This document shows positions 1 through 64,000 of a stretch of 64,000 nt of DNA, piece by piece. The stretch is from assembly GCF_036967205.1 (NCBI RefSeq), contig NZ_CP146022.1, positions 6,386,001 through 6,450,000 of the forward strand. Reading direction: 5' to 3'. Origin of the DNA: Streptomyces sp. Q6 (GTDB taxonomy: Bacteria > Actinomycetota > Actinomycetes > Streptomycetales > Streptomycetaceae). The position numbers and the translations under genes were made by a program. Below the pieces are notes generated by a model. The model worked only from the letters and a program-made list of their open reading frames with translations, searched no databases and was not told where the DNA came from. The first letter of the stretch is position 1. Each line of letters starts with the position of its first letter.

Positions 1-1
1 C

Positions 2-594
2 GGCGACTGGCGCGCGCTGGCGTCCGCGCTGTTCAAGGGACAGGGGTCGTGGGGCAACGGCGCGGCGATGCGGATCGCGCCGCTGGGTGCCTACTACGCC
101 GACGACCCCGAGCAGGCCACCCATCAGGCCGAGATCTCGGCGTATCCGACGCATCAGCACCGTGAGGCCGTGGTCGGGGCGATGGCCGTGGCCGCCGCCG
201 CGGCGCTCGTCGCCTCACCGTCCGGCCCGCCGAACCCGGGGACCTGCTGGACGGCGTGATCGCTCTCGTGCCGCGCAGCGCGGTGGGCGCGGGGCTGCGC
301 CGGGCCAAGGACATGCTCGACTACGGCGACCCGGCCACCGTGGCCGCGGTCCTCGGCTGCGGCAGGCGCACGACCGCGCACGACACCGTGCCGTTCGCTC
401 TGTGGTCGGCGGCGCGCGGGCTCGGGGACTTCGAGCGGGCCTTCTGGAGCACCGCGCAGGTGGGCGGCGACATGGACACGACCTGCGCGATCGTGGGCGG
501 CGTCGTCGCGGCCGAGAAGATCGGGGCGCCCCCGGCCGAGTGGCTGGAGCGTACGGAGCCGCTCGCGGAGTGGCTACCGGCCGCGTCGGTCTGA
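2..594 (+). pseudogene. ADP-ribosylglycohydrolase family protein, 5' truncated by the window and frameshifted
   Basis: The 3' part of an ADP-ribosylglycohydrolase (DraG/ARH type), a family that removes ADP-ribose from proteins or related substrates. The family metal-binding motif GGDMDTT is present near the C-terminus (about 467-485), and the reading continues to the stop at 592-594. The frame is broken. From position 2 to about 238 the protein reads ...SPSGPPNPG, then hits a stop at 257-259; the rest (DLLDGVIALVP onward) lies in the -1 frame. Adding one G to the four-G run at 238-241 restores AAC CCG GGG GAC and joins the two halves seamlessly. It is therefore either a recent inactivating 1-base loss in a homopolymer or a sequencing error. 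The start codon lies outside the window. Confidence 0.85.
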
Positions 595-706
595 CCACCC
601 CGCGCGGCTTTCGCGCCCGTAGGGGGTGAGAGGCGGCGCGAACGCCGGGTCGGCCCGTCCGTCGGGGCAACCCGGCATCCACGTCGTCCGCGCCCTGAGC
701 GGGGCC

Positions 707-2263
707 TCAGCCTCCGGCAGGCCCGACCGCGGTGGCCGTGCCGGCGAGTGCCTCCAGATCGCTCTTGCGGACCTTGATCACCAGACCTGCGACGATCAAC
801 GCGAGCACCGCCATGGCCGCCGCCGGTATGAAGGCCGTCGAGATGCCATGGGCCAGTACCTCATTCGCCCACGGAGCGGGCAGCTCGTGGGTCTTGGCGA
901 ACGCGGCCTTCTGTTCCGGCGAGGCGTTCGCCATGAAGTCGGCCGCCTGGCTCCTGCCTTCGTCGCGGCTCGCCGTGCCGAAGACCGTGGTCAGGATGGA
1001 CAGGCCGAGCGAGCCGCCGACCTGCTGTGTCGTGTTGAGCAGGCCCGACGCGGCGCCTGCCTCGTGCGGCGCGACGCCGGAGACCGCGGTGACGGTCACC
1101 GTCACGAAGTTCAGCCCCATGCCGAAGCCGAAGATCAGCATCGGGCCGAGCACCCCTCCGACGTACGAGCTGTCGGGGCTGATGAACGTCTGCCACGCCA
1201 GGCCGATCACCACCAGCGCCGAACCGCCCGCCATGAACGGCTTCGGTCCGAGCACCGGCAGGAACCGCTGGGACAGGCCCGCGCCGATCGCGATCGCGGC
1301 GGTCACCGGAAGGAAGGCGAGACCGGCCTTGATCGGCGTGTAGTCCAGCACGTTCTGCACGAACAGCACGATGAAGAAGAACATGCCGAACATGGCCGCG
1401 GCGAGGGCCAGCATGATCACGTACGTGCCCGAACGGTTGCGGTCGGCGAACATGCGCAGCGGAGTGATCGGATCCTTGGCCCGGCTCTCGATCGCCACGA
1501 ACGCGAGCAACAGGACGACGGCCGCCCCGAAGGACCCCAGCGTCAGACTGTCCCGCCAGCCCGCTTCGGAGGCGCGGATGAAGCCGTACACGAGCGCTGC
1601 CATGCCGAGCGTCGAGGTGAGCGCGCCGGATATGTCGAAGCTGCCGGGATGCCGCTCCGACTCGCTGATGTAGCGCGGTGTGACCACGGCGATCAGGATG
1701 CCGATGGGTACGTTCACGAACAGCACCCAGCGCCAGTCGAGCCACTCCGTGAGCATGCCGCCCGCGAGGAGCCCGACGGCGCCGCCGCCGGCGGAGACCG
1801 CCGCGAAGACCCCGAACGCCCTGTTCCGCTCGGGCCCCTCGGGGAACGTGGTGGTGATGAGGGCCAGTGAGGTGGGTGACGCGATGGCGCCGCCCACGCC
1901 CTGAAGTGCTCGTGCGGCCAGCAACTGCCAGGGTTCCTGGGCGAGTCCGCCCAGGAGGGAGGCGAGCGTGAAGAGCAGGATGCCGGTGATGAAGACCCGG
2001 CGACGGCCGAGGATGTCACCCGCGCGGCCGCCCAGGAGCAGCAGGCCGCCGAAGGTGAGCGTGTAGGCGCTGACGACCCACGTGAGGTCGGTGGTGGAGA
2101 ATTTGAGGGCGTCCTGAATGTGCGGGAGCGCGATGTTCACAATCGTCGCGTCGAGGACCACCATGAGCTGACAGGCGGCGATGACGGTGAGTGCGATGCC
2201 GGGATGCCCCTCCCGGCGGGCTGTCCCTGGCTTCTGATCTTGCGTTAACTGAGAGGTTGTCAC
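707..2263 (-). CDS. MFS drug exporter, DHA2 (EmrB/QacA) family
   Basis: Integral membrane proton antiporter of about 518 residues, the usual size of 14-helix DHA2 exporters. Visible family motifs are LDATIVNIALPHIQ in helix 1, GGRAGDILGRRR in the loop after helix 2, and the motif-C-like glycine-rich stretch before WRWVLFVNVPIG. The start is GTG at 2263 with a GGGGGA ribosome site just upstream. It is divergent from a TetR regulator, with two strong palindromes between them, so it is very probably repressed by that regulator and induced by a toxic ligand. Codon 6 (2246-2248, read on the minus strand) is TTA, the rare leucine codon read by the bldA tRNA, which suggests translation is limited to late growth. 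The substrate cannot be told from sequence. Confidence 0.9.
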   Translation of the reverse strand: MTTSQLTQDQKPGTARREGHPGIALTVIAACQLMVVLDATIVNIALPHIQDALKFSTTDLTWVVSAYTLTFGGLLLLGGRAGDILGRRRVFITGILLFTLASLLGGLAQEPWQLLAARALQGVGGAIASPTSLALITTTFPEGPERNRAFGVFAAVSAGGGAVGLLAGGMLTEWLDWRWVLFVNVPIGILIAVVTPRYISESERHPGSFDISGALTSTLGMAALVYGFIRASEAGWRDSLTLGSFGAAVVLLLAFVAIESRAKDPITPLRMFADRNRSGTYVIMLALAAAMFGMFFFIVLFVQNVLDYTPIKAGLAFLPVTAAIAIGAGLSQRFLPVLGPKPFMAGGSALVVIGLAWQTFISPDSSYVGGVLGPMLIFGFGMGLNFVTVTVTAVSGVAPHEAGAASGLLNTTQQVGGSLGLSILTTVFGTASRDEGRSQAADFMANASPEQKAAFAKTHELPAPWANEVLAHGISTAFIPAAAMAVLALIVAGLVIKVRKSDLEALAGTATAVGPAGG

Positions 2264-2286
2264 TATGGATCCCCCACAAGAGCGTT

Positions 2287-2357
2287 AGTGAACGATCGCG
2301 TTCACTGTCGCGTTCAACGGTAGTGACTCCCCTTCAGTGAACGCAACCGTTCACTGA
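2287..2357. promoter_or_regulatory. Two TetR-type operators between the MFS and TetR genes
   Basis: Two near-identical palindromes share the arms AGTGAACG/CGTTCACT around a 4-bp spacer: 2287-2306 and 2336-2355. The second extends to 10-bp arms at 2334-2357. They are 49 bp centre to centre, and a half-site (CGTTCA, 2310-2315) lies between them. Their place in the divergent 5' region makes them the expected binding sites of the adjacent TetR protein. Confidence 0.85.
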
Positions 2358-2409
2358 ACTTGCTGCCGTGTGTTCGGACCGCTCTCGGACTGTCAACGGA
2401 GAGATGACG

Positions 2410-3036
2410 ATGGTTACTTCGCGCTGGACGGCCGCTCCCGCCCAGTCGGCCGCTTCCTTGCGTAGGCGTGGTCCCGTGCTGGAACGGGCCATCCTGGAAG
2501 CGGCGTTGGATCAGCTCAGTACGGTCGGCTGGAACGGGCTGACCATGGAAGGCGTCGCCGCGGGCGCGCAGACCGGCAAGGCCGCCGTGTACCGGCGCTG
2601 GCCCTCCAAGGAAGACCTCGTCGTGGACGCCCTGCGGGCCGGACTGCCGACGCTCGACGCGGTGCCGGATCTGGGCAGCCTGCGCGAGGACCTCCTGGAG
2701 CTGTGCAAGCAGGCGAGGGCGGCCATGTACTCGCGGCCCGGCTTCGCGCTGCGCTCGGTGGTTCACGAGTGCGACACCTTCACCGCGGAGCGCTTCCACA
2801 GCGTGATCTTCGACGGAGTCATCGAGCCGAGCGTGCGGTTGATCAAGGAAGTCGTACGTCGCGGAATCGAGCGCGGAGACGTGCGCGCCGACGCGTCGGA
2901 CTCCTACGTGTGCGACGTCATTCCGGCGATGATGATGTACCGCTCCAAGGTGTGCGGAAGTGAATGGGAAGAGGCCGATCTGGTGGAGCTGATCGACCGC
3001 GTGATGGTCCCCCTGCTCAGGTCGCACACGGATTGA
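2410..3036 (+). CDS. TetR/AcrR family transcriptional repressor
   Basis: A 208-residue regulator with the TetR N-terminal helix-turn-helix at about residues 22-65 (AILEAALDQLSTVGW...GKAAVYRRWPSKEDLV) and an all-helical ligand-binding C-terminal half (TetR_C-like). ATG 2410 is chosen because GGAGAG at 2398-2403 is spaced 6 nt from it; in-frame GTG 2368 and ATG 2404 are alternatives. It is divergent from the DHA2 exporter with paired operators in between, the classic arrangement of a drug-responsive repressor controlling its own gene and the pump. The ligand is unknown. Confidence 0.9.
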   Translation: MVTSRWTAAPAQSAASLRRRGPVLERAILEAALDQLSTVGWNGLTMEGVAAGAQTGKAAVYRRWPSKEDLVVDALRAGLPTLDAVPDLGSLREDLLELCKQARAAMYSRPGFALRSVVHECDTFTAERFHSVIFDGVIEPSVRLIKEVVRRGIERGDVRADASDSYVCDVIPAMMMYRSKVCGSEWEEADLVELIDRVMVPLLRSHTD

Positions 3037-3087
3037 GGGCGGCCGGGTGTCGCGAGGGGTGCATGGCGGCGTACGCTGTCTGCCGCC

Positions 3088-3789
3088 ATGCCGTACGAAG
3101 CACCCACCCACGCCGTCGAGCGCTCACTGCGCGCCACCACCGGGGCCAAGATCGTCGCCGGTGTCGATGAGGTCGGCCGCGGTGCCTGGGCCGGCCCGGT
3201 CACCGTCTGCGCCGCCGTCACCGGGCTGCGCCGCCCGCCGGAGGGGCTGACCGACTCCAAGCTGATCAGCCCCAAGCGCCGCGAGGAACTGGCCGGCCTG
3301 CTGGAGGGCTGGGTCACCGCGCACGCCCTGGGGCACGCCTCGCACGAGGAGATCGACGACCTGGGCATGACGGCGGCCCTCCGCCTCGCCGCCGTACGCG
3401 CCCTCGAAGCCCTGCCCGTGCGACCGGACGCGGTCATCCTCGATGGGAAGCACGACTATCTCGGCGACCCCTGGCAGGTCCGGACGGTGATCAAGGGGGA
3501 CCGTTCCTGCATCGCCGTCGCCGCCGCGTCGGTGATCGCCAAGGTCCGCCGCGACAAAATGATGGCCGAACTGGGCATCGACCATGCAGACTTCGGGTTT
3601 GCGGCCAACGCCGGATACCCGTCGCCGGTGCATCGCGCCGCGCTGGAGGAGCGGGGGCCCACCCCGTACCACCGACTTTCGTGGGCGTATCTTGATGCGC
3701 TGCCCCAGTGGCGGCACCTCAAGAAGGCCCGCAGCTGGGCGGACGTCAGCGTTCCGCAGATCGAGGGCCAGCTCGGCTTCGACTTCTGA
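3088..3789 (+). CDS. rnhB: Ribonuclease HII
   Basis: Cytoplasmic endonuclease that cuts the RNA strand of RNA-DNA hybrids and starts removal of ribonucleotides misincorporated in DNA. It has 233 residues, normal for the family. The DEDD metal site is visible: [10 protein letters not shown] (Asp and Glu) near residues 17-26, VILDGKHDY, and [16 protein letters not shown] with the last Asp. No ribosome site precedes the ATG. A TACGCT hexamer at 3072-3077 sits about 10 nt upstream like a -10 box, so the mRNA may be leaderless. It is followed 72 bp later by an unrecognised gene on the same strand. Confidence 0.95.
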
Positions 3790-3861
3790 CCGCTGCGCCC
3801 GCACTGATGTGCCCCCCCCCCGCTGGCGCAATCCGCACCCGCGTTTGATAGATATCACCTC

Positions 3862-4497
3862 ATGCCTCTCATTCCCGAGGAGCCTCAGATTCACGAGAGC
3901 GCCCAGGGTCCCCGCGCCACGCCGGCCAGCAGCCGCACCGCGCCGACCCCTCGTCCCGTACCCGGCCCGCGTCCCGCGGCGCCGCCGCGACCCGGCCGCC
4001 CGGGTCCCGTAAGGCCCACGCCTCCCGCGCAGCGCACGCCGCGCGAGTCGGCCGGTGCCCCCAAGCCGGGGTCGAACGCCCCGGCCACGCCTTCGACTTC
4101 GGACTCCCAGCCGCAGATCCAGCTCATCCCGGCCTCGGTCGAGGGCGCGCTGGACGCCGCGGAGGAAGCCGTCGACCTGCTGCTCGACACGGGCCGCGCG
4201 CCCGGCGAGGTGCTGGTGGTCACCACGGGTGACGCGCACCCGTGGGCCACGCACGAGCTGTCGTTCGGTGCGGAGTCCTACTGGGCGCAGCACGACGCAG
4301 GGGACGACGTCTTCTACGCCGATGCCTCCGCCCTCAGCCGTGCCACCGCGCGGCCGGTGGTCGTCGTCGCCATGAACGGCGGCGCCGACGAGACGGCTGT
4401 GACGGCGCTGCCGCTCGCCCTCGGCAGGGCCGGTGCGCTGCTGATCGTGTGCGGCGACCCGCAGCGCATCAACGCGCTGCTGGGCGCAGGGGTCTGA
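3862..4497 (+). CDS. Unrecognised protein with Pro/Arg-rich N-terminus
   Basis: A 211-residue protein of two parts. Residues 1-85 are low complexity, rich in Pro, Arg, Ala and Ser, and probably disordered. Residues 88-211 form a compact Ala/Val-rich domain beginning IQLIPASVEGALDAAEEAVDL and containing alternating hydrophobic stretches (EVLVVTTGD, RPVVVVAMNGG, GALLIVCGDP) that look like an alpha/beta fold. There is no signal peptide or membrane helix. It lies downstream of rnhB. The 5' flank holds a run of ten C (3812-3821). Function unknown; the position near replication/repair genes is suggestive only. Confidence 0.7.
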   Translation: MPLIPEEPQIHESAQGPRATPASSRTAPTPRPVPGPRPAAPPRPGRPGPVRPTPPAQRTPRESAGAPKPGSNAPATPSTSDSQPQIQLIPASVEGALDAAEEAVDLLLDTGRAPGEVLVVTTGDAHPWATHELSFGAESYWAQHDAGDDVFYADASALSRATARPVVVVAMNGGADETAVTALPLALGRAGALLIVCGDPQRINALLGAGV

Positions 4498-4578
4498 CGC
4501 ACGGCTTGCCGGCTGCCCGCACCGCTCGGCGGTGTCAGGGGAGCCCGGCAGGCCGTCGCGCGATCACGGTCCGGCAGA

Positions 4579-5217
4579 TCAGCGAGCCGCCGCGCGGCGC
4601 AGCATCTCCGTCGCGGCACCGCCGGTCCGGGGTGCCGGTTGCTCGTCCCCACCGAGCACCTCGGCCACGGAACCCACACTGGGGCGCCGACCGCCGCGGC
4701 CCTCGCCGAGCACCTGCCAACCGTCACGAGTCATCGTGATGTAGGCCCCGCAGCGCAGGCCGTGCAGCGTGCAGGCGTCGCGCAGCCCCCACATCCAGGC
4801 TCCGTCCTCCTCCGTCCAACGGGCGTCCCCGTCACGGCAGTAGAGCAGGACGGCGGTACGCACCGGGGTCCGTCGGCGCAGATCGTGCGGGATGACCCGG
4901 CGCAGCTGGGACAGCAGGGCGTTGCGGAACGTCCAGCCGTCCATGGTGCTCTCGCGGCGCGTGAACGAGGCACTCGCCCGCAGTCGTTCGTCCGGGTCCA
5001 GGACGGCCACGACAGCGGTCATCGGCAGGGGTCGGTGGCGGGTGTGCAGGCCGCTGACGACCTCACGCGGATTGCGCAGCAGCGGGATCCCGGCCGCCGC
5101 CCATTCCGCGGGTTCGAGCAGCCTGGTCGGTCGGTTGGTGGAATCGGCGGACCTCTCGGTGCGCATCGAGGACGCGGACAGCGATGTCGCCGAGGACGAA
5201 GCGAATCCGAAGGTCAC
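4579..5217 (-). CDS. Unrecognised conserved-looking protein
   Basis: 212 residues from a GTG at 5217 that follows GGGAGG closely; a longer reading back to 5346 has no better start. The N-terminus is Ser/Thr rich (VTFGFASSSATSLSASS), followed by a mixed domain with repeated hydrophobic strands (MTAVVAVLDPDERL, RTAVLLYCRDGDARWT, CGAYITMTRDGWQVL). Near its middle, RESTMDGWTFRNALLSQLRRVIP resembles a helical DNA- or protein-binding stretch. No motif I can name. It reads away from the 3'-convergent gene at 3862 and lies downstream of recQ on the same strand, 217 bp away. Confidence 0.65.
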   Translation of the reverse strand: MTFGFASSSATSLSASSMRTERSADSTNRPTRLLEPAEWAAAGIPLLRNPREVVSGLHTRHRPLPMTAVVAVLDPDERLRASASFTRRESTMDGWTFRNALLSQLRRVIPHDLRRRTPVRTAVLLYCRDGDARWTEEDGAWMWGLRDACTLHGLRCGAYITMTRDGWQVLGEGRGGRRPSVGSVAEVLGGDEQPAPRTGGAATEMLRRAAAR

Positions 5218-5434
5218 GGTCCTCCCTTCGGCTACACGCCCACACTGGGGGCGGGGTCGGACTGGGGGAGCGCACCGCAGCACAGCCCTACCGGACCACG
5301 GGAGCCACGCGGGGAGCGAGACCAATTCTTCCCGTCGCGCTGGCACTCGGCAACGAGCAATTGAGCTCGCGGCCCGGTATTTGGCGATGCGTCACCTATA
5401 TCCCTGCCCACAGGTCACCCCTCGGACGCGCACC

Positions 5435-7597
5435 TCAGCCTTGCACCGCGAGGACCAGCGGCAACACCCCCTCGGCGCCGGCCCGACGCAGCAGTCGGGC
5501 CGCCATGGCCAGCGTCCAGCCCGTCTCCATGAAGTCGTCGACGAGCAGCACCGGCCCGTTCGCGCGCGCGAGCGCCTCGGCCAGCTCGGGAGGCAGCGTC
5601 AACGTACCGTCCAGGGCTCGCAGCCGCTGTGCGCTGTTGCTGCGCGGGATGTGCGCGGTGTCGCTGCCGGGCGCGTACGCGATCCGGCCCAGCAGCGGCA
5701 TACGTCCGACCTGCGCGATGCCGGCGCCCAGCGATTCGATCAGCTGCGGTCGGGTGTGGGACGCCATGGTCACCACGCCCACGGGACGCGGCGTGGCATC
5801 GGGGGCGCCCGACGCCCAGCCGCCCGGCCCCTTCGCCCAGTCGGCCAGGACCTCCACGACCGCCCGCGCCACGTCGTCCGGCACCGGGCCGTCCGGAGCC
5901 TGGGGCGTGAGCATGGGGCGCAGCCTGTTGCCCCAGCCGATGTCCGAGAGCCGGCCGAGCGCCCGCCCCGTGCCCGCCTGCTCGCCCGCCGGGATCCGGC
6001 CCTTCAGGTCGATGCCCACGGCCGTGAGTCCGGTGGGCCACATCTTGCGGGGCTCCACGTCCACACCCGGTCGCCCGAGCTCGCCCTTGGCCGAGGTCAG
6101 CGCCTGCGGCGAGACGTCGGTCGTGAACCTCGGCTCCACGCAGTTGTCACAGCGGCCGCAGGGGGCCGCCGCCTCGTCGTCCAGCTGGCGGCGCAGGAAC
6201 TCCATGCGGCAGCCGCTCGTCGTCGCGTAGTCGCGCATCGCCTGCTGCTCCGCCTCGCGCTGCTTGGCGACCCACGCGTAGCGCTCGGTGTCGTACGCCC
6301 AGGGCTGCCCGGTGGAGATCCAGCCGCCCTTGACCCGGTGCACCGCCCCGTCCACGTCGAGGACCTTGAGCATCGTCTCCAGACGCGAGCGGCGCAGCTC
6401 CACAAGAGGTTCGAGCGCCGGGAGCGAGAGGGGCCTCTCGGACTGCGCGAGCACGTCCAGGGTGCGTCGGACCTGCTCTTCCGGCGGGAAGGCGAGGGAC
6501 GCGAAGTAGCGCCAGATCGCCTCGTCCTCCTTGCCCGGAAGCAGCAGGACCTCGGCGTGCTCCACACCACGCCCCGCGCGGCCCACCTGCTGGTAGTACG
6601 CGATCGGTGACGAGGGAGAGCCCAGGTGCACGACGAACCCCAGGTCCGGCTTGTCGAAGCCCATGCCGAGCGCGGAGGTGGCGACCAGGGCCTTCACCCG
6701 GTTCGCGAGCAGGTCCTCCTCGGCCTGCTGCCGGTCGGCGTTCTCCGTCTTGCCCGTGTACGAGGTGACGGTGTGCCCGCACTGCCGCAGGTAGGCGGTG
6801 ACTTCCTCCGCGGCGGCGACCGTGAGGGTGTAGATGATCCCGGAACCCGGCAGCTCGTCCAGGTGATCGGCGAGCCAGGCCAACCGGTGCGCGGCGTCGG
6901 GAAGTTGCAGGACACCCAGGCTCAGGCTCTCTCGGTCGAGAGGTCCGCGCAGCACGAGCGCGTCGGAGTTTCCGCCCGTGCCCAGCTGGTCGGCGACGTC
7001 GGCCGTCACGCGCGCGTTGGCTGTCGCCGTCGTGGCCAGGACGGGGACGTCCCGCGGAAGCTCGGCCAGCATCGTGCGCAGGCGTCGGTAGTCGGGGCGG
7101 AAGTCGTGCCCCCAGTCGGAGATGCAGTGCGCCTCGTCGACCACCAGCAGGCCGGTGGCGGCGGCGAGCTGCGGCAGCACATTGTCCCGGAAGTCAGGGT
7201 TGTTGAGCCGCTCCGGGCTCACCAGGAGCACATCGACCTCACCGGCGGCGACCTCGGAGCGGACGGCGTCCCATTCCTCGGTGTTCGACGAGTTGATCGT
7301 GCGGGCGCGGATTCCGGCGCGCTCGGCGGCCTCCACCTGGTTGCGCATCAGGGCGAGCAGCGGGGAGACGATCACGGTCGGGCCGCTGCCGCGCTCACGC
7401 AGCAGGGCCGTCGCCACGAAGTACACCGCGGACTTGCCCCAGCCGGTGCGCTGCACGACGAGTGCACGTCTGTGGTCGGCGACCAGCGCCTCGATCGCGC
7501 GCCACTGGTCCTCACGCAGCCGGGCGGTACCGCTCGGATCTCCGACGAGGCGGGCGAGGACGACATCGGCGGCAGTCCGTAGGTCTTCGTTGCTCAT
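5435..7597 (-). CDS. recQ: RecQ-family ATP-dependent DNA helicase with C-terminal phosphoribosyltransferase-like domain
   Basis: 3'-5' DNA helicase used in recombination repair and fork rescue. From ATG 7597 it has 720 residues. Helicase motifs: Walker A TGWGKSAVY (about residue 53), DEAH-box VVDEAHCISDWGHDFRPDY, motif III ATTATANARV, and motif VI QQVGRAGRG. A RecQ zinc site follows (CGRCDNC, with an upstream Cys in SGCRMEFL). After about residue 490 there is no HRDC domain. Instead the last 200 residues end in VLLVDDFMETGWT, a PRPP-binding loop typical of type I phosphoribosyltransferases such as ComF. The fusion is clear in frame. The role of the PRTase part is unknown; it may be a nucleotide-sensing or degenerate domain. 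Two DnaA boxes lie just upstream. Confidence 0.92.
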   Translation of the reverse strand: MSNEDLRTAADVVLARLVGDPSGTARLREDQWRAIEALVADHRRALVVQRTGWGKSAVYFVATALLRERGSGPTVIVSPLLALMRNQVEAAERAGIRARTINSSNTEEWDAVRSEVAAGEVDVLLVSPERLNNPDFRDNVLPQLAAATGLLVVDEAHCISDWGHDFRPDYRRLRTMLAELPRDVPVLATTATANARVTADVADQLGTGGNSDALVLRGPLDRESLSLGVLQLPDAAHRLAWLADHLDELPGSGIIYTLTVAAAEEVTAYLRQCGHTVTSYTGKTENADRQQAEEDLLANRVKALVATSALGMGFDKPDLGFVVHLGSPSSPIAYYQQVGRAGRGVEHAEVLLLPGKEDEAIWRYFASLAFPPEEQVRRTLDVLAQSERPLSLPALEPLVELRRSRLETMLKVLDVDGAVHRVKGGWISTGQPWAYDTERYAWVAKQREAEQQAMRDYATTSGCRMEFLRRQLDDEAAAPCGRCDNCVEPRFTTDVSPQALTSAKGELGRPGVDVEPRKMWPTGLTAVGIDLKGRIPAGEQAGTGRALGRLSDIGWGNRLRPMLTPQAPDGPVPDDVARAVVEVLADWAKGPGGWASGAPDATPRPVGVVTMASHTRPQLIESLGAGIAQVGRMPLLGRIAYAPGSDTAHIPRSNSAQRLRALDGTLTLPPELAEALARANGPVLLVDDFMETGWTLAMAARLLRRAGAEGVLPLVLAVQG

Positions 7598-7648
7598 GCC
7601 CCCATGCAACCCGATGGCACCGACATCGCGCGAACGAGCCCGCCGACC

Positions 7649-7690
7649 TGTGGACAACTCGTGTCGTGTCCCTGACTGAGGTTATCCACA
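7649..7690. promoter_or_regulatory. Pair of DnaA boxes in the recQ / DUF4192 divergent region
   Basis: TTGTCCACA on the minus strand (7649-7657), the form favoured in Streptomyces, and a perfect TTATCCACA on the plus strand (7682-7690). They face each other about 24 bp apart. The nearby 5' ends of recQ and the DUF4192 gene make DnaA-linked control plausible. This is inference from motif only. Confidence 0.55.
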
Positions 7691-7730
7691 GGCCAAAACG
7701 GAATCAGGAGATCCGTTGCATGGTCGACGC

Positions 7731-8186
7731 ATGACGAATCACAGCCAGCCCGCCGGACAGACCGGCGAGGCAAAGATCACCCTGCGCACCGCCGGTGAAC
7801 TCGCCGAGGCGCTCCCGTACTTGCTCGGATTCCGGCCGGACGACAGCGTCGTTCTGGTCGCCCTGCATCAGGGGAGGTTCGGCGGCAGGGTGCGCATCGG
7901 AATTCCCGAGCGCCCGCAGGACTGGGCGTCCGTCGCGCAGCAGATGGCCCGCTGCCTGATCGGCGAGTGCGAGCGCAGGGACGGGCGCCCCGACAGCGTG
8001 GTCGCCTTCCTGTGCCAGGACGGCACGCCCTCGGGAGCGCGATCGGGCCGGCAGGTCATGGAGCGGCTGCGCCCCCTCGCCCAGCTGCTGCGGACGGCCT
8101 GTGGCGGCCTCGACGTGCCGGTCACGGAAGCACTGTGCCTCTCCGAGGGCAGGTACTGGTCCTACTGCCTTGCTCTAGCGGCTTGA
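7731..8186 (+). pseudogene. DUF4192 protein, N-terminal fragment (gene split by integrated element)
   Basis: The first 146 codons (to 8168) of a DUF4192 protein: ITLRTAGELAEALPYLLGFRPDDSVVLVALH is the family N-terminus. At the motif YWSYC the gene meets the left attachment core, then runs five foreign codons (LALAA) to a stop at 8186. The rest of the gene resumes in exactly the same frame after the right core (11245-12225), giving an intact 472-residue protein if the element is excised. Start ATG 7731 is chosen on sense; a TTG at 7716 with a better-placed CAGGAG is possible. DUF4192 has no assigned biochemical function. A truncated 151-residue product may still be made. Confidence 0.9.
8153..8168 (+). 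repeat. attL core (16-bp direct repeat, left copy)
   Basis: GTACTGGTCCTACTGC, identical to 11229-11244. The bases on either side differ (G before and C after here; A before and T after at the right copy), so 16 bp is the exact crossover-identity segment. It encodes YWSYC of the host protein. Confidence 0.93.
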
Positions 8187-8214
8187 CCTGCAAAGACGTG
8201 GCACGTCGCGCTAT

Positions 8215-8235
8215 TGGCTGGCACTCTCCTGGCAC
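8215..8235 (+). repeat. Integrase arm-type site, left copy
   Basis: A 21-bp sequence beginning TGGCTGGCACTC, repeated exactly at 11102-11122 in the same orientation. It contains two TGGCAC hexamers 5 bp apart. It lies 46 bp inside the left core, right at the integrase stop codon, where integrase or excisionase arm binding is expected. Confidence 0.75.
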
Positions 8236-8236
8236 A

Positions 8237-9502
8237 TCAGGCTGCAAGCCGGAGCGCGCCCAACACGCCCTGCACGGCGTCGGCGGTCGTGTCGGGGACG
8301 TCGTCCCACAGGTGCACGTACACGTCGAGCGTGGTGCTGGGCTTGCTGTGCCCTAGACGGCGTTGGACGACCTTCACGGACTCGCGGTGCTGGATGAGCA
8401 TCGACGCGTAGAAGTGTCGAAGGGAGTGCATGGACGTGCCGACTGGCACGGGCGCGTGCCCAGCGGCCGTCAGCCGCGTGTTCGCTCGCTTGACGGTGTT
8501 CGACCACACGCGCGACCAGTTCCCTGTGTTGAGCGCGTTGCCGTGCCCGTTCGCGAACACCAGACGCGCTGGGCGGCTGTGTGGCTTACGAGTATCGGTG
8601 CGGTCGACCAACTCGACCGGCACGGGAGGGAACGCCGCCAGGTGCGCCCGTAGGGCTTCCACAACAGCAGGGGCGAGCGGCACCGACCGGTACGAAGCCT
8701 GCGTCTTGGGTTCACCGATGAAGGGCGCCCCCTTGTCCAAGCGGACAAGCTGCGACCGCACGTGCACCACACCGGCTTCAAGGTCGACGGCGCTCCGCTC
8801 CAGCCCCAGCAGCTCACCGAGCCGAAGACCTGAACCGGCGGCAAGCCAGACGAGTGCCCGGTACCGGGGCGGTGCCGAGAGCGCGAGCGCTTGCACCACG
8901 GGCAGCGGCAGGGGCTTGATCTCGGGTCGTGTTACGTCCGGGCCTGGTACGCGCATCGCGGGTGACTTCGGAATGTAGTCGTGGACGACGGCGTGCGTGA
9001 GCACGGCTTTGAACCGGCCGTAGACGATTTCAAGGGTGCTGGCTGCTAGGTCGTCTTTCCGGTCGCTCAGCCATCGCTCGATGTCCAGCCGCTTGATCTG
9101 GCCTATCTGGCGTCCGCCCAGGTACGCCAACACGTGACGTTCGAGCTGCCTGCGGGCTCCCTCGGCTGTGGTTAGCCGATGCCTATTCGCCCCAGCCTCC
9201 AACTTCAGCCACTCTTCTGCGACTTCGCGGAGCGTCTTGCGTGCTGCTTCAGGGTCTACGAGCGCGCCCCGGTCTAGGTCGTGGCCGGTCTTGCGCGCGA
9301 ACTGGTCGGCAAGTCCCTTACTTGCAAAGGACTTTCGCCGCGCCGTTTTGTTGCTATCCCGATAGCGGACCGACCAGCGTTTCGTGTCGCCGTGCGCTGC
9401 CGTGGCGTACACGGTCTTGGTCTTGGTGCTGTGCGAATGGCACGGCGTCGCGTCGGGATTTCGGGGGCGGCTCGAATGCCACCTGTCGCTGACTGTAGCC
9501 AT
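8237..9502 (-). CDS. int: Tyrosine site-specific integrase
   Basis: Recombinase of about 421 residues that would integrate and excise the element at the 16-bp core. It has an N-terminal arm-binding region (YRDSNKTARRKSFASKGLAD), a SAM-like core-binding domain at about residues 75-165, and a catalytic domain. Active-site residues visible in order are Arg in SGLRLGELLGL, the His-x-x-Arg box HSLRHFYAS, His in LGHSKPSTT, and the tyrosine nucleophile in LDVYVHLW. ATG 9502 is preferred: residues upstream of it in the open frame (to 9643) look non-coding. Its 3' end abuts the left attachment site, as is common for these elements. Divergent from the HTH genes at 9731. Confidence 0.95.
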   Translation of the reverse strand: MATVSDRWHSSRPRNPDATPCHSHSTKTKTVYATAAHGDTKRWSVRYRDSNKTARRKSFASKGLADQFARKTGHDLDRGALVDPEAARKTLREVAEEWLKLEAGANRHRLTTAEGARRQLERHVLAYLGGRQIGQIKRLDIERWLSDRKDDLAASTLEIVYGRFKAVLTHAVVHDYIPKSPAMRVPGPDVTRPEIKPLPLPVVQALALSAPPRYRALVWLAAGSGLRLGELLGLERSAVDLEAGVVHVRSQLVRLDKGAPFIGEPKTQASYRSVPLAPAVVEALRAHLAAFPPVPVELVDRTDTRKPHSRPARLVFANGHGNALNTGNWSRVWSNTVKRANTRLTAAGHAPVPVGTSMHSLRHFYASMLIQHRESVKVVQRRLGHSKPSTTLDVYVHLWDDVPDTTADAVQGVLGALRLAA

Positions 9503-9730
9503 TTCGAAACTCTTTGCGCTCGGCCCCCCTGGCTTTGCTGGCACCCACTCTACCGCTGCACCCCGACACCGAAGCAGCAAGATTTTTTTAGCGCACCGAA
9601 AGTTCGCTGACCTGCGAAAACCTCTTACCCATTTCGCTAACAATTCCAGCGCGAGAAAGCCGACCAGAACCTCTTCCCAAGCTGGGCAAAGTGCCGCAGT
9701 GTGAGAAAGGAGAAGGAAGGGAACCGAAAA
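9503..9730. other. Divergent control region between int and the HTH operon
   Basis: 228 bp without a gene and noticeably AT-richer than the rest of the window (includes a run of seven T near 9583). It must hold the promoters for int (minus) and for the excisionase-like gene (plus). GGAAGGGAACC upstream of ATG 9731 serves as the ribosome site. I see no clean palindrome. Confidence 0.5.
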
Positions 9731-9916
9731 ATGGAAAAACTCCTTACCGTCCGTCAGCTAGCCGAATACCTGGACGTACCCATCCAGACCCTCTACATGT
9801 GGTCCCACCTCGGAACCGGCCCCACGCCCATCAAAGTAGGGCGCTGCCTTCGATATGAACCGGCCGAAGTACGTTCCTGGCTTGCCGCATCGAAGAAGAA
9901 GGAGGCGACGGCATGA
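9731..9916 (+). CDS. Excisionase / AlpA-like helix-turn-helix protein
   Basis: 61 residues: MEKLLTVRQLAEYLDVPIQ..LYMW, then a wing GRCLRYEPAEVRSWL. This is the MerR-like winged helix found in AlpA and Xis proteins beside actinobacterial integrases. Such proteins bend attachment-site DNA to direct excision and may regulate. Start ATG 9731 has GGAAGG upstream. The stop overlaps the start of the next gene (ATGA, 9913-9916), so the two are translationally coupled. Confidence 0.85.
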   Translation: MEKLLTVRQLAEYLDVPIQTLYMWSHLGTGPTPIKVGRCLRYEPAEVRSWLAASKKKEATA

Positions 9917-10101
9917 CCAACCGTATCCCGCGTCAACTCCTGTCCGGAGGCGAAGTGGCCGCACTCCTAGGCGTCGACCCCAAGACCGTCACCAGGTGGG
10001 CCAACCTCGGCAAACTGCCATGCTTTCGCACTCCTGGAGGGCACCGGCGGTACCGGCGCGCCGACGTAGAACGACTCACGCGCAGCGGTGATGCCTCATG
10101 A
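9913..10101 (+). CDS. BldC-like MerR-family DNA-binding protein
   Basis: 62 residues. LLSGGEVAALLGVDPKTVTRWANLGK followed by RTPGGHRRYRRADVERL is the single winged-helix fold of BldC, a small Streptomyces regulator that binds direct repeats cooperatively. Copies like this are common on actinobacterial integrative elements, where they probably control excision or replication genes. Coupled by ATGA overlaps to the genes on both sides (9913-9916 and 10098-10101). Confidence 0.88.
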   Translation: MTNRIPRQLLSGGEVAALLGVDPKTVTRWANLGKLPCFRTPGGHRRYRRADVERLTRSGDAS

Positions 10102-10481
10102 TCGCAGGAATCTTCGACCTCACAGAAACCTTCCAGGCAGACGGCGGCAAACTACTCGTACTCACACCGGTAATAGCCGACTCACTGCCCACCGCCTCGA
10201 AACAGGCAATGGCCATTCGCAACTCGGCATCCACCACAGGGGACGTGGGTCTTGGACTCATCCAACAGATACGTTCTGATTTCGATGGTCCACCAGGCAT
10301 CGCTGAAGGCGCTCAGCTCGGCGCTTGGGTTCCCCTCCACAATGATCCCGCTCCGCATGTGGGTCCCTCGCCCTGGGAACCTCGCAGGTCGGCAGACGAC
10401 CCAGAAGTTGGACACCTTGACGTCGGCCGCCCCACGGTTTATCGCGTGCACATCGTATTGTCGAGCGCCAGCCTTCGGTGA
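10098..10481 (+). CDS. Uncertain ORF, possibly the 5' stump of a deleted element gene
   Basis: It starts at an ATGA overlap with the BldC-like gene, which argues that its first codons (MIAGIFDLTETFQADGGKLL) were once a real coupled gene. After about residue 30 the sequence turns irregular and runs antisense to a more convincing minus-strand gene (10182-10616). The simplest reading is that a longer gene here, such as a replication or transfer gene, lost its body by deletion. No domain can be named. Confidence 0.3.
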   Translation: MIAGIFDLTETFQADGGKLLVLTPVIADSLPTASKQAMAIRNSASTTGDVGLGLIQQIRSDFDGPPGIAEGAQLGAWVPLHNDPAPHVGPSPWEPRRSADDPEVGHLDVGRPTVYRVHIVLSSASLR

Positions 10482-10616
10482 AAGGTGAGGCATGGTGCTG
10501 ACTAGAGCCACGCGAGGGCGGCCACGCCGAAACGTCGCGACTGCCGTGGCGAGGCTTCCAGCTGCCATGAGCCCTGCCCAGCCACTGATGACCAGGGCTA
10601 CCTGTGCGGTCTCCAT
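10182..10616 (-). CDS. Small membrane-anchored protein of unknown function
   Basis: 144 residues. One N-terminal membrane helix at about 5-28 (VALVISGWAGLMAAGSLATAVAT) is followed by a basic RRGRPR stop and a beta-rich domain (RQYDVHAINRGAADVKVSNFWVVC, then GIIVEGNPSAELSAFS). Proteins of this shape occur on many actinobacterial mobile elements, but their role is not established. GGGGGAG lies about 10 nt upstream of ATG 10616. The last 30 residues, rich in Cys and Gly, look less typical and may have been changed by a deletion. Accessory cargo of the element. Confidence 0.6.
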   Translation of the reverse strand: METAQVALVISGWAGLMAAGSLATAVATFRRGRPRVALVSTMPHLSPKAGARQYDVHAINRGAADVKVSNFWVVCRPARFPGRGTHMRSGIIVEGNPSAELSAFSDAWWTIEIRTYLLDESKTHVPCGGCRVANGHCLFRGGGQ

Positions 10617-10756
10617 AGGACGTTAGCTCCCCCTTCGCTTGCAGCCCCGAGCAGGCGACGCACGCTTCTCCTGTCGTTCACTCGCCAGCACCCTCGGATG
10701 GTTCCCAACGCCCGCCACGGAGACTAGAGACCGTGCGGGGGCGCACGCGCGGCTGA

Positions 10757-11047
10757 CTAGTCGTCGTCCGTCGGAAGGCCGTTGACCCAAACTTCGACGG
10801 TCGTCTCGAATGGGGTTCCCATGGCGGCTAGCCGCTCATTGACCGTCTCGCTGACGTCGCCAGTCAGGGACTGGGCAAGGTGCAGCATGTCGTCAGGGTG
10901 GATGGACCGTCGAGTCGCGACTGGCCCCATAAACGACACGGTGGGTTCAAGCTCTCGTGCCAGCGTTTTGAAAACCTCGCTCGCCTGGCGTGCCTGGTCG
11001 TTCCTGGCGACGAGCGTGATTCTGGTTCGGACATCGTCGTCTGTCAT
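10757..11047 (-). CDS. Small acidic protein of unknown function
   Basis: 96 residues, soluble and acidic, beginning MTDDDVRTRITLVARNDQ. No signal or membrane segment. The pattern of hydrophobic residues suggests an alpha/beta ferredoxin-like fold (TRITLVAR ... SEVFKTLARELE ... PFETTVEVWV), but no family is recognised. It is the last gene before the right attachment site and so a candidate cargo gene. The opposite-strand 97-residue ORF is a shadow. Confidence 0.6.
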   Translation of the reverse strand: MTDDDVRTRITLVARNDQARQASEVFKTLARELEPTVSFMGPVATRRSIHPDDMLHLAQSLTGDVSETVNERLAAMGTPFETTVEVWVNGLPTDDD

Positions 11048-11101
11048 GGCGCTTCGCCTGCCTTCCTTGGCCTAAGTATCCGGCGATGACCAGAAGGTAG
11101 C

Positions 11102-11122
11102 TGGCTGGCACTCTCCTGGCAC
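11102..11122 (+). repeat. Integrase arm-type site, right copy
   Basis: Exact second copy of the 21-bp sequence at 8215-8235. It lies 106 bp inside the right core. In the circular form the two copies would flank the attP core (106 bp on one side, 46 bp on the other) in the same orientation. Confidence 0.75.
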
Positions 11123-11228
11123 GAGCCTGCGAAAAACAGCAGTAGAGAACCGAAGCTCAGTGGTAGTAAAAACGCAGGTCAGCGCCATGTCTGCGACGTT
11201 GTTGCTGGTAGCTGCGGTGTGTAAATAA

Positions 11229-11244
11229 GTACTGGTCCTACTGC
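11229..11244 (+). repeat. attR core (16-bp direct repeat, right copy)
   Basis: GTACTGGTCCTACTGC, identical to 8153-8168. The following codon (11245) continues the DUF4192 reading frame. Confidence 0.93.
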
Positions 11245-12225
11245 TGCCCGCGCCCCGAGTGCTGCCCGCCCGAGGGGAACGCCATCGACACCGAGGGCAC
11301 CTCGGTGATGGCGGCGACGGCGGCGTACGCGGGCATCCAGGTACGGCCATCCGTCCAGGAGGTGCGCATGCGCCTCGCCCCGTGGGAGACCGCCCTCGTC
11401 ACCGAGCAGACGCGAGCCCTGGACGCGGCGGCGATGGATCTCGTCCCGAGGATCATCGGGGGTGTCCCGCGCGAGGAGGTGGAGGCCGACACCCTCGACC
11501 TGGCCCGCCGCGTCCTGTGGCGGCTCGCCGAGGCGCCGCAGGACGCGGAACCGCTGGAGGCGGACCGCAAGGACGACGAGCTGGTGGCGCACGACGAGGC
11601 CGCCGCGGTGATCCTCGGCCTCCAGGACCGGATCACCCGGGACCGGGCGGCGGAGTGGATGGAGGGCGAGGAGGCGCGCGCCGCGCTCCGGCTCTGGCGG
11701 GCCCTGGCCCGACGGTGCGTCGGACCGTACGAGGAGTACGCCGCGGCCCCCTTGTCCCTTGCCGGGTGGGTGGCCTGGTCGCTCGGTGACACGGTCGAGG
11801 CGGATCAGGCACTGGAGATGGCCCTCGCCGTCGACCCCGGGTACGTGTTCGCCCGCCTGCTCAACGAGGCGCGGGCCGACGGAGTCGACCCCGAGCTCGT
11901 CCGGCGCTCCCTGCGAGGCAAGCGGGCGGACAGGGCCGACGACGAGCCGACGGCGGAGAGCGACGGAAGCGGTGGGAGTGGCGGAGATGACGGCCGCGAC
12001 GGAGGGGACGACAGCCGTGACGCGTTTCTTCTCGCACCGCGCGGATCCGCGGTGGACCCGGGCATGTCGCGCGCCGCGCGTGGTCTCGAAGCCGCGCTGC
12101 GGCGGCGGGGCGAGCGCAGCCCCGGGGCGGGGACGAGGCCGGGTGGCCGATCGGGAGTACGCCCGCCCCGGCGCCCCACGAGCCGTCGCCGCGTCGGCCG
12201 ACAGCGGACAAGGCGCGACGGATGA
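11245..12225 (+). pseudogene. DUF4192 protein, C-terminal fragment
   Basis: The remaining 326 codons of the gene begun at 7731: CPRPECCPPEGNAIDTEGT directly follows the YWSYC of the core. Family features continue, e.g. DDELVAHDEAAAVILGLQD and RLWRALARRCVG. The last 90 residues are Gly/Asp/Arg-rich and probably disordered. While the element is in place this half has no native start codon. Expression would need excision or an internal start such as ATG 11305. Its sequence shows no decay, which points to recent insertion or regular excision. Confidence 0.88.
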
Positions 12226-12545
12226 GCGGCGCCGCAGGGGCACTCCGGAGCCGCTTCACTGCGCTATGGCGTTACTTGGGGCGGGGCAGCTCCGTTCACC
12301 TCGGTGGCGGTAGCGACGGCCGGGCCGTGCCGCCTCCGTGTTCACCAGTCCGGCAGGATGCCGGCGCCTCGCGCGACCGCGCGCGAAAGGAGGCGCCTCA
12401 TGCGGCAGTCGGAGCTTCGACCGACCCCCGGTGCGGGCCCGGGGGGCCGGCGGGCGTGCATCGGCGGACAGATCTTCGGGCACGGCCACCGGATCGGGCG
12501 GACAGGCGCACCACGCGCGGCGTGCTTTCGGGGAGGGGAAGGGTG
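12226..12545. other. Region before the debranching-like gene
   Basis: About 320 bp between the DUF4192 end and the next large gene. The only coding signal is the short ORF at 12400-12546. The first 170 bp show nothing beyond generic high-G+C sequence and would hold the promoter. Confidence 0.5.
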
Positions 12546-12546
12546 A
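12400..12546 (+). CDS. Possible 48-residue leader ORF coupled to the debranching-like gene
   Basis: ATG 12400 follows a perfect ribosome site (AAAGGAGG, 12386-12393) at 6 nt spacing. The ORF ends at TGA 12544-12546, overlapping the next start as TGATG. Such strong initiation signals seldom occur by chance. The product is Gly/Arg-rich with two Cys (RRACIGGQIFGHGHRIGR) and matches nothing I know. It could be a real small protein or a leader that couples translation. Confidence 0.4.
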   Translation: MRQSELRPTPGAGPGGRRACIGGQIFGHGHRIGRTGAPRAACFRGGEG

Positions 12547-14729
12547 TGGCGCCGGACATCGGGGGCCGACCCCTGCCCGACGGAGGCAGTGCCCACCGCA
12601 CGCCACCGCAGGTCACTGCGGCGTCCACAGGGCGCTCCCCGCTTCCAGCCGCGCCTGCGGGGCGCTCCACTCCTCCATCGGTCACGCCCGCCGGGCGCTC
12701 CACACTTCCACCGGCCATGGCCGCGGGGCGCCCCACGCTTCCCCCCACCGGTCCGCCACCCGCGCCCGCGCGGCGGCCGACCGGTCAACTCCCGCCCGCG
12801 CACCAAGCGTTGATCTGCGTCTCGCTCCCCGGGCTCGCCATCTCCTCCGACGGAGGGCAGTTGACGGCGCAGGGCCTCGAAGGCTTCTACCGCGGCGGCC
12901 GGCGCCTCCTGTCGCGCTGCCGGATCCGGGTGGCGGGGCGCGAACCGCAGCCTGTGCAGGCGCGGATGGTGACGGCCGACCGAGCCCGCTTCGTGGGGAC
13001 CGTGCGCGCGTCCCCCGACGCGGGCCCCGACCCGGACGTCGTCGTCGAGCGGTTCCGGCATGCCGACGGCACAGAGCGGATCACGCTGCACAGCTCGGCA
13101 TCCCGCCCGCTCCGCCTGCCTCTGGAAGTCTCTCTCGGCACCGATCTCGCCGAACTCGGAGCAGTGGCCGCGGGAATGCCCGGTCGCGAACTGCCCGCGA
13201 CGGTCCATGACACCGGCATGCGATGGTCGTCGCCCACCGGGTTCACCGTCGTCACCGCGACACCTCCACCGATGGACGCCCTCGCCTCGGCAGGGCTGTT
13301 GCGCTGGGAGTTCGACCTGCCGCCCGGCGGCGCGCACACCGTGGAGCTACGGATCCGGGCCGACGGCTCGGGCATCGGCAGAGCCGGGGGGCACAGCACG
13401 GTGAAGCCGTTCGCCCCGGCCCGCGCGCACGGCGACGATCCGCGCGTGGCGCCCTTGCTGGGGACCTGCGTCGACGACCTCCAGGCGCTGCTGGTGCGCG
13501 ACCCCGCGCATCCGCTCGACATCTCCCTCGCGGCCGGCGCGCCGTGGCGCTGCGGCCCCGCCCCGGCGGAGTCGTTGGCGGCCGCGCGGATGGCCCTGCC
13601 TCTCGGGACGCGGTTGGCGGCCGGCACCCTGCGCGCCCTGGCCCGCACGCAACTGACCGAACCGGGACCGGAGTTCGGTCGAATTCCCGGGCCGCTGCGC
13701 AACGTGGGCCCCCAGCTGCCGCCCAGCTGCACCGGCATCGAGGCCACGCTGTTGTTCCCCGTCCTCCTGGCCGAGGCCAGACGGTGGGGGCTCGTCGAGC
13801 AGGAGGTCACGGAGCTGCTGCCCGCCGCCGAGAGGTGCCTCCGCTGGCTGCGCGCCGCCACTCGTGAAGGGCCGTATCTGCCGGACCCCGGTCCAGGTGG
13901 TCCCGTGCGCTGCGAGACCCAGGCACACGCCCACCGGGCCGCGCTCCTCGGTGCCGAGCTGCTCGACGCCTACGACCGACCCGGCGGTGCCGAACTGCGC
14001 CAGTGGGCGGACGGACTGCGTACACACTTCCGTCAGGACTTCTGGGTCGAGGACCGGGGAGGCGGAAGACCGGCGGCCGCGCGGACCGCGGACGGGCGCC
14101 CCCTGCCGCACCTGAGCGGCAGCGCCGCCCATCTGCTGGACACCGGGCTGCTCGCCGCAGGGGCGTGCGCACCGGGCCTGCTGGACAAGGTGCAGACCGA
14201 ACAACTGGCCCGACTGCTGGGCGGACCGGGCCTGGACTCGGGCTGGGGGCTGCGCAGTCTTGCCGTGAAGGAGGCGTCGTACAACCCGTTCGGGCACCGC
14301 GCCGGCGCGGTGCGCGTCCACGAGACGGCGGTCGCCGTCGCGGGCCTGGCCGCCGCCGGCTACGAGAAGGAGGCGTCGTCCCTGCTCAAAGGCGTCCTCG
14401 GTGCCGCTGAGACCTTCGCGTACCGGCTGCCCGAGATGTACGCGGGGGAGCAGCGCATCGAAGGCAGTGCCCCGCTGCCGCATCCCGCCGCCTGTAGACC
14501 GGCCGCCGTCGCGGCGGCGGCCGGGGTGCACCTGCTCGCCACCCTCGTGGGCATCCGCCCGGACGTGCCCGCCCGAACGGTGACGCTGTCCCCGCTGCGT
14601 AGCGCGCCCCTCGGCGAGGTCGGGCTCGCGGGCCTGCGCGTGGCCGGACACGCCTTCTCGGCGCGCGTCAGCAGACTCGGCCTCGCCATGGTCGAGGAGG
14701 CTGCGGACGTCCTGCAATTGGGGGTGTGA
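12546..14729 (+). CDS. Glycogen debranching enzyme-like protein (GDE N-terminal domain plus helical C-terminal domain)
   Basis: 727 residues from ATG 12546, which follows GGGGAGGGGAAGGG. The first 85 residues are a Pro-rich repeat tail. From about residue 88 comes the N-terminal beta-domain of bacterial amylo-alpha-1,6-glucosidase-like proteins (LAISSDGGQLTAQGLEGFYRGGRRLLSRCRI, a clear family signature). After about residue 320 an Ala/Leu-rich alpha/alpha-toroid follows with AEARRWGLVEQEVTELLPAAERCLRWL and VKEASYNPFGHRAGAVRVHETAVAVAGLA. The protein probably acts on an alpha-glucan, but I cannot point to the catalytic acids with certainty, so activity is unproven. No signal peptide: cytoplasmic. 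Confidence 0.8.
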   Translation: MAPDIGGRPLPDGGSAHRTPPQVTAASTGRSPLPAAPAGRSTPPSVTPAGRSTLPPAMAAGRPTLPPTGPPPAPARRPTGQLPPAHQALICVSLPGLAISSDGGQLTAQGLEGFYRGGRRLLSRCRIRVAGREPQPVQARMVTADRARFVGTVRASPDAGPDPDVVVERFRHADGTERITLHSSASRPLRLPLEVSLGTDLAELGAVAAGMPGRELPATVHDTGMRWSSPTGFTVVTATPPPMDALASAGLLRWEFDLPPGGAHTVELRIRADGSGIGRAGGHSTVKPFAPARAHGDDPRVAPLLGTCVDDLQALLVRDPAHPLDISLAAGAPWRCGPAPAESLAAARMALPLGTRLAAGTLRALARTQLTEPGPEFGRIPGPLRNVGPQLPPSCTGIEATLLFPVLLAEARRWGLVEQEVTELLPAAERCLRWLRAATREGPYLPDPGPGGPVRCETQAHAHRAALLGAELLDAYDRPGGAELRQWADGLRTHFRQDFWVEDRGGGRPAAARTADGRPLPHLSGSAAHLLDTGLLAAGACAPGLLDKVQTEQLARLLGGPGLDSGWGLRSLAVKEASYNPFGHRAGAVRVHETAVAVAGLAAAGYEKEASSLLKGVLGAAETFAYRLPEMYAGEQRIEGSAPLPHPAACRPAAVAAAAGVHLLATLVGIRPDVPARTVTLSPLRSAPLGEVGLAGLRVAGHAFSARVSRLGLAMVEEAADVLQLGV
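12630..12745 (+). repeat. Imperfect ~30-bp tandem repeats coding a Pro-rich tail
   Basis: Four units, each starting GGGCGCTCC or GGGGCGCYCC, at about 12630, 12659, 12693 and 12726. They encode GRSPLPAAPA, GRSTPPSVTPA, GRSTLPPAMAA and GRPTLPP. The length is likely to vary between strains through replication slippage. Confidence 0.75.
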
Positions 14730-15145
14730 CGGGTCTGCGACGGATCGGAACCGGACAGTCGCGGACCACCCCAGGAACAGCGCGTAGGGAACGCGGGTTC
14801 GTGAGCAGTGGCTTCTGCCGCGATGCGGCTTTCCGCGCCCTGTGAGCACCGCCTTCGACAGCCGATCATGAGCAGAACGCACGAGAGGGTTACCCGTCGG
14901 TCGCTCTGAGTACGGCGTGCTGCCGGCCACTGAGGGCGGGTGGCCCCTGCTTGCGGAGGCGCTCTCCTGAGTGCTGTGTCGTCCTGCGGAAAGCGCCTTG
15001 GCCGAGCGGACGTTGGCGCGGGAGAGCTTCAAGTGTCGCGACGATCGCCGGTTTCAGAAACCGGCGATCGTCGTCTATGTTCCCTCGGCGATTCGGAGCG
15101 GGCACGGCCGACAGGGTGAGGCGAAGGCCGCTGGAGGCCGACGCG
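14730..15145. other. Convergent intergenic region with one large hairpin
   Basis: 416 bp between the 3' ends of the debranching-like gene and an MFS gene. Apart from the hairpin at 15039-15073 I see no gene; short ORFs on both strands lack ribosome sites. The unusual length for a convergent gap and the start of the accessory block here make a past insertion possible. Confidence 0.5.
15039..15073. terminator. Perfect 17-bp-arm hairpin, probable bidirectional terminator
   Basis: Arms 15039-15055 and 15057-15073 are exact complements around A15056 (core CGACGATCGCCGGTTTC). It lies between two convergent genes. There is no clear T-tract, so a role as a processing or protein-binding site is also possible. 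Confidence 0.6.
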
Positions 15146-16543
15146 TTACCTCCGTGCCCCTCCGCTGTGACCGCTGTGGGCGTGAACGGGCTCGGTGCCA
15201 GGCCGGTGGTGGAGCCGGAGGCTGATCAGCGCGGTGATCGTGAAGGCGGCGACCTGGTAGAGCATGGCGTGCCGGAACGCGGTGTCCGCATCGGCGGCGG
15301 GGGCGTAGTAGGCGAGTCCGGCCGCGGTCACTCCGATGGATCCGCCGAGCTGCTGTGCTGTGGGCAGCAGGCCGGAGACCGAACCGGCTGCGGGGCCGTG
15401 CACCTTGGCCAGGACCAGGGTGAACACCGACGCGGTGAAGGCGCCGAACGCGGCTCCGCCGACGGCCAGCACCGGCAGTGCCGCCTGGCGTCCCGTCGCC
15501 GAGCCGACGAGGAGGGCCAGCGCCAGGCACATACCGGCGAGGATCAGGGACGCGACGGTGAGCACCGTCGGCCCTTGCCGGCGGGTGAGAGCGGGCGCGA
15601 CTCTGCTGCCGACGACGGCGCCGGCGGCGAACGGTGCCGACACCAGTGCGGCCGCCAGGGCCGAGTACCCGACAGCGGACTGAAGATGGAGGAAGAGCAG
15701 GTAGGTGAAGGAGGGCACGCCCGTGTTGAACACGAACACCAGCAACGTCCCGCTCCGCGCCGACCTGTCACGCAGCACCGCGGGATGGATCAGCGGATCA
15801 GGCCGGTGCGGGAGGCTCCGGACGAAGTGACCGAGGGCGGCCGCGGCCACGGCGAAACCGGCCCACGTCCACCATGGCCAGCCTGCTTCCCGCCCCAGCG
15901 CCAGGGGCAGGACCAGCGCGCCGGCTCCCATGGCGACCAGCAGCGCACCCAGCTTGTCGACGCGGAGTCCGTCCGCTCCGCGGGTGCGGGGCAGCGCGGT
16001 CGCTCCTGCCAGCGAGGCGAGCGCCACCGGCACGGTGAGGAGCATCACCGGCCGCCAGCCGAGGCCGAAGAGATCGGCACTGAGGACGAGGCCGCCGATC
16101 AGCGGCCCGGCCAGTGAGGCGACGGCCATGGTGGCGCCGTACAGGCCGAAGGCGCGCGGCCGGCGCGTGGCAGGAGTGGCGGCCTGGATGAGCGACAGGA
16201 CCTGGGGGGCGACCAGACCGCTGCCCGCGCCCTGCACCAGCCGGGCGACTATCAGCGATGCGGCGTCGGGGGCACACGCTCCGGCCAGCGAACCCGCGGT
16301 GAAGACCACGGTGCCCGCCACGAACAGTCGGCGGTAGCCGTACCGGTCGCCCAGCCGTGCGGCGGGGATGAGCAGGCACGCGTACGTCAGGGTGTATCCG
16401 GCGAGCACCAGTTGCACGGCGCCGGGACCAGCGTCCAGGCCGGCCTGTATCGCCGGCGCAGCCACCTGGGCGACAGTGACGTTGAGCAGTTGCACAAAAG
16501 TGGCGCTGAGCACCACCGGCAGCACGAGGCGTCCGCCGCTCAC
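15146..16543 (-). CDS. MFS transporter, DHA2-like exporter
   Basis: 465 residues with about 14 membrane helices. Helix 1 has FVQLLNVTVAQVAAPAIQ (the usual acidic LD motif is reduced here to LN). Loop 2-3 has IPAARLGDRYGYRRLF, and later comes GPLIGGLVLSADLFGLGWRPVMLLTVPVAL. The GTG start (16543) overlaps the stop of the alpha/beta hydrolase by GTGA, so the two form an operon. Both are divergent from a LysR gene, the probable regulator. The substrate may be the compound the hydrolase acts on. The His-rich tail (LHHRPGTEPVHAHSGHSGG) is odd and could bind metal. Confidence 0.88.
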   Translation of the reverse strand: MSGGRLVLPVVLSATFVQLLNVTVAQVAAPAIQAGLDAGPGAVQLVLAGYTLTYACLLIPAARLGDRYGYRRLFVAGTVVFTAGSLAGACAPDAASLIVARLVQGAGSGLVAPQVLSLIQAATPATRRPRAFGLYGATMAVASLAGPLIGGLVLSADLFGLGWRPVMLLTVPVALASLAGATALPRTRGADGLRVDKLGALLVAMGAGALVLPLALGREAGWPWWTWAGFAVAAAALGHFVRSLPHRPDPLIHPAVLRDRSARSGTLLVFVFNTGVPSFTYLLFLHLQSAVGYSALAAALVSAPFAAGAVVGSRVAPALTRRQGPTVLTVASLILAGMCLALALLVGSATGRQAALPVLAVGGAAFGAFTASVFTLVLAKVHGPAAGSVSGLLPTAQQLGGSIGVTAAGLAYYAPAADADTAFRHAMLYQVAAFTITALISLRLHHRPGTEPVHAHSGHSGGARR

Positions 16544-17385
16544 GGCAGCAGAACCGCGGCGAGCTCGTGGGGCCGGGCTGCGAACGGGCTGTGGCTGCCC
16601 GGGAGGGTGCGCACGGTGAACGGGTTGCCGGGCATGGCCCGGTCGGCCTCCGCGATCATCAGATCCTGCACGGCCGTCGGCAGCGCCCGATCGTCCGCGC
16701 AGCGCAGGAAGGTCCGCGGGACGCGCCCCCAGCGTTGTGGAGTCACGGTGACCGGGGTGGTGGGGATCGCCAGCGGCAGATCGGGGCTCAGTGCCGAGCG
16801 CCAGCGGTCGAAGCGGTCCGGAGCGGTGTCGTGGTAGTGGGTCTGCCGCAGTTCCTCGATGTAGGCGGGATCCTGCGAGAGGGGGTTGATCCGCACGGCG
16901 CCCAGTTCCGCGGGGTCACCGAGGTTGAGACTCCGGCCCCGTGCCGTGGCGTTCTCGGGTGCGCCGAGATAGTCGAAGAACCGGGGCCGTCCGGCGGGTA
17001 CGAAGGCCGAAAGGTAGACGATCTCGTCGACGAGTTCGGGTGCGCGCTCGACAGCCAGTGATGCGGGGCCGCCGCCCGCGCTGTGTGCGACAAGCACGAC
17101 GCGACGGTGGTGGCGGGCCAGGCGCAGCGTGTCAAGGACGGCCTCGGCGCTGTCGTCCATCGTCACGGTGGCGAGCGCGGACTTCTCGGTCAGCAGGCCC
17201 GGCTGGCCCGGCTGGAGGTATCCGGTGGGCAGTGGCGCGTCGAAGCCGTGCCCCGGCAGGTCGATGGCCATGCTCGCGGCACCGAGTGCGGCCAGTGCGC
17301 GCTGCGTCGCCGCCCACTGTCCGGAACCGTGCCAGGCGCCGTGCACGAAGACGAAGACGGTGTCCGCGAAGGAAGAATCGGTCAT
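16540..17385 (-). CDS. Alpha/beta hydrolase (esterase-like)
   Basis: 281 residues from ATG 17385. FVFVHGAWHGSGQW is the oxyanion loop, VVLVAHSAGG the nucleophile elbow with Ser, LRCADDRALP holds the acid and LPGSHSPFAARP the catalytic His. The overall pattern resembles the plant-type methylesterase/salicylate-esterase group of alpha/beta hydrolases, which is common in actinobacteria; the substrate is unknown. No signal peptide. First gene of an overlapping operon with the MFS exporter and divergent from LysR, a typical arrangement for uptake or detoxification of a small ester. Confidence 0.88.
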   Translation of the reverse strand: MTDSSFADTVFVFVHGAWHGSGQWAATQRALAALGAASMAIDLPGHGFDAPLPTGYLQPGQPGLLTEKSALATVTMDDSAEAVLDTLRLARHHRRVVLVAHSAGGGPASLAVERAPELVDEIVYLSAFVPAGRPRFFDYLGAPENATARGRSLNLGDPAELGAVRINPLSQDPAYIEELRQTHYHDTAPDRFDRWRSALSPDLPLAIPTTPVTVTPQRWGRVPRTFLRCADDRALPTAVQDLMIAEADRAMPGNPFTVRTLPGSHSPFAARPHELAAVLLP

Positions 17386-17447
17386 GACCGCAGTCCACGC
17401 GACCCGGCCCCGATCATCCAGTGAAAGATCTGACAGGCTGTTCGACG

Positions 17448-17462
17448 ATACATGTGAGGTAT
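17448..17462. promoter_or_regulatory. LysR-type T-N11-A box
   Basis: ATAC-N7-GTAT (17448-17462) is an interrupted palindrome with the T-N11-A form typical of LysR regulators. It lies 15 bp before the LysR start and within the divergent hydrolase promoter region. Confidence 0.6.
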
Positions 17463-17477
17463 GACGGGGAGGCTGGC

Positions 17478-18446
17478 ATGGAGGCGCGGCACCTGCGGTA
17501 TGCGCTGACCCTCGCGGAGCACGCGCACTTCGGCCGGGCGGCCGGTGCGCTGGGCATCGCGCAGCCACCGCTGTCCAAGCAGATCGCCGACCTGGAACGG
17601 GAAGTGGGCGCGCGCTTGTTCGATCGCACCCGCCAGGGGGTGTTTCCGACGGCTGCCGGCGTGGCCTTCCTCTCCAGGGCGCGCAGGGCGCTCGACGAGA
17701 TCGCGGCGGCCTCGGTCGACGCAGCCAGGGCGGCACGCGGCGAGACGGGGCAGCTGCGTCTGGGGTTCATCGCCTCGGCGCTGCTCGAACCCCTGCCGGA
17801 CGTCCTCGGTCGGTTCGGCCGCGAACGGCCCGACGTGCGGTTGGAACTGCACGAGATGGCGACCAGGCGCAGCACGCCCGCGCTCGTCGCCGGCGAACTG
17901 GACGTGGCGATCGGCCTCGGCCGGCCAGGGGGCGTCGGGGCCGAGCAGTTGGTATCGGTGCCGATCGGACACGACCACCTGGTCGCGGTCGTGAGCAGCA
18001 CGCACCCGTACGCGGGCCAGGCATCGGTGGACGTGGACCAGCTGCGGCGACAGCCGCTGATCGTCGCGCCGGGGGAGGACGAGCCGGCCGTCGTCACCAT
18101 GCTGCGGACCCTCCTGGGCAAGGACTCCCCGGCGCTGTCCGGCGCGACCGTCGCGAGGGACATCCACACCATCATCGGTCTCGCCGCCTGCGGTGTGGGC
18201 GTCGGTCTGGGACCCTCTCGCATGCTGACGGCCCCACGACGGGGCACGTGGTTCTGCGAGGTGACCCCGCGCACGCCTCTGCCCGATCTGGTCCTGTCCT
18301 TCAGCGCCCGGGACCGTTCCCCGACGCTGAACGCCTTCCTCGACGTCATCCGGAAGAACTGCCCCGAGGTCGGCGCCGCGCTCGACCACCGGCTCGGCCC
18401 ACTCGGACCACGAGAAGAAGGCGACCGCGACGCGCCCCCTACCTGA
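17478..18446 (+). CDS. LysR family transcriptional regulator
   Basis: 322 residues from ATG 17478, with GGGGAGG 5 nt upstream. The N-terminal winged HTH, RAAGALGIAQPPLSKQIADLEREVGARLF, is the LysR signature. The C-terminal two-lobed effector domain starts at about residue 95 (GQLRLGFIASALLEPLPDVL). Related regulators often sense aromatic acids. Divergent from the hydrolase/MFS operon and likely its activator as well as its own repressor. Confidence 0.93.
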   Translation: MEARHLRYALTLAEHAHFGRAAGALGIAQPPLSKQIADLEREVGARLFDRTRQGVFPTAAGVAFLSRARRALDEIAAASVDAARAARGETGQLRLGFIASALLEPLPDVLGRFGRERPDVRLELHEMATRRSTPALVAGELDVAIGLGRPGGVGAEQLVSVPIGHDHLVAVVSSTHPYAGQASVDVDQLRRQPLIVAPGEDEPAVVTMLRTLLGKDSPALSGATVARDIHTIIGLAACGVGVGLGPSRMLTAPRRGTWFCEVTPRTPLPDLVLSFSARDRSPTLNAFLDVIRKNCPEVGAALDHRLGPLGPREEGDRDAPPT

Positions 18447-18671
18447 CTTCGCCCAGCCGGACGACGAGCCCGTCCTCGATGTCCAGGAGCCGGGTCCTGG
18501 TGCGAAGCGAGCGCACCGCCCGAACCAGAAGATCGTCAACGCCATGACCGCTGCTGAACGTCACCGCTGCTCATGATCACGCGGAACTGCTCGATCGGTG
18601 CTCATGACGACGCGGAAGTGCTCACGAAACTGCGGAATCTGCGCAGCGGAAGCAACCAGCGAAGGGACTGT

Positions 18672-18696
18672 TTATCGTCAGGCAGACGACTATGAT
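18672..18696 (+). promoter_or_regulatory. Operator and -10 box of a leaderless Nudix regulator gene
   Basis: TCGTC-AGGCA-GACGA (18675-18689) is a perfect 5-bp-arm palindrome of the kind bound by NrtR-type regulators. TATGAT (18691-18696) follows directly, 6 bp before ATG 18703, so transcription should start at the ATG itself. A repressor on the palindrome would block RNA polymerase, implying autoregulation. Confidence 0.6.
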
Positions 18697-18702
18697 CGTT
18701 CC

Positions 18703-19464
18703 ATGTCGCCCTACGACCCGTCGGCCTTCCCGCCCTTCGCTGTCACCGTCGACCTGGTCGTGTTGACCGTGCGCCGCCACGCCCTGTGTGCGTTGGCGGT
18801 GCGGCGGGGCGAACCGCCGTTTCAGGGCCGCTGGGCGCTCCCCGGTGGATTCGTACGCGACGACGAGGACCTGACGGCGGCCGCGGCGCGCGAGCTGGCC
18901 GAGGAGACGGGCCTGTGCGCCCACGATCCCGGCGTGCCAGCGCAGGACAACGGCGCACACCTGGAGCAGCTCGCCACCTATGGGGAGCCGAAGCGGGACC
19001 CCCGGATGAGGGTCGTCAGCGTCGCCCATCTCGCGCTCGCGCCTGATCTGCCCGCCCCGCGTGCGGGCGGAGACGCGCACAGCGCCCGCTGGGCCCCGGT
19101 CGAGGCACTGCTGCACCAGGGCGGGTACGGGCGGGAGGGTGAGCAGGCCGCGCCGCTCGCCTTCGACCACGCGCAGATCCTGGCGGACGGGGTGGAGCGC
19201 GCCCGATCGAAGATCGAGTACTCCTCGCTGGCCACCGCGTTCTGCCCGCCCGAGTTCACCGTCGGGGAGCTGCGCCGCGTCTACGAGGCGGTCTGGGGTG
19301 TCGCCCTCGATCCGCGCAACTTCCATCGCAAGGTGACCGGGACGCCCGGATTCCTCGTGCCGACCGGTGGCACCACCACCCGGCAGGGCGGACGGCCCGC
19401 CCAGCTCTTCCGGGCCGGCGGTGCCACGCTGCTCAACCCGCCGATGCTGCGACCGGAGGTCTGA
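18703..19464 (+). CDS. Nudix-domain protein, NrtR family transcriptional regulator
   Basis: 253 residues. The complete Nudix box is visible: GGFVRDDEDL...ARELAEETGL at about residues 47-70. The C-terminal part (from about 165: SKIEYSSLATAFCPPEFTVGELRRVYEAVWG ... NFHRKV) is the winged helix of NrtR regulators, which control NAD-related genes and bind ADP-ribose derivatives. Because the catalytic REL..EE residues are intact, hydrolase activity is also possible. There is no ribosome site, in line with a leaderless mRNA. No NAD gene is adjacent, so targets may be distant or only itself. Confidence 0.85.
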   Translation: MSPYDPSAFPPFAVTVDLVVLTVRRHALCALAVRRGEPPFQGRWALPGGFVRDDEDLTAAAARELAEETGLCAHDPGVPAQDNGAHLEQLATYGEPKRDPRMRVVSVAHLALAPDLPAPRAGGDAHSARWAPVEALLHQGGYGREGEQAAPLAFDHAQILADGVERARSKIEYSSLATAFCPPEFTVGELRRVYEAVWGVALDPRNFHRKVTGTPGFLVPTGGTTTRQGGRPAQLFRAGGATLLNPPMLRPEV

Positions 19465-19694
19465 CGGTCCAGCCGACCGACTCGCGGCGGTGACGCCGCT
19501 GCTCAGGCCCGGTGCGTGCCCAGGGTCCGGCCGATCCGGCGATCCGTCGTGGAAGGGGGACACCCGCACCCACCCCTGCCCGAAAAGCCGGAAATGTAGC
19601 GTTATCTTGCTGGAGTACCCACGAGACTCGTCCCTCGTCCCTCCGACGGACGGGCCTCGGCCGCCGAGCGGTCTCCCATCCTGCGAGAGAAGCG

Positions 19695-21620
19695 ATGATC
19701 CAGGCCATCGGACTGACCAGCAACGCCCGTAAGGAGAGCCCGCCCACGGTCGACGACGTGACCTTCGAGGCGCACGCCGGCCGTGTCACGGCGCTGCTCG
19801 GCGCCCGTGGTGCAGGCAAGACGACCACGGTCCGGCTCATGCTCGAACTCCAACAGGGCCGTGGCATCACCTACTTCAGAGGCCGTCCGCTGCACCGCAT
19901 CGCCCACCCCGCGCGCGAAGTGGGCGTCCTGCTCGGCGACGTACCCGGTCACCCCGCCCGTACGGTCCGCGGGCAACTGCGCATGCTGTGCTCCGTGGCA
20001 GGGGTCCCCGTCCAGCGCGCCGACGAGGTCCTCGAAGTCGTCGGCCTGGTCAGCCTGCGGGATCAGCGCCTGGGCACGCTGTCCCGGGGCATGGACCGCC
20101 GCCTCGGCCTGGCCTGCGCGCTCCTCGCCGACCCGCACACGCTCGTGCTCGACGGCCCCGCGGCGGGCCTGTCGGTCCGGGAGAGCAAGTGGCTGCACGG
20201 CATCCTGCGCGCACACGCGGCCCTCGGCGGCACCGTCCTGTTCACCACCGACGACCCGAAGGAAGCGGCCCGCACGGCCGACCGCGTCGTCACCCTCGAC
20301 GAGGGCAGGCTCACGGCCGACCAGGAAGTCACCGAGTTCGCGCGCACCCGGCTGCGGCCACGGGTCGCCGTCCGCAGCCCGCACGCCGCGCGGCTCGCCG
20401 TCCTGCTGGCCAAGGAAGCGCGCACGGCCAAGCGGTCGGTCGAAGTGGTCACGGAGGACGGCAGCAGGCTCTCGGTGTACGGCAGTAGTTGCGCGGACGT
20501 GGGCGAGGCCGCGTACCGGCACGGCATCCTCGTCCATCAACTCGCGGACGAGACCGGCGACGCGGGCCCGGCCGTGGCCCTGACACCGGTGGCGCCGACG
20601 CCCGCGGCCCCGGCGCCTGCGGCGGCCGACGACCAGGGTGTGCAGACGGCCGAAGCCGCTGTTCCCGCCGAACCGGCGGCCGGCACGCAACCTGCCACCA
20701 CCACGGCTCCGCTCGACACCCCTCACACGGCCAGTACGTTCGTGCCGCTCGCCGATGGGGAGCCGACCGGTCGTCGCGCGGATGAGAGCGGTACGACGCA
20801 CCAGCCGTCGGCGCTGTCGCCGCTGCCCCCGCCCATCACCGTCCGCCCGGCCCGCAGCCCCCTGCGGCCCCTGCGGTACGAACTGCGCCGCGCGACCGGT
20901 ATCGCCACCGGCTACGTCACCGCCGCGCTCGTCCTCGCCGTATCGGCGCTCCTCTCCGTACTCCTCGCGCGCGTCGGCCACACCCCGCAGCCGCGCCTGC
21001 TCGCGGCCTGGCCGCAGGAGCTGCCCCTGCCGCCCGCGGCGCTGGGTGCTGGGCTGCTCGGCGCCTTCGCGTTCGGCGACGAGTTCCGCCATCCCGCACT
21101 CGCCGCCGACCGTGGCACGGTCCCGCGCCGCCTGGGACTCCTGGCGGCCAAACTGCTGGTGGGAGCGGCCACCGCCGTTCTCATGGCCGTCCTGGTCGTC
21201 GGCTGCGACGCCGCGCTGCTCCACCTCGTGTACGGCGAAGAGCTCACCCAGGTTCCCGCCGACTGGCTTTCGTTGACCGCGAGTTGGTTCGCCCTCGTCA
21301 TCGCGTGCGCCTGGGCGGGCGTTCTCGCCTCCGGTGTGTTCCGGTCCACGGCCGCCGGCCTCGCCGCCGTGATCGCCGTGCCGATCGTCGTCGTGCCTCT
21401 CGTACAAAAGGCCTTGGAGGGACCGTCTGTGCGAACGGCGGCGGGGCTTCCGGCGAGGCTGCGCGATCTCGCCCTCGTGCACTGGCCCTTCGGTGCCGAG
21501 CGTTTCGTCGCCGCCGGAGTTCGGATGATCGTTCAACCCGTGGGCGGTGCGCTGATGTTGTCGCTCACTGCTCTGCTCTGCGCATATGTGCTCATGGTGC
21601 TGCGTCCCAGGGTGCGATGA
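19695..21620 (+). CDS. ABC transporter-like protein: degenerate ATPase fused to a membrane domain
   Basis: 641 residues from ATG 19695. Residues 1-220 are an ABC ATPase domain with a sound Walker A (GARGAGKTTT) but a signature of LSRGM in place of LSGGQ. Walker B reads LVLDGPAAGL, with Gly replacing the catalytic Glu. The switch region FTTDDPKEA lacks the usual His. Residues 300-390 are a Pro/Ala/Thr-rich linker. About six membrane helices follow (395-640: TAALVLAVSALLSVLLA, LLVGAATAVLMAVLVVGCDA, LSLTALLCAYVLMVL). The fold of an ABC-2 exporter half is clear, but ATP hydrolysis is doubtful; it may be a structural or regulatory homologue. Directly upstream of whiH. Confidence 0.82.
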   Translation: MIQAIGLTSNARKESPPTVDDVTFEAHAGRVTALLGARGAGKTTTVRLMLELQQGRGITYFRGRPLHRIAHPAREVGVLLGDVPGHPARTVRGQLRMLCSVAGVPVQRADEVLEVVGLVSLRDQRLGTLSRGMDRRLGLACALLADPHTLVLDGPAAGLSVRESKWLHGILRAHAALGGTVLFTTDDPKEAARTADRVVTLDEGRLTADQEVTEFARTRLRPRVAVRSPHAARLAVLLAKEARTAKRSVEVVTEDGSRLSVYGSSCADVGEAAYRHGILVHQLADETGDAGPAVALTPVAPTPAAPAPAAADDQGVQTAEAAVPAEPAAGTQPATTTAPLDTPHTASTFVPLADGEPTGRRADESGTTHQPSALSPLPPPITVRPARSPLRPLRYELRRATGIATGYVTAALVLAVSALLSVLLARVGHTPQPRLLAAWPQELPLPPAALGAGLLGAFAFGDEFRHPALAADRGTVPRRLGLLAAKLLVGAATAVLMAVLVVGCDAALLHLVYGEELTQVPADWLSLTASWFALVIACAWAGVLASGVFRSTAAGLAAVIAVPIVVVPLVQKALEGPSVRTAAGLPARLRDLALVHWPFGAERFVAAGVRMIVQPVGGALMLSLTALLCAYVLMVLRPRVR

Positions 21621-21783
21621 CGACCGTCCGGCGCCTTCTGGTCCCGCACCGCGCACAACTCCCCACGGAACACGCATTTCTTTCCGATAAGGCGTCAATT
21701 GCGGCGAGGGGGGAGATCACCCTTTCGTGTGCTTTTCACCAAAGACCTCAAGGGAGTTGGGGACGGCGCCGACAACAGATTCC

Positions 21784-22668
21784 GTGACTACCCTTGCGCA
21801 CACCATGATGACCGCCGCCCGCTCCGCCGACTCGAGCCTCTCCGGACCGGGCGAACTCGACCGCTACCCCTACGCGGAGTCGACCGCCGACCGCGTCGGC
21901 GCCTCTCCCTGGGACAACACCGACCAGGATCTCGGCCGGATGGGCCGACGCGCTGCGGGCAGCCGGGGCCGCGGTCTGCACGGTCAACTCGTCCAGCAGC
22001 TGGGGCAGATGATCGTCTCCGGCGACCTGGGCGCGGATCGCCCGCTGGTGCCCGAGGAGATCGGCCAGCGTTTCGAGGTGTCCCGTACCGTCGTCCGCGA
22101 GTCGCTCCGCGTCCTTGAGGCCAAGGGCCTGGTCAGCGCCCGGCCGAACGTGGGCACGCGCGTGCGCCCGGTCAGCGACTGGAACCTCTTGGACCCGGAC
22201 ATCATCGAGTGGCGTGCCTTCGGGCCGCAGCGCGACGACCAGCGCCGCGAGCTGAGCGAGCTGCGCTGGACGATCGAGCCCCTCGCCGCGCGGCTCGCCG
22301 CCGGGCACGGCCGGGAGGACGTGCAGCAGCGCCTTGCGGACATGGTCGAGATCATGGGGCACGCGCTCGGGCAGGGGGACTCGATCACGTTCGCCCGTGC
22401 CGACGCCGAGTTCCACTCGCTGCTCATCCAGCTCGCGGGCAACCGCATGCTGGAGCACCTCTCCGGCATCGTCTGCGCAGCCCTTCAGGTCTCCGGCGGC
22501 CCCGTCACCGGCTGCGACCGTCCGACCGAGACGTCCGTCGCACACCATGGCCGCATCGCCGACGCGCTCGCCGCGGGCGACAGCTCCGGCGCCGAGGCCG
22601 CGATGCGCCAGCTGCTGATGGTCCACCCCGAGGTGGAGCGCGTCGTGCCGGCCCCGCGCGAGCACTGA
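21784..22668 (+). CDS. whiH: WhiH, GntR/FadR-type sporulation regulator
   Basis: 294 residues from GTG 21784 (ATG 21805 or 21808 are alternatives; none has a good ribosome site). The winged-helix domain at about residues 59-125 (LHGQLVQQLGQMIVSGDLG ... FEVSRTVVRESLRVLEAKGL) is followed by a FadR-like helical domain with the metal-ligand pattern ADAEFHSLL and VAHHGRI. WhiH is a known aerial-hypha sporulation regulator in S. coelicolor, where it lies immediately upstream of hrdB exactly as here; that synteny supports the name. It likely senses a carboxylate or similar ligand. An inverted repeat at 22711-22719/22760-22768 may be its terminator. Confidence 0.92.
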   Translation: MTTLAHTMMTAARSADSSLSGPGELDRYPYAESTADRVGASPWDNTDQDLGRMGRRAAGSRGRGLHGQLVQQLGQMIVSGDLGADRPLVPEEIGQRFEVSRTVVRESLRVLEAKGLVSARPNVGTRVRPVSDWNLLDPDIIEWRAFGPQRDDQRRELSELRWTIEPLAARLAAGHGREDVQQRLADMVEIMGHALGQGDSITFARADAEFHSLLIQLAGNRMLEHLSGIVCAALQVSGGPVTGCDRPTETSVAHHGRIADALAAGDSSGAEAAMRQLLMVHPEVERVVPAPREH

Positions 22669-23094
22669 CCGCGCCGAGAGCGCGGCAGAGCGAGGGAGTA
22701 CGCACCAGATGTCGCCGGACGGCGCCCCCGCATGCCTCGCGCATGAGGAGGAGGCCCCATCCGGCGACTCGGTCGTATGGGTCCGTTGTTCGTGCGGGGG
22801 CGGGTGTTCGCCCGTACGATCCGCAATAAGTGACCGACTCTGCCCGTATCCGTCTGTTTTTGACCACTTACGGGGTGTGACTCGGGCCACGCAGATTGGG
22901 CGTAACGCTCCTCGGAACAACGCGATGACCTAAGAGGTGACAGCCGAGGAGGGAATACAGCAGCCGTTCAAGGCGCTGTGCATCTCCCCGGCCCCCGCCC
23001 GCGCCGCCGACCCATCCCCAAGTCGGCGGTCGTCGGCTCCGGTCCACACAGGACGGGGCCGGAAGCCGTTTTCCAACGTTCCGAGAGGTTGTTC
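22669..23094. other. whiH-hrdB intergenic region (hrdB promoter region)
   Basis: 426 bp without a gene. It holds a 9-bp-arm inverted repeat (GTCGCCGGA 22711-22719 with TCCGGCGAC 22760-22768) after whiH, and must contain the hrdB promoter(s) and a long 5' leader. GAGAGG at 23083-23088 is the hrdB ribosome site. I could not pick a promoter with confidence. Confidence 0.6.
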
Positions 23095-24630
23095 GTGTCG
23101 GCCAGCACATCCCGTACGCTCCCGCCGGAGATCGCCGAGTCCGTCTCTGTCATGGCGCTCATTGAGCGGGGAAAGGCTGATGGCCAGATCGCCGGCGATG
23201 ACGTGCGCCGTGCGTTCGAAGCCGACCAGATTCCGGCCACTCAGTGGAAGAACGTTCTGCGCAGCCTCAACCAGATCCTCGAGGAAGAGGGTGTGACGCT
23301 GATGGTCAGTGCCGCTGAGCCCAAGCGTCCCCGAAAGAGCGTCGCAGCCAAGAGTCCGGTCAAGCGCACCGCGACCAAGACCGTCGCGGCCAAGACGGTC
23401 ACCGCCAAGAAGGTCGCCGCCACCGCCGCCCCCGAGGTGTCGGCCGACGAGGTGGCGGCGGACGACGCCGCGCCCGCCAAGAAGGCCGCGGCCAAGAAGA
23501 CCACCGCCAAGAAGGCCACGGCCAAGAAGACCGTCGCCAAGAAGGCCACCGCCAAGAAGACGGCGGGCAAGAAGGACGACGAGCTCCTCGACGACGAGGC
23601 CACGGAGGAGACCCCCACCGCGGCCAAGAGTGGTGACGAGGAGACCCCCGAGGGTCAGGGCTTCGTCCTGTCCGACGAGGACGAGGACGACGCGCCCGCC
23701 CAGCAGGTCGCGGCCGCCGGCGCCACCGCCGACCCGGTCAAGGACTACCTGAAGCAGATCGGCAAGGTCCCGCTCCTCAACGCCGAGCAGGAGGTCGAGC
23801 TCGCCAAGCGCATCGAGGCCGGCCTGTTCGCCGAGGACAAGCTGGCCAATGCCGACAAGCTCGCCCCCAAGCTCAAGCGCGAGCTGGAGATCATCGCCGA
23901 GGACGGCCGCCGCGCCAAGAACCACCTCCTGGAGGCCAACCTCCGCCTGGTGGTCTCCCTGGCCAAGCGCTACACCGGTCGCGGCATGCTCTTCCTGGAC
24001 CTCATCCAGGAGGGCAACCTCGGTCTGATCCGCGCGGTCGAGAAGTTCGACTACACCAAGGGCTACAAGTTCTCCACGTACGCCACCTGGTGGATCCGTC
24101 AGGCGATCACCCGCGCCATGGCCGACCAGGCCCGCACCATCCGTATCCCGGTGCACATGGTCGAGGTCATCAACAAGCTCGCGCGCGTGCAGCGCCAGAT
24201 GCTCCAGGACCTGGGCCGCGAGCCCACCCCGGAGGAGCTGGCCAAGGAACTCGACATGACCCCCGAGAAGGTCATCGAGGTCCAGAAGTACGGCCGCGAG
24301 CCGATCTCCCTCCACACCCCTCTGGGTGAGGACGGCGACAGCGAGTTCGGTGACCTCATCGAGGACTCCGAGGCCGTCGTGCCGGCCGACGCGGTGAGCT
24401 TCACGCTCCTCCAGGAGCAGCTGCACTCCGTGCTCGACACCCTGTCTGAGCGTGAGGCGGGCGTCGTGTCCATGCGCTTCGGTCTCACCGACGGTCAGCC
24501 GAAGACCCTCGACGAGATCGGCAAGGTCTACGGCGTCACGCGTGAGCGCATCCGCCAGATCGAGTCCAAGACGATGTCGAAGCTGCGCCACCCGTCGCGC
24601 TCGCAGGTGCTGCGCGACTACCTCGACTAG
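23095..24630 (+). CDS. hrdB: Principal RNA polymerase sigma factor HrdB (sigma-70 group 1)
   Basis: 511 residues from GTG 23095, the same length as S. coelicolor HrdB. After an N-terminal segment (residues 1-75) comes an Ala/Lys-rich low-complexity stretch with repeated KKATAKK-like motifs (about 80-170) and an acidic block (DEDEDDAP). Region 1.2 begins [16 protein letters not shown]. Region 2 has [15 protein letters not shown] and the -10-reading [20 protein letters not shown]. Region 4 ends [20 protein letters not shown]. It directs housekeeping transcription and is essential. Strong bidirectional-looking hairpin after the stop. Confidence 0.98.
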
Positions 24631-24653
24631 TCACACGCGCTGTACGGCTCTGT

Positions 24654-24696
24654 GAAGGCCCGGCACGCCCCTTGAGCGGGGCTGTGCCGGGCCTTC
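24654..24696 (+). terminator. hrdB terminator
   Basis: Perfect 13-bp arms GAAGGCCCGGCAC / GTGCCGGGCCTTC (24654-24666, 24684-24696), with an inner GCCCC/GGGGC stem, 23 bp after the hrdB stop. Confidence 0.88.
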
Positions 24697-24790
24697 GCCG
24701 CACGCGTTTGTGAGCGCGTCCTCGCGATGCGTGGCGCGCGCGGCTGAATCACTCTGGGTGTGCTGTTGCCACCCAGAGTGAGGAGCCCGC

Positions 24791-25621
24791 ATGCGTCGCC
24801 CCTTCGCGAGAGCGCTGACCGCGCCGTTGGCCGCGCTGGCCGCGGCGGTCGCGCTGCCCTTGACCTCGTCGCCGCCCGCGGTCGCGGACGAGGGAGTCAT
24901 CGGCGGCCGCCCGGTCCGCGTGGCCGACAGCCCCTGGGCGGTGGCGCTCGCCAGTCGTGACCGATTCGGGGGTACCCGCGCGGGGCAGTTCTGCGGCGGT
25001 GTGGTCGTCGCACGCTCGACCGTGCTCACCGCGGCGCACTGCCTGAGCGAGGACGTACTGGGCGCACCGCGCGGCGAGGTACGCGACCTCAAGGTCATCG
25101 CGGGCCGGAGCGACCTGCGGGCCGACGACGGCGCGGAGATCGATGTGCGCGACGCGTGGATCAATCCCGACTACGACGGCTACACCAACTCCGGCGATGT
25201 GGCGGTCCTCACACTGGCCACACCGCTACCCGGGGGATTCGTGATCCCGATGGCCAACGACGGGGACGCGGCTTACGAAGCCGGTACGGGCGCCGCTGTC
25301 TACGGGTGGGGTGACACGACGGGGACGGGCGACTACGCGCGCACCCTGCACGCGGCGCGCGTCCAGGTGCTCCCCGACGCCGTCTGCGAGGAGGCCTATC
25401 CGGGCAGCTCGGACGGTAGGTATCTGCCGTCCTCCATGCTGTGTGCCGGTGAGCCGGACGGCGGCAAGGATGCCTGCCAGGGGGACAGCGGGGGTCCGCT
25501 GGTCGCTCAGGGTCGACTCATCGGCCTGGTGTCCTGGGGGAGTGGCTGTGGGCGCGCGGGGAGTCCTGGTGTCTACACGCGGGTCTCCGACGTGCTGCGG
25601 GTGCTGCGGCAGCACTCCTGA
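24791..25621 (+). CDS. Secreted trypsin-like serine protease (S1 family)
   Basis: 276 residues. The signal peptide is about residues 1-32 (RRPFARALTAPLAALAAAVALPL, cleavage near AVA-DEG). The mature start VIGGRPV matches the activation site of trypsins. The catalytic triad is visible: His in LTAAHC, Asp in NSGDVAVLTL, Ser in CQGDSGGPL. The Asp before the active-site Ser loop (KDACQGDSGG) predicts cleavage after Arg/Lys. Cys pairs fit the S1 fold. Start ATG 24791 follows GAGGAG. Exported; typical of Streptomyces extracellular trypsins made at developmental transitions, though here no regulator is adjacent. Confidence 0.95.
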   Translation: MRRPFARALTAPLAALAAAVALPLTSSPPAVADEGVIGGRPVRVADSPWAVALASRDRFGGTRAGQFCGGVVVARSTVLTAAHCLSEDVLGAPRGEVRDLKVIAGRSDLRADDGAEIDVRDAWINPDYDGYTNSGDVAVLTLATPLPGGFVIPMANDGDAAYEAGTGAAVYGWGDTTGTGDYARTLHAARVQVLPDAVCEEAYPGSSDGRYLPSSMLCAGEPDGGKDACQGDSGGPLVAQGRLIGLVSWGSGCGRAGSPGVYTRVSDVLRVLRQHS

Positions 25622-25641
25622 CGCGCTCCACGGATACGAGG

Positions 25642-25679
25642 ACGGGCGGCCGCCCCTGGGTCGAGGGGTGGCCGCCCGT
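25642..25679. terminator. Bidirectional terminator after the trypsin gene
   Basis: 10-bp perfect arms ACGGGCGGCC / GGCCGCCCGT (25642-25651, 25670-25679), between the convergent genes ending at 25621 and 25724. Confidence 0.8.
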
Positions 25680-25723
25680 TCACCGGCCTGGTGCCGGAGC
25701 TGGCTCGTCGTGGGTGCGAGGTG

Positions 25724-25954
25724 TCAGCGATCCTCGGTCTCGGGGCCTGCCGGAACGGCGGTGAGCCGCTCCGTCTCGTCCTGTATCTCAGCGGCGATCT
25801 TCTTGAGTTCCGGCTCGAACTTGCGACCGTGGTGGGCGCAGAAGAGCAGTTCACCACCGCTGATGAGAACGACGCGCAGGTACGCCTGGGCGCCGCAACG
25901 GTCACAGCGGTCAGCGGCCGTCAGTGGGCTCGCGGGGGTCAGAACAGTAGTCAC
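25724..25954 (-). CDS. Small Cys/His zinc-ribbon-like protein (DUF7455-like)
   Basis: 76 residues, GTG start at 25954 with GAAGAGGCG upstream. CDRCGAQAYLRVVLISGGELLFCAHHGRKF gives a Cys-x2-Cys ... Cys-x-His-His arrangement that should bind one zinc. The remainder is a charged helix (ELKKIAAEIQDETERL). This is a short protein conserved in actinobacteria near hrdB/parE; its function is not known. It is not obviously DNA-binding and could interact with RNA polymerase or topoisomerase, but that is a guess from location. Confidence 0.85.
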   Translation of the reverse strand: MTTVLTPASPLTAADRCDRCGAQAYLRVVLISGGELLFCAHHGRKFEPELKKIAAEIQDETERLTAVPAGPETEDR

Positions 25955-26395
25955 GTCGCCTCTTCTCTAGCTCGACGAGCTGTCGTACCAGGGTCAACAT
26001 CCAACCAGGCCGAAAACGTTCCCGCTCGCGGCTTTTCCTCGAAAAATTTCTCCGAGACCGGCTGTCTGCTGCCGGGTGGCGGCGAATGTGCCGTATTGCG
26101 TCTCTTACGAGTCTTACGGGTTCGCGCGTTCTGTCAGGTCGGTCCTCCCCGGCCGGCTTGCCGGTTGTTCATGAGGACGTGCCCGGAGCCTAAATGGTTC
26201 ATGCCTGGAAGGGAACGTGATGTGTGCTTCACTCCATCGAGGGATCGAACATGCATACGACCTTGGACTAGTCTGGGCTGAGGTGAGGGTGGCGTGACAA
26301 CGGCTCTACCAGGCCTCGGTACCCTCTGAGCGGCGACCGACGCCGGCCCTGTACCCAAAAGGGCCCCATCTGAAATTCAGCGAGGAGCGAACCGC
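25955..26395. other. Divergent promoter region of the zinc-ribbon gene and parE
   Basis: 441 bp with no convincing ORF. Relatively AT-rich patches (e.g. around 26030-26060) and a near-direct repeat TCTTACGAG/TCTTACGGG (26101-26120) suggest promoters. The parE start GTG 26396 has GAGGAGCG upstream (26382-26389). Confidence 0.6.
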
Positions 26396-28519
26396 GTGAC
26401 CGCCGAAACGTCCGTGCCGTCCACAGCGCTGCTGACCGGAGCAGACCGGGACGGTTCCAACTACACCGCGCGGCACCTGCTCGTCCTCGAGGGGCTTGAA
26501 GCCGTACGCAAGCGTCCGGGCATGTACATCGGCTCGACCGACAGTCGTGGCCTGATGCACTGCCTCTGGGAGATCATCGACAACTCCGTCGACGAGGCCC
26601 TGGGCGGCTACTGCGACAACATCGAGGTGATCCTGCACGACGACGGGTCCGTCGAGGTGCGGGACAACGGCCGCGGCATCCCCGTGGACGTCGAGCCCAA
26701 GACCGGCCTTTCCGGAGTCGAGGTCGTCATGACCAAGCTCCACGCGGGCGGCAAGTTCGGAGGCGGCTCCTACGCGGCCTCCGGCGGTCTGCACGGCGTG
26801 GGCGCCTCCGTGGTGAACGCACTGTCGGCGCGCCTCGACGTCGAGGTGGACCGCGGTGGACACACACACGCGATCAGCTTCCGCCGCGGAGTTCCCGGCG
26901 CCTTCTCCAAGCCCGGCCCGGACGCCCCGTTCGACCCTTCGGCGCGACTGAGCAAGATCAAGAAGGTGCCGAAGAACCGCCTCGGGACGCGCATCCGCTA
27001 CTGGGCGGACCGGCAGATCTTCCTCAAGGACGCGAAGCTCTCGCTGGAGAACCTGCACCAGCGTGCCCGGCAGACCGCCTTCCTGGTGCCGGGACTCACC
27101 ATCGTCGTACGCGACGAGTACGGCCTCGGTGAGGGCGGCAGCAAGGGCGAGGAATCCTTCCGCTTCGACGGCGGCATCAGCGAGTTCTGCGAGTACCTGG
27201 CGCAGGACAAGGCGGTCTGCGACGTCCTCCGCTTGACCGGACAGGGCAGCTTCAAGGAGACCGTTCCGGTCCTCGACGACCACGGTCAGATGACGCCGAC
27301 CGAGGTCACGCGCGAGCTCGCCGTCGACGTCGCGCTGCGTTGGGGCACCGGGTACGACGCGACCATCAAGTCGTTCGTGAACATCATCGCCACCCCCAAG
27401 GGCGGCACCCACGTCTCGGGCTTCGAGCGTTCGCTCACGAAGACGATGAACGAGGTGCTGCGCAGCCAGAAGCTGCTGCGCGTCGCCGAGGACGACATCG
27501 TCAAGGACGACGCCTTGGAGGGTCTCACCGCCGTCGTCACCGTGCGCCTGGCGGAGCCGCAGTTCGAGGGGCAGACCAAGGAGGTGCTCGGCACCTCGGC
27601 GGCCAACAGGATCGTGGCCAACGTGGTGGCGAAGGAGCTCAAGGCGTTTCTGACCTCCACCAAGCGCGATGCCAAGGCCCAGGCCCGCGCCGTCATGGAG
27701 AAGGCCGTCGCCGCGGCCCGCACGCGCATCGCGGCCCGTCAGCACAAGGACGCGCAGCGCCGTAAGACCGCTCTGGAGTCGTCGTCCCTGCCCGCGAAGC
27801 TCGCGGACTGCCGCAGTGACGACGTCGAGCGCAGCGAGCTGTTCATCGTCGAGGGCGACTCCGCGCTCGGCACGGCCAAGCTCGCCCGGAACTCCGAGTT
27901 CCAGGCGCTCCTGCCGATTCGCGGAAAGATCCTCAACGTTCAGAAGTCGTCGGTCTCCGACATGCTGAAGAACGTCGAGTGCGGCGCGATCATCCAGGTC
28001 ATAGGAGCCGGGTCCGGCCGGACCTTCGACATCGACGCGGCGCGCTACGGCAAGATCATCCTGCTCGTCGACGCCGATGTCGACGGCGCGCACATCCGCT
28101 GCCTGCTCCTGACGCTGTTCCAGCGCTACATGCGGCCCATGGTGGAGGCCGGGCGCGTCTTCGCCGCCGTGCCGCCCCTGCACCGCATCGAACTGGTCCA
28201 GCCGAAGAAGGGCCAGGACAAGTACGTCTACACGTACTCGGACCGGGAGCTGCGCGAGACGCTCCTGGAGTTCCAGCGCAAGAACGTGCGGTACAAGGAC
28301 TCGATCCAGCGCTACAAGGGTCTGGGCGAGATGGACGCCGACCAGCTGGCCGAGACCACGATGGACCCGCGCCACCGCACCCTGCGCCGGATCAACATCG
28401 GCGAGCTGGACGCGGCCGAGCAGGTCTTCGATCTGCTGATGGGCAACGACGTGGCGCCGCGCAAGGAGTTCATCAGCAGCTCCGCCGCGACGCTCGACCG
28501 CTCGCGCATCGACGCGTAA
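26396..28519 (+). CDS. parE: DNA topoisomerase IV subunit B
   Basis: 707 residues. GHKL ATPase: IDNSVDEALGG, DNGRGIPV, and GGKFGGGSYAASGGLHGVGASV. The transducer domain follows to about residue 400. TOPRIM: ELFIVEGDSALGTAKLARN with the metal Glu, and LVDADVDGAHIRCLLLTL with the Asp pair. The C-terminus QRYKGLGEMDADQLAETTMDP is the family end motif. Type IIA topoisomerase, unlinks daughter chromosomes. It is called ParE rather than GyrB because the partner subunit in this window is ParC-like and because Streptomyces gyrB/gyrA normally sit beside recF near oriC. It follows hrdB closely in Streptomyces chromosomes. Confidence 0.93.
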   Translation: MTAETSVPSTALLTGADRDGSNYTARHLLVLEGLEAVRKRPGMYIGSTDSRGLMHCLWEIIDNSVDEALGGYCDNIEVILHDDGSVEVRDNGRGIPVDVEPKTGLSGVEVVMTKLHAGGKFGGGSYAASGGLHGVGASVVNALSARLDVEVDRGGHTHAISFRRGVPGAFSKPGPDAPFDPSARLSKIKKVPKNRLGTRIRYWADRQIFLKDAKLSLENLHQRARQTAFLVPGLTIVVRDEYGLGEGGSKGEESFRFDGGISEFCEYLAQDKAVCDVLRLTGQGSFKETVPVLDDHGQMTPTEVTRELAVDVALRWGTGYDATIKSFVNIIATPKGGTHVSGFERSLTKTMNEVLRSQKLLRVAEDDIVKDDALEGLTAVVTVRLAEPQFEGQTKEVLGTSAANRIVANVVAKELKAFLTSTKRDAKAQARAVMEKAVAAARTRIAARQHKDAQRRKTALESSSLPAKLADCRSDDVERSELFIVEGDSALGTAKLARNSEFQALLPIRGKILNVQKSSVSDMLKNVECGAIIQVIGAGSGRTFDIDAARYGKIILLVDADVDGAHIRCLLLTLFQRYMRPMVEAGRVFAAVPPLHRIELVQPKKGQDKYVYTYSDRELRETLLEFQRKNVRYKDSIQRYKGLGEMDADQLAETTMDPRHRTLRRINIGELDAAEQVFDLLMGNDVAPRKEFISSSAATLDRSRIDA

Positions 28520-28526
28520 CGCGTGC

Positions 28527-28582
28527 GCCGCGCCCTCCGGCGCGGCCCGGCAGGTGGCTCCACCCACGGGTGGAGCCACCTG
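28527..28582 (+). terminator. Double hairpin terminator after parE
   Basis: First hairpin GCCGCGCC-CTCC-GGCGCGGC (28527-28546). Second has perfect 15-bp arms, CAGGTGGCTCCACCC (28551-28565) with its complement at 28568-28582. Three TGATCCACCC-like words follow. Confidence 0.85.
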
Positions 28583-28684
28583 ATCCACCCGTGATCCACC
28601 CTGGCTCCGATCACCTGACCTGCCATTTTCCGTAGCGTCGACGGCGTAGAACACTTCGCTCCCGACCGCTCCACGGAGGCCGTC

Positions 28685-29191
28685 ATGTCCGGGCTCACCG
28701 ATGTCCTGGTGATCGTCGCTGTTGTCGCGCTCGTGCTCGTGCGCCAGTTCAAGACCGAGCGCCTCTCGACGGATCGCAAGTGGTTGCTGCTGCCCGCCCT
28801 CCTCGCGTTCTTCGCGATACGGGACGGCTCCCTCACGGACCCGCACCACCTGGCCGGCTCGGTGATTCTGCTCGTCGCCGAGCTGCTGGTCAGCCTGGGC
28901 ATCGGCATCGGGTGGGCGTTCACGACGCGCGTCTGGCGGGACGAGCAGGGGGACGTCTGGACCAAAGGCACCGCCGCGACCGTCGGCACCTGGACCGGCG
29001 GCATCGCGATCCGCGTCAGCCTCGTCGGCATCGGCCTCGCCCTGGGCATCCACCTCGGCACCTCCGCCCTGATGCTGGGCTTCGCCCTCTCGCTCCTGGT
29101 CCGCGCCGGGGTCCTGATGTGGCGGGCCGACGGTGTGCGATCGGCGTACGTTGGTCCTGTCGCGCAGCCGGCCTGGGAGGACCGCAGGTGA
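28685..29191 (+). CDS. DUF1453-family integral membrane protein
   Basis: 168 residues with about four to five membrane helices: VLVIVAVVALVLVRQF, WLLLPALLAFFAI, LAGSVILLVAELLVSLGIGIGW, and a C-terminal VSLVGIGLALGIHLG...LGFALSLLVRA. The arrangement and the RQFKTERL loop match DUF1453/CcdC-like proteins, of unknown biochemical role. Its stop overlaps the GTG of the sensor kinase (GTGA, 29188-29191), so it is the first gene of a three-gene operon with a two-component system. It may take part in signal sensing in the membrane. Confidence 0.85.
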   Translation: MSGLTDVLVIVAVVALVLVRQFKTERLSTDRKWLLLPALLAFFAIRDGSLTDPHHLAGSVILLVAELLVSLGIGIGWAFTTRVWRDEQGDVWTKGTAATVGTWTGGIAIRVSLVGIGLALGIHLGTSALMLGFALSLLVRAGVLMWRADGVRSAYVGPVAQPAWEDRR

Positions 29192-30345
29192 CCCCGAGCC
29201 AGTGGACCGCGTGGCCGTCGCGGGAGGCGCTCTCCCGTGAAGGGCTGACGCGCGCCCGGCGGATGCTGGCGTGGGCCGTGCGGGTGGCGCTCCTCGCGAT
29301 CCTGCTGTGGACCGCGGTCGAGCAGCGGGACGTCGCCGACTGGGCGGCGGCCCTGGCGCCGGTGGTCCTGCTCGCGTGCGGCGCCGCGGCGTGGGCGTTC
29401 TACCGCACGACACTCGCCCATCGACTGCTGCCCTCCCTCGGACTGCTCGCCTTTCTGCTGGCCGTCGCGGTACTGGCGCAGCGCGGTGGGTTCTACGCGC
29501 CGGCCACGGTGCTGTGGTGCGGCTGCGCGGTGACCGCGCTGGAGCGCATGCCGCTCGCTGCCGCGGTGCCCGCGACCGGGGTGTCCCTCACCGGGTTCGT
29601 CCTGGTCAACGACGACCCGTGGCTCACCACAGCGGCCATCACCATCGGACTCTGCCTCTCCGGTTACGTGCTGCGCCTGGACGCGGAGGCGCGGGGGAAC
29701 GCACAGCGGCTCCTGGTGCAGGAGCGGGCCGCACGGGTCGCCGAGGCGGAGTCCGCCGCGCTCGCCGAGCGCTCCCGCATCGCCCGGGAGATCCACGACG
29801 TCCTCGCGCACAGCCTTTCCGCGCAGCTCGTGCACCTGGAGGCGGCCCGGCTGCTCATCGAGGGCGGGGCCGCCCGCGACCAGATCCTGGACCGGGTCGT
29901 CGCGGCCCGGGGCATGGCCCGTGACGGGCTGTCCGAGACCCGGCAGGCGCTCTCCGCGCTGCGGGGCGAGATGACACCGCTGGAGGACTTCCTGCGGGAG
30001 CTGGTCGGGTCGTCGGACGGCGCGAGCCTCGTCGTGCGGGGCGAGCGGCGCCCGATGTCGGTGGAGGCATCCCAGACGGTGCGCCGGGTGGCGCAGGAGG
30101 CCCTGACGAACGTACGCAAGCACGCTCCGGGGGCGAAGACGGAGATGCGGCTGGAGTACGGGCCGGGCGAAGTGGCCCTGGAGATCAGGGATTCGGGTGC
30201 GCTTCAGCCGCACCAGGAGCTCACTGTCAGTGGCGGCGGTTACGGTCTGTTGGGGATGAAGGAGCGGGCCGAGTTGATGGGCGGCACGCTGGAGGCCGGG
30301 CCGTACGAGGAGGGGTTCGTGGTGAAGCTGAGGGTTCCGGTATGA
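29188..30345 (+). CDS. Sensor histidine kinase, NarL/DesK type (HisKA_3)
   Basis: 385 residues. About five to six N-terminal membrane helices (residues 25-165) form the sensor. The H-box RSRIAREIHDVLAHSLSAQLVHLE (about 190-215) carries the phosphorylated His. The GHKL ATPase part has ASQTVRRVAQEALTNVRKHAPGA (N box) and GGGYGLLGMKERAEL (G box). It phosphorylates the response regulator whose ATG overlaps its stop (ATGA, 30342-30345). The signal is unknown; the operon also contains the DUF1453 membrane protein. Confidence 0.94.
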   Translation: MTPSQWTAWPSREALSREGLTRARRMLAWAVRVALLAILLWTAVEQRDVADWAAALAPVVLLACGAAAWAFYRTTLAHRLLPSLGLLAFLLAVAVLAQRGGFYAPATVLWCGCAVTALERMPLAAAVPATGVSLTGFVLVNDDPWLTTAAITIGLCLSGYVLRLDAEARGNAQRLLVQERAARVAEAESAALAERSRIAREIHDVLAHSLSAQLVHLEAARLLIEGGAARDQILDRVVAARGMARDGLSETRQALSALRGEMTPLEDFLRELVGSSDGASLVVRGERRPMSVEASQTVRRVAQEALTNVRKHAPGAKTEMRLEYGPGEVALEIRDSGALQPHQELTVSGGGYGLLGMKERAELMGGTLEAGPYEEGFVVKLRVPV

Positions 30346-31049
30346 GCGGGCCCGCCGCGGGGGCGGGCGCGGGGCGGCCCCCGGCCCGCGTGGTGGTGGT
30401 CGACGACCAGACGGTGGTGCGCGAGGGCATCGTGATGCTGCTCGGGCTGCTGCCCGGGATCGAGGTCGTGGGAGCGGGGGGAGACGGCGAGGAAGCGGTC
30501 GCGCTCGTGGCCGAACTGGCCCCGGACGTCGTCCTGATGGACCTGCGCATGCCGCGCTGCGACGGAGTCGAGGCGACCAGACGGATCCGGGCGGAGTACC
30601 CGGGCACCCAGGTCGTCATCCTCACCACGTACGCGGACGACGAGTCGCTGTTCCCGGCTCTCACGGCCGGGGCGCGCGGATATCTGACCAAGGACGCGGG
30701 GGGTGACGAGATCGTGCGGGCGGTGTCCGACGTCCTGTCCGGGGACGCCGGGCTGGCGCCGAGCATCCAGCGGAGGTTGCTCGAGCGTCTGGCTCAGCCC
30801 GTGGCCGCGGATCCCGGTCCGAAAGAGCCGCCTGACGGGATGACGGCGAGGGAGGCCGAGGTCCTGGTGCTCATCGCCGACGGGCTGACCAACCAGGAGA
30901 TCGCCCGCACACTCCACGTCTCGACCGCGACGGTGAAGACCCACATCAACAACCTGTTCGCGAAGGCCGGCCTCAAGGACCGTGCCCAGGCGGTCCGTTA
31001 CGCCTACGGGCACGGGCTCGCGAGACCGCCGGGTACGTCCGTCACCTAG
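30342..31049 (+). CDS. Response regulator, NarL/FixJ family (LuxR-type HTH)
   Basis: 235 residues. The receiver domain (VVVVDDQTVVREGI with the acidic pair; phospho-acceptor Asp in DVVLMDLRMPRC; Lys in YLTKDAG) spans about residues 15-130. The LuxR HTH is at 165-225 (MTAREAEVLVLIADGLTNQEIARTLHVSTATVKTHINNLFAKAGL). Cognate of the overlapping kinase. The next operon, starting 107 bp later, encodes the DUF485/symporter pair and is a plausible target. Confidence 0.95.
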   Translation: MSGPAAGAGAGRPPARVVVVDDQTVVREGIVMLLGLLPGIEVVGAGGDGEEAVALVAELAPDVVLMDLRMPRCDGVEATRRIRAEYPGTQVVILTTYADDESLFPALTAGARGYLTKDAGGDEIVRAVSDVLSGDAGLAPSIQRRLLERLAQPVAADPGPKEPPDGMTAREAEVLVLIADGLTNQEIARTLHVSTATVKTHINNLFAKAGLKDRAQAVRYAYGHGLARPPGTSVT

Positions 31050-31155
31050 TCCATCACCTAATGGGGTGAAGGGCTTGCGAGGAGAGTCCGGGATCTTCCC
31101 GGTCTGTCCATCCTTGGGCACGCGGCCGATGTGGGCCGCGGACAAGGAGAGTTCG

Positions 31156-31869
31156 GTGGAGAAGCACGACGGGCGCGATACGGCGCAGCCCCGGGCCGGT
31201 GACCGCGGAGGCCTCGGCGATCCGTGGCACGACGCGCTGGCCTCGGGGTGGGGCGAGTGGGACGGCACGGGTGCGGCGGCGCCGGCGGTGCCCGCCCAGT
31301 CCGTACCCGCGGAGCGGAGCGCGGCAGGGGTCTACCTGGAGGTGCAGCGCAGTGCCGCCTTCCAGGAAGTACGCGGGCGCTACCGGAGGTTCGTCGTGCC
31401 CGCGGTCGCGATCTTCTTCGCGTGGTACGTCGCGTACGTCGTGGCGGCCACGAGCGCGCCCGCGCTGATGGCCCGGCCGGTCGCGGGCGCTGTGAACGTG
31501 GCGATGGTGGCGGGGCTCGGTCAGTTCGCCAGTACGTTCCTGCTGACGTGGCTGTACGCGCGCCACGCCCGCCTGCGCCGTGACCGCCCCGCGCTCGAAC
31601 TGCGCTGGGACACGCAGGAGATGACGCGCGGCATCGACGGCGCCGTAGGCATGAACGGTTCGGCGCAGCCGGGGGCAGCCGCCCCGGCTGGCAGGCCCGA
31701 TCAGGCGGATCCGGTGAGTCAGGTCGATCAAGGCGGTCAGGCCGGTCACGTCGGCCCGGCCGGTCACGTCGGCCCGGTCGGTCAGGTCGATTCGGTTGGC
31801 CCGGTCGGTCAGGTCGGCCCGTTTGGCCAGGTCAACGGCAAGGCGCGGAGCGAAGGCGGGCAATGGTGA
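31156..31869 (+). CDS. DUF485-family membrane protein with collagen-like repeat tail
   Basis: 237 residues from GTG 31156, 5 nt after AGGAGA (ATG 31129 is possible). The core (about 55-150) is a DUF485 domain: FQEVRGRYRRFVVPAVAIFFAWYVAYVV and LGQFASTFLLTWLYARHARLRRD, two membrane helices. DUF485 proteins are small partners encoded before acetate-type symporters. The extra C-terminal tail of about 70 residues contains GxVGPxG repeats (GHVGPAGHVGPVGQVDSVGP) from short DNA repeats at about 31731-31835 and is likely disordered. Overlaps the symporter start by 7 nt, so the two are co-translated. Confidence 0.87.
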   Translation: MEKHDGRDTAQPRAGDRGGLGDPWHDALASGWGEWDGTGAAAPAVPAQSVPAERSAAGVYLEVQRSAAFQEVRGRYRRFVVPAVAIFFAWYVAYVVAATSAPALMARPVAGAVNVAMVAGLGQFASTFLLTWLYARHARLRRDRPALELRWDTQEMTRGIDGAVGMNGSAQPGAAAPAGRPDQADPVSQVDQGGQAGHVGPAGHVGPVGQVDSVGPVGQVGPFGQVNGKARSEGGQW

Positions 31870-33464
31870 CCGGGAACCATCAGACTCTGGCGCTGTTGCT
31901 GTTCAGCGCGTTCGTGGCGGTCACGCTCGGGATCACGACGTGGGTGAGCCGCAACAGGCATGGTTCGGCGGAGGAGTTCTATGCGGGCGGACGATTGTTC
32001 TCACCTATGGAGAACGGTTTCGCCATTGCCGGTGACTACATGTCGGCCGCCTCCTTCCTCGGCATCTCCGGCCTGATCGCGCTCTTCGGCTACGACGGCC
32101 TGCTCTACTCCGTCGGCTTCCTCGTGGCCTGGCTGGTGGTGCTCTTCCTGGTCGCCGAACTGGTGCGCAACTGCGGCCGGTTCACGCTCGCCGACGTCGT
32201 GGCGTCCCGGATGCGGGAGCGTCCCGTACGCATCGCGGCGGGCACGTCCTCGGTCACCGTGTCCGTTCTCTACCTGGTGGCGCAGATGGTGGGGGCGGGC
32301 AGCCTGGTCGCGTTGCTGCTCGGCGGGTCGAGCGGCGCGGCGCAGGCATGGACCGTCGTCGGGGTCGGCGCGCTCATGGTCATCTACGTGTCGTTGGGAG
32401 GGATGCGGGCCACCACGTGGATCCAGATCGTGAAAGCGGTCCTGCTCATGGGCGGGACGATCGCCCTGACGGTGCTCGTCCTGGCGCGCTTCCACGGCGA
32501 CTTCGACGAACTCCTGCGCACGGCCGCCGCGCGCAGTGGGCATGGCTCGGACTTCCTCGTGCCGGGTCTGAAGTACGGCGGGAGCTGGACCGCGCGCTTC
32601 GACTTCATCAGCCTGGGCCTGGCTCTCGTGCTCGGCACGGCCGGCCTTCCGCACATCCTGTCGCGCTTCTACACCGTGCCGACGGCGCGGGCCGCGCGCC
32701 GCTCCGTCATCTGGTCCATCGGGCTGATCGGCAGCTTCTACCTGATGACGATCGTGCTCGGATTCGGTGCCGCCGCCATCGTGGGCTCGGACGCCGTACG
32801 TGGGTCAAATGCCGCGGGGAACACGGCAGTTCCGCTGCTCGCGCTCGACTTGGGCGGCGGCGCGGACTCCACGGGAGGAACGGTGCTCTTCGCGATCGTC
32901 GCCGCGATCGCCTTCGCCACGATCCTCGCCGTCGTCGCGGGCATCACGCTCGCGTCCTCGGCGTCGGTGGCACACGACCTCTACGCCACGCTGCGGAAGC
33001 GGGGCGCGGACGCCAAGCAGTACAGCGAGGTCACCGTGGCGCGGGTCGCCGCGGCCGGCATCGGTGTGCTCGCTATCGGCCTCGGCCTGCTCGCCCGCGA
33101 TCTGAACGTCGCGTTCCTGGTCGGCCTGGCCTTCGCCGTGGCTGCGTCGGCCAACCTCCCCGTACTGCTCTACTCGCTGTTCTGGCGGAACTTCACCACG
33201 CGCGGCGCCGTGTGGTCCGTGTACGGCGGCCTGGTGCCCGCGCTGCTGCTCGTGGTGTTGTCACCGGTGGTCTCCGGCAGTCCCACGTCGCTCTTCCCCG
33301 GCGTGGACTTCCAGTACTTCCCGCTGGAGAACCCGGGGCTCGTCTCCATTCCACTCGGCTTCCTCGCGGGCTGGCTGGGCACCGTGACCTCGGCCGAGCC
33401 GCCGGACGAGGCCAAGCACGCCGAGACGGAAGTACGCGCCCTCACCGGCGCCGGGGCCGTCTGA
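31863..33464 (+). CDS. Solute:sodium symporter, cation/acetate (ActP/MctC-like)
   Basis: 533 residues, about 13 membrane helices. SSS-family signatures: SAASFLGISGLIALFGYDGLLY, the Gly/Arg-rich VYVSLGGMRATTWIQIVKAVLL region, and GLPHILSRFYTVPTARAARRSV. The gene pair DUF485 plus symporter is the hallmark of monocarboxylate (acetate/propionate/pyruvate) permeases. It faces, across a 90-bp gap, the CitA/CitB-type two-component system at 33555-35872, and follows a NarL-type one; either could control it. A role in acetate uptake would fit the nearby citrate synthases and patA. Confidence 0.92.
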   Translation: MVTGNHQTLALLLFSAFVAVTLGITTWVSRNRHGSAEEFYAGGRLFSPMENGFAIAGDYMSAASFLGISGLIALFGYDGLLYSVGFLVAWLVVLFLVAELVRNCGRFTLADVVASRMRERPVRIAAGTSSVTVSVLYLVAQMVGAGSLVALLLGGSSGAAQAWTVVGVGALMVIYVSLGGMRATTWIQIVKAVLLMGGTIALTVLVLARFHGDFDELLRTAAARSGHGSDFLVPGLKYGGSWTARFDFISLGLALVLGTAGLPHILSRFYTVPTARAARRSVIWSIGLIGSFYLMTIVLGFGAAAIVGSDAVRGSNAAGNTAVPLLALDLGGGADSTGGTVLFAIVAAIAFATILAVVAGITLASSASVAHDLYATLRKRGADAKQYSEVTVARVAAAGIGVLAIGLGLLARDLNVAFLVGLAFAVAASANLPVLLYSLFWRNFTTRGAVWSVYGGLVPALLLVVLSPVVSGSPTSLFPGVDFQYFPLENPGLVSIPLGFLAGWLGTVTSAEPPDEAKHAETEVRALTGAGAV

Positions 33465-33475
33465 CCCGCGTCGCG

Positions 33476-33503
33476 GGTGACAGGTGACAGGTGACAGGTG
33501 ACT
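33476..33503 (+). repeat. Heptanucleotide tandem repeat (GGTGACA)n
   Basis: Four back-to-back units of GGTGACA (last unit GGTGACT), lying between the convergent 3' ends of the symporter and the CitB-type regulator. Confidence 0.8.
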
Positions 33504-33554
33504 GGTCGCTGGCCACCGGTGACTAGGGACGGCGATTAGCGGCCCCGCCCCCCG

Positions 33555-34232
33555 TCAGAGGCCGGCGGCCCACTCGTAGCGGTGCTCGGGCCGCCCCGTG
33601 TCCCCGTACTTCAGGCTCAGCCGGACCCGCCCCGTGCGCTCCAGGAGCTTCAGATAGCGCTGGGCGGTCTGGCGGCTGAGCCGAGTGCGGTCGGCCAACT
33701 CCTGCGCGGACAGCGGGCCTTCCGCGCCCATCATGGCCCTGCGGACGAGTTCGGCCGTGGTGGGGGAGTGGCCCTTGGGCAGCTCGGGCGCGGGAGTGGC
33801 CGACAGCGCGCCGAAGATCCGGTCGACCTCCGCCTGCTCGGCCTCACCCCCGCCGTCGAGGGTGCGCCGCAGTTGCGCGTACGCCTCGAGCTTGCCGCGC
33901 AGACCCGCGAACGAGAACGGTTTGACCAGGTACTGCAAGGCCCCGTGGCGCATCGCGGACTGCACGGTCGCCACGTCGCGCGCCGCGGTCACCATGATCA
34001 CGTCGATCTGGTGGCCGCGTTCGCGCAGCGTACGGGCGACGGTGAGGCCCGTCTCGTCCGGCAGGTAGTGGTCGAGGAGCACGAGGTCGACATCGACGTC
34101 CTCGATACGTTCCAGCGCCTCGGCGGCACTGTGCGCCGTGCCCACCACGCGGAAGCCGGGCACCTTCGCCACATAGGCGGCGTTGACGTCGGCGACACGT
34201 ATGTCGTCGTCCACGACCAGAACCTCGATCAT
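33555..34232 (-). CDS. Response regulator, CitB/DcuR family
   Basis: 225 residues from ATG 34232. The receiver domain has VLVVDDDIRVAD, phospho-acceptor Asp in VLLDHYLPDETG, and Lys in YLVKPFSFAG. The C-terminal part (about 160-225) is a winged HTH, MGAEGPLSAQELADRTRLSRQTAQRYLKLLERTGRVRL, as in CitB, DcuR and MalR. These systems respond to C4-dicarboxylates, citrate or related acids and turn on their transporters. It overlaps the kinase stop (ATGA, 34229-34232). The adjacent convergent symporter is the natural candidate target. Confidence 0.94.
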   Translation of the reverse strand: MIEVLVVDDDIRVADVNAAYVAKVPGFRVVGTAHSAAEALERIEDVDVDLVLLDHYLPDETGLTVARTLRERGHQIDVIMVTAARDVATVQSAMRHGALQYLVKPFSFAGLRGKLEAYAQLRRTLDGGGEAEQAEVDRIFGALSATPAPELPKGHSPTTAELVRRAMMGAEGPLSAQELADRTRLSRQTAQRYLKLLERTGRVRLSLKYGDTGRPEHRYEWAAGL

Positions 34233-35872
34233 CGGACCTCCTCGGCCGCGCTCGGTACGGGATCGGTGAGGGCTTCCGGCAGCACCACGACGAACTCGGC
34301 GCCCCCTGAAGGCGACGCGGTGACCTCGGCCGTGCCACCCTGCCGCTCCGCGAGCCGTCGCACCAGGGCCAGGCCGATACCGCGCTTGCCGTGAGCGGGC
34401 GGCTCCTTGGTCGACCACCCCTCCATGAAGACGGCCTCCCGCTGATCGGCGGGCACGCCCGGCCCTGTGTCGCGCACACGGAGGACCGCTGTACGGGCCT
34501 GCGCCCGCAACACCACCTCCACGCGCGCGTGGAGCCCCGTACCGGCCGCCGCGTCCAGGGCGTTGTCCACCAGGTTGCCGACGATCGTGACCAGGCCGCG
34601 CGGATCCACCAGACGGTCGGGCAGCTCGGTGTCCCGCGAGATGCCGAGGGCCACCCCGCGCTCCGCGGCCACGGTCGCCTTGCCCACCAACAGGGCCGCG
34701 AGCAGCGGATCCCGGATCTTCTCGGTGATCTGCTCGGCCGTGAACCGGTGGGAGTCGGCCACCTCGCCGACGAACTCCGCGGCCTCCTCGTACATCTCCA
34801 GCTCCAAGAGCCCCAACAGCGTGTGCATCCGGTTGGCGTGCTCGTGGTCCTGAGCCCGCAGGGCGTCGATGAGGCCGCGCGTGGAGTCGAGCTCGCGGCC
34901 CAGTTGCTCCAGCTCCGTGCGGTCGCGCAGGGTGGCCACCGCGCCGCCGTCGTCCGTGGGCATCCTGTTGGCGACCAGAACGCGCTGGCCGCGTACGGTC
35001 AGCAGATCGGTGCCGGTGACGTGTCCCGCGAGCACATCGGTCGTGCGTCCCGCGCCGAGCACGGAGTCGAGCGGCTGCCCGATCGCCTCGGCGTCCAGGC
35101 CGAGCAGCCGCTGGGCCTCGTCGTTGAGCAGGCGTATCCGGCCGGTCCGGTCGAGGGCGACGACGCCCTCGCGGATGCCGTGCAGCATCGCCTCGCGCTC
35201 GGCGAGCAGCGCGGAGATGTCCGAGAACGCCAGGTCACGCGTCTGCCGCTGCACCCGTCGCGAGATCAGATACGCGGCCAGCGCGCCCACGGCGAGGGCT
35301 CCGCCCGCGTACGCGAACAGGCCGGGGATCGCGTGGATGAGGCGTGCGCGCACGCTGTCGTACTCGATGCCCACCGAGACGGCGCCCACGATGGCCCCGT
35401 CCGAGCCCCTCAGCGGCACTTTGCCGCGCGCGGAGCGCCCGAGGGTGCCGTCGTCGATCTCCATGACCTCGTGCCCCGCGAGAGCGTCGCTGGGGTCCGT
35501 GGAGACGACCTTTCCGATCCGGTCGCGATCGGTGTGCGACCAGCGGACCCCCTTGTTGTTCATGATCACGACGTACTCGGCGCCGCTGGCCCGCCGGATC
35601 CGCTCCGCATCGACCTGTACGGGCCCGTCCGCCGTCGGCCGGGATGACTCCAGGTCCGCGGCGATCCGCGGCTGCGCGGCCGTGGTCTGCGCGATGGCGA
35701 GGGCGCGGCGCATCGCCTGGTCGTCCAACTGCTCGCCGAGCGGCGCCAGGAAGAGCCCCGTGGCCAGCACGGCGACCCCGGCGGCGATCGCCACCTGCAT
35801 CAGCAGGACCTGCGCGAACACGCGTCGCGGCATCGCGAGGCGCAGTCGGCGGGAGGGGGGTTTCGCGCTCAT
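34229..35872 (-). CDS. Sensor histidine kinase, CitA/DcuS family
   Basis: 547 residues from ATG 35872 (a GTG two codons upstream is possible). Membrane helix at about 20-45, then an extracytoplasmic Cache-like sensor (AIAQTTAAQPRIAADLES ... GAEYVVIMNNKGVRWSHTD ... IVGAVSVGIEYDSVRARL), and a second helix (GLFAYAGGALAVGALAAYLIS). A PAS domain follows (MLHGIREGVVALDRTGRIRLLND), then the SpoOB-type phosphorylation helix DHEHANRMHTLLGLLELEMYEEA. The ATPase part has VGNLVDNALDAA and GKRGIGLALVRRLAERQGG. Extracellular carboxylate sensor by family. Coupled to its response regulator. Confidence 0.93.
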   Translation of the reverse strand: MSAKPPSRRLRLAMPRRVFAQVLLMQVAIAAGVAVLATGLFLAPLGEQLDDQAMRRALAIAQTTAAQPRIAADLESSRPTADGPVQVDAERIRRASGAEYVVIMNNKGVRWSHTDRDRIGKVVSTDPSDALAGHEVMEIDDGTLGRSARGKVPLRGSDGAIVGAVSVGIEYDSVRARLIHAIPGLFAYAGGALAVGALAAYLISRRVQRQTRDLAFSDISALLAEREAMLHGIREGVVALDRTGRIRLLNDEAQRLLGLDAEAIGQPLDSVLGAGRTTDVLAGHVTGTDLLTVRGQRVLVANRMPTDDGGAVATLRDRTELEQLGRELDSTRGLIDALRAQDHEHANRMHTLLGLLELEMYEEAAEFVGEVADSHRFTAEQITEKIRDPLLAALLVGKATVAAERGVALGISRDTELPDRLVDPRGLVTIVGNLVDNALDAAAGTGLHARVEVVLRAQARTAVLRVRDTGPGVPADQREAVFMEGWSTKEPPAHGKRGIGLALVRRLAERQGGTAEVTASPSGGAEFVVVLPEALTDPVPSAAEEVR

Positions 35873-35953
35873 GGTCACGAACGGTACGGGGCGTTCCGCC
35901 CTCGTTCGTAGCCCTTGTGGTGCGGATCTCCTCCGCCGCTCTCCCATGATCCT

Positions 35954-36086
35954 TCTACCGGGCGGGAACCTAGCGTCTACAGAGCTAGAACATCGCTTCT
36001 ACAGGGCGGGAACCTCGCGTCTACAGGGCGAGAACCCCGCATCCAATAGGGCGAGAACTTCGCTTCTACGCTGCGGGAACCTCACG
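35954..36086 (+). repeat. Six-unit 22-bp tandem repeat array
   Basis: Units start at 35954, 35976, 35998, 36020, 36042 and 36065; five are 22 bp and one is 23 bp. Consensus TCTACAGGGCGGGAACCTCG followed by CG. Each unit contains a short GCG...CGC inverted element. The array lies between the kinase 5' end and the 3' end of the sucrase/ferredoxin-like gene and runs into its last codons. There are no spacers, so it is not CRISPR. It could bind a protein cooperatively or just be slippage-generated. Confidence 0.85.
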
Positions 36087-36986
36087 TACAGCCACGACAT
36101 CCATGCGGGCCGGAGACGCCAGGGCGGCGCCGCAGCTCTCCGGGCGCGGAGGCAGCGAGGCCCCCTGGACGACCGTCACGCTCCAGTGGCGGCCGTCGAC
36201 GTGGGCGACGGTCACTTCCCAGGAAGGGGCGTCGGTCCCGACCGCCTCCGTCCGTACGAGGATCAGGTCGTCGGCGCCGAACGCGGAGGCCGCCTGCCGC
36301 ACAGCGAGCTCCGCCGCCTGCCCCGGGCGGTCCCAGGCGGAGCTGCCGCGGCACCCCTCGGTGACGATCCGGCCCGAGCGCACCGCCTCCAGAACCTCTT
36401 TGACGTCGGCTGTCGTCGCCCTTCCATAGGCGTAGCCGTACGGGAGCACCAACAAGGTGGGGGAGAAACGGTGCCCGCCCAGGTGCGTGACCTCCCAGAC
36501 GCCCTCTTCGCCGGAGAGGGCGAGTTCGGAGGCGAGCGGACGTCCCAGCAGGGCGCAGCAGCGGTCGCGCTTGCCGTTCGTGCAGACGAGCGCGAGCGGG
36601 GCGCCTCCATGCGGCTCGCCGAAGCCGCCGTGGTCGCCCGCCCCCAAGGAAGCGAAGTCGAGCCGCGTCAGCGCTTCAGGGTCGGCGACCGTGGCACTCC
36701 GCAGCCACGCGTTACCCGGAGCCGTGTGGGCCACATACACCTGATGGCGGGTCGGAGCGTGGAAGTCCGCATGCCGGCCGGGGCGCCGGATGAGCGCCAC
36801 ACGCACTCCGGTGCCCTCGGCGGCCGCCTCCAGCGCACGGCCCACGTCAGGGTCCAGATGGCTGGAGGTCAGGGCCTTGGCGCCCCACGGCCCGGACTGC
36901 TCGATCAACAGCCAGGTCCGGGCGGTGGCCGCGGTGCCCGCGAGGGGTTCGTCCAGGTCCTGCGAGGCGGTCGCGCACGTACTCAC
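36066..36986 (-). CDS. Sucrase/ferredoxin-like family protein
   Basis: 306 residues, GTG start at 36986. Family motifs: WLLIEQSGPWGAKAL near the N-terminus, CTNGKRDRCCALLGRPLA with three Cys at about 135-151, and HLGGHRFSPTLLVLPYG. Members have a thioredoxin-like [2Fe-2S] ferredoxin fold and are linked to redox or iron metabolism, but no reaction is proven. Cytoplasmic. An iron-box sequence lies immediately before the start codon, so the gene is probably repressed by a DmdR/IdeR-type iron regulator. The mRNA appears leaderless. The C-terminal codons lie within a tandem repeat array. Confidence 0.88.
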   Translation of the reverse strand: MSTCATASQDLDEPLAGTAATARTWLLIEQSGPWGAKALTSSHLDPDVGRALEAAAEGTGVRVALIRRPGRHADFHAPTRHQVYVAHTAPGNAWLRSATVADPEALTRLDFASLGAGDHGGFGEPHGGAPLALVCTNGKRDRCCALLGRPLASELALSGEEGVWEVTHLGGHRFSPTLLVLPYGYAYGRATTADVKEVLEAVRSGRIVTEGCRGSSAWDRPGQAAELAVRQAASAFGADDLILVRTEAVGTDAPSWEVTVAHVDGRHWSVTVVQGASLPPRPESCGAALASPARMDVVAVREVPAA

Positions 36987-37005
36987 ACAGGCGAGCCTAA
37001 CCTGC
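36987..37005 (-). promoter_or_regulatory. Iron box (DmdR/IdeR-type operator) overlapping a leaderless promoter
   Basis: On the minus strand GCAGGTTAGGCTCGCCTGT matches 14 of 19 positions of the actinobacterial iron box (consensus TTAGGTTAGGCTCACCTAA), including the central AGGTTAGGCTC. The TAGGCT inside it is a -10 box 8 nt before GTG 36986. Iron-loaded repressor here would block transcription. Confidence 0.65.
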
Positions 37006-37013
37006 CCGCGAGA

Positions 37014-38282
37014 TCACTCCTCGCCGTGTGGTGACGGCAGGGGCTGCGGTGGACGCAGGCCTACGTAGTGGCCTGATGGGCGCATACGGAGCGGACGTTC
37101 GCCGTACTCCTCCAAAGCGTGCGCGATCCAGCCCGCGGTGCGGCCGACCGCGAAGATCGTCTCGCCCGCCTCGGCGGCCATCCCGAACGACGTGGTGAAC
37201 ACGGCGAGCGCCAGGTCCACGTTGGCGTGCAGGTCCGTGTGGCGTGCGGTCGTCGCCACGACGTCCCGTGCCGCCTCCAGGGCGGGGTGCGCGTCCGGCA
37301 GTTCCTCCAGGCACGCGAACAGGGCCTGGGCGCGCGGGTCCTCGCTCTTGTAGAGGCGGTGGCCGAGCCCGGGGACACGGCGGCCGGCCCGCAGCTCGTC
37401 GGCGACCACCGGCCCGGCGCTGCCCCGCTCCAGGACCTCCAGGAGCATCCGGTGGGCCAGCCCGCTGGCCGCGCCGTGCAGCGGCCCCTCCAGGACTCCC
37501 AGGCCCGCGGAGACGGCCGCGTAGGCGTGGGCGCGTGCCGACGCCGCGACCCGCACGGCGAGCGTGGACGCGGCCAGGTCGTGGTCGACCAGGAGCGCAA
37601 GTGCCGTGTCCAGAGCCCGCAGTGACGCCTCGTCAGGCCTCTTGTACGTCAGTCGACCCCAGAGGCGCTGCGCGATCGGCTGGCCGTCCATGTAGGTGGC
37701 GTTCCGCAGCGGCAGCGCGGCGGCGAGCGTCGGGATCAGGGAGCGCGCGGCGCCGAGGACGGACTGCTCGGAGAGGTCGTAGCGCAGCGGGTCCGCCGTC
37801 GCGGCGGCGACGGCCGCCACCCGCAACCGGTCGACGGGGCTGCTGTGTTCGGGCAGCGCGCCGACTGCGCGGCGGGCAGCGGCGAGGGACTCCTTGGGTG
37901 CCGCGAACCGGGCGCCGGACCGCAGTGATCCCGTCCACAGCCATTCCGCGACCTCTTCGTACGAATGGCGGGCGGCGAGGGCCGCGGCGTCGACCCCCCT
38001 GAAGAAGTACCTGTCGTCCTCGATGAGGGTGATCCGGGTGCGGACGGACAGCTCGTTCGTGCCCGAACTCGGCGCGCTCTCACGCCTGTTACGACGGGCG
38101 AGGGCGTCGACCTCACCCGGGTCGAAGGTACTGCCCCTGCCGTCCGGTTTCCGCCTGCTGGAGAGCTGCCCACGGCTCACGTACGCGTACACGGTCTCGG
38201 GCTTCACGCCGAGCCGTTCGGCGGTCTCTTTGGTGCTCAGTCGGCGGGCCTGCTGCGCCGGTGCCGGCTCTTCATCCCTCAT
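37014..38282 (-). CDS. Citrate synthase-like protein with N-terminal HTH
   Basis: 422 residues from ATG 38282. Residues 10-60 are a MerR/excisionase-type HTH (LSTKETAERLGVKPETVYAYVSRGQL ... STFDPGEVDAL). From about 75 on, the sequence is a citrate synthase fold: YFFRGVDAAALAARHSYEEVAEWLW, HGAASGLAHRMLLEVLERG, VPGLGHRLYKSEDPRAQAL. The usual active-site His triad is partly visible (LHGAA, GLGH), but the catalytic Asp region near the C-terminus is poorly matched. So it may be a sensor rather than an enzyme: a citrate-synthase domain guiding a DNA-binding domain. Divergent from a full citrate synthase, with TTGA/TCAA palindromes in between. Confidence 0.88.
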   Translation of the reverse strand: MRDEEPAPAQQARRLSTKETAERLGVKPETVYAYVSRGQLSSRRKPDGRGSTFDPGEVDALARRNRRESAPSSGTNELSVRTRITLIEDDRYFFRGVDAAALAARHSYEEVAEWLWTGSLRSGARFAAPKESLAAARRAVGALPEHSSPVDRLRVAAVAAATADPLRYDLSEQSVLGAARSLIPTLAAALPLRNATYMDGQPIAQRLWGRLTYKRPDEASLRALDTALALLVDHDLAASTLAVRVAASARAHAYAAVSAGLGVLEGPLHGAASGLAHRMLLEVLERGSAGPVVADELRAGRRVPGLGHRLYKSEDPRAQALFACLEELPDAHPALEAARDVVATTARHTDLHANVDLALAVFTTSFGMAAEAGETIFAVGRTAGWIAHALEEYGERPLRMRPSGHYVGLRPPQPLPSPHGEE

Positions 38283-38311
38283 GGGCGTCACCGTATCCGC
38301 ATCGCGATGTA

Positions 38312-38345
38312 TTGACTGGATCAATATTGACAGAGATTGAGTCAA
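38312..38345. promoter_or_regulatory. Nested TTGA/TCAA palindromes between two citrate synthase genes
   Basis: TTGA-CTGGA-TCAA (38312-38324), a perfect TCAATATTGA (38321-38330), and TTGAC-N9-GTCAA (38327-38345) overlap in an AT-rich stretch of the divergent region. They are a likely operator, perhaps for the HTH-citrate synthase fusion itself, and also include possible promoter elements. Confidence 0.6.
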
Positions 38346-38379
38346 GCATGGACAGTCGAATCAAGTCCAGGGAGGAAAC

Positions 38380-39549
38380 ATGCCGATCAACGGGACCACT
38401 GCCGCCCCCGTCGCCGACGTACCGCGAGGGCTCGCGGGCGTCATCGTCACCGACACCGCACTCGGGGACGTCAGGGGGCGCGAGGGCTTCTACCACTACC
38501 GCCAGTACTCCGCCGTCGATCTCGCGCAGACCCGCGGATTCGAGGACGTCTGGCATTTGATGATCCACGGCGAGCTGCCCGACGCCCCCCGGTCGGCCGC
38601 CTTCGCGCGGGAGACGGCGGCACTGCGGGGCCTGCCCGACGAGGTGCGCGCGGCGCTCCCGGCGATCGCTCGCGCCGGAGCCGTGTCCGGACCGCTTGCG
38701 GGACTGCGCACCGCGCTCTCGCTGTTCGGCGCGTCCCGCGGTTTCCGTCCCGTCTACGACATCGACGCCGACCGGCGCCGCGCGGACACCCTCGCGGCCG
38801 CGGCCGTGGTCCCCACGATGTTGACGGCACTGCACCGGCTCGGTGAGGGCCTCGACCCCGTGGAGCCGCGCGAGGACCTCTCGTACGCGGCCAACTACCT
38901 CTACATGTTGACGGGTTCGGAGCCCGAACCCGCCCATGCGCGGGCCATCGAGCAGTACCTCATCTCAACCATTGATCACGGTTTCAATGCATCAACTTTC
39001 ACCGGGCGCGTCATCGCGTCGACCGGAGCCGATGTCACGGCCTGTCTCGTCGGGGCGGTCGGTGCCCTCTCCGGGCCGCTGCACGGAGGGGCGCCCAGCC
39101 GTGCGCTGGACACGCTGGACGCGATCGGCACCCCGGACCGCATCGATGCCTGGATTCGCGAGCGCGTGTCGGCCGGTGACCGGATCATGGGGTTCGGGCA
39201 CCCCGTCTACCGCACGGAGGACCCGCGTTCGCGCATGCTGCGCGGCATCGCGGAGCGGTTCGGCGGACCGCTCGTGGAGTTCGCCGTCGAGGTCGAACGG
39301 CACGTCGAGGCGATCCTGGCGGAGCTGAAGCCGGGCCGCGAACTGCACACGAACGTGGAGTTCTACGCCGGCGTGGTCATGGAGCTGTGCGGGCTGCCGC
39401 GCACGATGTTCACGCCCACGTTCGCGGCGGCCCGGGTCGTCGGCTGGAGCGCCAACATCCTTGAGCAGGCGGAGGATTCGAAGATCATCCGGCCTGCGGC
39501 GCGCTACGTCGGGACGGAGCCGCCGGTGGCGGTGCCTGTCATGCCGTGA
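38380..39549 (+). CDS. Citrate synthase family protein
   Basis: 389 residues. Condenses acetyl-CoA (or propionyl-CoA) with oxaloacetate. Active-site regions are visible: DHGFNASTFTGRVIASTGADV with the first His, GPLHGGAPSRALDTLD with the second, GFGHPVYRTEDPRS, and FTPTFAAARVVGWSANILEQ near the C-terminal Arg. The ribosome site AGGGAGG sits 6 nt before ATG 38380. Divergent from the HTH-fused paralogue. Whether it makes citrate or 2-methylcitrate cannot be told by eye. Strong terminator follows. Confidence 0.93.
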   Translation: MPINGTTAAPVADVPRGLAGVIVTDTALGDVRGREGFYHYRQYSAVDLAQTRGFEDVWHLMIHGELPDAPRSAAFARETAALRGLPDEVRAALPAIARAGAVSGPLAGLRTALSLFGASRGFRPVYDIDADRRRADTLAAAAVVPTMLTALHRLGEGLDPVEPREDLSYAANYLYMLTGSEPEPAHARAIEQYLISTIDHGFNASTFTGRVIASTGADVTACLVGAVGALSGPLHGGAPSRALDTLDAIGTPDRIDAWIRERVSAGDRIMGFGHPVYRTEDPRSRMLRGIAERFGGPLVEFAVEVERHVEAILAELKPGRELHTNVEFYAGVVMELCGLPRTMFTPTFAAARVVGWSANILEQAEDSKIIRPAARYVGTEPPVAVPVMP

Positions 39550-39556
39550 CGAACGG

Positions 39557-39596
39557 CCGCGGCGGCCGACCCGGGGTTGTGGGTCGACCGCCGCGG
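39557..39596. terminator. Bidirectional terminator
   Basis: 16-bp arms with one mismatch (39557-39572 and 39581-39596) around an 8-nt loop, between convergent genes ending at 39549 and 39608. Confidence 0.88.
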
Positions 39597-39607
39597 GCGG
39601 AGGGTGA

Positions 39608-39868
39608 TCAGGCGTCCGGGATGTCGCTCTTGGCGCGTACCAAGGTCTCCCGGTTCACGATCACGATGCGCTCGTAGTCAGCGACGCCCGCGTCCTTCGG
39701 AAGTTCGTTCCTGAGGTCCGCGGTCGCCTCGGTGCCGATCACGGCGAAGTTCCCGTCGCTGAGTTCGAATACATCGGGGCAGGTCGCGCCGGAGGTGCTT
39801 CCACGGGCGCTCGGGGGCACCCCGATGCGACGTACGATCTTCAAGGGAAACCGGTTCCTTCTGGGCAT
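39608..39868 (-). CDS. Small unrecognised protein
   Basis: 86 residues from ATG 39868 (a longer start at 39886 is possible; neither has a clear ribosome site). The N-terminus is basic (PRRNRFPLKIVRRIGVPP), followed by CPDVFELSDGNFAVIGTEATADLRNELP and YERIVIVNRETLVRAKSDIPDA, an alternating strand/helix pattern with a single Cys. Soluble. It looks like a small conserved regulatory or adaptor protein of Streptomyces, but I cannot name the family. Confidence 0.75.
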   Translation of the reverse strand: MPRRNRFPLKIVRRIGVPPSARGSTSGATCPDVFELSDGNFAVIGTEATADLRNELPKDAGVADYERIVIVNRETLVRAKSDIPDA

Positions 39869-40032
39869 GGTGACGTGAGGCGTCACGCGTCGTGCGCCTG
39901 GGTGGGGCGCGAATAGCCTAGCCCTGATTCCAGGGGGAGTTGGCGACTGTCACCGGGATGGGCGAAGGCCTTCGAGTCCCCGCAGACCAAGGCCCCCGGA
40001 CCGGATCGGGCCCAGGGTCGACGCGCTCGTTC

Positions 40033-40563
40033 TCACGCCTGGGGTGGCTCGCCCACCACCCACCACTCGTCCGTCTCCGCGTCCTCCAGTTCCTTGAAGA
40101 GCGCGTCGGCGATCCGCCCCATCTCCGCCTCCGTGGACCTCGGGTCGAGCGAGGCGCGATGGTGGCGGGTCGCCTCCCAGTAGTCACGGATGTACGCGCT
40201 CTGGAAGAGCTCCCGCAGGCGTCCGAAGACCTCGCGTTTGGTCAGCGCCCCGGAGTCGTACAGGTGGAAGACCTGGACGTACCAGAGGTTGGCGTACAGG
40301 AACTGACGCCGCTTCTCCGGGGAGAGGTCCTGGCCGTAATTGTCGATCACGACGGCCAGCGACGGGTCGTCCAGGGCCTTGGTCAGCAAATCCCAGTGCA
40401 TGCGTTGCTGATGCGCACGTGCCTGTCGGTGCCGCTCGGCCGCGGCCGACTTCCGGGCCGGGCGGCCGAACCGCTGCCAGAGGTGCAGGCCGGCGGCCCC
40501 TGCGATTCCGCCCGCGACCGCGGCGGACACCGTCCGCCACGCTCCATAACTCTGTGTGGTCAT
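40033..40563 (-). CDS. DUF6082-like membrane-anchored protein
   Basis: 176 residues. One N-terminal helix (VSAAVAGGIAGAAGLHLWQRF) anchors a cytoplasmic helical domain with conserved Trp/Tyr: MHWDLLTKALDDPSLAVVIDNYG, RQFLYANLWYVQVFHLYDSGALTKREVFGRLRELFQS, YWEATRHHRA. This composition is that of DUF6082 proteins, frequent in Streptomyces and often near regulators; role unknown. GTG/ATG start at 40563. Confidence 0.8.
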   Translation of the reverse strand: MTTQSYGAWRTVSAAVAGGIAGAAGLHLWQRFGRPARKSAAAERHRQARAHQQRMHWDLLTKALDDPSLAVVIDNYGQDLSPEKRRQFLYANLWYVQVFHLYDSGALTKREVFGRLRELFQSAYIRDYWEATRHHRASLDPRSTEAEMGRIADALFKELEDAETDEWWVVGEPPQA

Positions 40564-40884
40564 GTCAACCCCCGATTCAGGCGACCGTCCGCCGGTCGTC
40601 GGGTGCGGGGCGACAGTGGTGGGGACCGGCGAAGCGGTGGGCGGCGCGCTTGCCGTCTCCCAGGGTGCCGAGCGGCTCTGATCGGCAGGGAGGCGGAGAG
40701 GAGGCGCACGGAGGGATGCTCAGGTCGCGAAAACCGGCGCCATGTCCAACGTGTGCCCCGCGAGCGCCGTTAGCAATCGTTCACTACGCGGCCTTTCTAC
40801 GCGCTCGTATCCTGGGGCGGCATTCATTCTCCGTACGAGAGCCGGTCCTCGAGCCGGTGCACGCTTCGGCGTGAGAGAGGTCGC
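40564..40884. other. Divergent region between DUF6082-like gene and cobW-like gene
   Basis: 321 bp. No ORF with coding character. GAGAGAGG (40873-40880) is the ribosome site of the next gene. No Zur-like AT-rich palindrome was found, so zinc control of the GTPase gene is not evident. Confidence 0.5.
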
Positions 40885-41946
40885 GTGTTGAGCAAGGTGA
40901 ACCCGCAGCAGATCCCCGTCGTCGTCCTCGCGGGCTTCCTCGGATCAGGGAAGACCACCCTGCTCAACCACCTTCTGCACCGCAGCGGAGGCACCCGTAT
41001 CGGCGCGATCGTCAATGACTTCGGGGCCATCGAGATCGACGCGATGGCGGTCGCGGGCCAGCTCGGTGACTCCACCGTGTCGCTCGGCAACGGCTGTCTG
41101 TGCTGCGCCGTGGACGCGAGTGAACTTGATCTGTATCTGGACAAGTTGACTCGTCCCGTCAATGACCGTCATGCCATCGACGTCATCGTGATCGAGGCGA
41201 GCGGCATCGCGGAACCGCAGGAACTGGTGCGCATGGTGCTCGCCAGCGAGAACCCGCGGATCGTGTACGGCGGCCTGGTCGAGGTCGTCGACGCCGCCGA
41301 GTTCGATGCCACGCGCGAGAAGCACCCGGAGGTGGAGCGGCACCTGGGGATCGCCGACCTCGTCGTGGTGAACAAGGCCGACCGCGTGGAGGAGGCCGAG
41401 CGGGAACGGGTGCTGAGTGTCGCGCGGGCGGCCGCGGCACGGGCCGCCGTCGTGTCCGCGTCGTACGGGCGCGTCGACCCCGAGCTGCTCTTCGACTGCC
41501 GCCCCACGGAGGAGCGGATCGGACAGTTGTCGTTCGACGACATGCACCGGCACGACGACTCCTCACAGCCGCACACCGGGCATCTGCACTCCGCCTACGA
41601 GAGCGTCGCGTTCACCTCGGACATGCCGATGGACCCGCGCCGGCTGATGGATTTCCTCGACCGCCGGTCCGACGGGCTGTACCGCATCAAGGGCTACGTC
41701 GACTTCGGCACCGCCGACGTCCGCAACCGGTACGCCGTGCACGCCGTCGGACGGTTCCTGCGGTTCTATCCCGAGCCGTGGCCCGCGCAGGAGCCCCGGC
41801 TGACGCAGCTCGTCCTCATCGGCACGGACATCGACACCGAAGGGCTCCGCAAGCAACTCGACGCCTGTACGAGCGACGCCCCGCACACCGTGGACGAGCA
41901 CAGCATGTGGGGCGTTCTCCGCTACGTGCAGGACAAGGAGTTCTAG
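40885..41946 (+). CDS. CobW/P47K (COG0523) family GTPase, putative metallochaperone
   Basis: 353 residues from GTG 40885. P-loop GFLGSGKTTLLNHLL, switch region with Glu-rich VNDFGAIEID, the metal-binding GNGCLCC (CxCC), and the guanine-specificity motif VVNKADRVEEA. The C-terminal CobW_C domain has a His-rich patch (MHRHDDSSQPHTGHLHS). These GTPases deliver Zn or other metals to client proteins. It ends convergently with parC: both stop codons lie within one CTAG at 41943-41946. Confidence 0.94.
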   Translation: MLSKVNPQQIPVVVLAGFLGSGKTTLLNHLLHRSGGTRIGAIVNDFGAIEIDAMAVAGQLGDSTVSLGNGCLCCAVDASELDLYLDKLTRPVNDRHAIDVIVIEASGIAEPQELVRMVLASENPRIVYGGLVEVVDAAEFDATREKHPEVERHLGIADLVVVNKADRVEEAERERVLSVARAAAARAAVVSASYGRVDPELLFDCRPTEERIGQLSFDDMHRHDDSSQPHTGHLHSAYESVAFTSDMPMDPRRLMDFLDRRSDGLYRIKGYVDFGTADVRNRYAVHAVGRFLRFYPEPWPAQEPRLTQLVLIGTDIDTEGLRKQLDACTSDAPHTVDEHSMWGVLRYVQDKEF

Positions 41947-44399
41947 GCGGGTCCCGCCACCACCGACACCGTCTTCGCGAGGGAGAGACCCGAGCCGTCA
42001 CGGCGCGGGTCCATCTCCGGCAGCTCGGCCGGTGTGCCGTTCTTCTGCGCCGCGCGCGCGGGCGCCGGGCCTGCCCAGGCCAGGCTCAGGCAGTCCTCGC
42101 CCTTCAGGAACCGCTGGCACCGCACACCACCGGTCGCCCGGCCCTTGCGCGGATACTGGTCGAACGGCGTGAGCTTGGCCGTCGTCTGCACCGAGTCGTC
42201 GAGCGTGCCGCGCGAGCCCGCCACCGTGAAGACCACGGCGTCCGCCGCCGGGTCGACCGCCGTGAACGAGATGACCTTCGCGCCGGTCGCCAGCTTGATG
42301 CCGGCCATGCCGCCCGCGGGACGCCCCTGCGGGCGCACGATGCTCGCCTGGAAGCGCAGGAGCTGGGCGTCGTCCGTGATGAAGACCAGGTCCTCCTCGC
42401 CGGTCCGCAGCTCCACGGCGCCCACGATCCGGTCGCCGTCCTTCAGAGTGATGACCTCCAGCTCCTCCTTGTTGGACGGATAGTCGGGCACCACGCGCTT
42501 GACGATGCCCTGTTCCGTACCGATGGCGAGGCCGGGGGAGGACTCGTCCAGCGTCGTCAGACAGACGACCGTCTCGTCGGCCTCCAAGGAGGAGAGGAAT
42601 TCGGAGATGGGCGCGCCGCCGGAGAGGTTCGGCGTGGCCGCCGTGTCCGGGAGCTGCGGCAGGTCGATCACGTTCAGCCGCAGCAGCCGGCCCGCGGAGG
42701 TGACCGCGCCGATCTCGCCGCGCGCCGTCGCCGGCACCGCGGAGACGATCACGTCGTGCTTGACGCGCTTGCCGTCCTCGTCGTTCGTGAACGGCTCCCC
42801 GTTCGCCGTGCGGGCCAGCAGACCCGTCGACGACAGCAGGACGCGGCACGGGTCGTCGGCCACCTGGAGCGACGACGCGGCCACCGGGGCGCCCGCGGAC
42901 TCCAGGAGCACGGTACGCCGGTCGGAGCCGAACTGCTTCGCCACCGCGGCCAGTTCGGAGGAGACCAGCTTGCGCAGCTCCGTGTCCGAGTCGAGGATCC
43001 CGGTCAGCTCGTCGATCTCGCCGTTGAGCTTGTCGCGCTCCGACTCCAGCTCGATACGGTCGAACTTGGTGAGCCGGCGCAGCGGCGTGTCCAGGATGTA
43101 CTGCGTCTGGATCTCGCTCAGCGAGAAGCGCTCGATGAGGCGCTCCTTGGCCTGTGCGCTGTTGTCGCTGGAGCGGATGAGGCGGATGACCTCGTCGATG
43201 TCCACCAGAGCGACGAGGAGGCCCTCCACCAGGTGGAGGCGGGCCTGCTTCTTGCTGCGGCGGAACTCGCTGCGGCGGCGCACCACGGTGAAGCGGTGGT
43301 CCAGGTAGACCTCGAGGAGCTCCTTGAGGCCGAGGGTGAGCGGCTGACCGTCCACCAGCGCCACGTTGTTGATGCCGAAGGACTCCTCCATCGGCGTCAG
43401 CTTGTAGAGCTGCTCGAGGACGGCCTCCGGCACGAAGCCGTTCTTGACCTCGATGACCAGGCGCAGGCCGTGCTCGCGGTCGGTGAGGTCCTTGACGTCG
43501 GCGATGCCCTGGAGCTTCTTCGAGCCGACCAGTTCCTTGATCTTCGCGATGACCTTCTCGGGGCCCACCGCGAAGGGCAGTTCGGTGACGACGAGACCCT
43601 TGCGGCGCGCCGTGACGTTCTCCACGGCGACCGTCGCACGGATCTTGAAAGTGCCGCGACCCGACTCGTAGGCGTCCTTGATGCCGGTCAGGCCGACGAT
43701 CCTGCCGCCGGTGGGCAGGTCGGGGCCGGGCACGAACTTCATGAGCGTCTCGAGGTCGGCGCCCGGGTGCCTGATCAAGTGCCGGGCGGCCGCGATGACT
43801 TCGCCCAGGTTGTGCGGCGGCATGTTCGTCGCCATGCCGACCGCGATGCCCGACGTGCCGTTGACCAGCAGGTTCGGGTAGGCCGCCGGGAGGACGACGG
43901 GCTCCTGCTCCTGCCCGTCGTAGTTCGGTGTGAAGTCGACCGTGTCCTCGTCGATCGAGTCGGTCATCAGGGACGCGGCGGCGTCCATCTTGCACTCGGT
44001 GTAACGCATGGCGGCCGGGCGGTCGTCATTGCCCAGCGAACCGAAGTTGCCGTGGCCGTCGACCAGCGGCACGCGCATGGAGAACGGCTGGGCCAGGCGC
44101 ACCAGGGCGTCGTAGATCGACGCGTCGCCATGGGGGTGCAACTTACCCATGACCTCGCCCACGACGCGGGCGCACTTCACGTAGCCGCGATCGGGGCGCA
44201 GGCCCATCTCGTTCATCTGGTACACGATCCGCCGGTGGACGGGCTTCATCCCGTCCCGGGCGTCGGGCAGGGCGCGCGAGTAGATGACCGAGTACGCGTA
44301 CTCCAGGTAGGAGCCCTGCATTTCGTCGACCACGTCGATGTCGAGGATCTTCTCCTCGAAGTCGTCGGGCGGCGGGGTCTTCGTGCTGCGGCGGGCCAT
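41943..44399 (-). CDS. parC: DNA topoisomerase IV subunit A
   Basis: 818 residues from ATG 44399. Breakage-reunion domain with [46 protein letters not shown], and the catalytic Tyr in [13 protein letters not shown] coiled-coil gate follows (about 360-480), then a beta-pinwheel C-terminal domain made of repeated blades ending near [14 protein letters not shown]. No GyrA box (QRRGGKG) is seen, which favours topoisomerase IV over gyrase. Partner of parE in this window. It unlinks replicated chromosomes. Three 12-bp repeats lie just upstream. Confidence 0.93.
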
Positions 44400-44421
44400 C
44401 GCTGCTGCGGCTCCTTCACCA

Positions 44422-44457
44422 ACATGAACAGGTACATGAACAGATACATGAACGGGA
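44422..44457 (+). repeat. Three 12-bp tandem repeats upstream of parC
   Basis: ACATGAACAGGT, ACATGAACAGAT, ACATGAACGGGA in direct succession, in the divergent promoter region of parC and the M16 protease operon, 23-58 bp before the parC start. Confidence 0.8.
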
Positions 44458-44676
44458 ACTGTCGCGGACCATTGTGGACCGCCCCACTGACAACCCTGCC
44501 CGCGACCCGTCCGTACGGGCTGCTTCGCGGTCCTCACGAGGGTCCCTTGCTCGCTTACGGCGTAGACCGAGCGGGAACTTCGTCAGGGGTCGGCACGCTT
44601 GCATACAGTGGCAGGACTGGCAGCAGCTCTGTGGTTTGCTGCGTGTTTTGCGTTCTCCGCGATCGAAGGGACGTAC

Positions 44677-46023
44677 ATGCCCATGGGTCACACGGCCACC
44701 GCCGAGGCCGGCTCCGGCGGCCTGACAGCGACCGAGCACCGGCTGGCCAACGGCCTGCGCGTGGTGCTCTCCGAGGACCACCTGACCCCGGTCGCCGCGG
44801 TCTGCCTCTGGTACGACGTCGGCTCGCGCCACGAGGTCAAGGGCCGTACGGGCCTGGCTCACCTTTTCGAGCACCTGATGTTCCAGGGCTCGAAGCAGGT
44901 GCACGGCAACGGCCACTTCGAACTGGTCCAGGGCGCGGGCGGCTCGCTCAACGGTACGACGAGCTTCGAGCGCACGAACTACTTCGAGACCATGCCCGCC
45001 CACCAGCTGGAGCTCGCGCTCTGGCTGGAGGCCGACCGCATGGGCTCGCTGCTCGCGGCGCTCGACGACGAGTCGATGGAGAACCAGCGCGACGTCGTCA
45101 AGAACGAGCGCCGGCAGCGGTACGACAACGTGCCCTACGGCACCGCGTTCGAGAAACTGACCGCCCTCATGTACCCCGAGGGCCACCCGTACCACCACAC
45201 GCCCATCGGCTCCATGGCCGACCTGGACGCGGCCACCCTCGAAGACGCGCGGAACTTCTTCCGCACCTACTACGCGCCCAACAACGCGGTGCTCTCCGTA
45301 GTGGGCGACATCGACCCCGAGGAGACGCTCGCCTGGGTCGAGAAGTACTTCGGTTCCATCCCCGGCCACGACGGCAAGGCCGCGCCGCGCGACGGCTCCC
45401 TGCCCGACGTCATCGGTGAGGAACTGCGCGAGGTCGTCGAGGAGGACGTGCCCGCGCGCGCCCTGATGGCGGCCTACCGGCTCCCCGAGGACGGCACGCG
45501 CGCGGGTGACGCCGCGGACCTCGCCCTGACCGTGCTGGGCGGCGGCGAGTCCTCGCGGCTCTACAACCGCCTCGTCCGCCGCGACCGCACCGCCGTGGCC
45601 GCCGGGTTCGGTCTGCTGCGCCTGTCCGGGGCGCCGTCCCTGGGCTGGCTCGACGTGAAGACCTCCGGTGACGTCGAGGTGCCGGTGATCGAGGCAGCCG
45701 TCGACGAGGAGCTCGCCCGGTTCGCCGAGGAAGGCCCCACCGCCGAGGAGATGGAGCGCGCCCAGGCCCAGTTGGAGCGCGAGTGGCTCGACCGGCTCGG
45801 CACCGTCGCGGGCCGCGCCGACGAACTGTGCCGCTACGCCGTCCTGTTCGGCGACCCGCAGCTCGCCCTCACCGCCGTACAGCGCGTCCTGGACGTGACC
45901 GCCGAGGAGGTCCAGGAGATCGCCAAGGCCCGCCTGCGCCCCGACAACCGCGCGGTCCTCGTGTACGAGCCCACGGCACCCGCCGAGACCGAAGACGACA
46001 GCGACGAGGAGGCGGGCCGGTGA
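44677..46023 (+). CDS. M16 family zinc peptidase, catalytic subunit
   Basis: 448 residues from ATG 44677, with AAGGGA upstream. The inverse zinc motif HLFEHLMF (HxxEH) and a downstream Glu-rich helix (SMENQRDVVKNERRQRYD) are complete, so it should be an active metalloprotease of the pitrilysin/processing-peptidase family. Second homologous half at about 190-430. It has no signal peptide from this start, hence cytoplasmic. The stop overlaps the next gene's start (GTGA, 46020-46023), and the two products form the catalytic/non-catalytic pair typical of M16B. Confidence 0.94.
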   Translation: MPMGHTATAEAGSGGLTATEHRLANGLRVVLSEDHLTPVAAVCLWYDVGSRHEVKGRTGLAHLFEHLMFQGSKQVHGNGHFELVQGAGGSLNGTTSFERTNYFETMPAHQLELALWLEADRMGSLLAALDDESMENQRDVVKNERRQRYDNVPYGTAFEKLTALMYPEGHPYHHTPIGSMADLDAATLEDARNFFRTYYAPNNAVLSVVGDIDPEETLAWVEKYFGSIPGHDGKAAPRDGSLPDVIGEELREVVEEDVPARALMAAYRLPEDGTRAGDAADLALTVLGGGESSRLYNRLVRRDRTAVAAGFGLLRLSGAPSLGWLDVKTSGDVEVPVIEAAVDEELARFAEEGPTAEEMERAQAQLEREWLDRLGTVAGRADELCRYAVLFGDPQLALTAVQRVLDVTAEEVQEIAKARLRPDNRAVLVYEPTAPAETEDDSDEEAGR

Positions 46024-47408
46024 CCGAGCAGCTCGCGACCATGGACTTCCACCCCCAGCCGCAGGCCGGCGCCGCCAAGCCGTGGGCCTTCCCGGCCCCG
46101 GAGCGCGGTCAGCTCGGCAACGGCCTGACCGTGCTGCGCTGTCACCGCCCCGGCCAGCAGGTCGTCGCCGTCGAGGTCAACCTGGAGGCGCCTCTGGACG
46201 CCGAGCCCGCCGGGCTCGACGGCGTCGCCACGATCATGGCGCGTGCCTTCAACGAGGGCACCGACAAGCACTCCGCCGAGGAGTTCGCGGCCGAACTGGA
46301 GCGCTGCGGCGCCACGATGGACGCGCACGCCGACCACCCCGGCGTCCGCGTCTCCCTCGAGGTGCCCGTCTCCCGGCTCCCGAAGGCGCTCGCGCTGCTC
46401 GCCGACGCCCTGCGCGCGCCCGCCTTCGCCGACAGCGAGATCGAGCGCCTGGTGCGCAACCGCCTGGACGAGATCCCGCACGAGAGCGCCAATCCGGCCC
46501 GCCGCGCAGCCAAGGAGCTCTCCCGGCAGCTCTTCCCGGCCACCGCGCGGATGTCGCGCCCGCGTCAGGGCACCGAGGAGACCGTCGCCGCCATCGACGC
46601 GGCCGCCGTACGCGCCTTCTACGAGAAGCACGTACGCCCCGCCACGGCCACGGCCGTGGTGGTGGGCGACCTGACGGGCGTCGACGTCGACGCCCTCCTG
46701 GGGGACACGCTCGGCGCCTGGACCGGCGACACCACCGAGTCCCGTCCCGTCGCGCCGGTCACCGCCGACGACACCGGACGGGTCGTCATCGTGGACCGCC
46801 CGGGCGCCGTGCAGACGCAGCTGCTCATCGGCCGCATCGGACCCGACCGGCACGACCGTGTGTGGGCCGCGCAGATCCTCGGTACGTACTGCCTCGGCGG
46901 CACCCTCACGTCGCGTCTGGACCGTGTCCTGCGCGAGGAGAAGGGCTACACCTACGGGGTGCGTTCCTTCGCCCAGGTGCTGCGTTCGGCGCCGGACGGG
47001 ACGGGCGCCGCGATGCTCGCCATCAGTGGTTCCGTGGACACGCCGAACACCGGGCCGGCGCTCGACGACCTCTGGAAGGTCCTGCGCACGCTGGCCGCGG
47101 AGGGCCTCACGGACGCCGAGCGGGACACCGCGGTGCAGAACCTGGTGGGGGTGGCCCCGCTCAAGTTCGAGACCGCCGCGGCCGTCGCCGGCACGCTCGC
47201 CGACCAGGTCGAGCAGCACCTGCCGGACGACTACCAGGCCACGCTGTACCGCCAACTGGCCGCCACGGGCACCGTGGAGGCCACCGCGGCGGTCGTGAGC
47301 GCCTTCCCGGCCGACCGTCTGGTGACGATCCTGGTGGGAGACGCCGCGCAGATCGAGGAGCCCGTCAAGGCGCTCGGGATCGGCGAGGTGAGCGTCGTCG
47401 CCGGCTGA
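46020..47408 (+). CDS. M16 family peptidase-like protein, non-catalytic subunit
   Basis: 462 residues from GTG 46020. It has the M16 fold but lacks HxxEH: the corresponding place reads MARAFNEGTDKHS. It retains the Arg/Tyr substrate-binding motif, LDRVLREEKGYTYGVRSF. In paired M16 proteases one chain gives the zinc and the other the R/Y pair, so this is the partner of the preceding protein. Operon overlap of 4 nt and a 24-bp-arm terminator follow. Confidence 0.94.
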   Translation: MTEQLATMDFHPQPQAGAAKPWAFPAPERGQLGNGLTVLRCHRPGQQVVAVEVNLEAPLDAEPAGLDGVATIMARAFNEGTDKHSAEEFAAELERCGATMDAHADHPGVRVSLEVPVSRLPKALALLADALRAPAFADSEIERLVRNRLDEIPHESANPARRAAKELSRQLFPATARMSRPRQGTEETVAAIDAAAVRAFYEKHVRPATATAVVVGDLTGVDVDALLGDTLGAWTGDTTESRPVAPVTADDTGRVVIVDRPGAVQTQLLIGRIGPDRHDRVWAAQILGTYCLGGTLTSRLDRVLREEKGYTYGVRSFAQVLRSAPDGTGAAMLAISGSVDTPNTGPALDDLWKVLRTLAAEGLTDAERDTAVQNLVGVAPLKFETAAAVAGTLADQVEQHLPDDYQATLYRQLAATGTVEATAAVVSAFPADRLVTILVGDAAQIEEPVKALGIGEVSVVAG

Positions 47409-47422
47409 CCGGACGCCCCGTA

Positions 47423-47475
47423 CGACACCACGAAGCCCCGCAGGCCCCATAGGCCTGCGGGGCTTCGTGGTGTCG
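47423..47475 (+). terminator. Very strong terminator after the M16 operon
   Basis: Perfect 24-bp arms (47423-47446 and 47452-47475) with a 5-nt loop (CCATA). A second role as a bidirectional block to transcription into the riboswitch region is likely. Confidence 0.93.
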
Positions 47476-47659
47476 CTCACGTCCACAGTTGTCCATCTCT
47501 TGAACAGACTTGGATCGCATATGTCCGAATTGAGGTGGAGGTTGCCTGTCTGCTCTGTGGCATGCACTACAAAAGCCGGGATCCGTTTGTTGATTGAAAG
47601 ATGTCCCGCTTAGCGTCGGTCCGGCTGCCCGCCAGACACACGTCGCGCCCGCGACACCG

Positions 47660-47822
47660 GGCAGTCATCGCCGAGTCCCCCAGGCGCGAGCCAGGGGAGC
47701 CGGGGACCCACCGCAGTCCCTGGGGTGAATCGGGCGCTCTTCCCGCGAGGGGAGGGGGCCCGTAGGAGACCTTCCTGCTCCGAACCCGTCAGCTAACCCG
47801 GTAGGCGAGAGGGAAGGAAAGG
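47660..47822 (+). promoter_or_regulatory. c-di-AMP riboswitch (ydaO/yuaA class)
   Basis: Conserved blocks of the ydaO aptamer are present in order: CGCCGAGTCC and GGCGCGAGCCAGGGGAGCC, then GGGGACCCACCGCAGTCC, GGGGTGAATCGG, GTAGGAGACCTTCCTGCTCC, GAACCCGTCAGCTAACCCGG and TAGGCGAGAGGGAAGGA. It ends 12 bp before the M23 peptidase start. In actinobacteria this class turns cell-wall hydrolase genes off at high c-di-AMP; the gene order here fits. Confidence 0.93.
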
Positions 47823-47834
47823 AACAGCCCCTTC

Positions 47835-48623
47835 ATGGCGTTCACCCGTGCCACCGGGAAGCACCGTCGTCCGAGTCGCCTCACGCGTACCACCGCGCAC
47901 GTCGCGGGCGTCGCGGCGCTCACCACGACGGGTGTCATCGGAGGCCTCGCCGCCCCGGCTCTCGCCGCCGACACCGCGGCCGCCGAGCAGAACGGTCTGA
48001 CCCAGGCCATCGCCATCGGCGACTCCCTGGCCGACCAGATCGACGCCCAGGCCTCCGCCCAGAAGAAGGCCGCCGCCGAAGCCGCCGCCGAGAAGAAGGC
48101 GGCCGAAGAGGCGAAGAGGAAGGCCGAGGCCGAGAAGCGCGCCGCCGAGGCGAAGGCCAAGAAGGAGCGCGAGGCCAAGGAGCGCGCCGCCCGTGAGGCC
48201 GAGCGCAAGCGCCTCAACACCTACGTGGCGCCCATCTCCAACTCGTACGTCTCCACCGCCTACAAGGCGAGCAGCGGCCTGTGGTCCTCCGGCAGCCACA
48301 CCGGTATCGACTTCCACGCCGCGAGCGGCACCGCGGTCCACGCCGTCGGCTCCGGCACCGTCGTCGAGGCCGGCTGGGGTGGTGCGTACGGCAACAACAT
48401 CGTGATCAAGATGAACGACGGTACGTACACCCAGTACGGTCACCTGTCGTCCATCGGTGTCTCCGTGGGCCAGTCGGTCACCCCCGGCACCCAGATAGGC
48501 CTCTCCGGTGCCACGGGCAACGTCACGGGCCCGCACCTTCACTTCGAGGCCCGTACGACCGCCGAGTACGGCTCGGACATCGACCCGGTCGCGTACCTGC
48601 GCTCGCACGGCGTCAGCGTCTGA
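47835..48623 (+). CDS. Secreted M23 family metallopeptidase (peptidoglycan endopeptidase)
   Basis: 262 residues. Signal peptide about 1-44 (RTTAHVAGVAALTTTGVIGG ... APALA-AD). A Lys/Ala/Glu coiled coil runs from about 75 to 126 (AEKKAAEEAKRKAEAEKRAA). The C-terminal LytM domain has SHTGIDFHA (zinc His and Asp) and TGPHLHFEAR (HxH). It cuts peptide cross-links of the cell wall. Transcript starts with a ydaO riboswitch, so expression should follow c-di-AMP, a turgor/osmotic signal. Confidence 0.95.
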   Translation: MAFTRATGKHRRPSRLTRTTAHVAGVAALTTTGVIGGLAAPALAADTAAAEQNGLTQAIAIGDSLADQIDAQASAQKKAAAEAAAEKKAAEEAKRKAEAEKRAAEAKAKKEREAKERAAREAERKRLNTYVAPISNSYVSTAYKASSGLWSSGSHTGIDFHAASGTAVHAVGSGTVVEAGWGGAYGNNIVIKMNDGTYTQYGHLSSIGVSVGQSVTPGTQIGLSGATGNVTGPHLHFEARTTAEYGSDIDPVAYLRSHGVSV

Positions 48624-48641
48624 CCCGTTCGACGGACCTCA

Positions 48642-48674
48642 CGAAAGCCCCGGCTCATCGAGCCGGGGCTTTCG
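48642..48674 (+). terminator. Terminator after the M23 gene
   Basis: Perfect 15-bp arms CGAAAGCCCCGGCTC / complement (48642-48656, 48660-48674), loop ATC. Confidence 0.92.
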
Positions 48675-48761
48675 CGCGTGCAGACCACTCCTGTCCAAAA
48701 AATATCCATGGATTCAGGGCTGCCGTCGGAAATTCAGGGACGGTGGAATAGAGTCATTGGA

Positions 48762-48793
48762 CAAGCGCGCTGATCGAGTGTCAATCGCGCTTG
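48762..48793. promoter_or_regulatory. Inverted repeat upstream of the GntR gene
   Basis: CAAGCGCG (48762-48769) and CGCGCTTG (48786-48793), 16 bp apart, 52 bp before the GntR start; two GTCAATCG words (48780 and 48801 region) lie nearby. Possible autoregulatory site. Confidence 0.45.
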
Positions 48794-48844
48794 CAGGGGC
48801 GTCAATCGACCGCGTTTCGCGGGGATTAAGGCGGAGGTCGGGTC

Positions 48845-49531
48845 ATGCGCATTCCCGCGCACTCGGTATGCACGGCGATCCGCGACGACATCGTCGCGGG
48901 TGTCTACGAGCGCGGCGGCAGGCTCACCGAGGAACTGCTCGCGCGCCGCTACGGAGTCTCGCGTGTGCCGGTCCGTGAGGCGCTGCGCACCCTGGAGGCG
49001 GAGGGGTTCGTCGTCACGCGCAGGCACGCGGGCGCGTGCGTCGCGGAGCCCACCGAGCAGGAGGCGGCCGATCTCCTGGAGATCCGCATGCTGCTCGAAC
49101 CGCTGGGTGCGGCCCGCGCGGCGCAGCGCCGCACCGAGGCCCACCTCAAGGTCCTGCGCGGCCTGGTCAGGCTGGGCCAGGAGCGCTCCAGGCGAGGTCA
49201 GAGCGAGGATCTGCGCTCCCTCGGCGGCTGGTTCCACGAGACGCTCGCCCAGGCCTCGGGCAGCCCGGGTCTGATCGCCCTGCTCACCCAGCTCCGCCAC
49301 AAGATCGCCTGGATGTACGCCGTGGAGACGCCGGCCCAGCCCGCCGAGTCCTGGGCGGAGCACGGCGCCATCGTCGACGCGGTGGCGCGCGGTGACGCCA
49401 CGCGCGCGCGGACCCTGACCGCCCTGCACACCGAGCGGGCCACGGCGGCCCATCGGCTGCGCGTTCCCCGCGCGGGCGATCGTGTGAGGACTTCGCAACC
49501 TCCTGTAAACACGGCGGGGCTCCGCCATTAA
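48845..49531 (+). CDS. GntR family regulator, FadR subfamily
   Basis: 228 residues. Winged HTH at about 1-65 (IRDDIVAGVYERGGRLTEELLARRYGVSRVPVREALRTLEAEGFV), then an FCD helical domain (EQEAADLLEIRMLLEPLGAA ... GWFHETLAQASGSPGLI ... EHGAIVDAVARGD) with the acidic/His pattern that binds a metal and small carboxylate in this family. Start ATG 48845 has GGCGGAGG upstream. It converges on ptsH across a shared terminator. Target unknown. Confidence 0.92.
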   Translation: MRIPAHSVCTAIRDDIVAGVYERGGRLTEELLARRYGVSRVPVREALRTLEAEGFVVTRRHAGACVAEPTEQEAADLLEIRMLLEPLGAARAAQRRTEAHLKVLRGLVRLGQERSRRGQSEDLRSLGGWFHETLAQASGSPGLIALLTQLRHKIAWMYAVETPAQPAESWAEHGAIVDAVARGDATRARTLTALHTERATAAHRLRVPRAGDRVRTSQPPVNTAGLRH

Positions 49532-49658
49532 CAGGGGGGCCGTATACAAAGAAGTGCGCTATTCGCCGAATGGGTCGCGGAGTAATTGATGCTGCCCATT
49601 GATTTCCGGTGCGCGCTTTCCCGTACGTGAATTCAGGTGCGGCCGGGGGGGAAAGTAA

Positions 49659-49706
49659 AACAGCGGAGCCGCGCGACCCCGGGGGGAATCGCGCGGCTCC
49701 GCTGTT
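49659..49706. terminator. Bidirectional terminator between gntR and ptsH
   Basis: 18-bp perfect arms (49659-49676, 49689-49706). On the minus strand it is followed by TTTTACTTT, a T-rich tail, making it a good intrinsic terminator for ptsH. Confidence 0.9.
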
Positions 49707-49724
49707 ATTGCTGAGATCGATGAC

Positions 49725-50006
49725 TCAGACGGTCTCGGGAAGCTCCTCGAGTCCCTCGGCGACCAGCTTCGCCAGACGGTCGAGGGCGGCATCCGCACCC
49801 TCGGCGTCGGAGGCGAGGATGATCTCCTCGCCGCCCTGAGCGCCCAGGCCGAGCACCGCGAGCATGGAGGCGGCGTTGACCGGGTTGCCGTCGGCCTTGG
49901 CGATCGTCACGGGGACGCCGGACGCGGTGGCCGCGCGGACGAAGATGGAGGCGGGGCGGGCGTGGAGGCCCTCGGCCCAGCCGACGTTGACGCGGCGCTC
50001 AGCCAT
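49725..50006 (-). CDS. ptsH: HPr, phosphocarrier protein of the PEP:sugar phosphotransferase system
   Basis: 93 residues. The phosphorylated His lies in GLHARPASIFVRAA. The second helix carries NAASMLAVLGLGAQGGEEI in place of the usual regulatory-Ser region (SIMGVMSL in Gram-positives), so the Ser46 site is altered, as in Streptomyces HPr. Cytoplasmic, passes phosphate from enzyme I to sugar-specific EIIA. Alone here; enzyme I is not in the window. GAAGGG lies upstream of ATG 50006. Confidence 0.95.
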   Translation of the reverse strand: MAERRVNVGWAEGLHARPASIFVRAATASGVPVTIAKADGNPVNAASMLAVLGLGAQGGEEIILASDAEGADAALDRLAKLVAEGLEELPETV

Positions 50007-50195
50007 GTGATGCTGCCCTTCAGGTGTCTCACGGTTGTCTAGACCATTCTCACACACCGGCGAACGTGCTCGACGCGGACCCAGGTCCCCTGCGCGCACG
50101 GCCGTTCGGCCCTCCATAGCCTGCCTGCCCCACGCGCACGACGCGACCCGTACGACGAGCCCCCGCTTGTCGGTGGGCCGCCCTACCCTTGCGGC

Positions 50196-53018
50196 ATGGA
50201 GACCCCGTCGGACCGGCACGCCTACCCCGCCCACTGGGAGGCCGACGTCGTGCTGCGCGACGGCGGCACCGCGCGGATCAGGCCGATCACCACCGAGGAC
50301 GCCGAGCACCTGACCAGCTTCTACGAGCAGGTCTCGGACGAGTCGAAGTACTACCGCTTCTTCGCGCCCTACCCGCGTCTGTCCGACAAGGATGTCCACC
50401 GGTTCACCCATCACGACTACGTGGACCGCGTCGGACTGGCGGCCACGGTGGGCGGCGAGTTCATTGCGACGGTGCGCTACGACCGGATCAACGCGCAGGG
50501 CAGGCCCGCCTCCGCGCCGGCCGACGAGGCCGAGGTCGCCTTCCTCGTGCAGGACGCCCATCAGGGGCGTGGCGTGGCGTCCGCCCTTCTGGAGCACATC
50601 GCGGCCGTCGCCCGCGAGCGCGGCATCCGCCGGTTCGCCGCCGAGGTGCTGCCCGCCAACACCAAGATGATCAAGGTGTTCACGGACGCCGGATACACGC
50701 AGAAGCGCAGCTTCGAGGACGGCGTCGTCCACCTGGAGTTCGACCTGGAGCCCACGGAGGCGTCGCTCGCCGTGCAGCGCGCCCGGGAGCAGCGCGCCGA
50801 GGCCCGATCCGTGCAGCGCCTCCTCGCCCCCGGATCGGTCGCCGTGATCGGCGCGGGGCGTACACCCGGGGGAGTGGGCCGCAGCGTTCTCGACAACCTG
50901 AAGGACGCGGGCTTCACCGGCCGCATGTATGCGGTGAACAAGGCCTACCCCGAGGACTTCAAGGAGCTCGACGGCGTCCCCGCCCACCGCTCCGTCCGTG
51001 ACATCGACCCCGCCGAGCCCGTCGACCTGGCCGTCGTCGCCGTCCCCGCCCCCGACGTCCCCGAGGTCGTCGCCGAATGCGGCGAACGAGGCGTACAGGG
51101 CCTCGTCGTCATCTCCGCCGGCTACGCGGAGAGCGGCGCCGAAGGCCGCGAGCGCCAGCGGGAACTGGTGCGCCAGGCCCGCACCTACGGAATGCGCATC
51201 ATCGGGCCCAACGCGTTCGGGGTGGTCAACACCTCACCCGACGTACGGCTCAACGCCTCGCTCGCCCCCGAGATGCCCCGCCCCGGACGCATCGGCCTGT
51301 TCGCCCAGTCCGGCGCCATCGGCATCGCCCTCCTCGCGCGGCTCCAGCGGCGCGGCGGGGGAGTCACCGGCCTCACCGGCGTCTCCACGTTCGTCTCCGC
51401 GGGCAACCGCGCGGACGTCTCCGGCAACGACGTCCTCCAGTACTGGTACGACGACCCGGACACGGACGTCGCTCTCATGTACCTCGAATCGATCGGCAAC
51501 CCGCGCAAGTTCACCCGCCTCGCCCGCCGCACCGCGGCCGCGAAGCCCCTCGTGGTCGTCCAGGGCGCCCGGCACAGCGGCATCGCCCCCACCGGGCACA
51601 CCGTGCGCGCCACCCGCCTCCCGTACGCCACCGTCTCCGCGCTCCTGCGCCAGGCCGGCGTCATCCGGGTCGACACCATCACCGAACTCGTCGACGCGGG
51701 GCTCCTGCTGGCCCGCCAGCCGCTCCCGGCGGGCCCGCGCGTCGCCATCCTGGGCAACTCCGAATCGCTGGGTCTGCTCACGTACGACGTCTGTCTCTCC
51801 GAAGGGCTGCGGCCCAAGCCGCCCCGCGACCTCACCACCGAGGCCTCCGCACAGGACTTCCGTGCCGCCCTGGAGGACGCGCTCGCGGACGACAAGACCG
51901 ACGCCGTCGTCGTCACCGCGATGCCGACCGTGGGGGAGGACCCGACCGAGGACGCCGAGCTGGCCGCCGCCCTGAGCGCGGCCGCCGCGACCGTGCCCAC
52001 GAAGCCGGTGCTCGTCGTCCACGTGGAGCTGGGCGGCCTCGCCGAGGCCCTGTCCGCCGCGGCGAGCACCGGGCCCAACGCCCCGGGAGCGCAGCCCGCG
52101 GCCCGGCCCGCACCCGCCGCCGAGGACGCCCCCGGCACCACCCGGCGCCTCATCCCCGCCTACCCCGCCGCCGAGCGCGCCGTCCGCGCCCTGTCCGAGG
52201 TCGCCAAGTACGCCCAGTGGCGGCGCGACGCGGCGGAGCCCGGCAAGGTCCCCGAGTACGACGACATCGACGAGGCCGGGGCCGCCGCCCTCATCACCGA
52301 ACTGCTCGCCGAGGAGGACGACCCGCGCGGCACGGAGCTCGCCCCGGACGCCGCCCGCGAACTGCTCGCCCGCTACGGCGTCGACGTACGCAGGACGCTG
52401 CCCGCCCCCGACCCCGACGAGGCCGCCGCGGCCGCGCGTGCGCTCGGCTACCCGGTGGCCCTGAAGACGACGGCCCCGCACCTGCGCCACCGCCCCGACC
52501 TCGGCGGCGTCCGCCTCGACCTCGCCAACGAAGGAGAGCTGCGGCGCGCCTACGAAGAGCTCGGGGAGCGGCTCGGGGCGCCCGCCGAGCTGCGGCCCGT
52601 CGTCCAGGCGATGGCACCGCGCGGCGTCGACACCGTCGTACGGGCCGTGATCGACCCGGCGGCCGGAGCCGTGCTCTCCTTCGGCCTCGCCGGCGCCGCG
52701 TCCGAACTGCTCGGCGACACCGCCCACCGTCTGATCCCGGTCACCGACCGGGACGCCCAGGGCATCGTCCGCTCCATCAAGACGGCGCCGATCCTCTTCG
52801 GCTGGCGCGGCTCCGCACCCGTCGACACGCCCGCGCTCGAAGAACTCCTGCAACGCGTGTCCCGCCTCGTCGACGACCACCCCGAGGTCGTCGGCGTCGC
52901 CCTCGAACCGGTCGTCGTGGCCCAGCACGGACTGTCCGTGCTCGGCGCGTCCGTCCGGCTCGCGCCCCCTCCCGCCCGCGACGACCTCGGCCCGCGAACC
53001 CTGCCCGTCGCGTACTGA
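50196..53018 (+). CDS. patA: Protein lysine acetyltransferase: N-terminal GNAT plus NDP-forming acyl-CoA synthetase-like domains (PatA type)
   Basis: 940 residues. The GNAT domain is N-terminal (about 15-185; VEVAFLVQDAHQGRGVASALLEHI holds the acetyl-CoA loop), followed by a CoA-binding Rossmann part (VAVIGAGRTPGGVGRSVLDNL), a ligase part, and an ATP-grasp-like C-terminus (about 700-935, RYGVDVRRTLPAP ... GGVRLDLANEGEL). This domain order is the one described for S. lividans PatA, which acetylates acyl-CoA synthetases; most Pat proteins have GNAT at the C-terminus. Pro/Ala-rich linker near 630-650. The His needed for acyl-CoA synthetase catalysis is not evident, as in other Pats. Gene symbol by analogy. 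Confidence 0.9.
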   Translation: METPSDRHAYPAHWEADVVLRDGGTARIRPITTEDAEHLTSFYEQVSDESKYYRFFAPYPRLSDKDVHRFTHHDYVDRVGLAATVGGEFIATVRYDRINAQGRPASAPADEAEVAFLVQDAHQGRGVASALLEHIAAVARERGIRRFAAEVLPANTKMIKVFTDAGYTQKRSFEDGVVHLEFDLEPTEASLAVQRAREQRAEARSVQRLLAPGSVAVIGAGRTPGGVGRSVLDNLKDAGFTGRMYAVNKAYPEDFKELDGVPAHRSVRDIDPAEPVDLAVVAVPAPDVPEVVAECGERGVQGLVVISAGYAESGAEGRERQRELVRQARTYGMRIIGPNAFGVVNTSPDVRLNASLAPEMPRPGRIGLFAQSGAIGIALLARLQRRGGGVTGLTGVSTFVSAGNRADVSGNDVLQYWYDDPDTDVALMYLESIGNPRKFTRLARRTAAAKPLVVVQGARHSGIAPTGHTVRATRLPYATVSALLRQAGVIRVDTITELVDAGLLLARQPLPAGPRVAILGNSESLGLLTYDVCLSEGLRPKPPRDLTTEASAQDFRAALEDALADDKTDAVVVTAMPTVGEDPTEDAELAAALSAAAATVPTKPVLVVHVELGGLAEALSAAASTGPNAPGAQPAARPAPAAEDAPGTTRRLIPAYPAAERAVRALSEVAKYAQWRRDAAEPGKVPEYDDIDEAGAAALITELLAEEDDPRGTELAPDAARELLARYGVDVRRTLPAPDPDEAAAAARALGYPVALKTTAPHLRHRPDLGGVRLDLANEGELRRAYEELGERLGAPAELRPVVQAMAPRGVDTVVRAVIDPAAGAVLSFGLAGAASELLGDTAHRLIPVTDRDAQGIVRSIKTAPILFGWRGSAPVDTPALEELLQRVSRLVDDHPEVVGVALEPVVVAQHGLSVLGASVRLAPPPARDDLGPRTLPVAY

Positions 53019-53047
53019 CCCGACCCGCCCGGAGCCCTCACGCAGAG

Positions 53048-53056
53048 TTATCCACA
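53048..53056 (+). promoter_or_regulatory. DnaA box upstream of the DUF5998 gene
   Basis: A single perfect TTATCCACA, 41 bp before the likely start at 53098. One isolated copy may be chance. Confidence 0.35.
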
Positions 53057-53097
53057 GGGGCAACGGCAGTCTCTTCCCGGGCCTTAGGATGGACCTC

Positions 53098-53685
53098 ATG
53101 GCCAAGACCAGTACGACGACCCAAGGGTTGCGAGCGGCGATCGAGCGCAGCGGCTACTACCCGGCCCTCGTGGCCGAGGCGGTGGAGGCCGCGGTCGGCG
53201 GCGAACCCATGTCGTCGTACCTCGTGCACCAGGAGACCACGTTCGACGCGAACGAGGTCCGTCGTCATGTCACGGTCCTGGTCCTGACCGACACCCGCTT
53301 CATCGTCAGCCACACCGACGAGCAGGCGGCCGACACCACGTCCCCGACGCCGTACGCGACGACGTCCACGGAATCCGTGAAGATCGGCCGGATCTCCTCC
53401 GTCGTGCTCAGCCGCGTCGTCGCCAACCCGGAGAAGTACGTGCCGGGCACGCTGCCTCGCGAGGTCGTCCTCACCATCGGCTGGGGCGCCGTCTCCCGTA
53501 TCGACCTGGAGCCCGCCGCCTGCGGCGACCCCAACTGCGAGGCGGACCACGGCTACACGGGCAGCTCCACCGCCGACGACCTGAGCCTGCGCGTCAGCGA
53601 GGCGGGCGACGGTCCGGAGACCGTGCGCCAGGCCCTCGCCTTCGCGCAGGCGCTCTCCGAGGCCACCGCGGACGCGGGACGCTGA
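53098..53685 (+). CDS. DUF5998 family protein
   Basis: 195 residues from ATG 53098 (an ATG three codons upstream is possible). Soluble, mostly beta: SYLVHQETTFDANEVRRHVTVLVLTDTRFIVSHTDE and SRIDLEPAACGDPNCEADHGYTGSSTADDL, with Cys-x4-Cys and a nearby His that could bind a metal. The pattern matches DUF5998, widespread in actinobacteria and of unknown function. TGATG overlap with the next gene (53683-53687) shows an operon with a phosphodiesterase-like enzyme. Confidence 0.87.
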   Translation: MAKTSTTTQGLRAAIERSGYYPALVAEAVEAAVGGEPMSSYLVHQETTFDANEVRRHVTVLVLTDTRFIVSHTDEQAADTTSPTPYATTSTESVKIGRISSVVLSRVVANPEKYVPGTLPREVVLTIGWGAVSRIDLEPAACGDPNCEADHGYTGSSTADDLSLRVSEAGDGPETVRQALAFAQALSEATADAGR

Positions 53686-54872
53686 TGACGCAGGCCGCCT
53701 GGGACGACGTAGAGCCGCTGCCCGTCCACTCCGCTCCCGTCCCGGCGTACGGCTCCGGCTCCCTCGCCGACCTGCTGCCCACCCTCGGCGCCCACCTCGG
53801 CGTCCCCGACTGCACGGCCGCGATTCCGGAGCTCGCTCCGGTCGACCGCGCCTGCGTCTTCCTCATCGACGGCCTCGGCTGGGAGCAGCTGAAGGCCCAC
53901 CCGGACGAGGCGCCCTTCCTGAGCTCGCTCATAGCGTCCTCACGCGGCGGCACCGGACAGCCGATCACCGCGGGATACCCGGCCACCACCGCGACCTCCC
54001 TCGCCTCGGTCGGTACGGGACTGCCGCCCGGCGCCCACGGCCTGCCCGGCTACACCGTGCGCAACCCCGACACCGGCGAGCTGATGAACCAGCTCCGGTG
54101 GAACCCGTGGACCAAGCCGCAGACCTGGCAGCCGTACCCGACGATCTTCCAGCGCGCCCACGACGCGGGCGTCCACACGGCGCAGGTCTCCGCGCCCGCC
54201 TTCCAGTCGACGCCGCTCACGAAGATCGCCCTCAGCGGCGGCACCTTCCACGGACGTCTGTCCGGCGAGGACCGCATGGACCTGGCCGCCGAGCAACTGG
54301 CGGCGGGGGACCGGTCGTTGGTCTACACGTACTACAGCGAGGTCGACGGCAAGGGGCACCGCTTCGGTGTCGACTCCGACCCCTGGCGCGGCCAGCTCAT
54401 GTACGTCGACCGGCTCGCCCAGCGCCTCGCCGAGCAACTGCCGCCGCGCAGCGCGCTGTACGTCACGGCCGACCACGGCATGCTCGACATCCCCTTCGAC
54501 GAGCAGTCCCGCATCGACTTCGACACGGACTGGGAACTGCGCGCGGGCGTGGCCCTGTTGGGCGGCGAGGGCCGCGCGCGCCACGTGTACGCGGTGCCGG
54601 GCGCGCAGAACGACGTCCTCGCGGTGTGGCGCGAGGTGCTCGGCGAGCAGTTCTGGATCGCGAGCCGCGACGAGGCGATCGCCGCGGGCTGGTTCGGTCC
54701 GCAGGTCGACCGGCGCGTGTACGAGCGGCTCGGTGACGTGATCGCCGCCGCCCGCGACGACGTGGTGATCATCGCGTCCGAGAACGAACCGAAGGAGTCG
54801 GCGATGGTCGGCAACCACGGCTCGATGACCCCGGTGGAACAACTGGTACCGCTGCTCGAAGTGCGCTCCTGA
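53685..54872 (+). CDS. Alkaline phosphatase superfamily / nucleotide pyrophosphatase-phosphodiesterase
   Basis: 395 residues. VFLIDGLGWEQL (metal Asp), GYPATTATSLASVGTGLPPGAHGLPGY (Thr nucleophile region), VDGKGHRFGVDSDPW, TADHGMLD and VGNHGSMT are the superfamily's metal ligands in order. No signal peptide, so intracellular. The substrate is unknown but probably a phosphodiester or pyrophosphate. Translationally coupled to the DUF5998 gene and followed 61 bp later by tdk, suggesting a nucleotide-related context. Confidence 0.92.
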   Translation: MTQAAWDDVEPLPVHSAPVPAYGSGSLADLLPTLGAHLGVPDCTAAIPELAPVDRACVFLIDGLGWEQLKAHPDEAPFLSSLIASSRGGTGQPITAGYPATTATSLASVGTGLPPGAHGLPGYTVRNPDTGELMNQLRWNPWTKPQTWQPYPTIFQRAHDAGVHTAQVSAPAFQSTPLTKIALSGGTFHGRLSGEDRMDLAAEQLAAGDRSLVYTYYSEVDGKGHRFGVDSDPWRGQLMYVDRLAQRLAEQLPPRSALYVTADHGMLDIPFDEQSRIDFDTDWELRAGVALLGGEGRARHVYAVPGAQNDVLAVWREVLGEQFWIASRDEAIAAGWFGPQVDRRVYERLGDVIAAARDDVVIIASENEPKESAMVGNHGSMTPVEQLVPLLEVRS

Positions 54873-54933
54873 CTCCGCGGCCCGCCCCCGCTCCTCCCTC
54901 CCGACCCCAGCTTCGAAAGGTGCTCGACTCCCC

Positions 54934-55581
54934 ATGCCCGAGCTTGTGTTCTTCTCCGGAACGATGGACTGCGGAAAGAGCACCTTGGCGCTCCAGATCG
55001 AGCACAACCGTTCGGCACGGGGACTCAAGGGCCTGATCTTCACACGGGACGACCGCGCCGGCGAGGGCAAGCTGTCGTCGCGGCTCGGCCTGGTGACGGA
55101 CGCGGTGGAGGCGGGCGCCGGGCTCGACCTGTACGCGTATGTGGTGGGGCAGTTGTCGCGGGGCGACAAGGTGGACTACGTGATCGTGGACGAGGCCCAG
55201 TTCCTCGCCACGGAGCAGATCGACCAACTGGCCCGCGTCGTGGACGACCTGGACCTGGACGTCTTCGCCTTCGGTATCACGACGGACTTCCGCACGCGTC
55301 TCTTCCCCGGCTCGCAGCGCCTGATCGAGCTGGCGGACCGGATAGAGGCGTTGCAGGTCGAGGCGATGTGCTGGTGCGGCGAGCGCGCCACGCACAACGC
55401 GCGCACGGTGGGCGGCGAGATGGTCGTCGAGGGCGCGCAGGTCGTCATCGGCGACGTGGACCGCCCGGCGGCCGAGGTCGGCTACGAGGTCCTGTGCCGC
55501 CGCCACCACCGCAAGCGCATGACCAGCGCCTCGGCGCACGCGGCGGCCCTGTCGCCGGACGTGCTGCCGGTGGGAGGCTGA
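54934..55581 (+). CDS. tdk: Thymidine kinase
   Basis: 215 residues. P-loop FSGTMDCGKSTLALQI, Walker B-like VDYVIVDEAQFLATEQI with the catalytic Glu, lasso region WCGERATHNARTVGGEM, and zinc Cys pairs (CWCGERATH and LCRRHHRKR). This is the type II thymidine kinase that salvages thymidine to TMP. Preceded by GAAAGG 8 nt before the ATG. Possibly in operon with the two genes upstream. Confidence 0.97.
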   Translation: MPELVFFSGTMDCGKSTLALQIEHNRSARGLKGLIFTRDDRAGEGKLSSRLGLVTDAVEAGAGLDLYAYVVGQLSRGDKVDYVIVDEAQFLATEQIDQLARVVDDLDLDVFAFGITTDFRTRLFPGSQRLIELADRIEALQVEAMCWCGERATHNARTVGGEMVVEGAQVVIGDVDRPAAEVGYEVLCRRHHRKRMTSASAHAAALSPDVLPVGG

Positions 55582-55595
55582 GCGACGGGCAGGAC

Positions 55596-56372
55596 CTAGT
55601 CCGTCCGCGACGTCACGAGCGCGAACTGCGCTCCCTCGGGGTCGGCCACCGTGGCCACCCGCCCGTACGAACCGTCGCGCGGCGGCTTGATCACATGACC
55701 GCCCAGGTCCGCGACCCGCTCCACGGCCTCGTCCACATCGGCGACCTCGAAGTACGTGATCCAGTACGCGCCGCGATCGCGCGGCAGGGCGTTCCCCACG
55801 CCGTGCACGGACGCCACCGGGTGCTCCTCCAGGAGCAGCGTCAGGTAGTCGAAGTCGGCGGAGACCACGGCCTCTTCGGCGTATCCGAAGACCGCCTGGT
55901 AGAACTTGCCGACGCTCGCCGTCTCCCGCGTCACCAACTCGTTCCACGCCACCGCGCCCGGCACCCCGGTCACCGCCATGCCCAGGTGCGCCGCGGCCTG
56001 CCAGACGCCGAACACCGCGCCCGCCGGGTCGGAGCCGATCGCCATCCGGCCCGCCTCGCCCGCGTCGAGCGGGCCGACGCCCACCGTGCCGCCGCAGTGC
56101 CGGACCGTCTCCGCCGTCGCGTCCACGTCGTCGGTGGCCAGGTACGGGGTCCAGGCGACCGGCAGGTGGCGGTCGGGCGGCAGCTGGCCGATGCCGGCCA
56201 CTTCCTTGCCGTTCAGGAGCGCCCGCGCATACGGGCCGAGCTGCTGCGGCCCCGGCCTGAACTCCCAGCCGAACAGCGCCCCGTAGAACTCCTGGCTCGC
56301 CGTCAAGCTGTGCACCATCAGACTCACCCAGCACGGTGTGCCCGGTGCGCGCCGGGCTGCTGCCTCGGTCAT
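55596..56372 (-). CDS. VOC family protein (glyoxalase-like, CFP-30B type)
   Basis: 258 residues from ATG 56372 with GGAGAGAG upstream. Two vicinal-oxygen-chelate domains in tandem, about 10-125 (TPCWVSLMVHSLTASQEFYGALFGWEF) and 138-250 (WNELVTRETASVGKFYQAVFGY ... ADPEGAQFALV). Related to the mycobacterial 30-kDa secreted antigen family; no signal peptide here. Some metal His/Glu positions are missing, so substrate binding without catalysis is possible. Confidence 0.9.
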   Translation of the reverse strand: MTEAAARRAPGTPCWVSLMVHSLTASQEFYGALFGWEFRPGPQQLGPYARALLNGKEVAGIGQLPPDRHLPVAWTPYLATDDVDATAETVRHCGGTVGVGPLDAGEAGRMAIGSDPAGAVFGVWQAAAHLGMAVTGVPGAVAWNELVTRETASVGKFYQAVFGYAEEAVVSADFDYLTLLLEEHPVASVHGVGNALPRDRGAYWITYFEVADVDEAVERVADLGGHVIKPPRDGSYGRVATVADPEGAQFALVTSRTD

Positions 56373-56655
56373 CGTCACTCTCTCCTCGGACTCCTCTAAC
56401 CAGGACCTTCGGCCCCGCACTCGGGGCCCCGCGTGTCGCATCACGCCCGTGCTGATGGTGGCACTCCGTGCCGCGCGGCGCTCCCTGGCCGCGCCGAATC
56501 CACCGGACTCCAGGCAGAGGATGCCCGATTCGGTGTTTCGCATGCGTTGCGACGCCATGACCCGACCGTGTCCGGTCGGTGCACGCTCGGTAGTCGATCG
56601 AGCACGCTAGCCGAACCGCGCCGCTCGTACCAGACCATGAGCAAGGATGGCCCTC

Positions 56656-57513
56656 ATGAATGCCATCATCTCCGCATCCGAACTTGCGAGCGAGTTGGCG
56701 GGGGACACTCCGCCGGTGCTGCTCGACATCCGCTGGCAGCTGAGCGTCGCGAAGGCCGCTGGAGAGCCCGCTTTCGACGGTCGCGCCGAGTACGCCAAGG
56801 GGCACTTGCCGGGCGCGGTCTTCATCGATCTCGACGCGGAACTCGCAGGTCACGCGGGTCCGGGCGAGGGACGGCACCCGCTGCCCGATCTGGCGGACCT
56901 CGGGGCCGTGCTGCGCGCCGCGGGCGTCTCGGCCGACCGGGACGTCGTTGTGTACGACGGTGGACAGGGCTGGGCGGCCGCTCGCGCCTGGTGGCTGTTG
57001 CGCTGGACGGGGCATCCGTCCGTACGCGTCCTCGACGGCGGCCTCGCCGCCTGGGACGGTCCCCTGGAGACCTCCGCGCCGTCCCCGGAGCCCGGCACCT
57101 TCGAACCTGCACCGGGTGCCACCGGCCTGCTCGACGCGGACGCCGCGGCGGCCCTCGCCCGCTCGGGGCTGCTCCTGGACGCCCGCGCCGCCGAGCGCTA
57201 CCGCGGCGACGTGGAGCCCATCGACCGCGTCGGCGGCCACATCCCGGGCGCGGTGTCGGCCCCGACCACGGAGAACGTGGCGGCGGACGGCCGTTTCCAC
57301 TCCGCCGCCGAACTCGCCGACCGCTTCAAGTCCCTCGGCGCCACCGGCGATCCGGGTCAGGTCGGCGTCTACTGCGGCTCGGGCGTCTCCGGCGCCCATG
57401 AAGTCCTCGCCCTCGCGGTGGCGGGCATCGACGCCCAGCTCTACGTCGGCTCGTGGTCCCAGTGGTCGTCGGACGAGTCCCGCCCGGTAGCGACGGGTCC
57501 GGACCCCCAGTGA
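56656..57513 (+). CDS. Sulfurtransferase (thiosulfate/3-mercaptopyruvate type)
   Basis: 285 residues from ATG 56656 (AAGGA 8 nt upstream; ATG 56647 is an alternative). Two rhodanese domains: an inactive one (DIRWQLSVAK ... GHLPGAVFIDLDAELAGH) and a catalytic one ending in the active loop VYCGSGVSGAHEVLALA with the nucleophilic Cys. The six-residue loop CGSGVS favours 3-mercaptopyruvate over thiosulfate. Moves sulfane sulfur for cyanide detoxification or thiolation. A repeat array and hairpin follow. Confidence 0.93.
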   Translation: MNAIISASELASELAGDTPPVLLDIRWQLSVAKAAGEPAFDGRAEYAKGHLPGAVFIDLDAELAGHAGPGEGRHPLPDLADLGAVLRAAGVSADRDVVVYDGGQGWAAARAWWLLRWTGHPSVRVLDGGLAAWDGPLETSAPSPEPGTFEPAPGATGLLDADAAAALARSGLLLDARAAERYRGDVEPIDRVGGHIPGAVSAPTTENVAADGRFHSAAELADRFKSLGATGDPGQVGVYCGSGVSGAHEVLALAVAGIDAQLYVGSWSQWSSDESRPVATGPDPQ

Positions 57514-57519
57514 CCCCGT

Positions 57520-57645
57520 CCCCGTACGTGGCCAGGGCCCACGCCGACTGACCGGCCCTGCCCCGGTACGCGGCCGGGGCCCGAGGCGGCTGAGCAGCTC
57601 TGCCCGTGAACGTGGCCGGGGCCCGCGCCGACTGAACGGCACGGG
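57520..57645 (+). repeat. Three ~42-bp tandem repeats after the sulfurtransferase gene
   Basis: Units at 57520-57560, 57561-57602 and 57603-57645 share CCCCGTACGTGGCCGGGGCCC followed by GCCGACTGA. The third unit also pairs with downstream sequence to form the terminator. Confidence 0.8.
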
Positions 57646-57657
57646 CCCCGGCCACGT
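57610..57657. terminator. Bidirectional terminator of sulfurtransferase and sepH
   Basis: 16-bp perfect arms ACGTGGCCGGGGCCCG and its complement (57610-57625, 57642-57657), loop 16 nt. Confidence 0.85.
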
Positions 57658-57696
57658 ACTACTGACTGCGCAGCACCGGGCGTGCCCGGCGGAGCG

Positions 57697-58782
57697 CTAC
57701 TCCTGCTTCTTGCGCCGCGTGCCGAACACGATCTCGTCCCAGCTGGGCACCGCGGCCCGCCGGCCGGGGCGCACCCCGTCGGCCTCGGCCTGCCGGTCGG
57801 TGGTGCCGGTCAGACGGTCCCGGTGGCCCGCGACGGAGCGCGGCATCAGGACATCCGCGTACGCCGATCCGGCACCGGCCGACGCGGCGGGTGCCGCCGG
57901 CTCTTCCAACTCGGCTGCCGTGGACGGCTCGGGCTCCTCCGGCGGCGGCTCGGGAGCCGTCGTCGGACGGTCGGGCACGACGATGTCGCCGCGGTAACTG
58001 GGCACCGCCTCCAGGAGGCTGGTCAGCGAGTCGCGCTCCGAGGCGGAGGCGATCGCGGGCAGGTTCTCCTCGGGCGCCGGCGGGCCGACCTCCGGCGGCG
58101 GTGGCGTCGGACGCTCCAACTGCCGGTCCAGGGCACGGTCCAGCGGCCGGTCCCTGGGCAGCCGCGCGATGCGCGGTACGAACGGGAACGTGGGTTCGGG
58201 CGCACCGATGTCGTCGGACTCGCCGATCAGCGAGCGCGCCTCGTCGTCCACGGCCTGGACGAGCCTGCGGGGCGGGTCGTAGGTCCAGCTCGCCGAGTGC
58301 GGTTCGCCCGCGACGCGGTACACGAGCAGGACTTCCCAGGTGCCGTCGTCGCGGCGCCAGGAGTCCCACTGGACGGTTTCCTTGTCGGCGCCGCGCAGCA
58401 GGAGTCGCTCCTGCACCGCCTCGCCGAGCTGGGGGCCGGTGTTCTCGCCGGGACGGCGCACGGGGGTCTTCCTGGCCCGCTCGGCCATGAAGGCACGCTC
58501 CGCGAGCACGGGGCCCTCGAAGCGGCGTACACGATCGACCGGGATGCCCGCGAACTGGGCGACCTCCTCGGCGGAGGCGCCGGCCCGTATGCGCGCCTGA
58601 ATGTCGCGCGGGCGGAGGTGGCTCTCCACCTCGATCTCGATCTGGCCGAGACGCGGACGGTCGCCGCGCACGGCGGCCCGGAGGCGCTCGTCGATCGGAA
58701 GCGTGTACTCCGTGCTGTCCGCAGCCTTCAGCACCAGCCGTGTGCCGTCGTTAGAGACGGCCACGACACGCAGTTCGGGCAT
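57697..58782 (-). CDS. sepH: Septation protein SepH (DUF3071)
   Basis: 361 residues from ATG 58782, with GGGAGG upstream. The conserved N-terminal part, MPELRVVAVSNDGTRLVLK ... IQARIRAGASAEEVAQFAGIPVDRVRRFEGPV, contains the HTH-like motif that binds FtsZ. The mid and C-terminal parts are disordered, Pro/Glu-rich (PEPPPEEPEPSTAAELEEP), ending SWDEIVFGTRRKKQE. SepH stimulates FtsZ assembly and is needed for regular sporulation and vegetative septa in Streptomyces. Divergent from a membrane protein gene. Confidence 0.95.
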   Translation of the reverse strand: MPELRVVAVSNDGTRLVLKAADSTEYTLPIDERLRAAVRGDRPRLGQIEIEVESHLRPRDIQARIRAGASAEEVAQFAGIPVDRVRRFEGPVLAERAFMAERARKTPVRRPGENTGPQLGEAVQERLLLRGADKETVQWDSWRRDDGTWEVLLVYRVAGEPHSASWTYDPPRRLVQAVDDEARSLIGESDDIGAPEPTFPFVPRIARLPRDRPLDRALDRQLERPTPPPPEVGPPAPEENLPAIASASERDSLTSLLEAVPSYRGDIVVPDRPTTAPEPPPEEPEPSTAAELEEPAAPAASAGAGSAYADVLMPRSVAGHRDRLTGTTDRQAEADGVRPGRRAAVPSWDEIVFGTRRKKQE

Positions 58783-59313
58783 GGGGACCTCCCGGGTGGT
58801 GCCTGCCGACGTCACGTGCGTCGCTGCTTCCGCTAGTCGAGTGTGGCCTGCCCGGGTGCAGCCTGCCACAACCTTGCCGAGTTGCCCGGCGTGTCGGGCA
58901 TCGACCCGAGAGCGCCGTTATGGCACGGTTACCTATTCGCAACGCTAAGTGACCGAGTACGTCACCCTGTGCAACGAGCCCCCTCCCGGCGGTCCTGGAA
59001 GGCCCCGGACACCCTGGCGGGAGACCGGACCCAGGGCTCGCAACAGTACTCCATTCGGGCCACTTGCGTGGATCGGCACGCCGCCGAACTTCTCACGGGG
59101 AACGGGAGTTGGGTACGGGGCATGGGCCGCCGGCGTCCGATTCGCGGGAGATGCGCGTGGCGTGCTTCACGGAATCTCCAGAACCGGAACCATTCGCTTC
59201 GGCTGTACGTCCCTTTCTCGTGTGACACGGGAAGTTTCACGTAGTCTCGTGAGCTTCGCCGTGAAACAGGCGCGATGTCAGGATGTGTCGAGAAAGGCAG
59301 GCAAGGTCCGGAA
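58783..59313. other. Divergent intergenic region between sepH and a membrane protein gene
   Basis: 531 bp, no convincing gene; several ORFs in all frames lack ribosome sites. It contains two palindromes: GTGAC-N7-GTCAC (58949-58965) and GTTTCACG (59234-59241) with CGTGAAAC (59260-59267). Promoters for both flanking genes must be here. Confidence 0.55.
59234..59267. promoter_or_regulatory. GTTTCACG/CGTGAAAC inverted repeat
   Basis: 8-bp perfect arms separated by 18 bp, 47 bp upstream of the membrane protein start. Either an operator for a two-turn spaced dimer or a leader hairpin. Confidence 0.5.
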
Positions 59314-60522
59314 ATGGGCGAGAAGCCGGAGAACTCCAAGGACGGTCAGGGCGAGCCCGAGGAGAAGAAGCGGCTGGATCTGAGCGTGCCCCAGGTGGCG
59401 GGCAGTGCGGTCGCCGCCGTCGTGGCCGCGAAGCTCGCCTCCAGCTTCGGGGTCTACGGAACGATTCTGGGTGCCGGTCTGGTCAGCGCCCTCGCGACCT
59501 GTGGCGGCACGGTCTTCCAGCACTTCTTCAAGCGCACCGGCGAGCAGATACGCGACGTCGCGGTGCACACCAAGCCGAAGGCACGCCAGGTCCCGGTCAC
59601 CGCCGACGGGCGCCCGGTGCCGCGCACCTTCCGCTCGGACGACGCGATGGACGCCACGAAGGCCATGGCCACCGGTGCCAGGCCGCCGGCCGCGCGACCC
59701 GCCACCGGGGCGCTGCCGACGACCACGACCTGGGGCACACCGCCGGCGGCGGAGCAGCAGATATCCGTCGACCGGCACATGTCCGACGACGCGGGGACCC
59801 AGCTCCTGGACACCGGCGCGGTGGCCGACCTGCTGCCCGACACGTTCGAGAAGACCCAGCTTCTGGACACGACCGACCCCGAGAAGACCCGATTCCTGGG
59901 CACGGTCGACCCCGAGAAGACGCAGCTCCTGCGGTCCGACGCCGTCGACGAGGCCACGCGCCTGCTGCGGCCCGCGAGTGAGCCGTCCCAACCCCCGCTC
60001 CCGTCCGAGGAGTTCACCGACGGGACCGTGCACCGCACGCGCATGAAGAGCTGGAAGCGGCCGCTGATCGCCGCCGCCGTCGTGTTCGGCGTGACCATGG
60101 GCGGCATCACCACGTACGAGCTGGTGTCCGGGCAGAGCTTCAGCGGGGACAGCGGCAGCACGACCTTCCACGACGCCTTCTCCGGCCGTTCGTCCTCCGG
60201 TGGCGACGATCCGACGCCCAGCACCTCGCAGACGCCCTCCGGGGACAGCAGCACGGGCTCGGACGACGGCTCGCGGCAGAACGGCGACGACTCGTCCACG
60301 GACGGCAGCACGGCGCCCACGCCGACCCCCAGCGACGGCACCGGCACCGGGTCCGACACGGGCTCCGACTCTGACAGCGGTTCCGGCGGCGACTCCGGTG
60401 CGGACTCCGGGGACAGCGATACGACACCGACCCCGACGCCTACGCCGACCCCCTCGCAGAGCACGGGTTCGGGCGCGGACACCGGGTCCGGCAGCGGCTT
60501 CGGGGAGACCCCGGCCGAGTAG
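59314..60522 (+). CDS. Single-pass membrane protein with TxLL repeats and a Thr/Ser/Asp-rich exterior
   Basis: 402 residues from ATG 59314. The N-terminal helical segment (LDLSVPQVAGSAVAAVVAAKLASSFGVYG) resembles amphipathic/hydrophobic helices. Mid-protein repeats (about 165-215) read GTQLLDTG, KTQLLDTT, KTRFLGTV, KTQLLRSD, ATRLLRPA. A membrane helix at about 250-272 (RPLIAAAVVFGVTMGGITTYEL) is followed by a long SGDSST/PTPTP-type tail, probably outside the cell. It looks like a surface/wall-associated or signalling protein; the TxxL repeats could be phospho-Thr sites for FHA proteins (inference). No family named. Confidence 0.8.
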   Translation: MGEKPENSKDGQGEPEEKKRLDLSVPQVAGSAVAAVVAAKLASSFGVYGTILGAGLVSALATCGGTVFQHFFKRTGEQIRDVAVHTKPKARQVPVTADGRPVPRTFRSDDAMDATKAMATGARPPAARPATGALPTTTTWGTPPAAEQQISVDRHMSDDAGTQLLDTGAVADLLPDTFEKTQLLDTTDPEKTRFLGTVDPEKTQLLRSDAVDEATRLLRPASEPSQPPLPSEEFTDGTVHRTRMKSWKRPLIAAAVVFGVTMGGITTYELVSGQSFSGDSGSTTFHDAFSGRSSSGGDDPTPSTSQTPSGDSSTGSDDGSRQNGDDSSTDGSTAPTPTPSDGTGTGSDTGSDSDSGSGGDSGADSGDSDTTPTPTPTPTPSQSTGSGADTGSGSGFGETPAE

Positions 60523-60525
60523 CGG

Positions 60526-61854
60526 TCAGTCGCCGAGGACCCGGCGCAGGTAGGCGTTGCCGAACAGCCGGTCCGGGTCCAGGCGGTCGCGCAGCGCCGT
60601 GAACTCGCCGAAGCGCGGGTAGACCCGCGCGAAGTACTCGGCGTCGCGCGTGTGCACCTTGCCCCAGTGCGGGCGGCCCTCGTGGGCGGTGAAGATCTGC
60701 TCGGCCGCCGTGAAGTACCGCTGGTACGGGGTGCCCTTGTACATGTGGACCGCGATGTACGCGCTGTCGCGGTCGGCCGCCGTGGACAGCGCGATGTCGT
60801 CGGCCGGGGCCGTGCGGACCTCCACGGGGAAGCTGACGCGCAGATTCGAGCGGTCCACCATGGACTTCAGCTCGCGCAGCGTCTCCACCAGGGCCGCGCG
60901 CGGAACCGCGTACTCCATCTCCACGAAGCGCACGCGGCGCGGAGATGTGAAGACCTTGTAGGGAATGTCCGTGTACGTGCGGGCGGACAGCGCCTTGCTG
61001 GAGATCTTGGCGATCGTCGGGATCGTGGCGGGCACGGCGCGGCCCAGCGAATTGACTGCCTGGAACAGACCGTTGGAGAGGATCTCGTCCTCCCAGATGC
61101 CACTGAGCCGGGAGACCGGCGCCTCGGGTCCCGCGCTGCGGTTGTTGCGCTTGGTGTTGCAGTTGCCGGTGTGCGGGAACCAGTAGAACTCGAAGTGCTC
61201 GTTCTCGGCGTGCAGCTCGTCGAAGTCGGCGAGGACCTTGTCGAAGGTCATCGGCTCCTCGCGCGCGGTGAGCAGGAAGACCGGCTCCACGGCGAAGGTG
61301 ATCGCGGTGATGATGCCGAGCGCGCCTAGGCCGATGCGGGCGGCGGCGAAGACCTCGGGGTTCTCCTTCTCGGAGCAGGTGATCAGTTCACCGCTCGCGG
61401 TGACGAGTTCGAGTCCCTTGATCTGAGCGGCGATGGAGGCGGAGTCGCGGCCCGTGCCGTGGGTGCCGGTGCTCGTGGCGCCGGAGACGGTCTGCTCCAT
61501 GATGTCGCCCATGTTCGTGAGCGACAGGCCCTCGCGGGCCAGGGCCAGATTGAGTCGCTTGAGCGGCGTACCGGCCTCGACCGTGACGGTGCCGTTCTCA
61601 CGGTCGATATCGCGGATACCGGTCAACAGTTGAGGGCGTATCAACACCCCGTCGGTCGCCGCAGCCGCCGTGAACGAGTGGCCGGTGCCGACCGCCTTCA
61701 CCTTCAGGCCGTCCTGTGCGGCCCTGCGGACGGCCGCGGTGAGTTCTTCCACGGACGCGGGCGTCACCTCGCGCACCGGGCGGGAGACGACGTTCCCCGC
61801 CCAGTTACGCCACGCTTCGCTGCTCTTCGTGCTGCCCGTCTGCGCCGTGCTCAT
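60526..61854 (-). CDS. FAD-linked sugar-1,4-lactone oxidase (D-arabinono-/L-gulonolactone oxidase type)
   Basis: 442 residues. VAO/PCMH FAD domain at 20-190: VKAVGTGHSFTAAAATDGVLI (with a His that can bind FAD covalently) and GDIMEQTVSGATSTGTHGTG. The ALO domain ends with HEGRPHWGKVHTRDAEYF, the HWGK motif of aldonolactone oxidases, and a YPRFGEF..LRDRLDP block. It oxidises a sugar lactone or polyol with O2 or an acceptor. Its 5' end overlaps the MFS gene's 3' end by 50 bp on the same strand. Confidence 0.93.
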   Translation of the reverse strand: MSTAQTGSTKSSEAWRNWAGNVVSRPVREVTPASVEELTAAVRRAAQDGLKVKAVGTGHSFTAAAATDGVLIRPQLLTGIRDIDRENGTVTVEAGTPLKRLNLALAREGLSLTNMGDIMEQTVSGATSTGTHGTGRDSASIAAQIKGLELVTASGELITCSEKENPEVFAAARIGLGALGIITAITFAVEPVFLLTAREEPMTFDKVLADFDELHAENEHFEFYWFPHTGNCNTKRNNRSAGPEAPVSRLSGIWEDEILSNGLFQAVNSLGRAVPATIPTIAKISSKALSARTYTDIPYKVFTSPRRVRFVEMEYAVPRAALVETLRELKSMVDRSNLRVSFPVEVRTAPADDIALSTAADRDSAYIAVHMYKGTPYQRYFTAAEQIFTAHEGRPHWGKVHTRDAEYFARVYPRFGEFTALRDRLDPDRLFGNAYLRRVLGD

Positions 61855-63130
61855 CGGTAGGTCCTCCCCGCTGCGGAACCGGCTGCTTCAGCCGGCGGTA
61901 GCCGAGGAACGCAACCAGGACCGCGACGATGCCGGAGACCCCCGGCACCCCGTACCCGGCCCGCGCACCGTAGGCGTCGATCACCCACCCGGCCACGGAG
62001 GAACCGAGCGCGACCCCGACCGCGAGCCCGGTGCTCACCCACGTCATGCCCTCGGTCAGTTTCGCGCGTGGTACGTGCTGCTCGACGAGGGCCATCGTCG
62101 TGATCATCGTCGGCGCGATGGACAGGCCCGCAACGAAGAGCGCCACGGCCAGAAACGGCAGGTTCCCGACCAGTTGGAGGGGGATCATACTCACGGCCAT
62201 CGCGACGACACCCACCAGCCACCTGGGGGCGGGCGCCCCCTTGAAGTGCAGCAGGCCGAACACGGCGCCCGCCACGCAGGAGCCGGCCGCGTAGATCGCG
62301 AGCACCACACTGGCCATCGACTTGTGACCCTGCTCCTCCGCGAAGGCCACCGTCACCACGTCGACCGCTCCGAAGATCGCGCCGGTCGCCACGAAGGTCG
62401 CCACCAGGACCTGCAACCCGCGCGCGCGGAGCGCCGATCCGGCACCCTGCTGCTCCCGGGGGTGCGGGGCGGGTTCCGTGGCCCGCTGCGAGGTCAGCCA
62501 GAAGACACCGACCGCGAGGAAACAGCCCGCGAGGAGAGGCCCCGCCTCCGGGAACCACGCCGTGGAGAGACCGATCGAGATGATCGGCCCGAAGATGAAG
62601 CACACCTCGTCGATCACGGACTCGAAGGAGTACGCGGTGTGCAGCTGCCGCGGGGTGTCCCGGTACAGGACCGCCCACCGCGCGCGGATCATCGAGCCCA
62701 CACTGGGCACACAGCCGATGAACGCCGCACACAGGAAGAGCGTCCAGTCCGGCGCTTTGTACGTGGCGCACAGCAGGAGCGCGGAGACCGCGGCGAGCGA
62801 GACGAGGGTCGCCGGGCGCAGCACGCGCCGCTGCCCGTGCCGGTCGACGAGGCGGGAGATCTGCGGCCCGATCGCGGCGGCGGACAGCGCCACCGTCGCC
62901 GACAGGGCGCCGGCGAGGCCGTAGCGGCCGGTGAGCTGCGAGACCATCGTGACGATGCCGATGCCCATCATCGACAGGGGCATCCGGCCCAGGAACCCGG
63001 CCACCGAGAAACTCTTGGTCCCGGGCAGGGCGAATATGGCGCGGTAGGGGCTGGGCAACGGGACTCCGACAGGAACAGTAAGGCGTGAACTCGGCTGACA
63101 CAGCTTACGCGTGTCCCAGTTCGACGGCAT
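61805..63130 (-). CDS. MFS transporter
   Basis: 441 residues from ATG 63130 (no strong ribosome site). About 12 membrane helices: [41 protein letters not shown] (loop 2-3 motif), [17 protein letters not shown], and the last [21 protein letters not shown]. Overlaps the oxidase gene by 50 bp at its 3' end, so it is transcribed first in a two-gene operon. The substrate could be the sugar lactone or its product; unproven. 44 bp from the divergent ferrochelatase gene. Confidence 0.9.
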
Positions 63131-63174
63131 GGCGGTTTTCCGCCTGTCAGTGACGGGTGGCAGGATCGAACACA

Positions 63175-64000
63175 TGCCAGAAGCGCCCGCCCCCACCTCC
63201 GACGCCCGCCCCTACGACGCCCTGCTGCTGCTCTCGTTCGGAGGCCCCGAGGGCCCCGACGACGTGGTCCCGTTCCTGGAGAACGTGACACGCGGCCGCG
63301 GCATCCCCAAGGAGCGGCTCAAAGAAGTAGGCCAGCACTACTTCCTGTTCGGCGGGGTCAGCCCGATCAACGACCAGAACCGGGCCCTGCTCGACGCCCT
63401 GCGCAAGGACTTCGCCGACCACGGCCTCGACCTGCCGGTGTACTGGGGCAACCGGAACTGGGCGCCGTACCTGACCGACACCCTGCGCGAGATGGTCGCC
63501 GACGGTCATCGCCGCATCCTCACTCTCGCGACCAGCGCGTACGCCTCGTACTCGGGCTGCCGCCAGTACCGCGAGAACCTGGCGGACTCCCTCGCCACCC
63601 TGGAAGCGGAGGGCCTGGAGCTGCCGGCGGTCGACAAGCTGCGGCACTACTTCAACCACCCCGGCTTCGTACGGCCCATGGTCGACGGCGTCCTGAAGTC
63701 CCTCGCCGACCTCCCCGAGGACGTACGGGACGGCGCTCACATCGCCTTCACCACGCACTCCGTACCGGACGCCGCTGCCGACACCTCCGGGCCCGTCGAG
63801 GATCACGGCGACGGCGGCGCGTACGTGAAGCAGCACCTCGACGTCGCGCGGATCATCGCTGACGCGGTGCGCGAGGAGACCGGCGTCGAACATCCCTGGC
63901 AGCTCGTCTACCAGTCGCGCTCCGGAGCTCCGCACATCCCGTGGCTGGAGCCCGACATCTGCGACCACCTGGAGGAGCGGCACGCCGCCGGTGTGCCGGC
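63175..64000 (+). CDS. hemH: Ferrochelatase, actinobacterial coproporphyrin type (3' truncated by the window)
   Basis: 275 codons shown, the rest lies beyond the window. [30 protein letters not shown] is the family N-terminus. [15 protein letters not shown] and [19 protein letters not shown] are active-site stretches. [12 protein letters not shown] carries the catalytic His and Ser, and [20 protein letters not shown] follows. In actinobacteria this enzyme inserts iron into coproporphyrin III. Start ATG 63175 with a weak GGCAGG site. Divergent from the MFS gene. Confidence 0.96.

Follow-up and report, generated by a model that had tools for sequence, protein, structure and literature searches.

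Integrative elements in protein-coding genes

In regulated gene integrity, a gene is split by an integrated element and can be restored by its excision, as in the sigK skin and comK cases; elements of this kind are reportedly treated by Mageeney et al. 2020. The element described here also splits a gene, a member of the DUF4192 family, that excision could restore, but its site is not conserved in occupancy and there is no sign of regulated excision.

Insertion into coding sequence is in itself ordinary. In the TIGER/Islander collection 43.4% of islands lie in protein-coding sequences (PMC12424338), and a survey of Streptomyces counted 14 protein-coding, 36 tRNA-gene and 1 intergenic insertion sites (PMC9513070). 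An earlier reading of this DNA from its letters (the sequence-only reading) had noted a target that is a coding motif instead of a tRNA gene. That observation stands, in that the core lies in DUF4192 coding sequence and a tRNA target is ruled out by the complete lack of tRNA genes in the window (the whole 64-kb stretch of DNA that was analysed), but these two reports show that such a target is not novel. As the islands appear there, the element shares with them an integrase at one end, short identical att repeats, a coding target and an empty site in relatives; it differs in being only 3.1 kb long, in having no recognisable transfer, replication or packaging genes, and in leaving its target broken. 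The small size and the mid-gene break are what is unusual about it.

The actinomycete integrative and conjugative elements (AICEs; surveyed for Streptomyces in PMC9513070) also combine a tyrosine integrase with an excisionase-type gene, and some use sites in protein-coding genes. Unlike them, the present element has no traB/FtsK-type or replication gene among its annotated ORFs, and it falls outside the AICE definition.

Insertion into the DUF4192 gene

The insert is 3,076 bp long and is bounded by two perfect copies of a 16-mer, which separate the halves of the gene as follows:

7731..8168, + strand: left half of the interrupted DUF4192 gene, with its codons 1-146 (ORF and translation; PF13830 profile 2-119, E 6.2e-29)
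8153..8168, + strand: attL core GTACTGGTCCTACTGC (exact repeat, 0 in 100 shuffles)
11229..11244, + strand: attR core GTACTGGTCCTACTGC (exact repeat of the attL core)
11230..12225, + strand: right half of the interrupted DUF4192 gene, through its stop codon (PF13830 profile 115-321, E 4.7e-46)

These limits agree with the element of about 3.08 kb that the sequence-only reading had placed between two 16-bp copies. Identity between the two ends stops exactly at the limits of the 16 bases. The window has two exact copies of the 16-mer and no third at up to two mismatches, and there were none in 100 shuffles, which rules out a chance repeat; these two are also the only exact copies in the strain's whole genome, which has 10 more places with one or two mismatches. 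The G+C content of the insert is 62.9%, against 70.7% for the window, and the lowest-G+C 3,076-bp stretch of the window (in 100-base steps) starts at about 8100. A transposon or insertion sequence is ruled out, there being no transposase catalytic domain and the ends being direct repeats, not terminal inverted repeats.

The PF13830 matches of the two halves overlap only around the core, and when the flanks are joined with one core copy the frame is open for 472 codons, from the ATG at 7731 to the stop at 12223-12225. As it stands the gene is broken, since the left half reads on into five element-encoded residues (LALAA) and then stops at 8184-8186, and the right-half frame has a TAG at 11209-11211, six codons ahead of the core, with GTG 11305 as the first start codon afterwards. 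The earlier claim that excision restores an intact gene of 472 codons is correct as sequence; such in-frame restoration is the automatic result of any conservative site-specific insertion into a gene. The further claim that the halves show no decay is likewise correct to the extent that stops and frameshifts are absent from the 472 codons and that dN/dS against G312, one of the two nearest uninterrupted loci, is 0.16 for the left half and 0.22 for the right domain, values that have no power against a recent insertion. The corresponding values for the intact pair G312-G059 are somewhat lower, at 0.11 and 0.14.

Empty sites in other species

Natural empty sites were found in a sample of 392 genomes of the same genus, one per species, scanned for the exact 16-mer; a scan of this kind passes over filled sites whose core is a variant. 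The 16-mer is present in 19 of the 392, twice here and once in each of 18 others. That number is not remarkable in itself, since a control with the 16-mer read backward gave 18 matches too (10 forward, 8 reverse). What is remarkable is its location in DUF4192 every time: in all 18 other genomes the core sits inside this gene and reads YWSYC. In 17 of them the frame stays open from the site over 247 codons or more, the exception being the draft genome G119, with 25 codons and a frameshift downstream. Among the DUF4192 loci fetched, the nearest are those of G312 (75% identical) and G059 (70%), both with the core and without an insert. The insertion is therefore real, because other species keep DUF4192 whole at exactly this spot; the doubt raised earlier, that no strain might have an uninterrupted gene at this position, is removed at the level of other species by the 18 genomes with an uninterrupted core. 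The 16-mer was also found in 19 viral contigs, which is taken as chance in view of the size of that collection.

Genes of the element

8237..9502, - strand: tyrosine integrase P0001, 421 aa (Phage_integrase 1.6e-19; phrog_1 7.8e-63)
9731..9916, + strand: excisionase-type HTH_17 protein P0002, 61 aa (HTH_17 3.5e-8; phrog_66 'excisionase and transcriptional regulator' 3.4e-9)
9913..10101, + strand: BldC-family wHTH protein P0003, 62 aa (NF033787, 83.4 bits against a cut-off of 77)
10182..10616, - strand: ORF P0004, 144 aa, with a hydrophobic-looking N-terminal stretch (ORF)
10757..11047, - strand: orphan ORF P0005, 96 aa (coding-like G+C by codon position)

The integrase is full-length and presumably active, with the catalytic residues R227, K266, H359, R362, H385 and Y395 all present and invariant across 9 aligned sequences. 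An integrase of the R-K-H-R-H-Y type, att cores that are identical between the two ends and the natural occurrence of an empty attB in other genomes place the element among the tyrosine-integrase genomic islands. The nearest integrase is only 50% identical to P0001, whose branch is long and whose placement is unsure in a tree that left out L130 and L139 (too short) and in which L131 is the other long branch beside it.

The P0002 gene diverges from the integrase gene, and its product is likely, from its sequence matches, to be a recombination directionality factor. A P0002 homologue diverges from int in 16 of the 28 loci searched, lies on the same strand in 2 and is far from int in 1; in the other 9 loci no P0002-like gene was found. 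The start of P0003 overlaps the stop of P0002, and the best solved-structure matches of P0003 are 6AMA and 6AMK. Both small proteins fall in the HTH_17/BldC fold group that also contains RdfS, phage Xis and BldC wHTH proteins (PMC11963761 and PMC5859096), and P0003 may also act as a directionality factor. In the relatives' loci P0003 mostly matches the same gene as P0002, plus two weak extra matches. The matches of the two proteins in the PHROGs DNA-metabolism class are to HTH DNA-binding proteins. Weak matches of the P0003 HTH to IS607-type transposase models (NF033518, 29.8 bits where the cut-off is 110) and to phrog_6620 'transposase' (2.9e-6) are to the shared HTH. MADS anti-phage defence was considered and rejected: the PADLOC mad1 matches of P0003 (8.7e-14) and P0002 (9.7e-6) are to the HTH only, the NCBIfam MAD1 scores are far under the cut-off (29, where 80 is required), and no match to a further MADS gene was found on the element.

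P0004 has no Pfam, PHROGs, NCBIfam or PADLOC match at E <= 0.1, and is weakly matched in 7 of 347 other genomes (348 genomes searched), where the homologues lie in longer open frames. P0005 has no match in 391 other genomes, and its single-sequence fold (mean pLDDT 71) gave no structural match at E <= 0.001. Neither has a counterpart in the integrase relatives' loci, and neither was found on the plasmids searched. A further frame, P0006 (10098-10481, + strand), was dropped as a gene; it overlaps P0004, and the G+C at its codon positions is unlike that of coding sequence. Searches with Pfam, PHROGs, NCBIfam and PADLOC uphold, for the annotated ORFs, the earlier statement that the element has no replication or transfer genes.

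Attachment-site architecture and related elements

8184..8192, + strand: TGACCTGCA motif just inside attL, with ACCTGC at +17 from the core (sole + strand copy in the window)
8215..8235, + strand: left arm-type site TGGCTGGCACTCTCCTGGCAC, with paired GGCAC-N6-GGCAC (all 21 bp repeated exactly at 11102-11122)
11102..11122, + strand: right arm-type site, identical to 8215-8235 (perfect 21-bp repeat)
11174..11181, + strand: GCAGGTCA motif at -55 from the right core, inverse of the 8184 motif (sequence comparison)

The GGCAC-N6-GGCAC pairs, the putative arm sites of the integrase, are placed at +51/+62 and -122/-111 relative to the core. The pattern occurs in the window twice on the + strand, near the element's two ends, and once on the - strand at 56101, where a mean of 0.62 is expected for both strands together. 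Of the 28 integrase loci examined, 23 have it at the 3' end of int, and the other 5, L131 among them, lack it at int. The att layout recurs in relatives with integrases 39-50% identical, with left and right arm spacings that match those here, and the right arm pointed, in two relatives, to an att core overlooked by an exact-repeat scan. With an arm pair on each side of the core, conserved in spacing, the element belongs to a GGCAC-arm integrase family, as defined here. Many relatives also have ACCTGC inside their integrase end, and GCAGGT recurs near the same end as here in mapped relatives.

The largest group of relatives, 11 of the 26 other genomes with a related integrase, has the element at the 3' end of yajQ (PF04461, DUF520). 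These yajQ elements resemble the present one in their integrases (47-49% identical), an HTH gene divergent from int, the same GGCAC-N6-GGCAC arms and similar spacings; they differ in their size (8.0-14.5 kb in the nine mapped), in replication-type genes (in the two examined) and in a position at the gene end that leaves yajQ readable. Across the 26, the elements of 10 had both ends mapped and span 8.0-14.5 kb. The junction in L120 is not at yajQ, the 30-bp repeat of L110, 15.1 kb away, is less certain, and in L139 the integrase has an internal stop and a 15-bp repeat lies 5.0 kb away. Among plasmids, the 20 integrase matches listed of 47 are at most 39% identical.

Nature and origin of the element

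The locus is very probably a minimal integrative genetic element of this Streptomyces tyrosine-integrase family, inserted into DUF4192 via the 16-bp core. The circular form would recombine through its attP core with the conserved 16-bp DUF4192 stretch (attB), which breaks the gene and yields attL and attR. Binding by the integrase is expected at the distal arm pairs as well as at the core, in a heterobivalent, lambda-like manner, and the divergent P0002, perhaps with the BldC-like P0003, would direct excision, with precise restoration of DUF4192. Because no copy of the 3.1-kb element was found in any other genome searched, we infer its movement from family features only; transfer between cells would be passive or helper-dependent, since no transfer gene was recognised.

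It is quite possible, if somewhat less than an even bet, that the element is a decayed remnant of a larger one, in which an internal deletion took replication and cargo genes and left int, HTH and att. The ten mapped relatives are all larger, replication-type genes (Prim-Pol, D5_N or DUF3987) and regulators are present in the three integrase relatives examined (in one, also an FtsK-like gene), P0004 has its weak homologues in longer open frames, and Streptomyces AICEs reduced to a partial integrase and cargo have been described (PMC9513070). Against such decay speak the undamaged state of the integrase, the HTH genes and both att arms, the lack of any recognised remnant of a broken gene, and the lack of counterparts of P0004 and P0005 in the relatives' loci, where P0003 mostly matches the gene that P0002 matches. 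Origin by deletion and a minimal integrative element are compatible readings.

The sequence-only reading had proposed a new class of small satellite, and a helper-dependent phage satellite in minimal form would fit the primase-like gene, XRE regulators and terminase-small-subunit-like gene of the relative L118, and a weak match of the P0003 HTH to phrog_57 'terminase small subunit' (1.7e-5; 0.048 for P0002). These phrog_57 matches rank below the BldC and excisionase matches, the one of P0003 being far weaker than its BldC match (7.2e-24), and the other ORFs have no packaging or capsid match below 0.01. PICI-like satellites have packaging or capsid-redirecting genes and a replication module, of which the element has only this HTH-level match. 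Nor was a close integrase seen among the phage and viral-contig matches listed: close-relative searches gave three matches in genome contigs and two in viral contigs, at just 24-26%; an alignment-based scan of viral contigs gave a best of 38% among the best 80, family members there being at least those counted; and in isolated phages the 20 listed of 383 matches were 26-30% identical, with five further records in the 60-80% band, and in a second search the 10 listed of 1,384 were 28-33%. The label is unsupported, since no dedicated replication, packaging, capsid or transfer gene was found, and with no helper known a satellite is improbable.

The other earlier suggestion, a reversible switch of the regulated gene integrity kind, would have host-timed excision, perhaps under BldC-like control, restore DUF4192 at a developmental stage. 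Precise restoration is possible in principle, the halves are free of stops and frameshifts, and the element encodes a regulator of the family of BldC, which controls entry into development (PMC5859096). Intact flanks are, however, equally expected of a young insertion, excisionases too have BldC-type wHTH folds (PMC11963761), and although DUF4192 is present in 390 of the 392 genomes (one per species), two exact cores occur in 1 of 392, which argues against a conserved switch, and the site shows no conserved occupancy in the lineage. As in-frame restoration is automatic, nothing speaks positively for such a switch, and it is very unlikely; a self-contained 3-kb version, in which integrase and BldC-like regulator excise in step with development and turn DUF4192 on again in one cell type, is very unlikely too.

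As a minimal integrative element, the locus offers a very compact integrase/HTH/att cassette, mapped to the base, that has an attP design common to a Streptomyces element family and might find use as a small tool for site-specific integration. It is also a natural disruption of a gene that is matched in all but 2 of the 392 sampled Streptomyces genomes and for which no function was found in the literature searched. Eleven genomes with split or weak DUF4192 matches, picked from the per-genome table, were searched again; in G032 and G205 the gene is cut near contig ends, and the remaining ones have their main matches within about 1.4 kb, apart from G192, the only one with a large gap in DUF4192. 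There, in another species, a different insert of 36 kb splits the gene at another position, so that DUF4192 has been struck by two different inserts, at two positions and in two species.

An insert within a DUF4192 gene

The 16-bp sequence GTACTGGTCCTACTGC occurs exactly twice in the window, at 8153-8168 (attL) and 11229-11244 (attR), and identity between the two copies stops where the 16 bases stop. No further match at two mismatches was found in the window, nor any in 100 shuffles, and the whole genome holds no other exact copy. The 3,076-bp insert has a G+C content of 62.9% (window, 70.7%) and is the window's lowest-G+C stretch of that size. The sequence-only reading held that excision would restore an intact DUF4192 gene, and joining the flanks with one core copy indeed gives an open frame of 472 codons from the ATG at 7731. 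The left half covers PF13830 profile positions 2-119 and the right half 115-321, so the break sits within one domain.

The left half now terminates after five element-encoded residues; the right-half frame has a TAG six codons ahead of the core, and the first start thereafter is a GTG at 11305. Two PF13830 matches occur in the genome, the number expected from two halves, and thus no intact copy was seen. The halves had been described as free of decay, which holds in part: pairwise dN/dS against G312, a genome with an intact gene, is 0.16 (left half) and 0.22 (right domain), slightly above the 0.11 and 0.14 of the intact pair G312 and G059, a comparison that gives no sign of strong decay and is powerless against a recent event.

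Uninterrupted sites are found in related species. PF13830 is present in 390 of 392 sampled same-genus genomes, and the exact core in 19, twice in the own genome and once in each of 18 others. The search of other Streptomyces that the sequence-only reading proposed placed the core within DUF4192 in all 18 other genomes, where the 16 bases always read as YWSYC with the same surrounding residues (ALC...RYWSYCC). In 17 of the 18 no stop interrupts the frame for at least 247 codons from the core onward (25 codons in the draft G119); each of these 17 aligns with the joined protein as a single piece, and G119 as three. The nearest among the fetched DUF4192 loci, G312 (75% identical) and G059 (70%), both lack the insert. 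In Streptomyces sp. BHT-5-2 (NZ_CP081497.1) the two flanks align at 73%, as separate pieces; the record has 939 bases where the query has 4,015, a difference of 3,076. Since related species carry the site uninterrupted, excision, itself unobserved, would recreate their arrangement. The idea of a gene switch acting on DUF4192 gains no positive evidence past this reversible geometry; in the literature searched, the one paper found for DUF4192 concerns a Paenarthrobacter genome, and no published function was found there.

Genes of the element

These open reading frames lie between the cores:

8237..9502, minus strand: integrase (P0001)
9731..9916, plus strand: helix-turn-helix protein (P0002)
9913..10101, plus strand: BldC-family helix-turn-helix protein (P0003)
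10182..10616, minus strand: P0004
10757..11047, minus strand: P0005

P0001 is a tyrosine integrase in which R227, K266, H359, R362, H385 and Y395 are invariant across nine aligned sequences. Divergent from it is P0002, an HTH_17 excisionase-type protein, whose stop is overlapped by the start of P0003. The latter scores 83.4 against the NCBIfam BldC cut-off of 77, and its best solved-structure matches, 6AMA and 6AMK, are described as BldC structures in PMC11963761. Weaker matches are to families with the same HTH: PADLOC mad1 (8.7e-14), transposase families and phrog_57 "terminase small subunit" (1.7e-5). Because BldC, RdfS and phage Xis are reported to share a wHTH fold and to oligomerise along DNA (PMC11963761, PMC5859096), the directionality factor could, by analogy, be P0002, P0003 or both. 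Besides this BldC-family gene on a mobile element, the same genome has a 72% DNA match at G000:C1:4099687, taken to be the chromosomal bldC. Profile searches gave no family match for P0004 or P0005 at E <= 0.1; P0004 has weak matches in 7 of 347 other genomes, and P0005 has no homologue in 391.

Related integrases and their sites

A related integrase (E <= 1e-60) was found in 27 of the 392 genomes, the own genome and 26 others, at 39-50% identity. The regions of all 26 relatives and two more distant own-genome loci (28 in all) were examined. None of the relatives was seen in DUF4192, both ends being mapped for ten. Eleven of the 26 adjoin the gene for DUF520/YajQ at its 3' end, their core falling on the final codons:

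yajQ-site loci (11 of 392 Streptomyces genomes): L116-L119, L121-L124, L126-L128

The one yajQ copy tested matched PF04461 (1.5e-60), and a tRNA-Tyr gene lies near 10 of the 11. The L131 element occupies the 5' end of a gene for an ATP-dependent DNA ligase and seems to supply that gene with a replacement start; N-terminal coding pieces of the ligase gene recur at the element's far end. The ten elements mapped at both ends (L116-L119, L121-L123, L127 and L128 at yajQ, and L131) span 8.0-14.5 kb; in L110 a terminator-like 30-bp repeat at a distance of 15.1 kb is less certain as an att site. Related integrases at L109-L115, L120 and L129 end next to a GC-rich, terminator-like stretch.

Among the genes tested in L109, L117 and L118 are ones for Prim-Pol, D5_N, DUF3987, an FtsK-like protein, XRE regulators and a terminase-small-subunit-like protein. 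The two yajQ elements examined, L117 and L118, have replication-type genes, L118 also the terminase-like gene, and yajQ-site elements are possibly phage satellites. In 16 of the 28 loci a P0002-like gene is divergent from the integrase; in two (the own-genome L137 and L138) it shares the integrase's strand, in L110 it is far off, and in nine it was not found.

The best reading of the DUF4192 insert is that of a minimal tyrosine-integrase element, which may have arisen from a larger one. The proposal of a coding target in place of a tRNA gene stands, with the core in DUF4192 and no tRNA gene found in the window, but its novelty does not. Three papers give coding sequences as 43.4% of island targets (PMC12424338), list 14 protein-coding, 36 tRNA and one intergenic insertion site in a Streptomyces population (PMC9513070), and note that islands reconstitute their target in many cases (PMC12884075). 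Insertion in coding sequence is common; mid-gene disruption is less usual. On integration into coding genes or yajQ in Streptomyces, none of the titles and abstract openings among the matches listed describes this element.

Attachment-site architecture

An inverted repeat around a short central stretch is expected of a tyrosine-recombinase core. Core and left flank read GCAGGTA-CTGGTCC-TACTGC, an imperfect inverted repeat around seven bases, and we infer a probable 7-base overlap. Relative to the core, putative integrase arm sites, each a pair of GGCAC copies with 11-bp spacing, are at +51/+62 and -122/-111, inside a perfect 21-bp repeat; in seven yajQ elements the pairs are at +45 to +47 / +56 to +58 and -120 to -124 / -109 to -113. 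GGCAC-N6-GGCAC stands at the integrase 3' end in 23 of the 28 loci, and not in L131, L132 (cut by a contig end), L137, L138 or L139. In L119 and L128 the right arm led, some 122 bp beyond, to a copy of the core (13/14 and 12/14 bases matching) that the exact-repeat scan did not report. With the window included, ACCTGC lies within 130 bp of the integrase stop in 21 of 29 loci, and GCAGGT near the opposite end in nine of ten mapped ends.

A second insert in DUF4192

G192, another Streptomyces genome, has its DUF4192 gene interrupted by about 36.3 kb, accompanied by an 18-bp repeat, CCCGAGCGGATGGTCGCC (L134-L136; G192:C9, about 78996-115272). The break lies elsewhere, at about profile positions 58-61, and the 27 genomes whose integrase is related at E <= 1e-60 do not include G192; at the right junction the adjacent frame resembles, by eye, an integrase C-terminus. 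DUF4192 is thus struck by two different inserts, at two positions in two species. On one side of the window's DUF4192 gene a RecQ-like helicase whose end resembles a phosphoribosyltransferase is encoded divergently (5435-7657); on the other lies a gene whose N-terminal domain is of the glycogen-debranching type (12222-14729).
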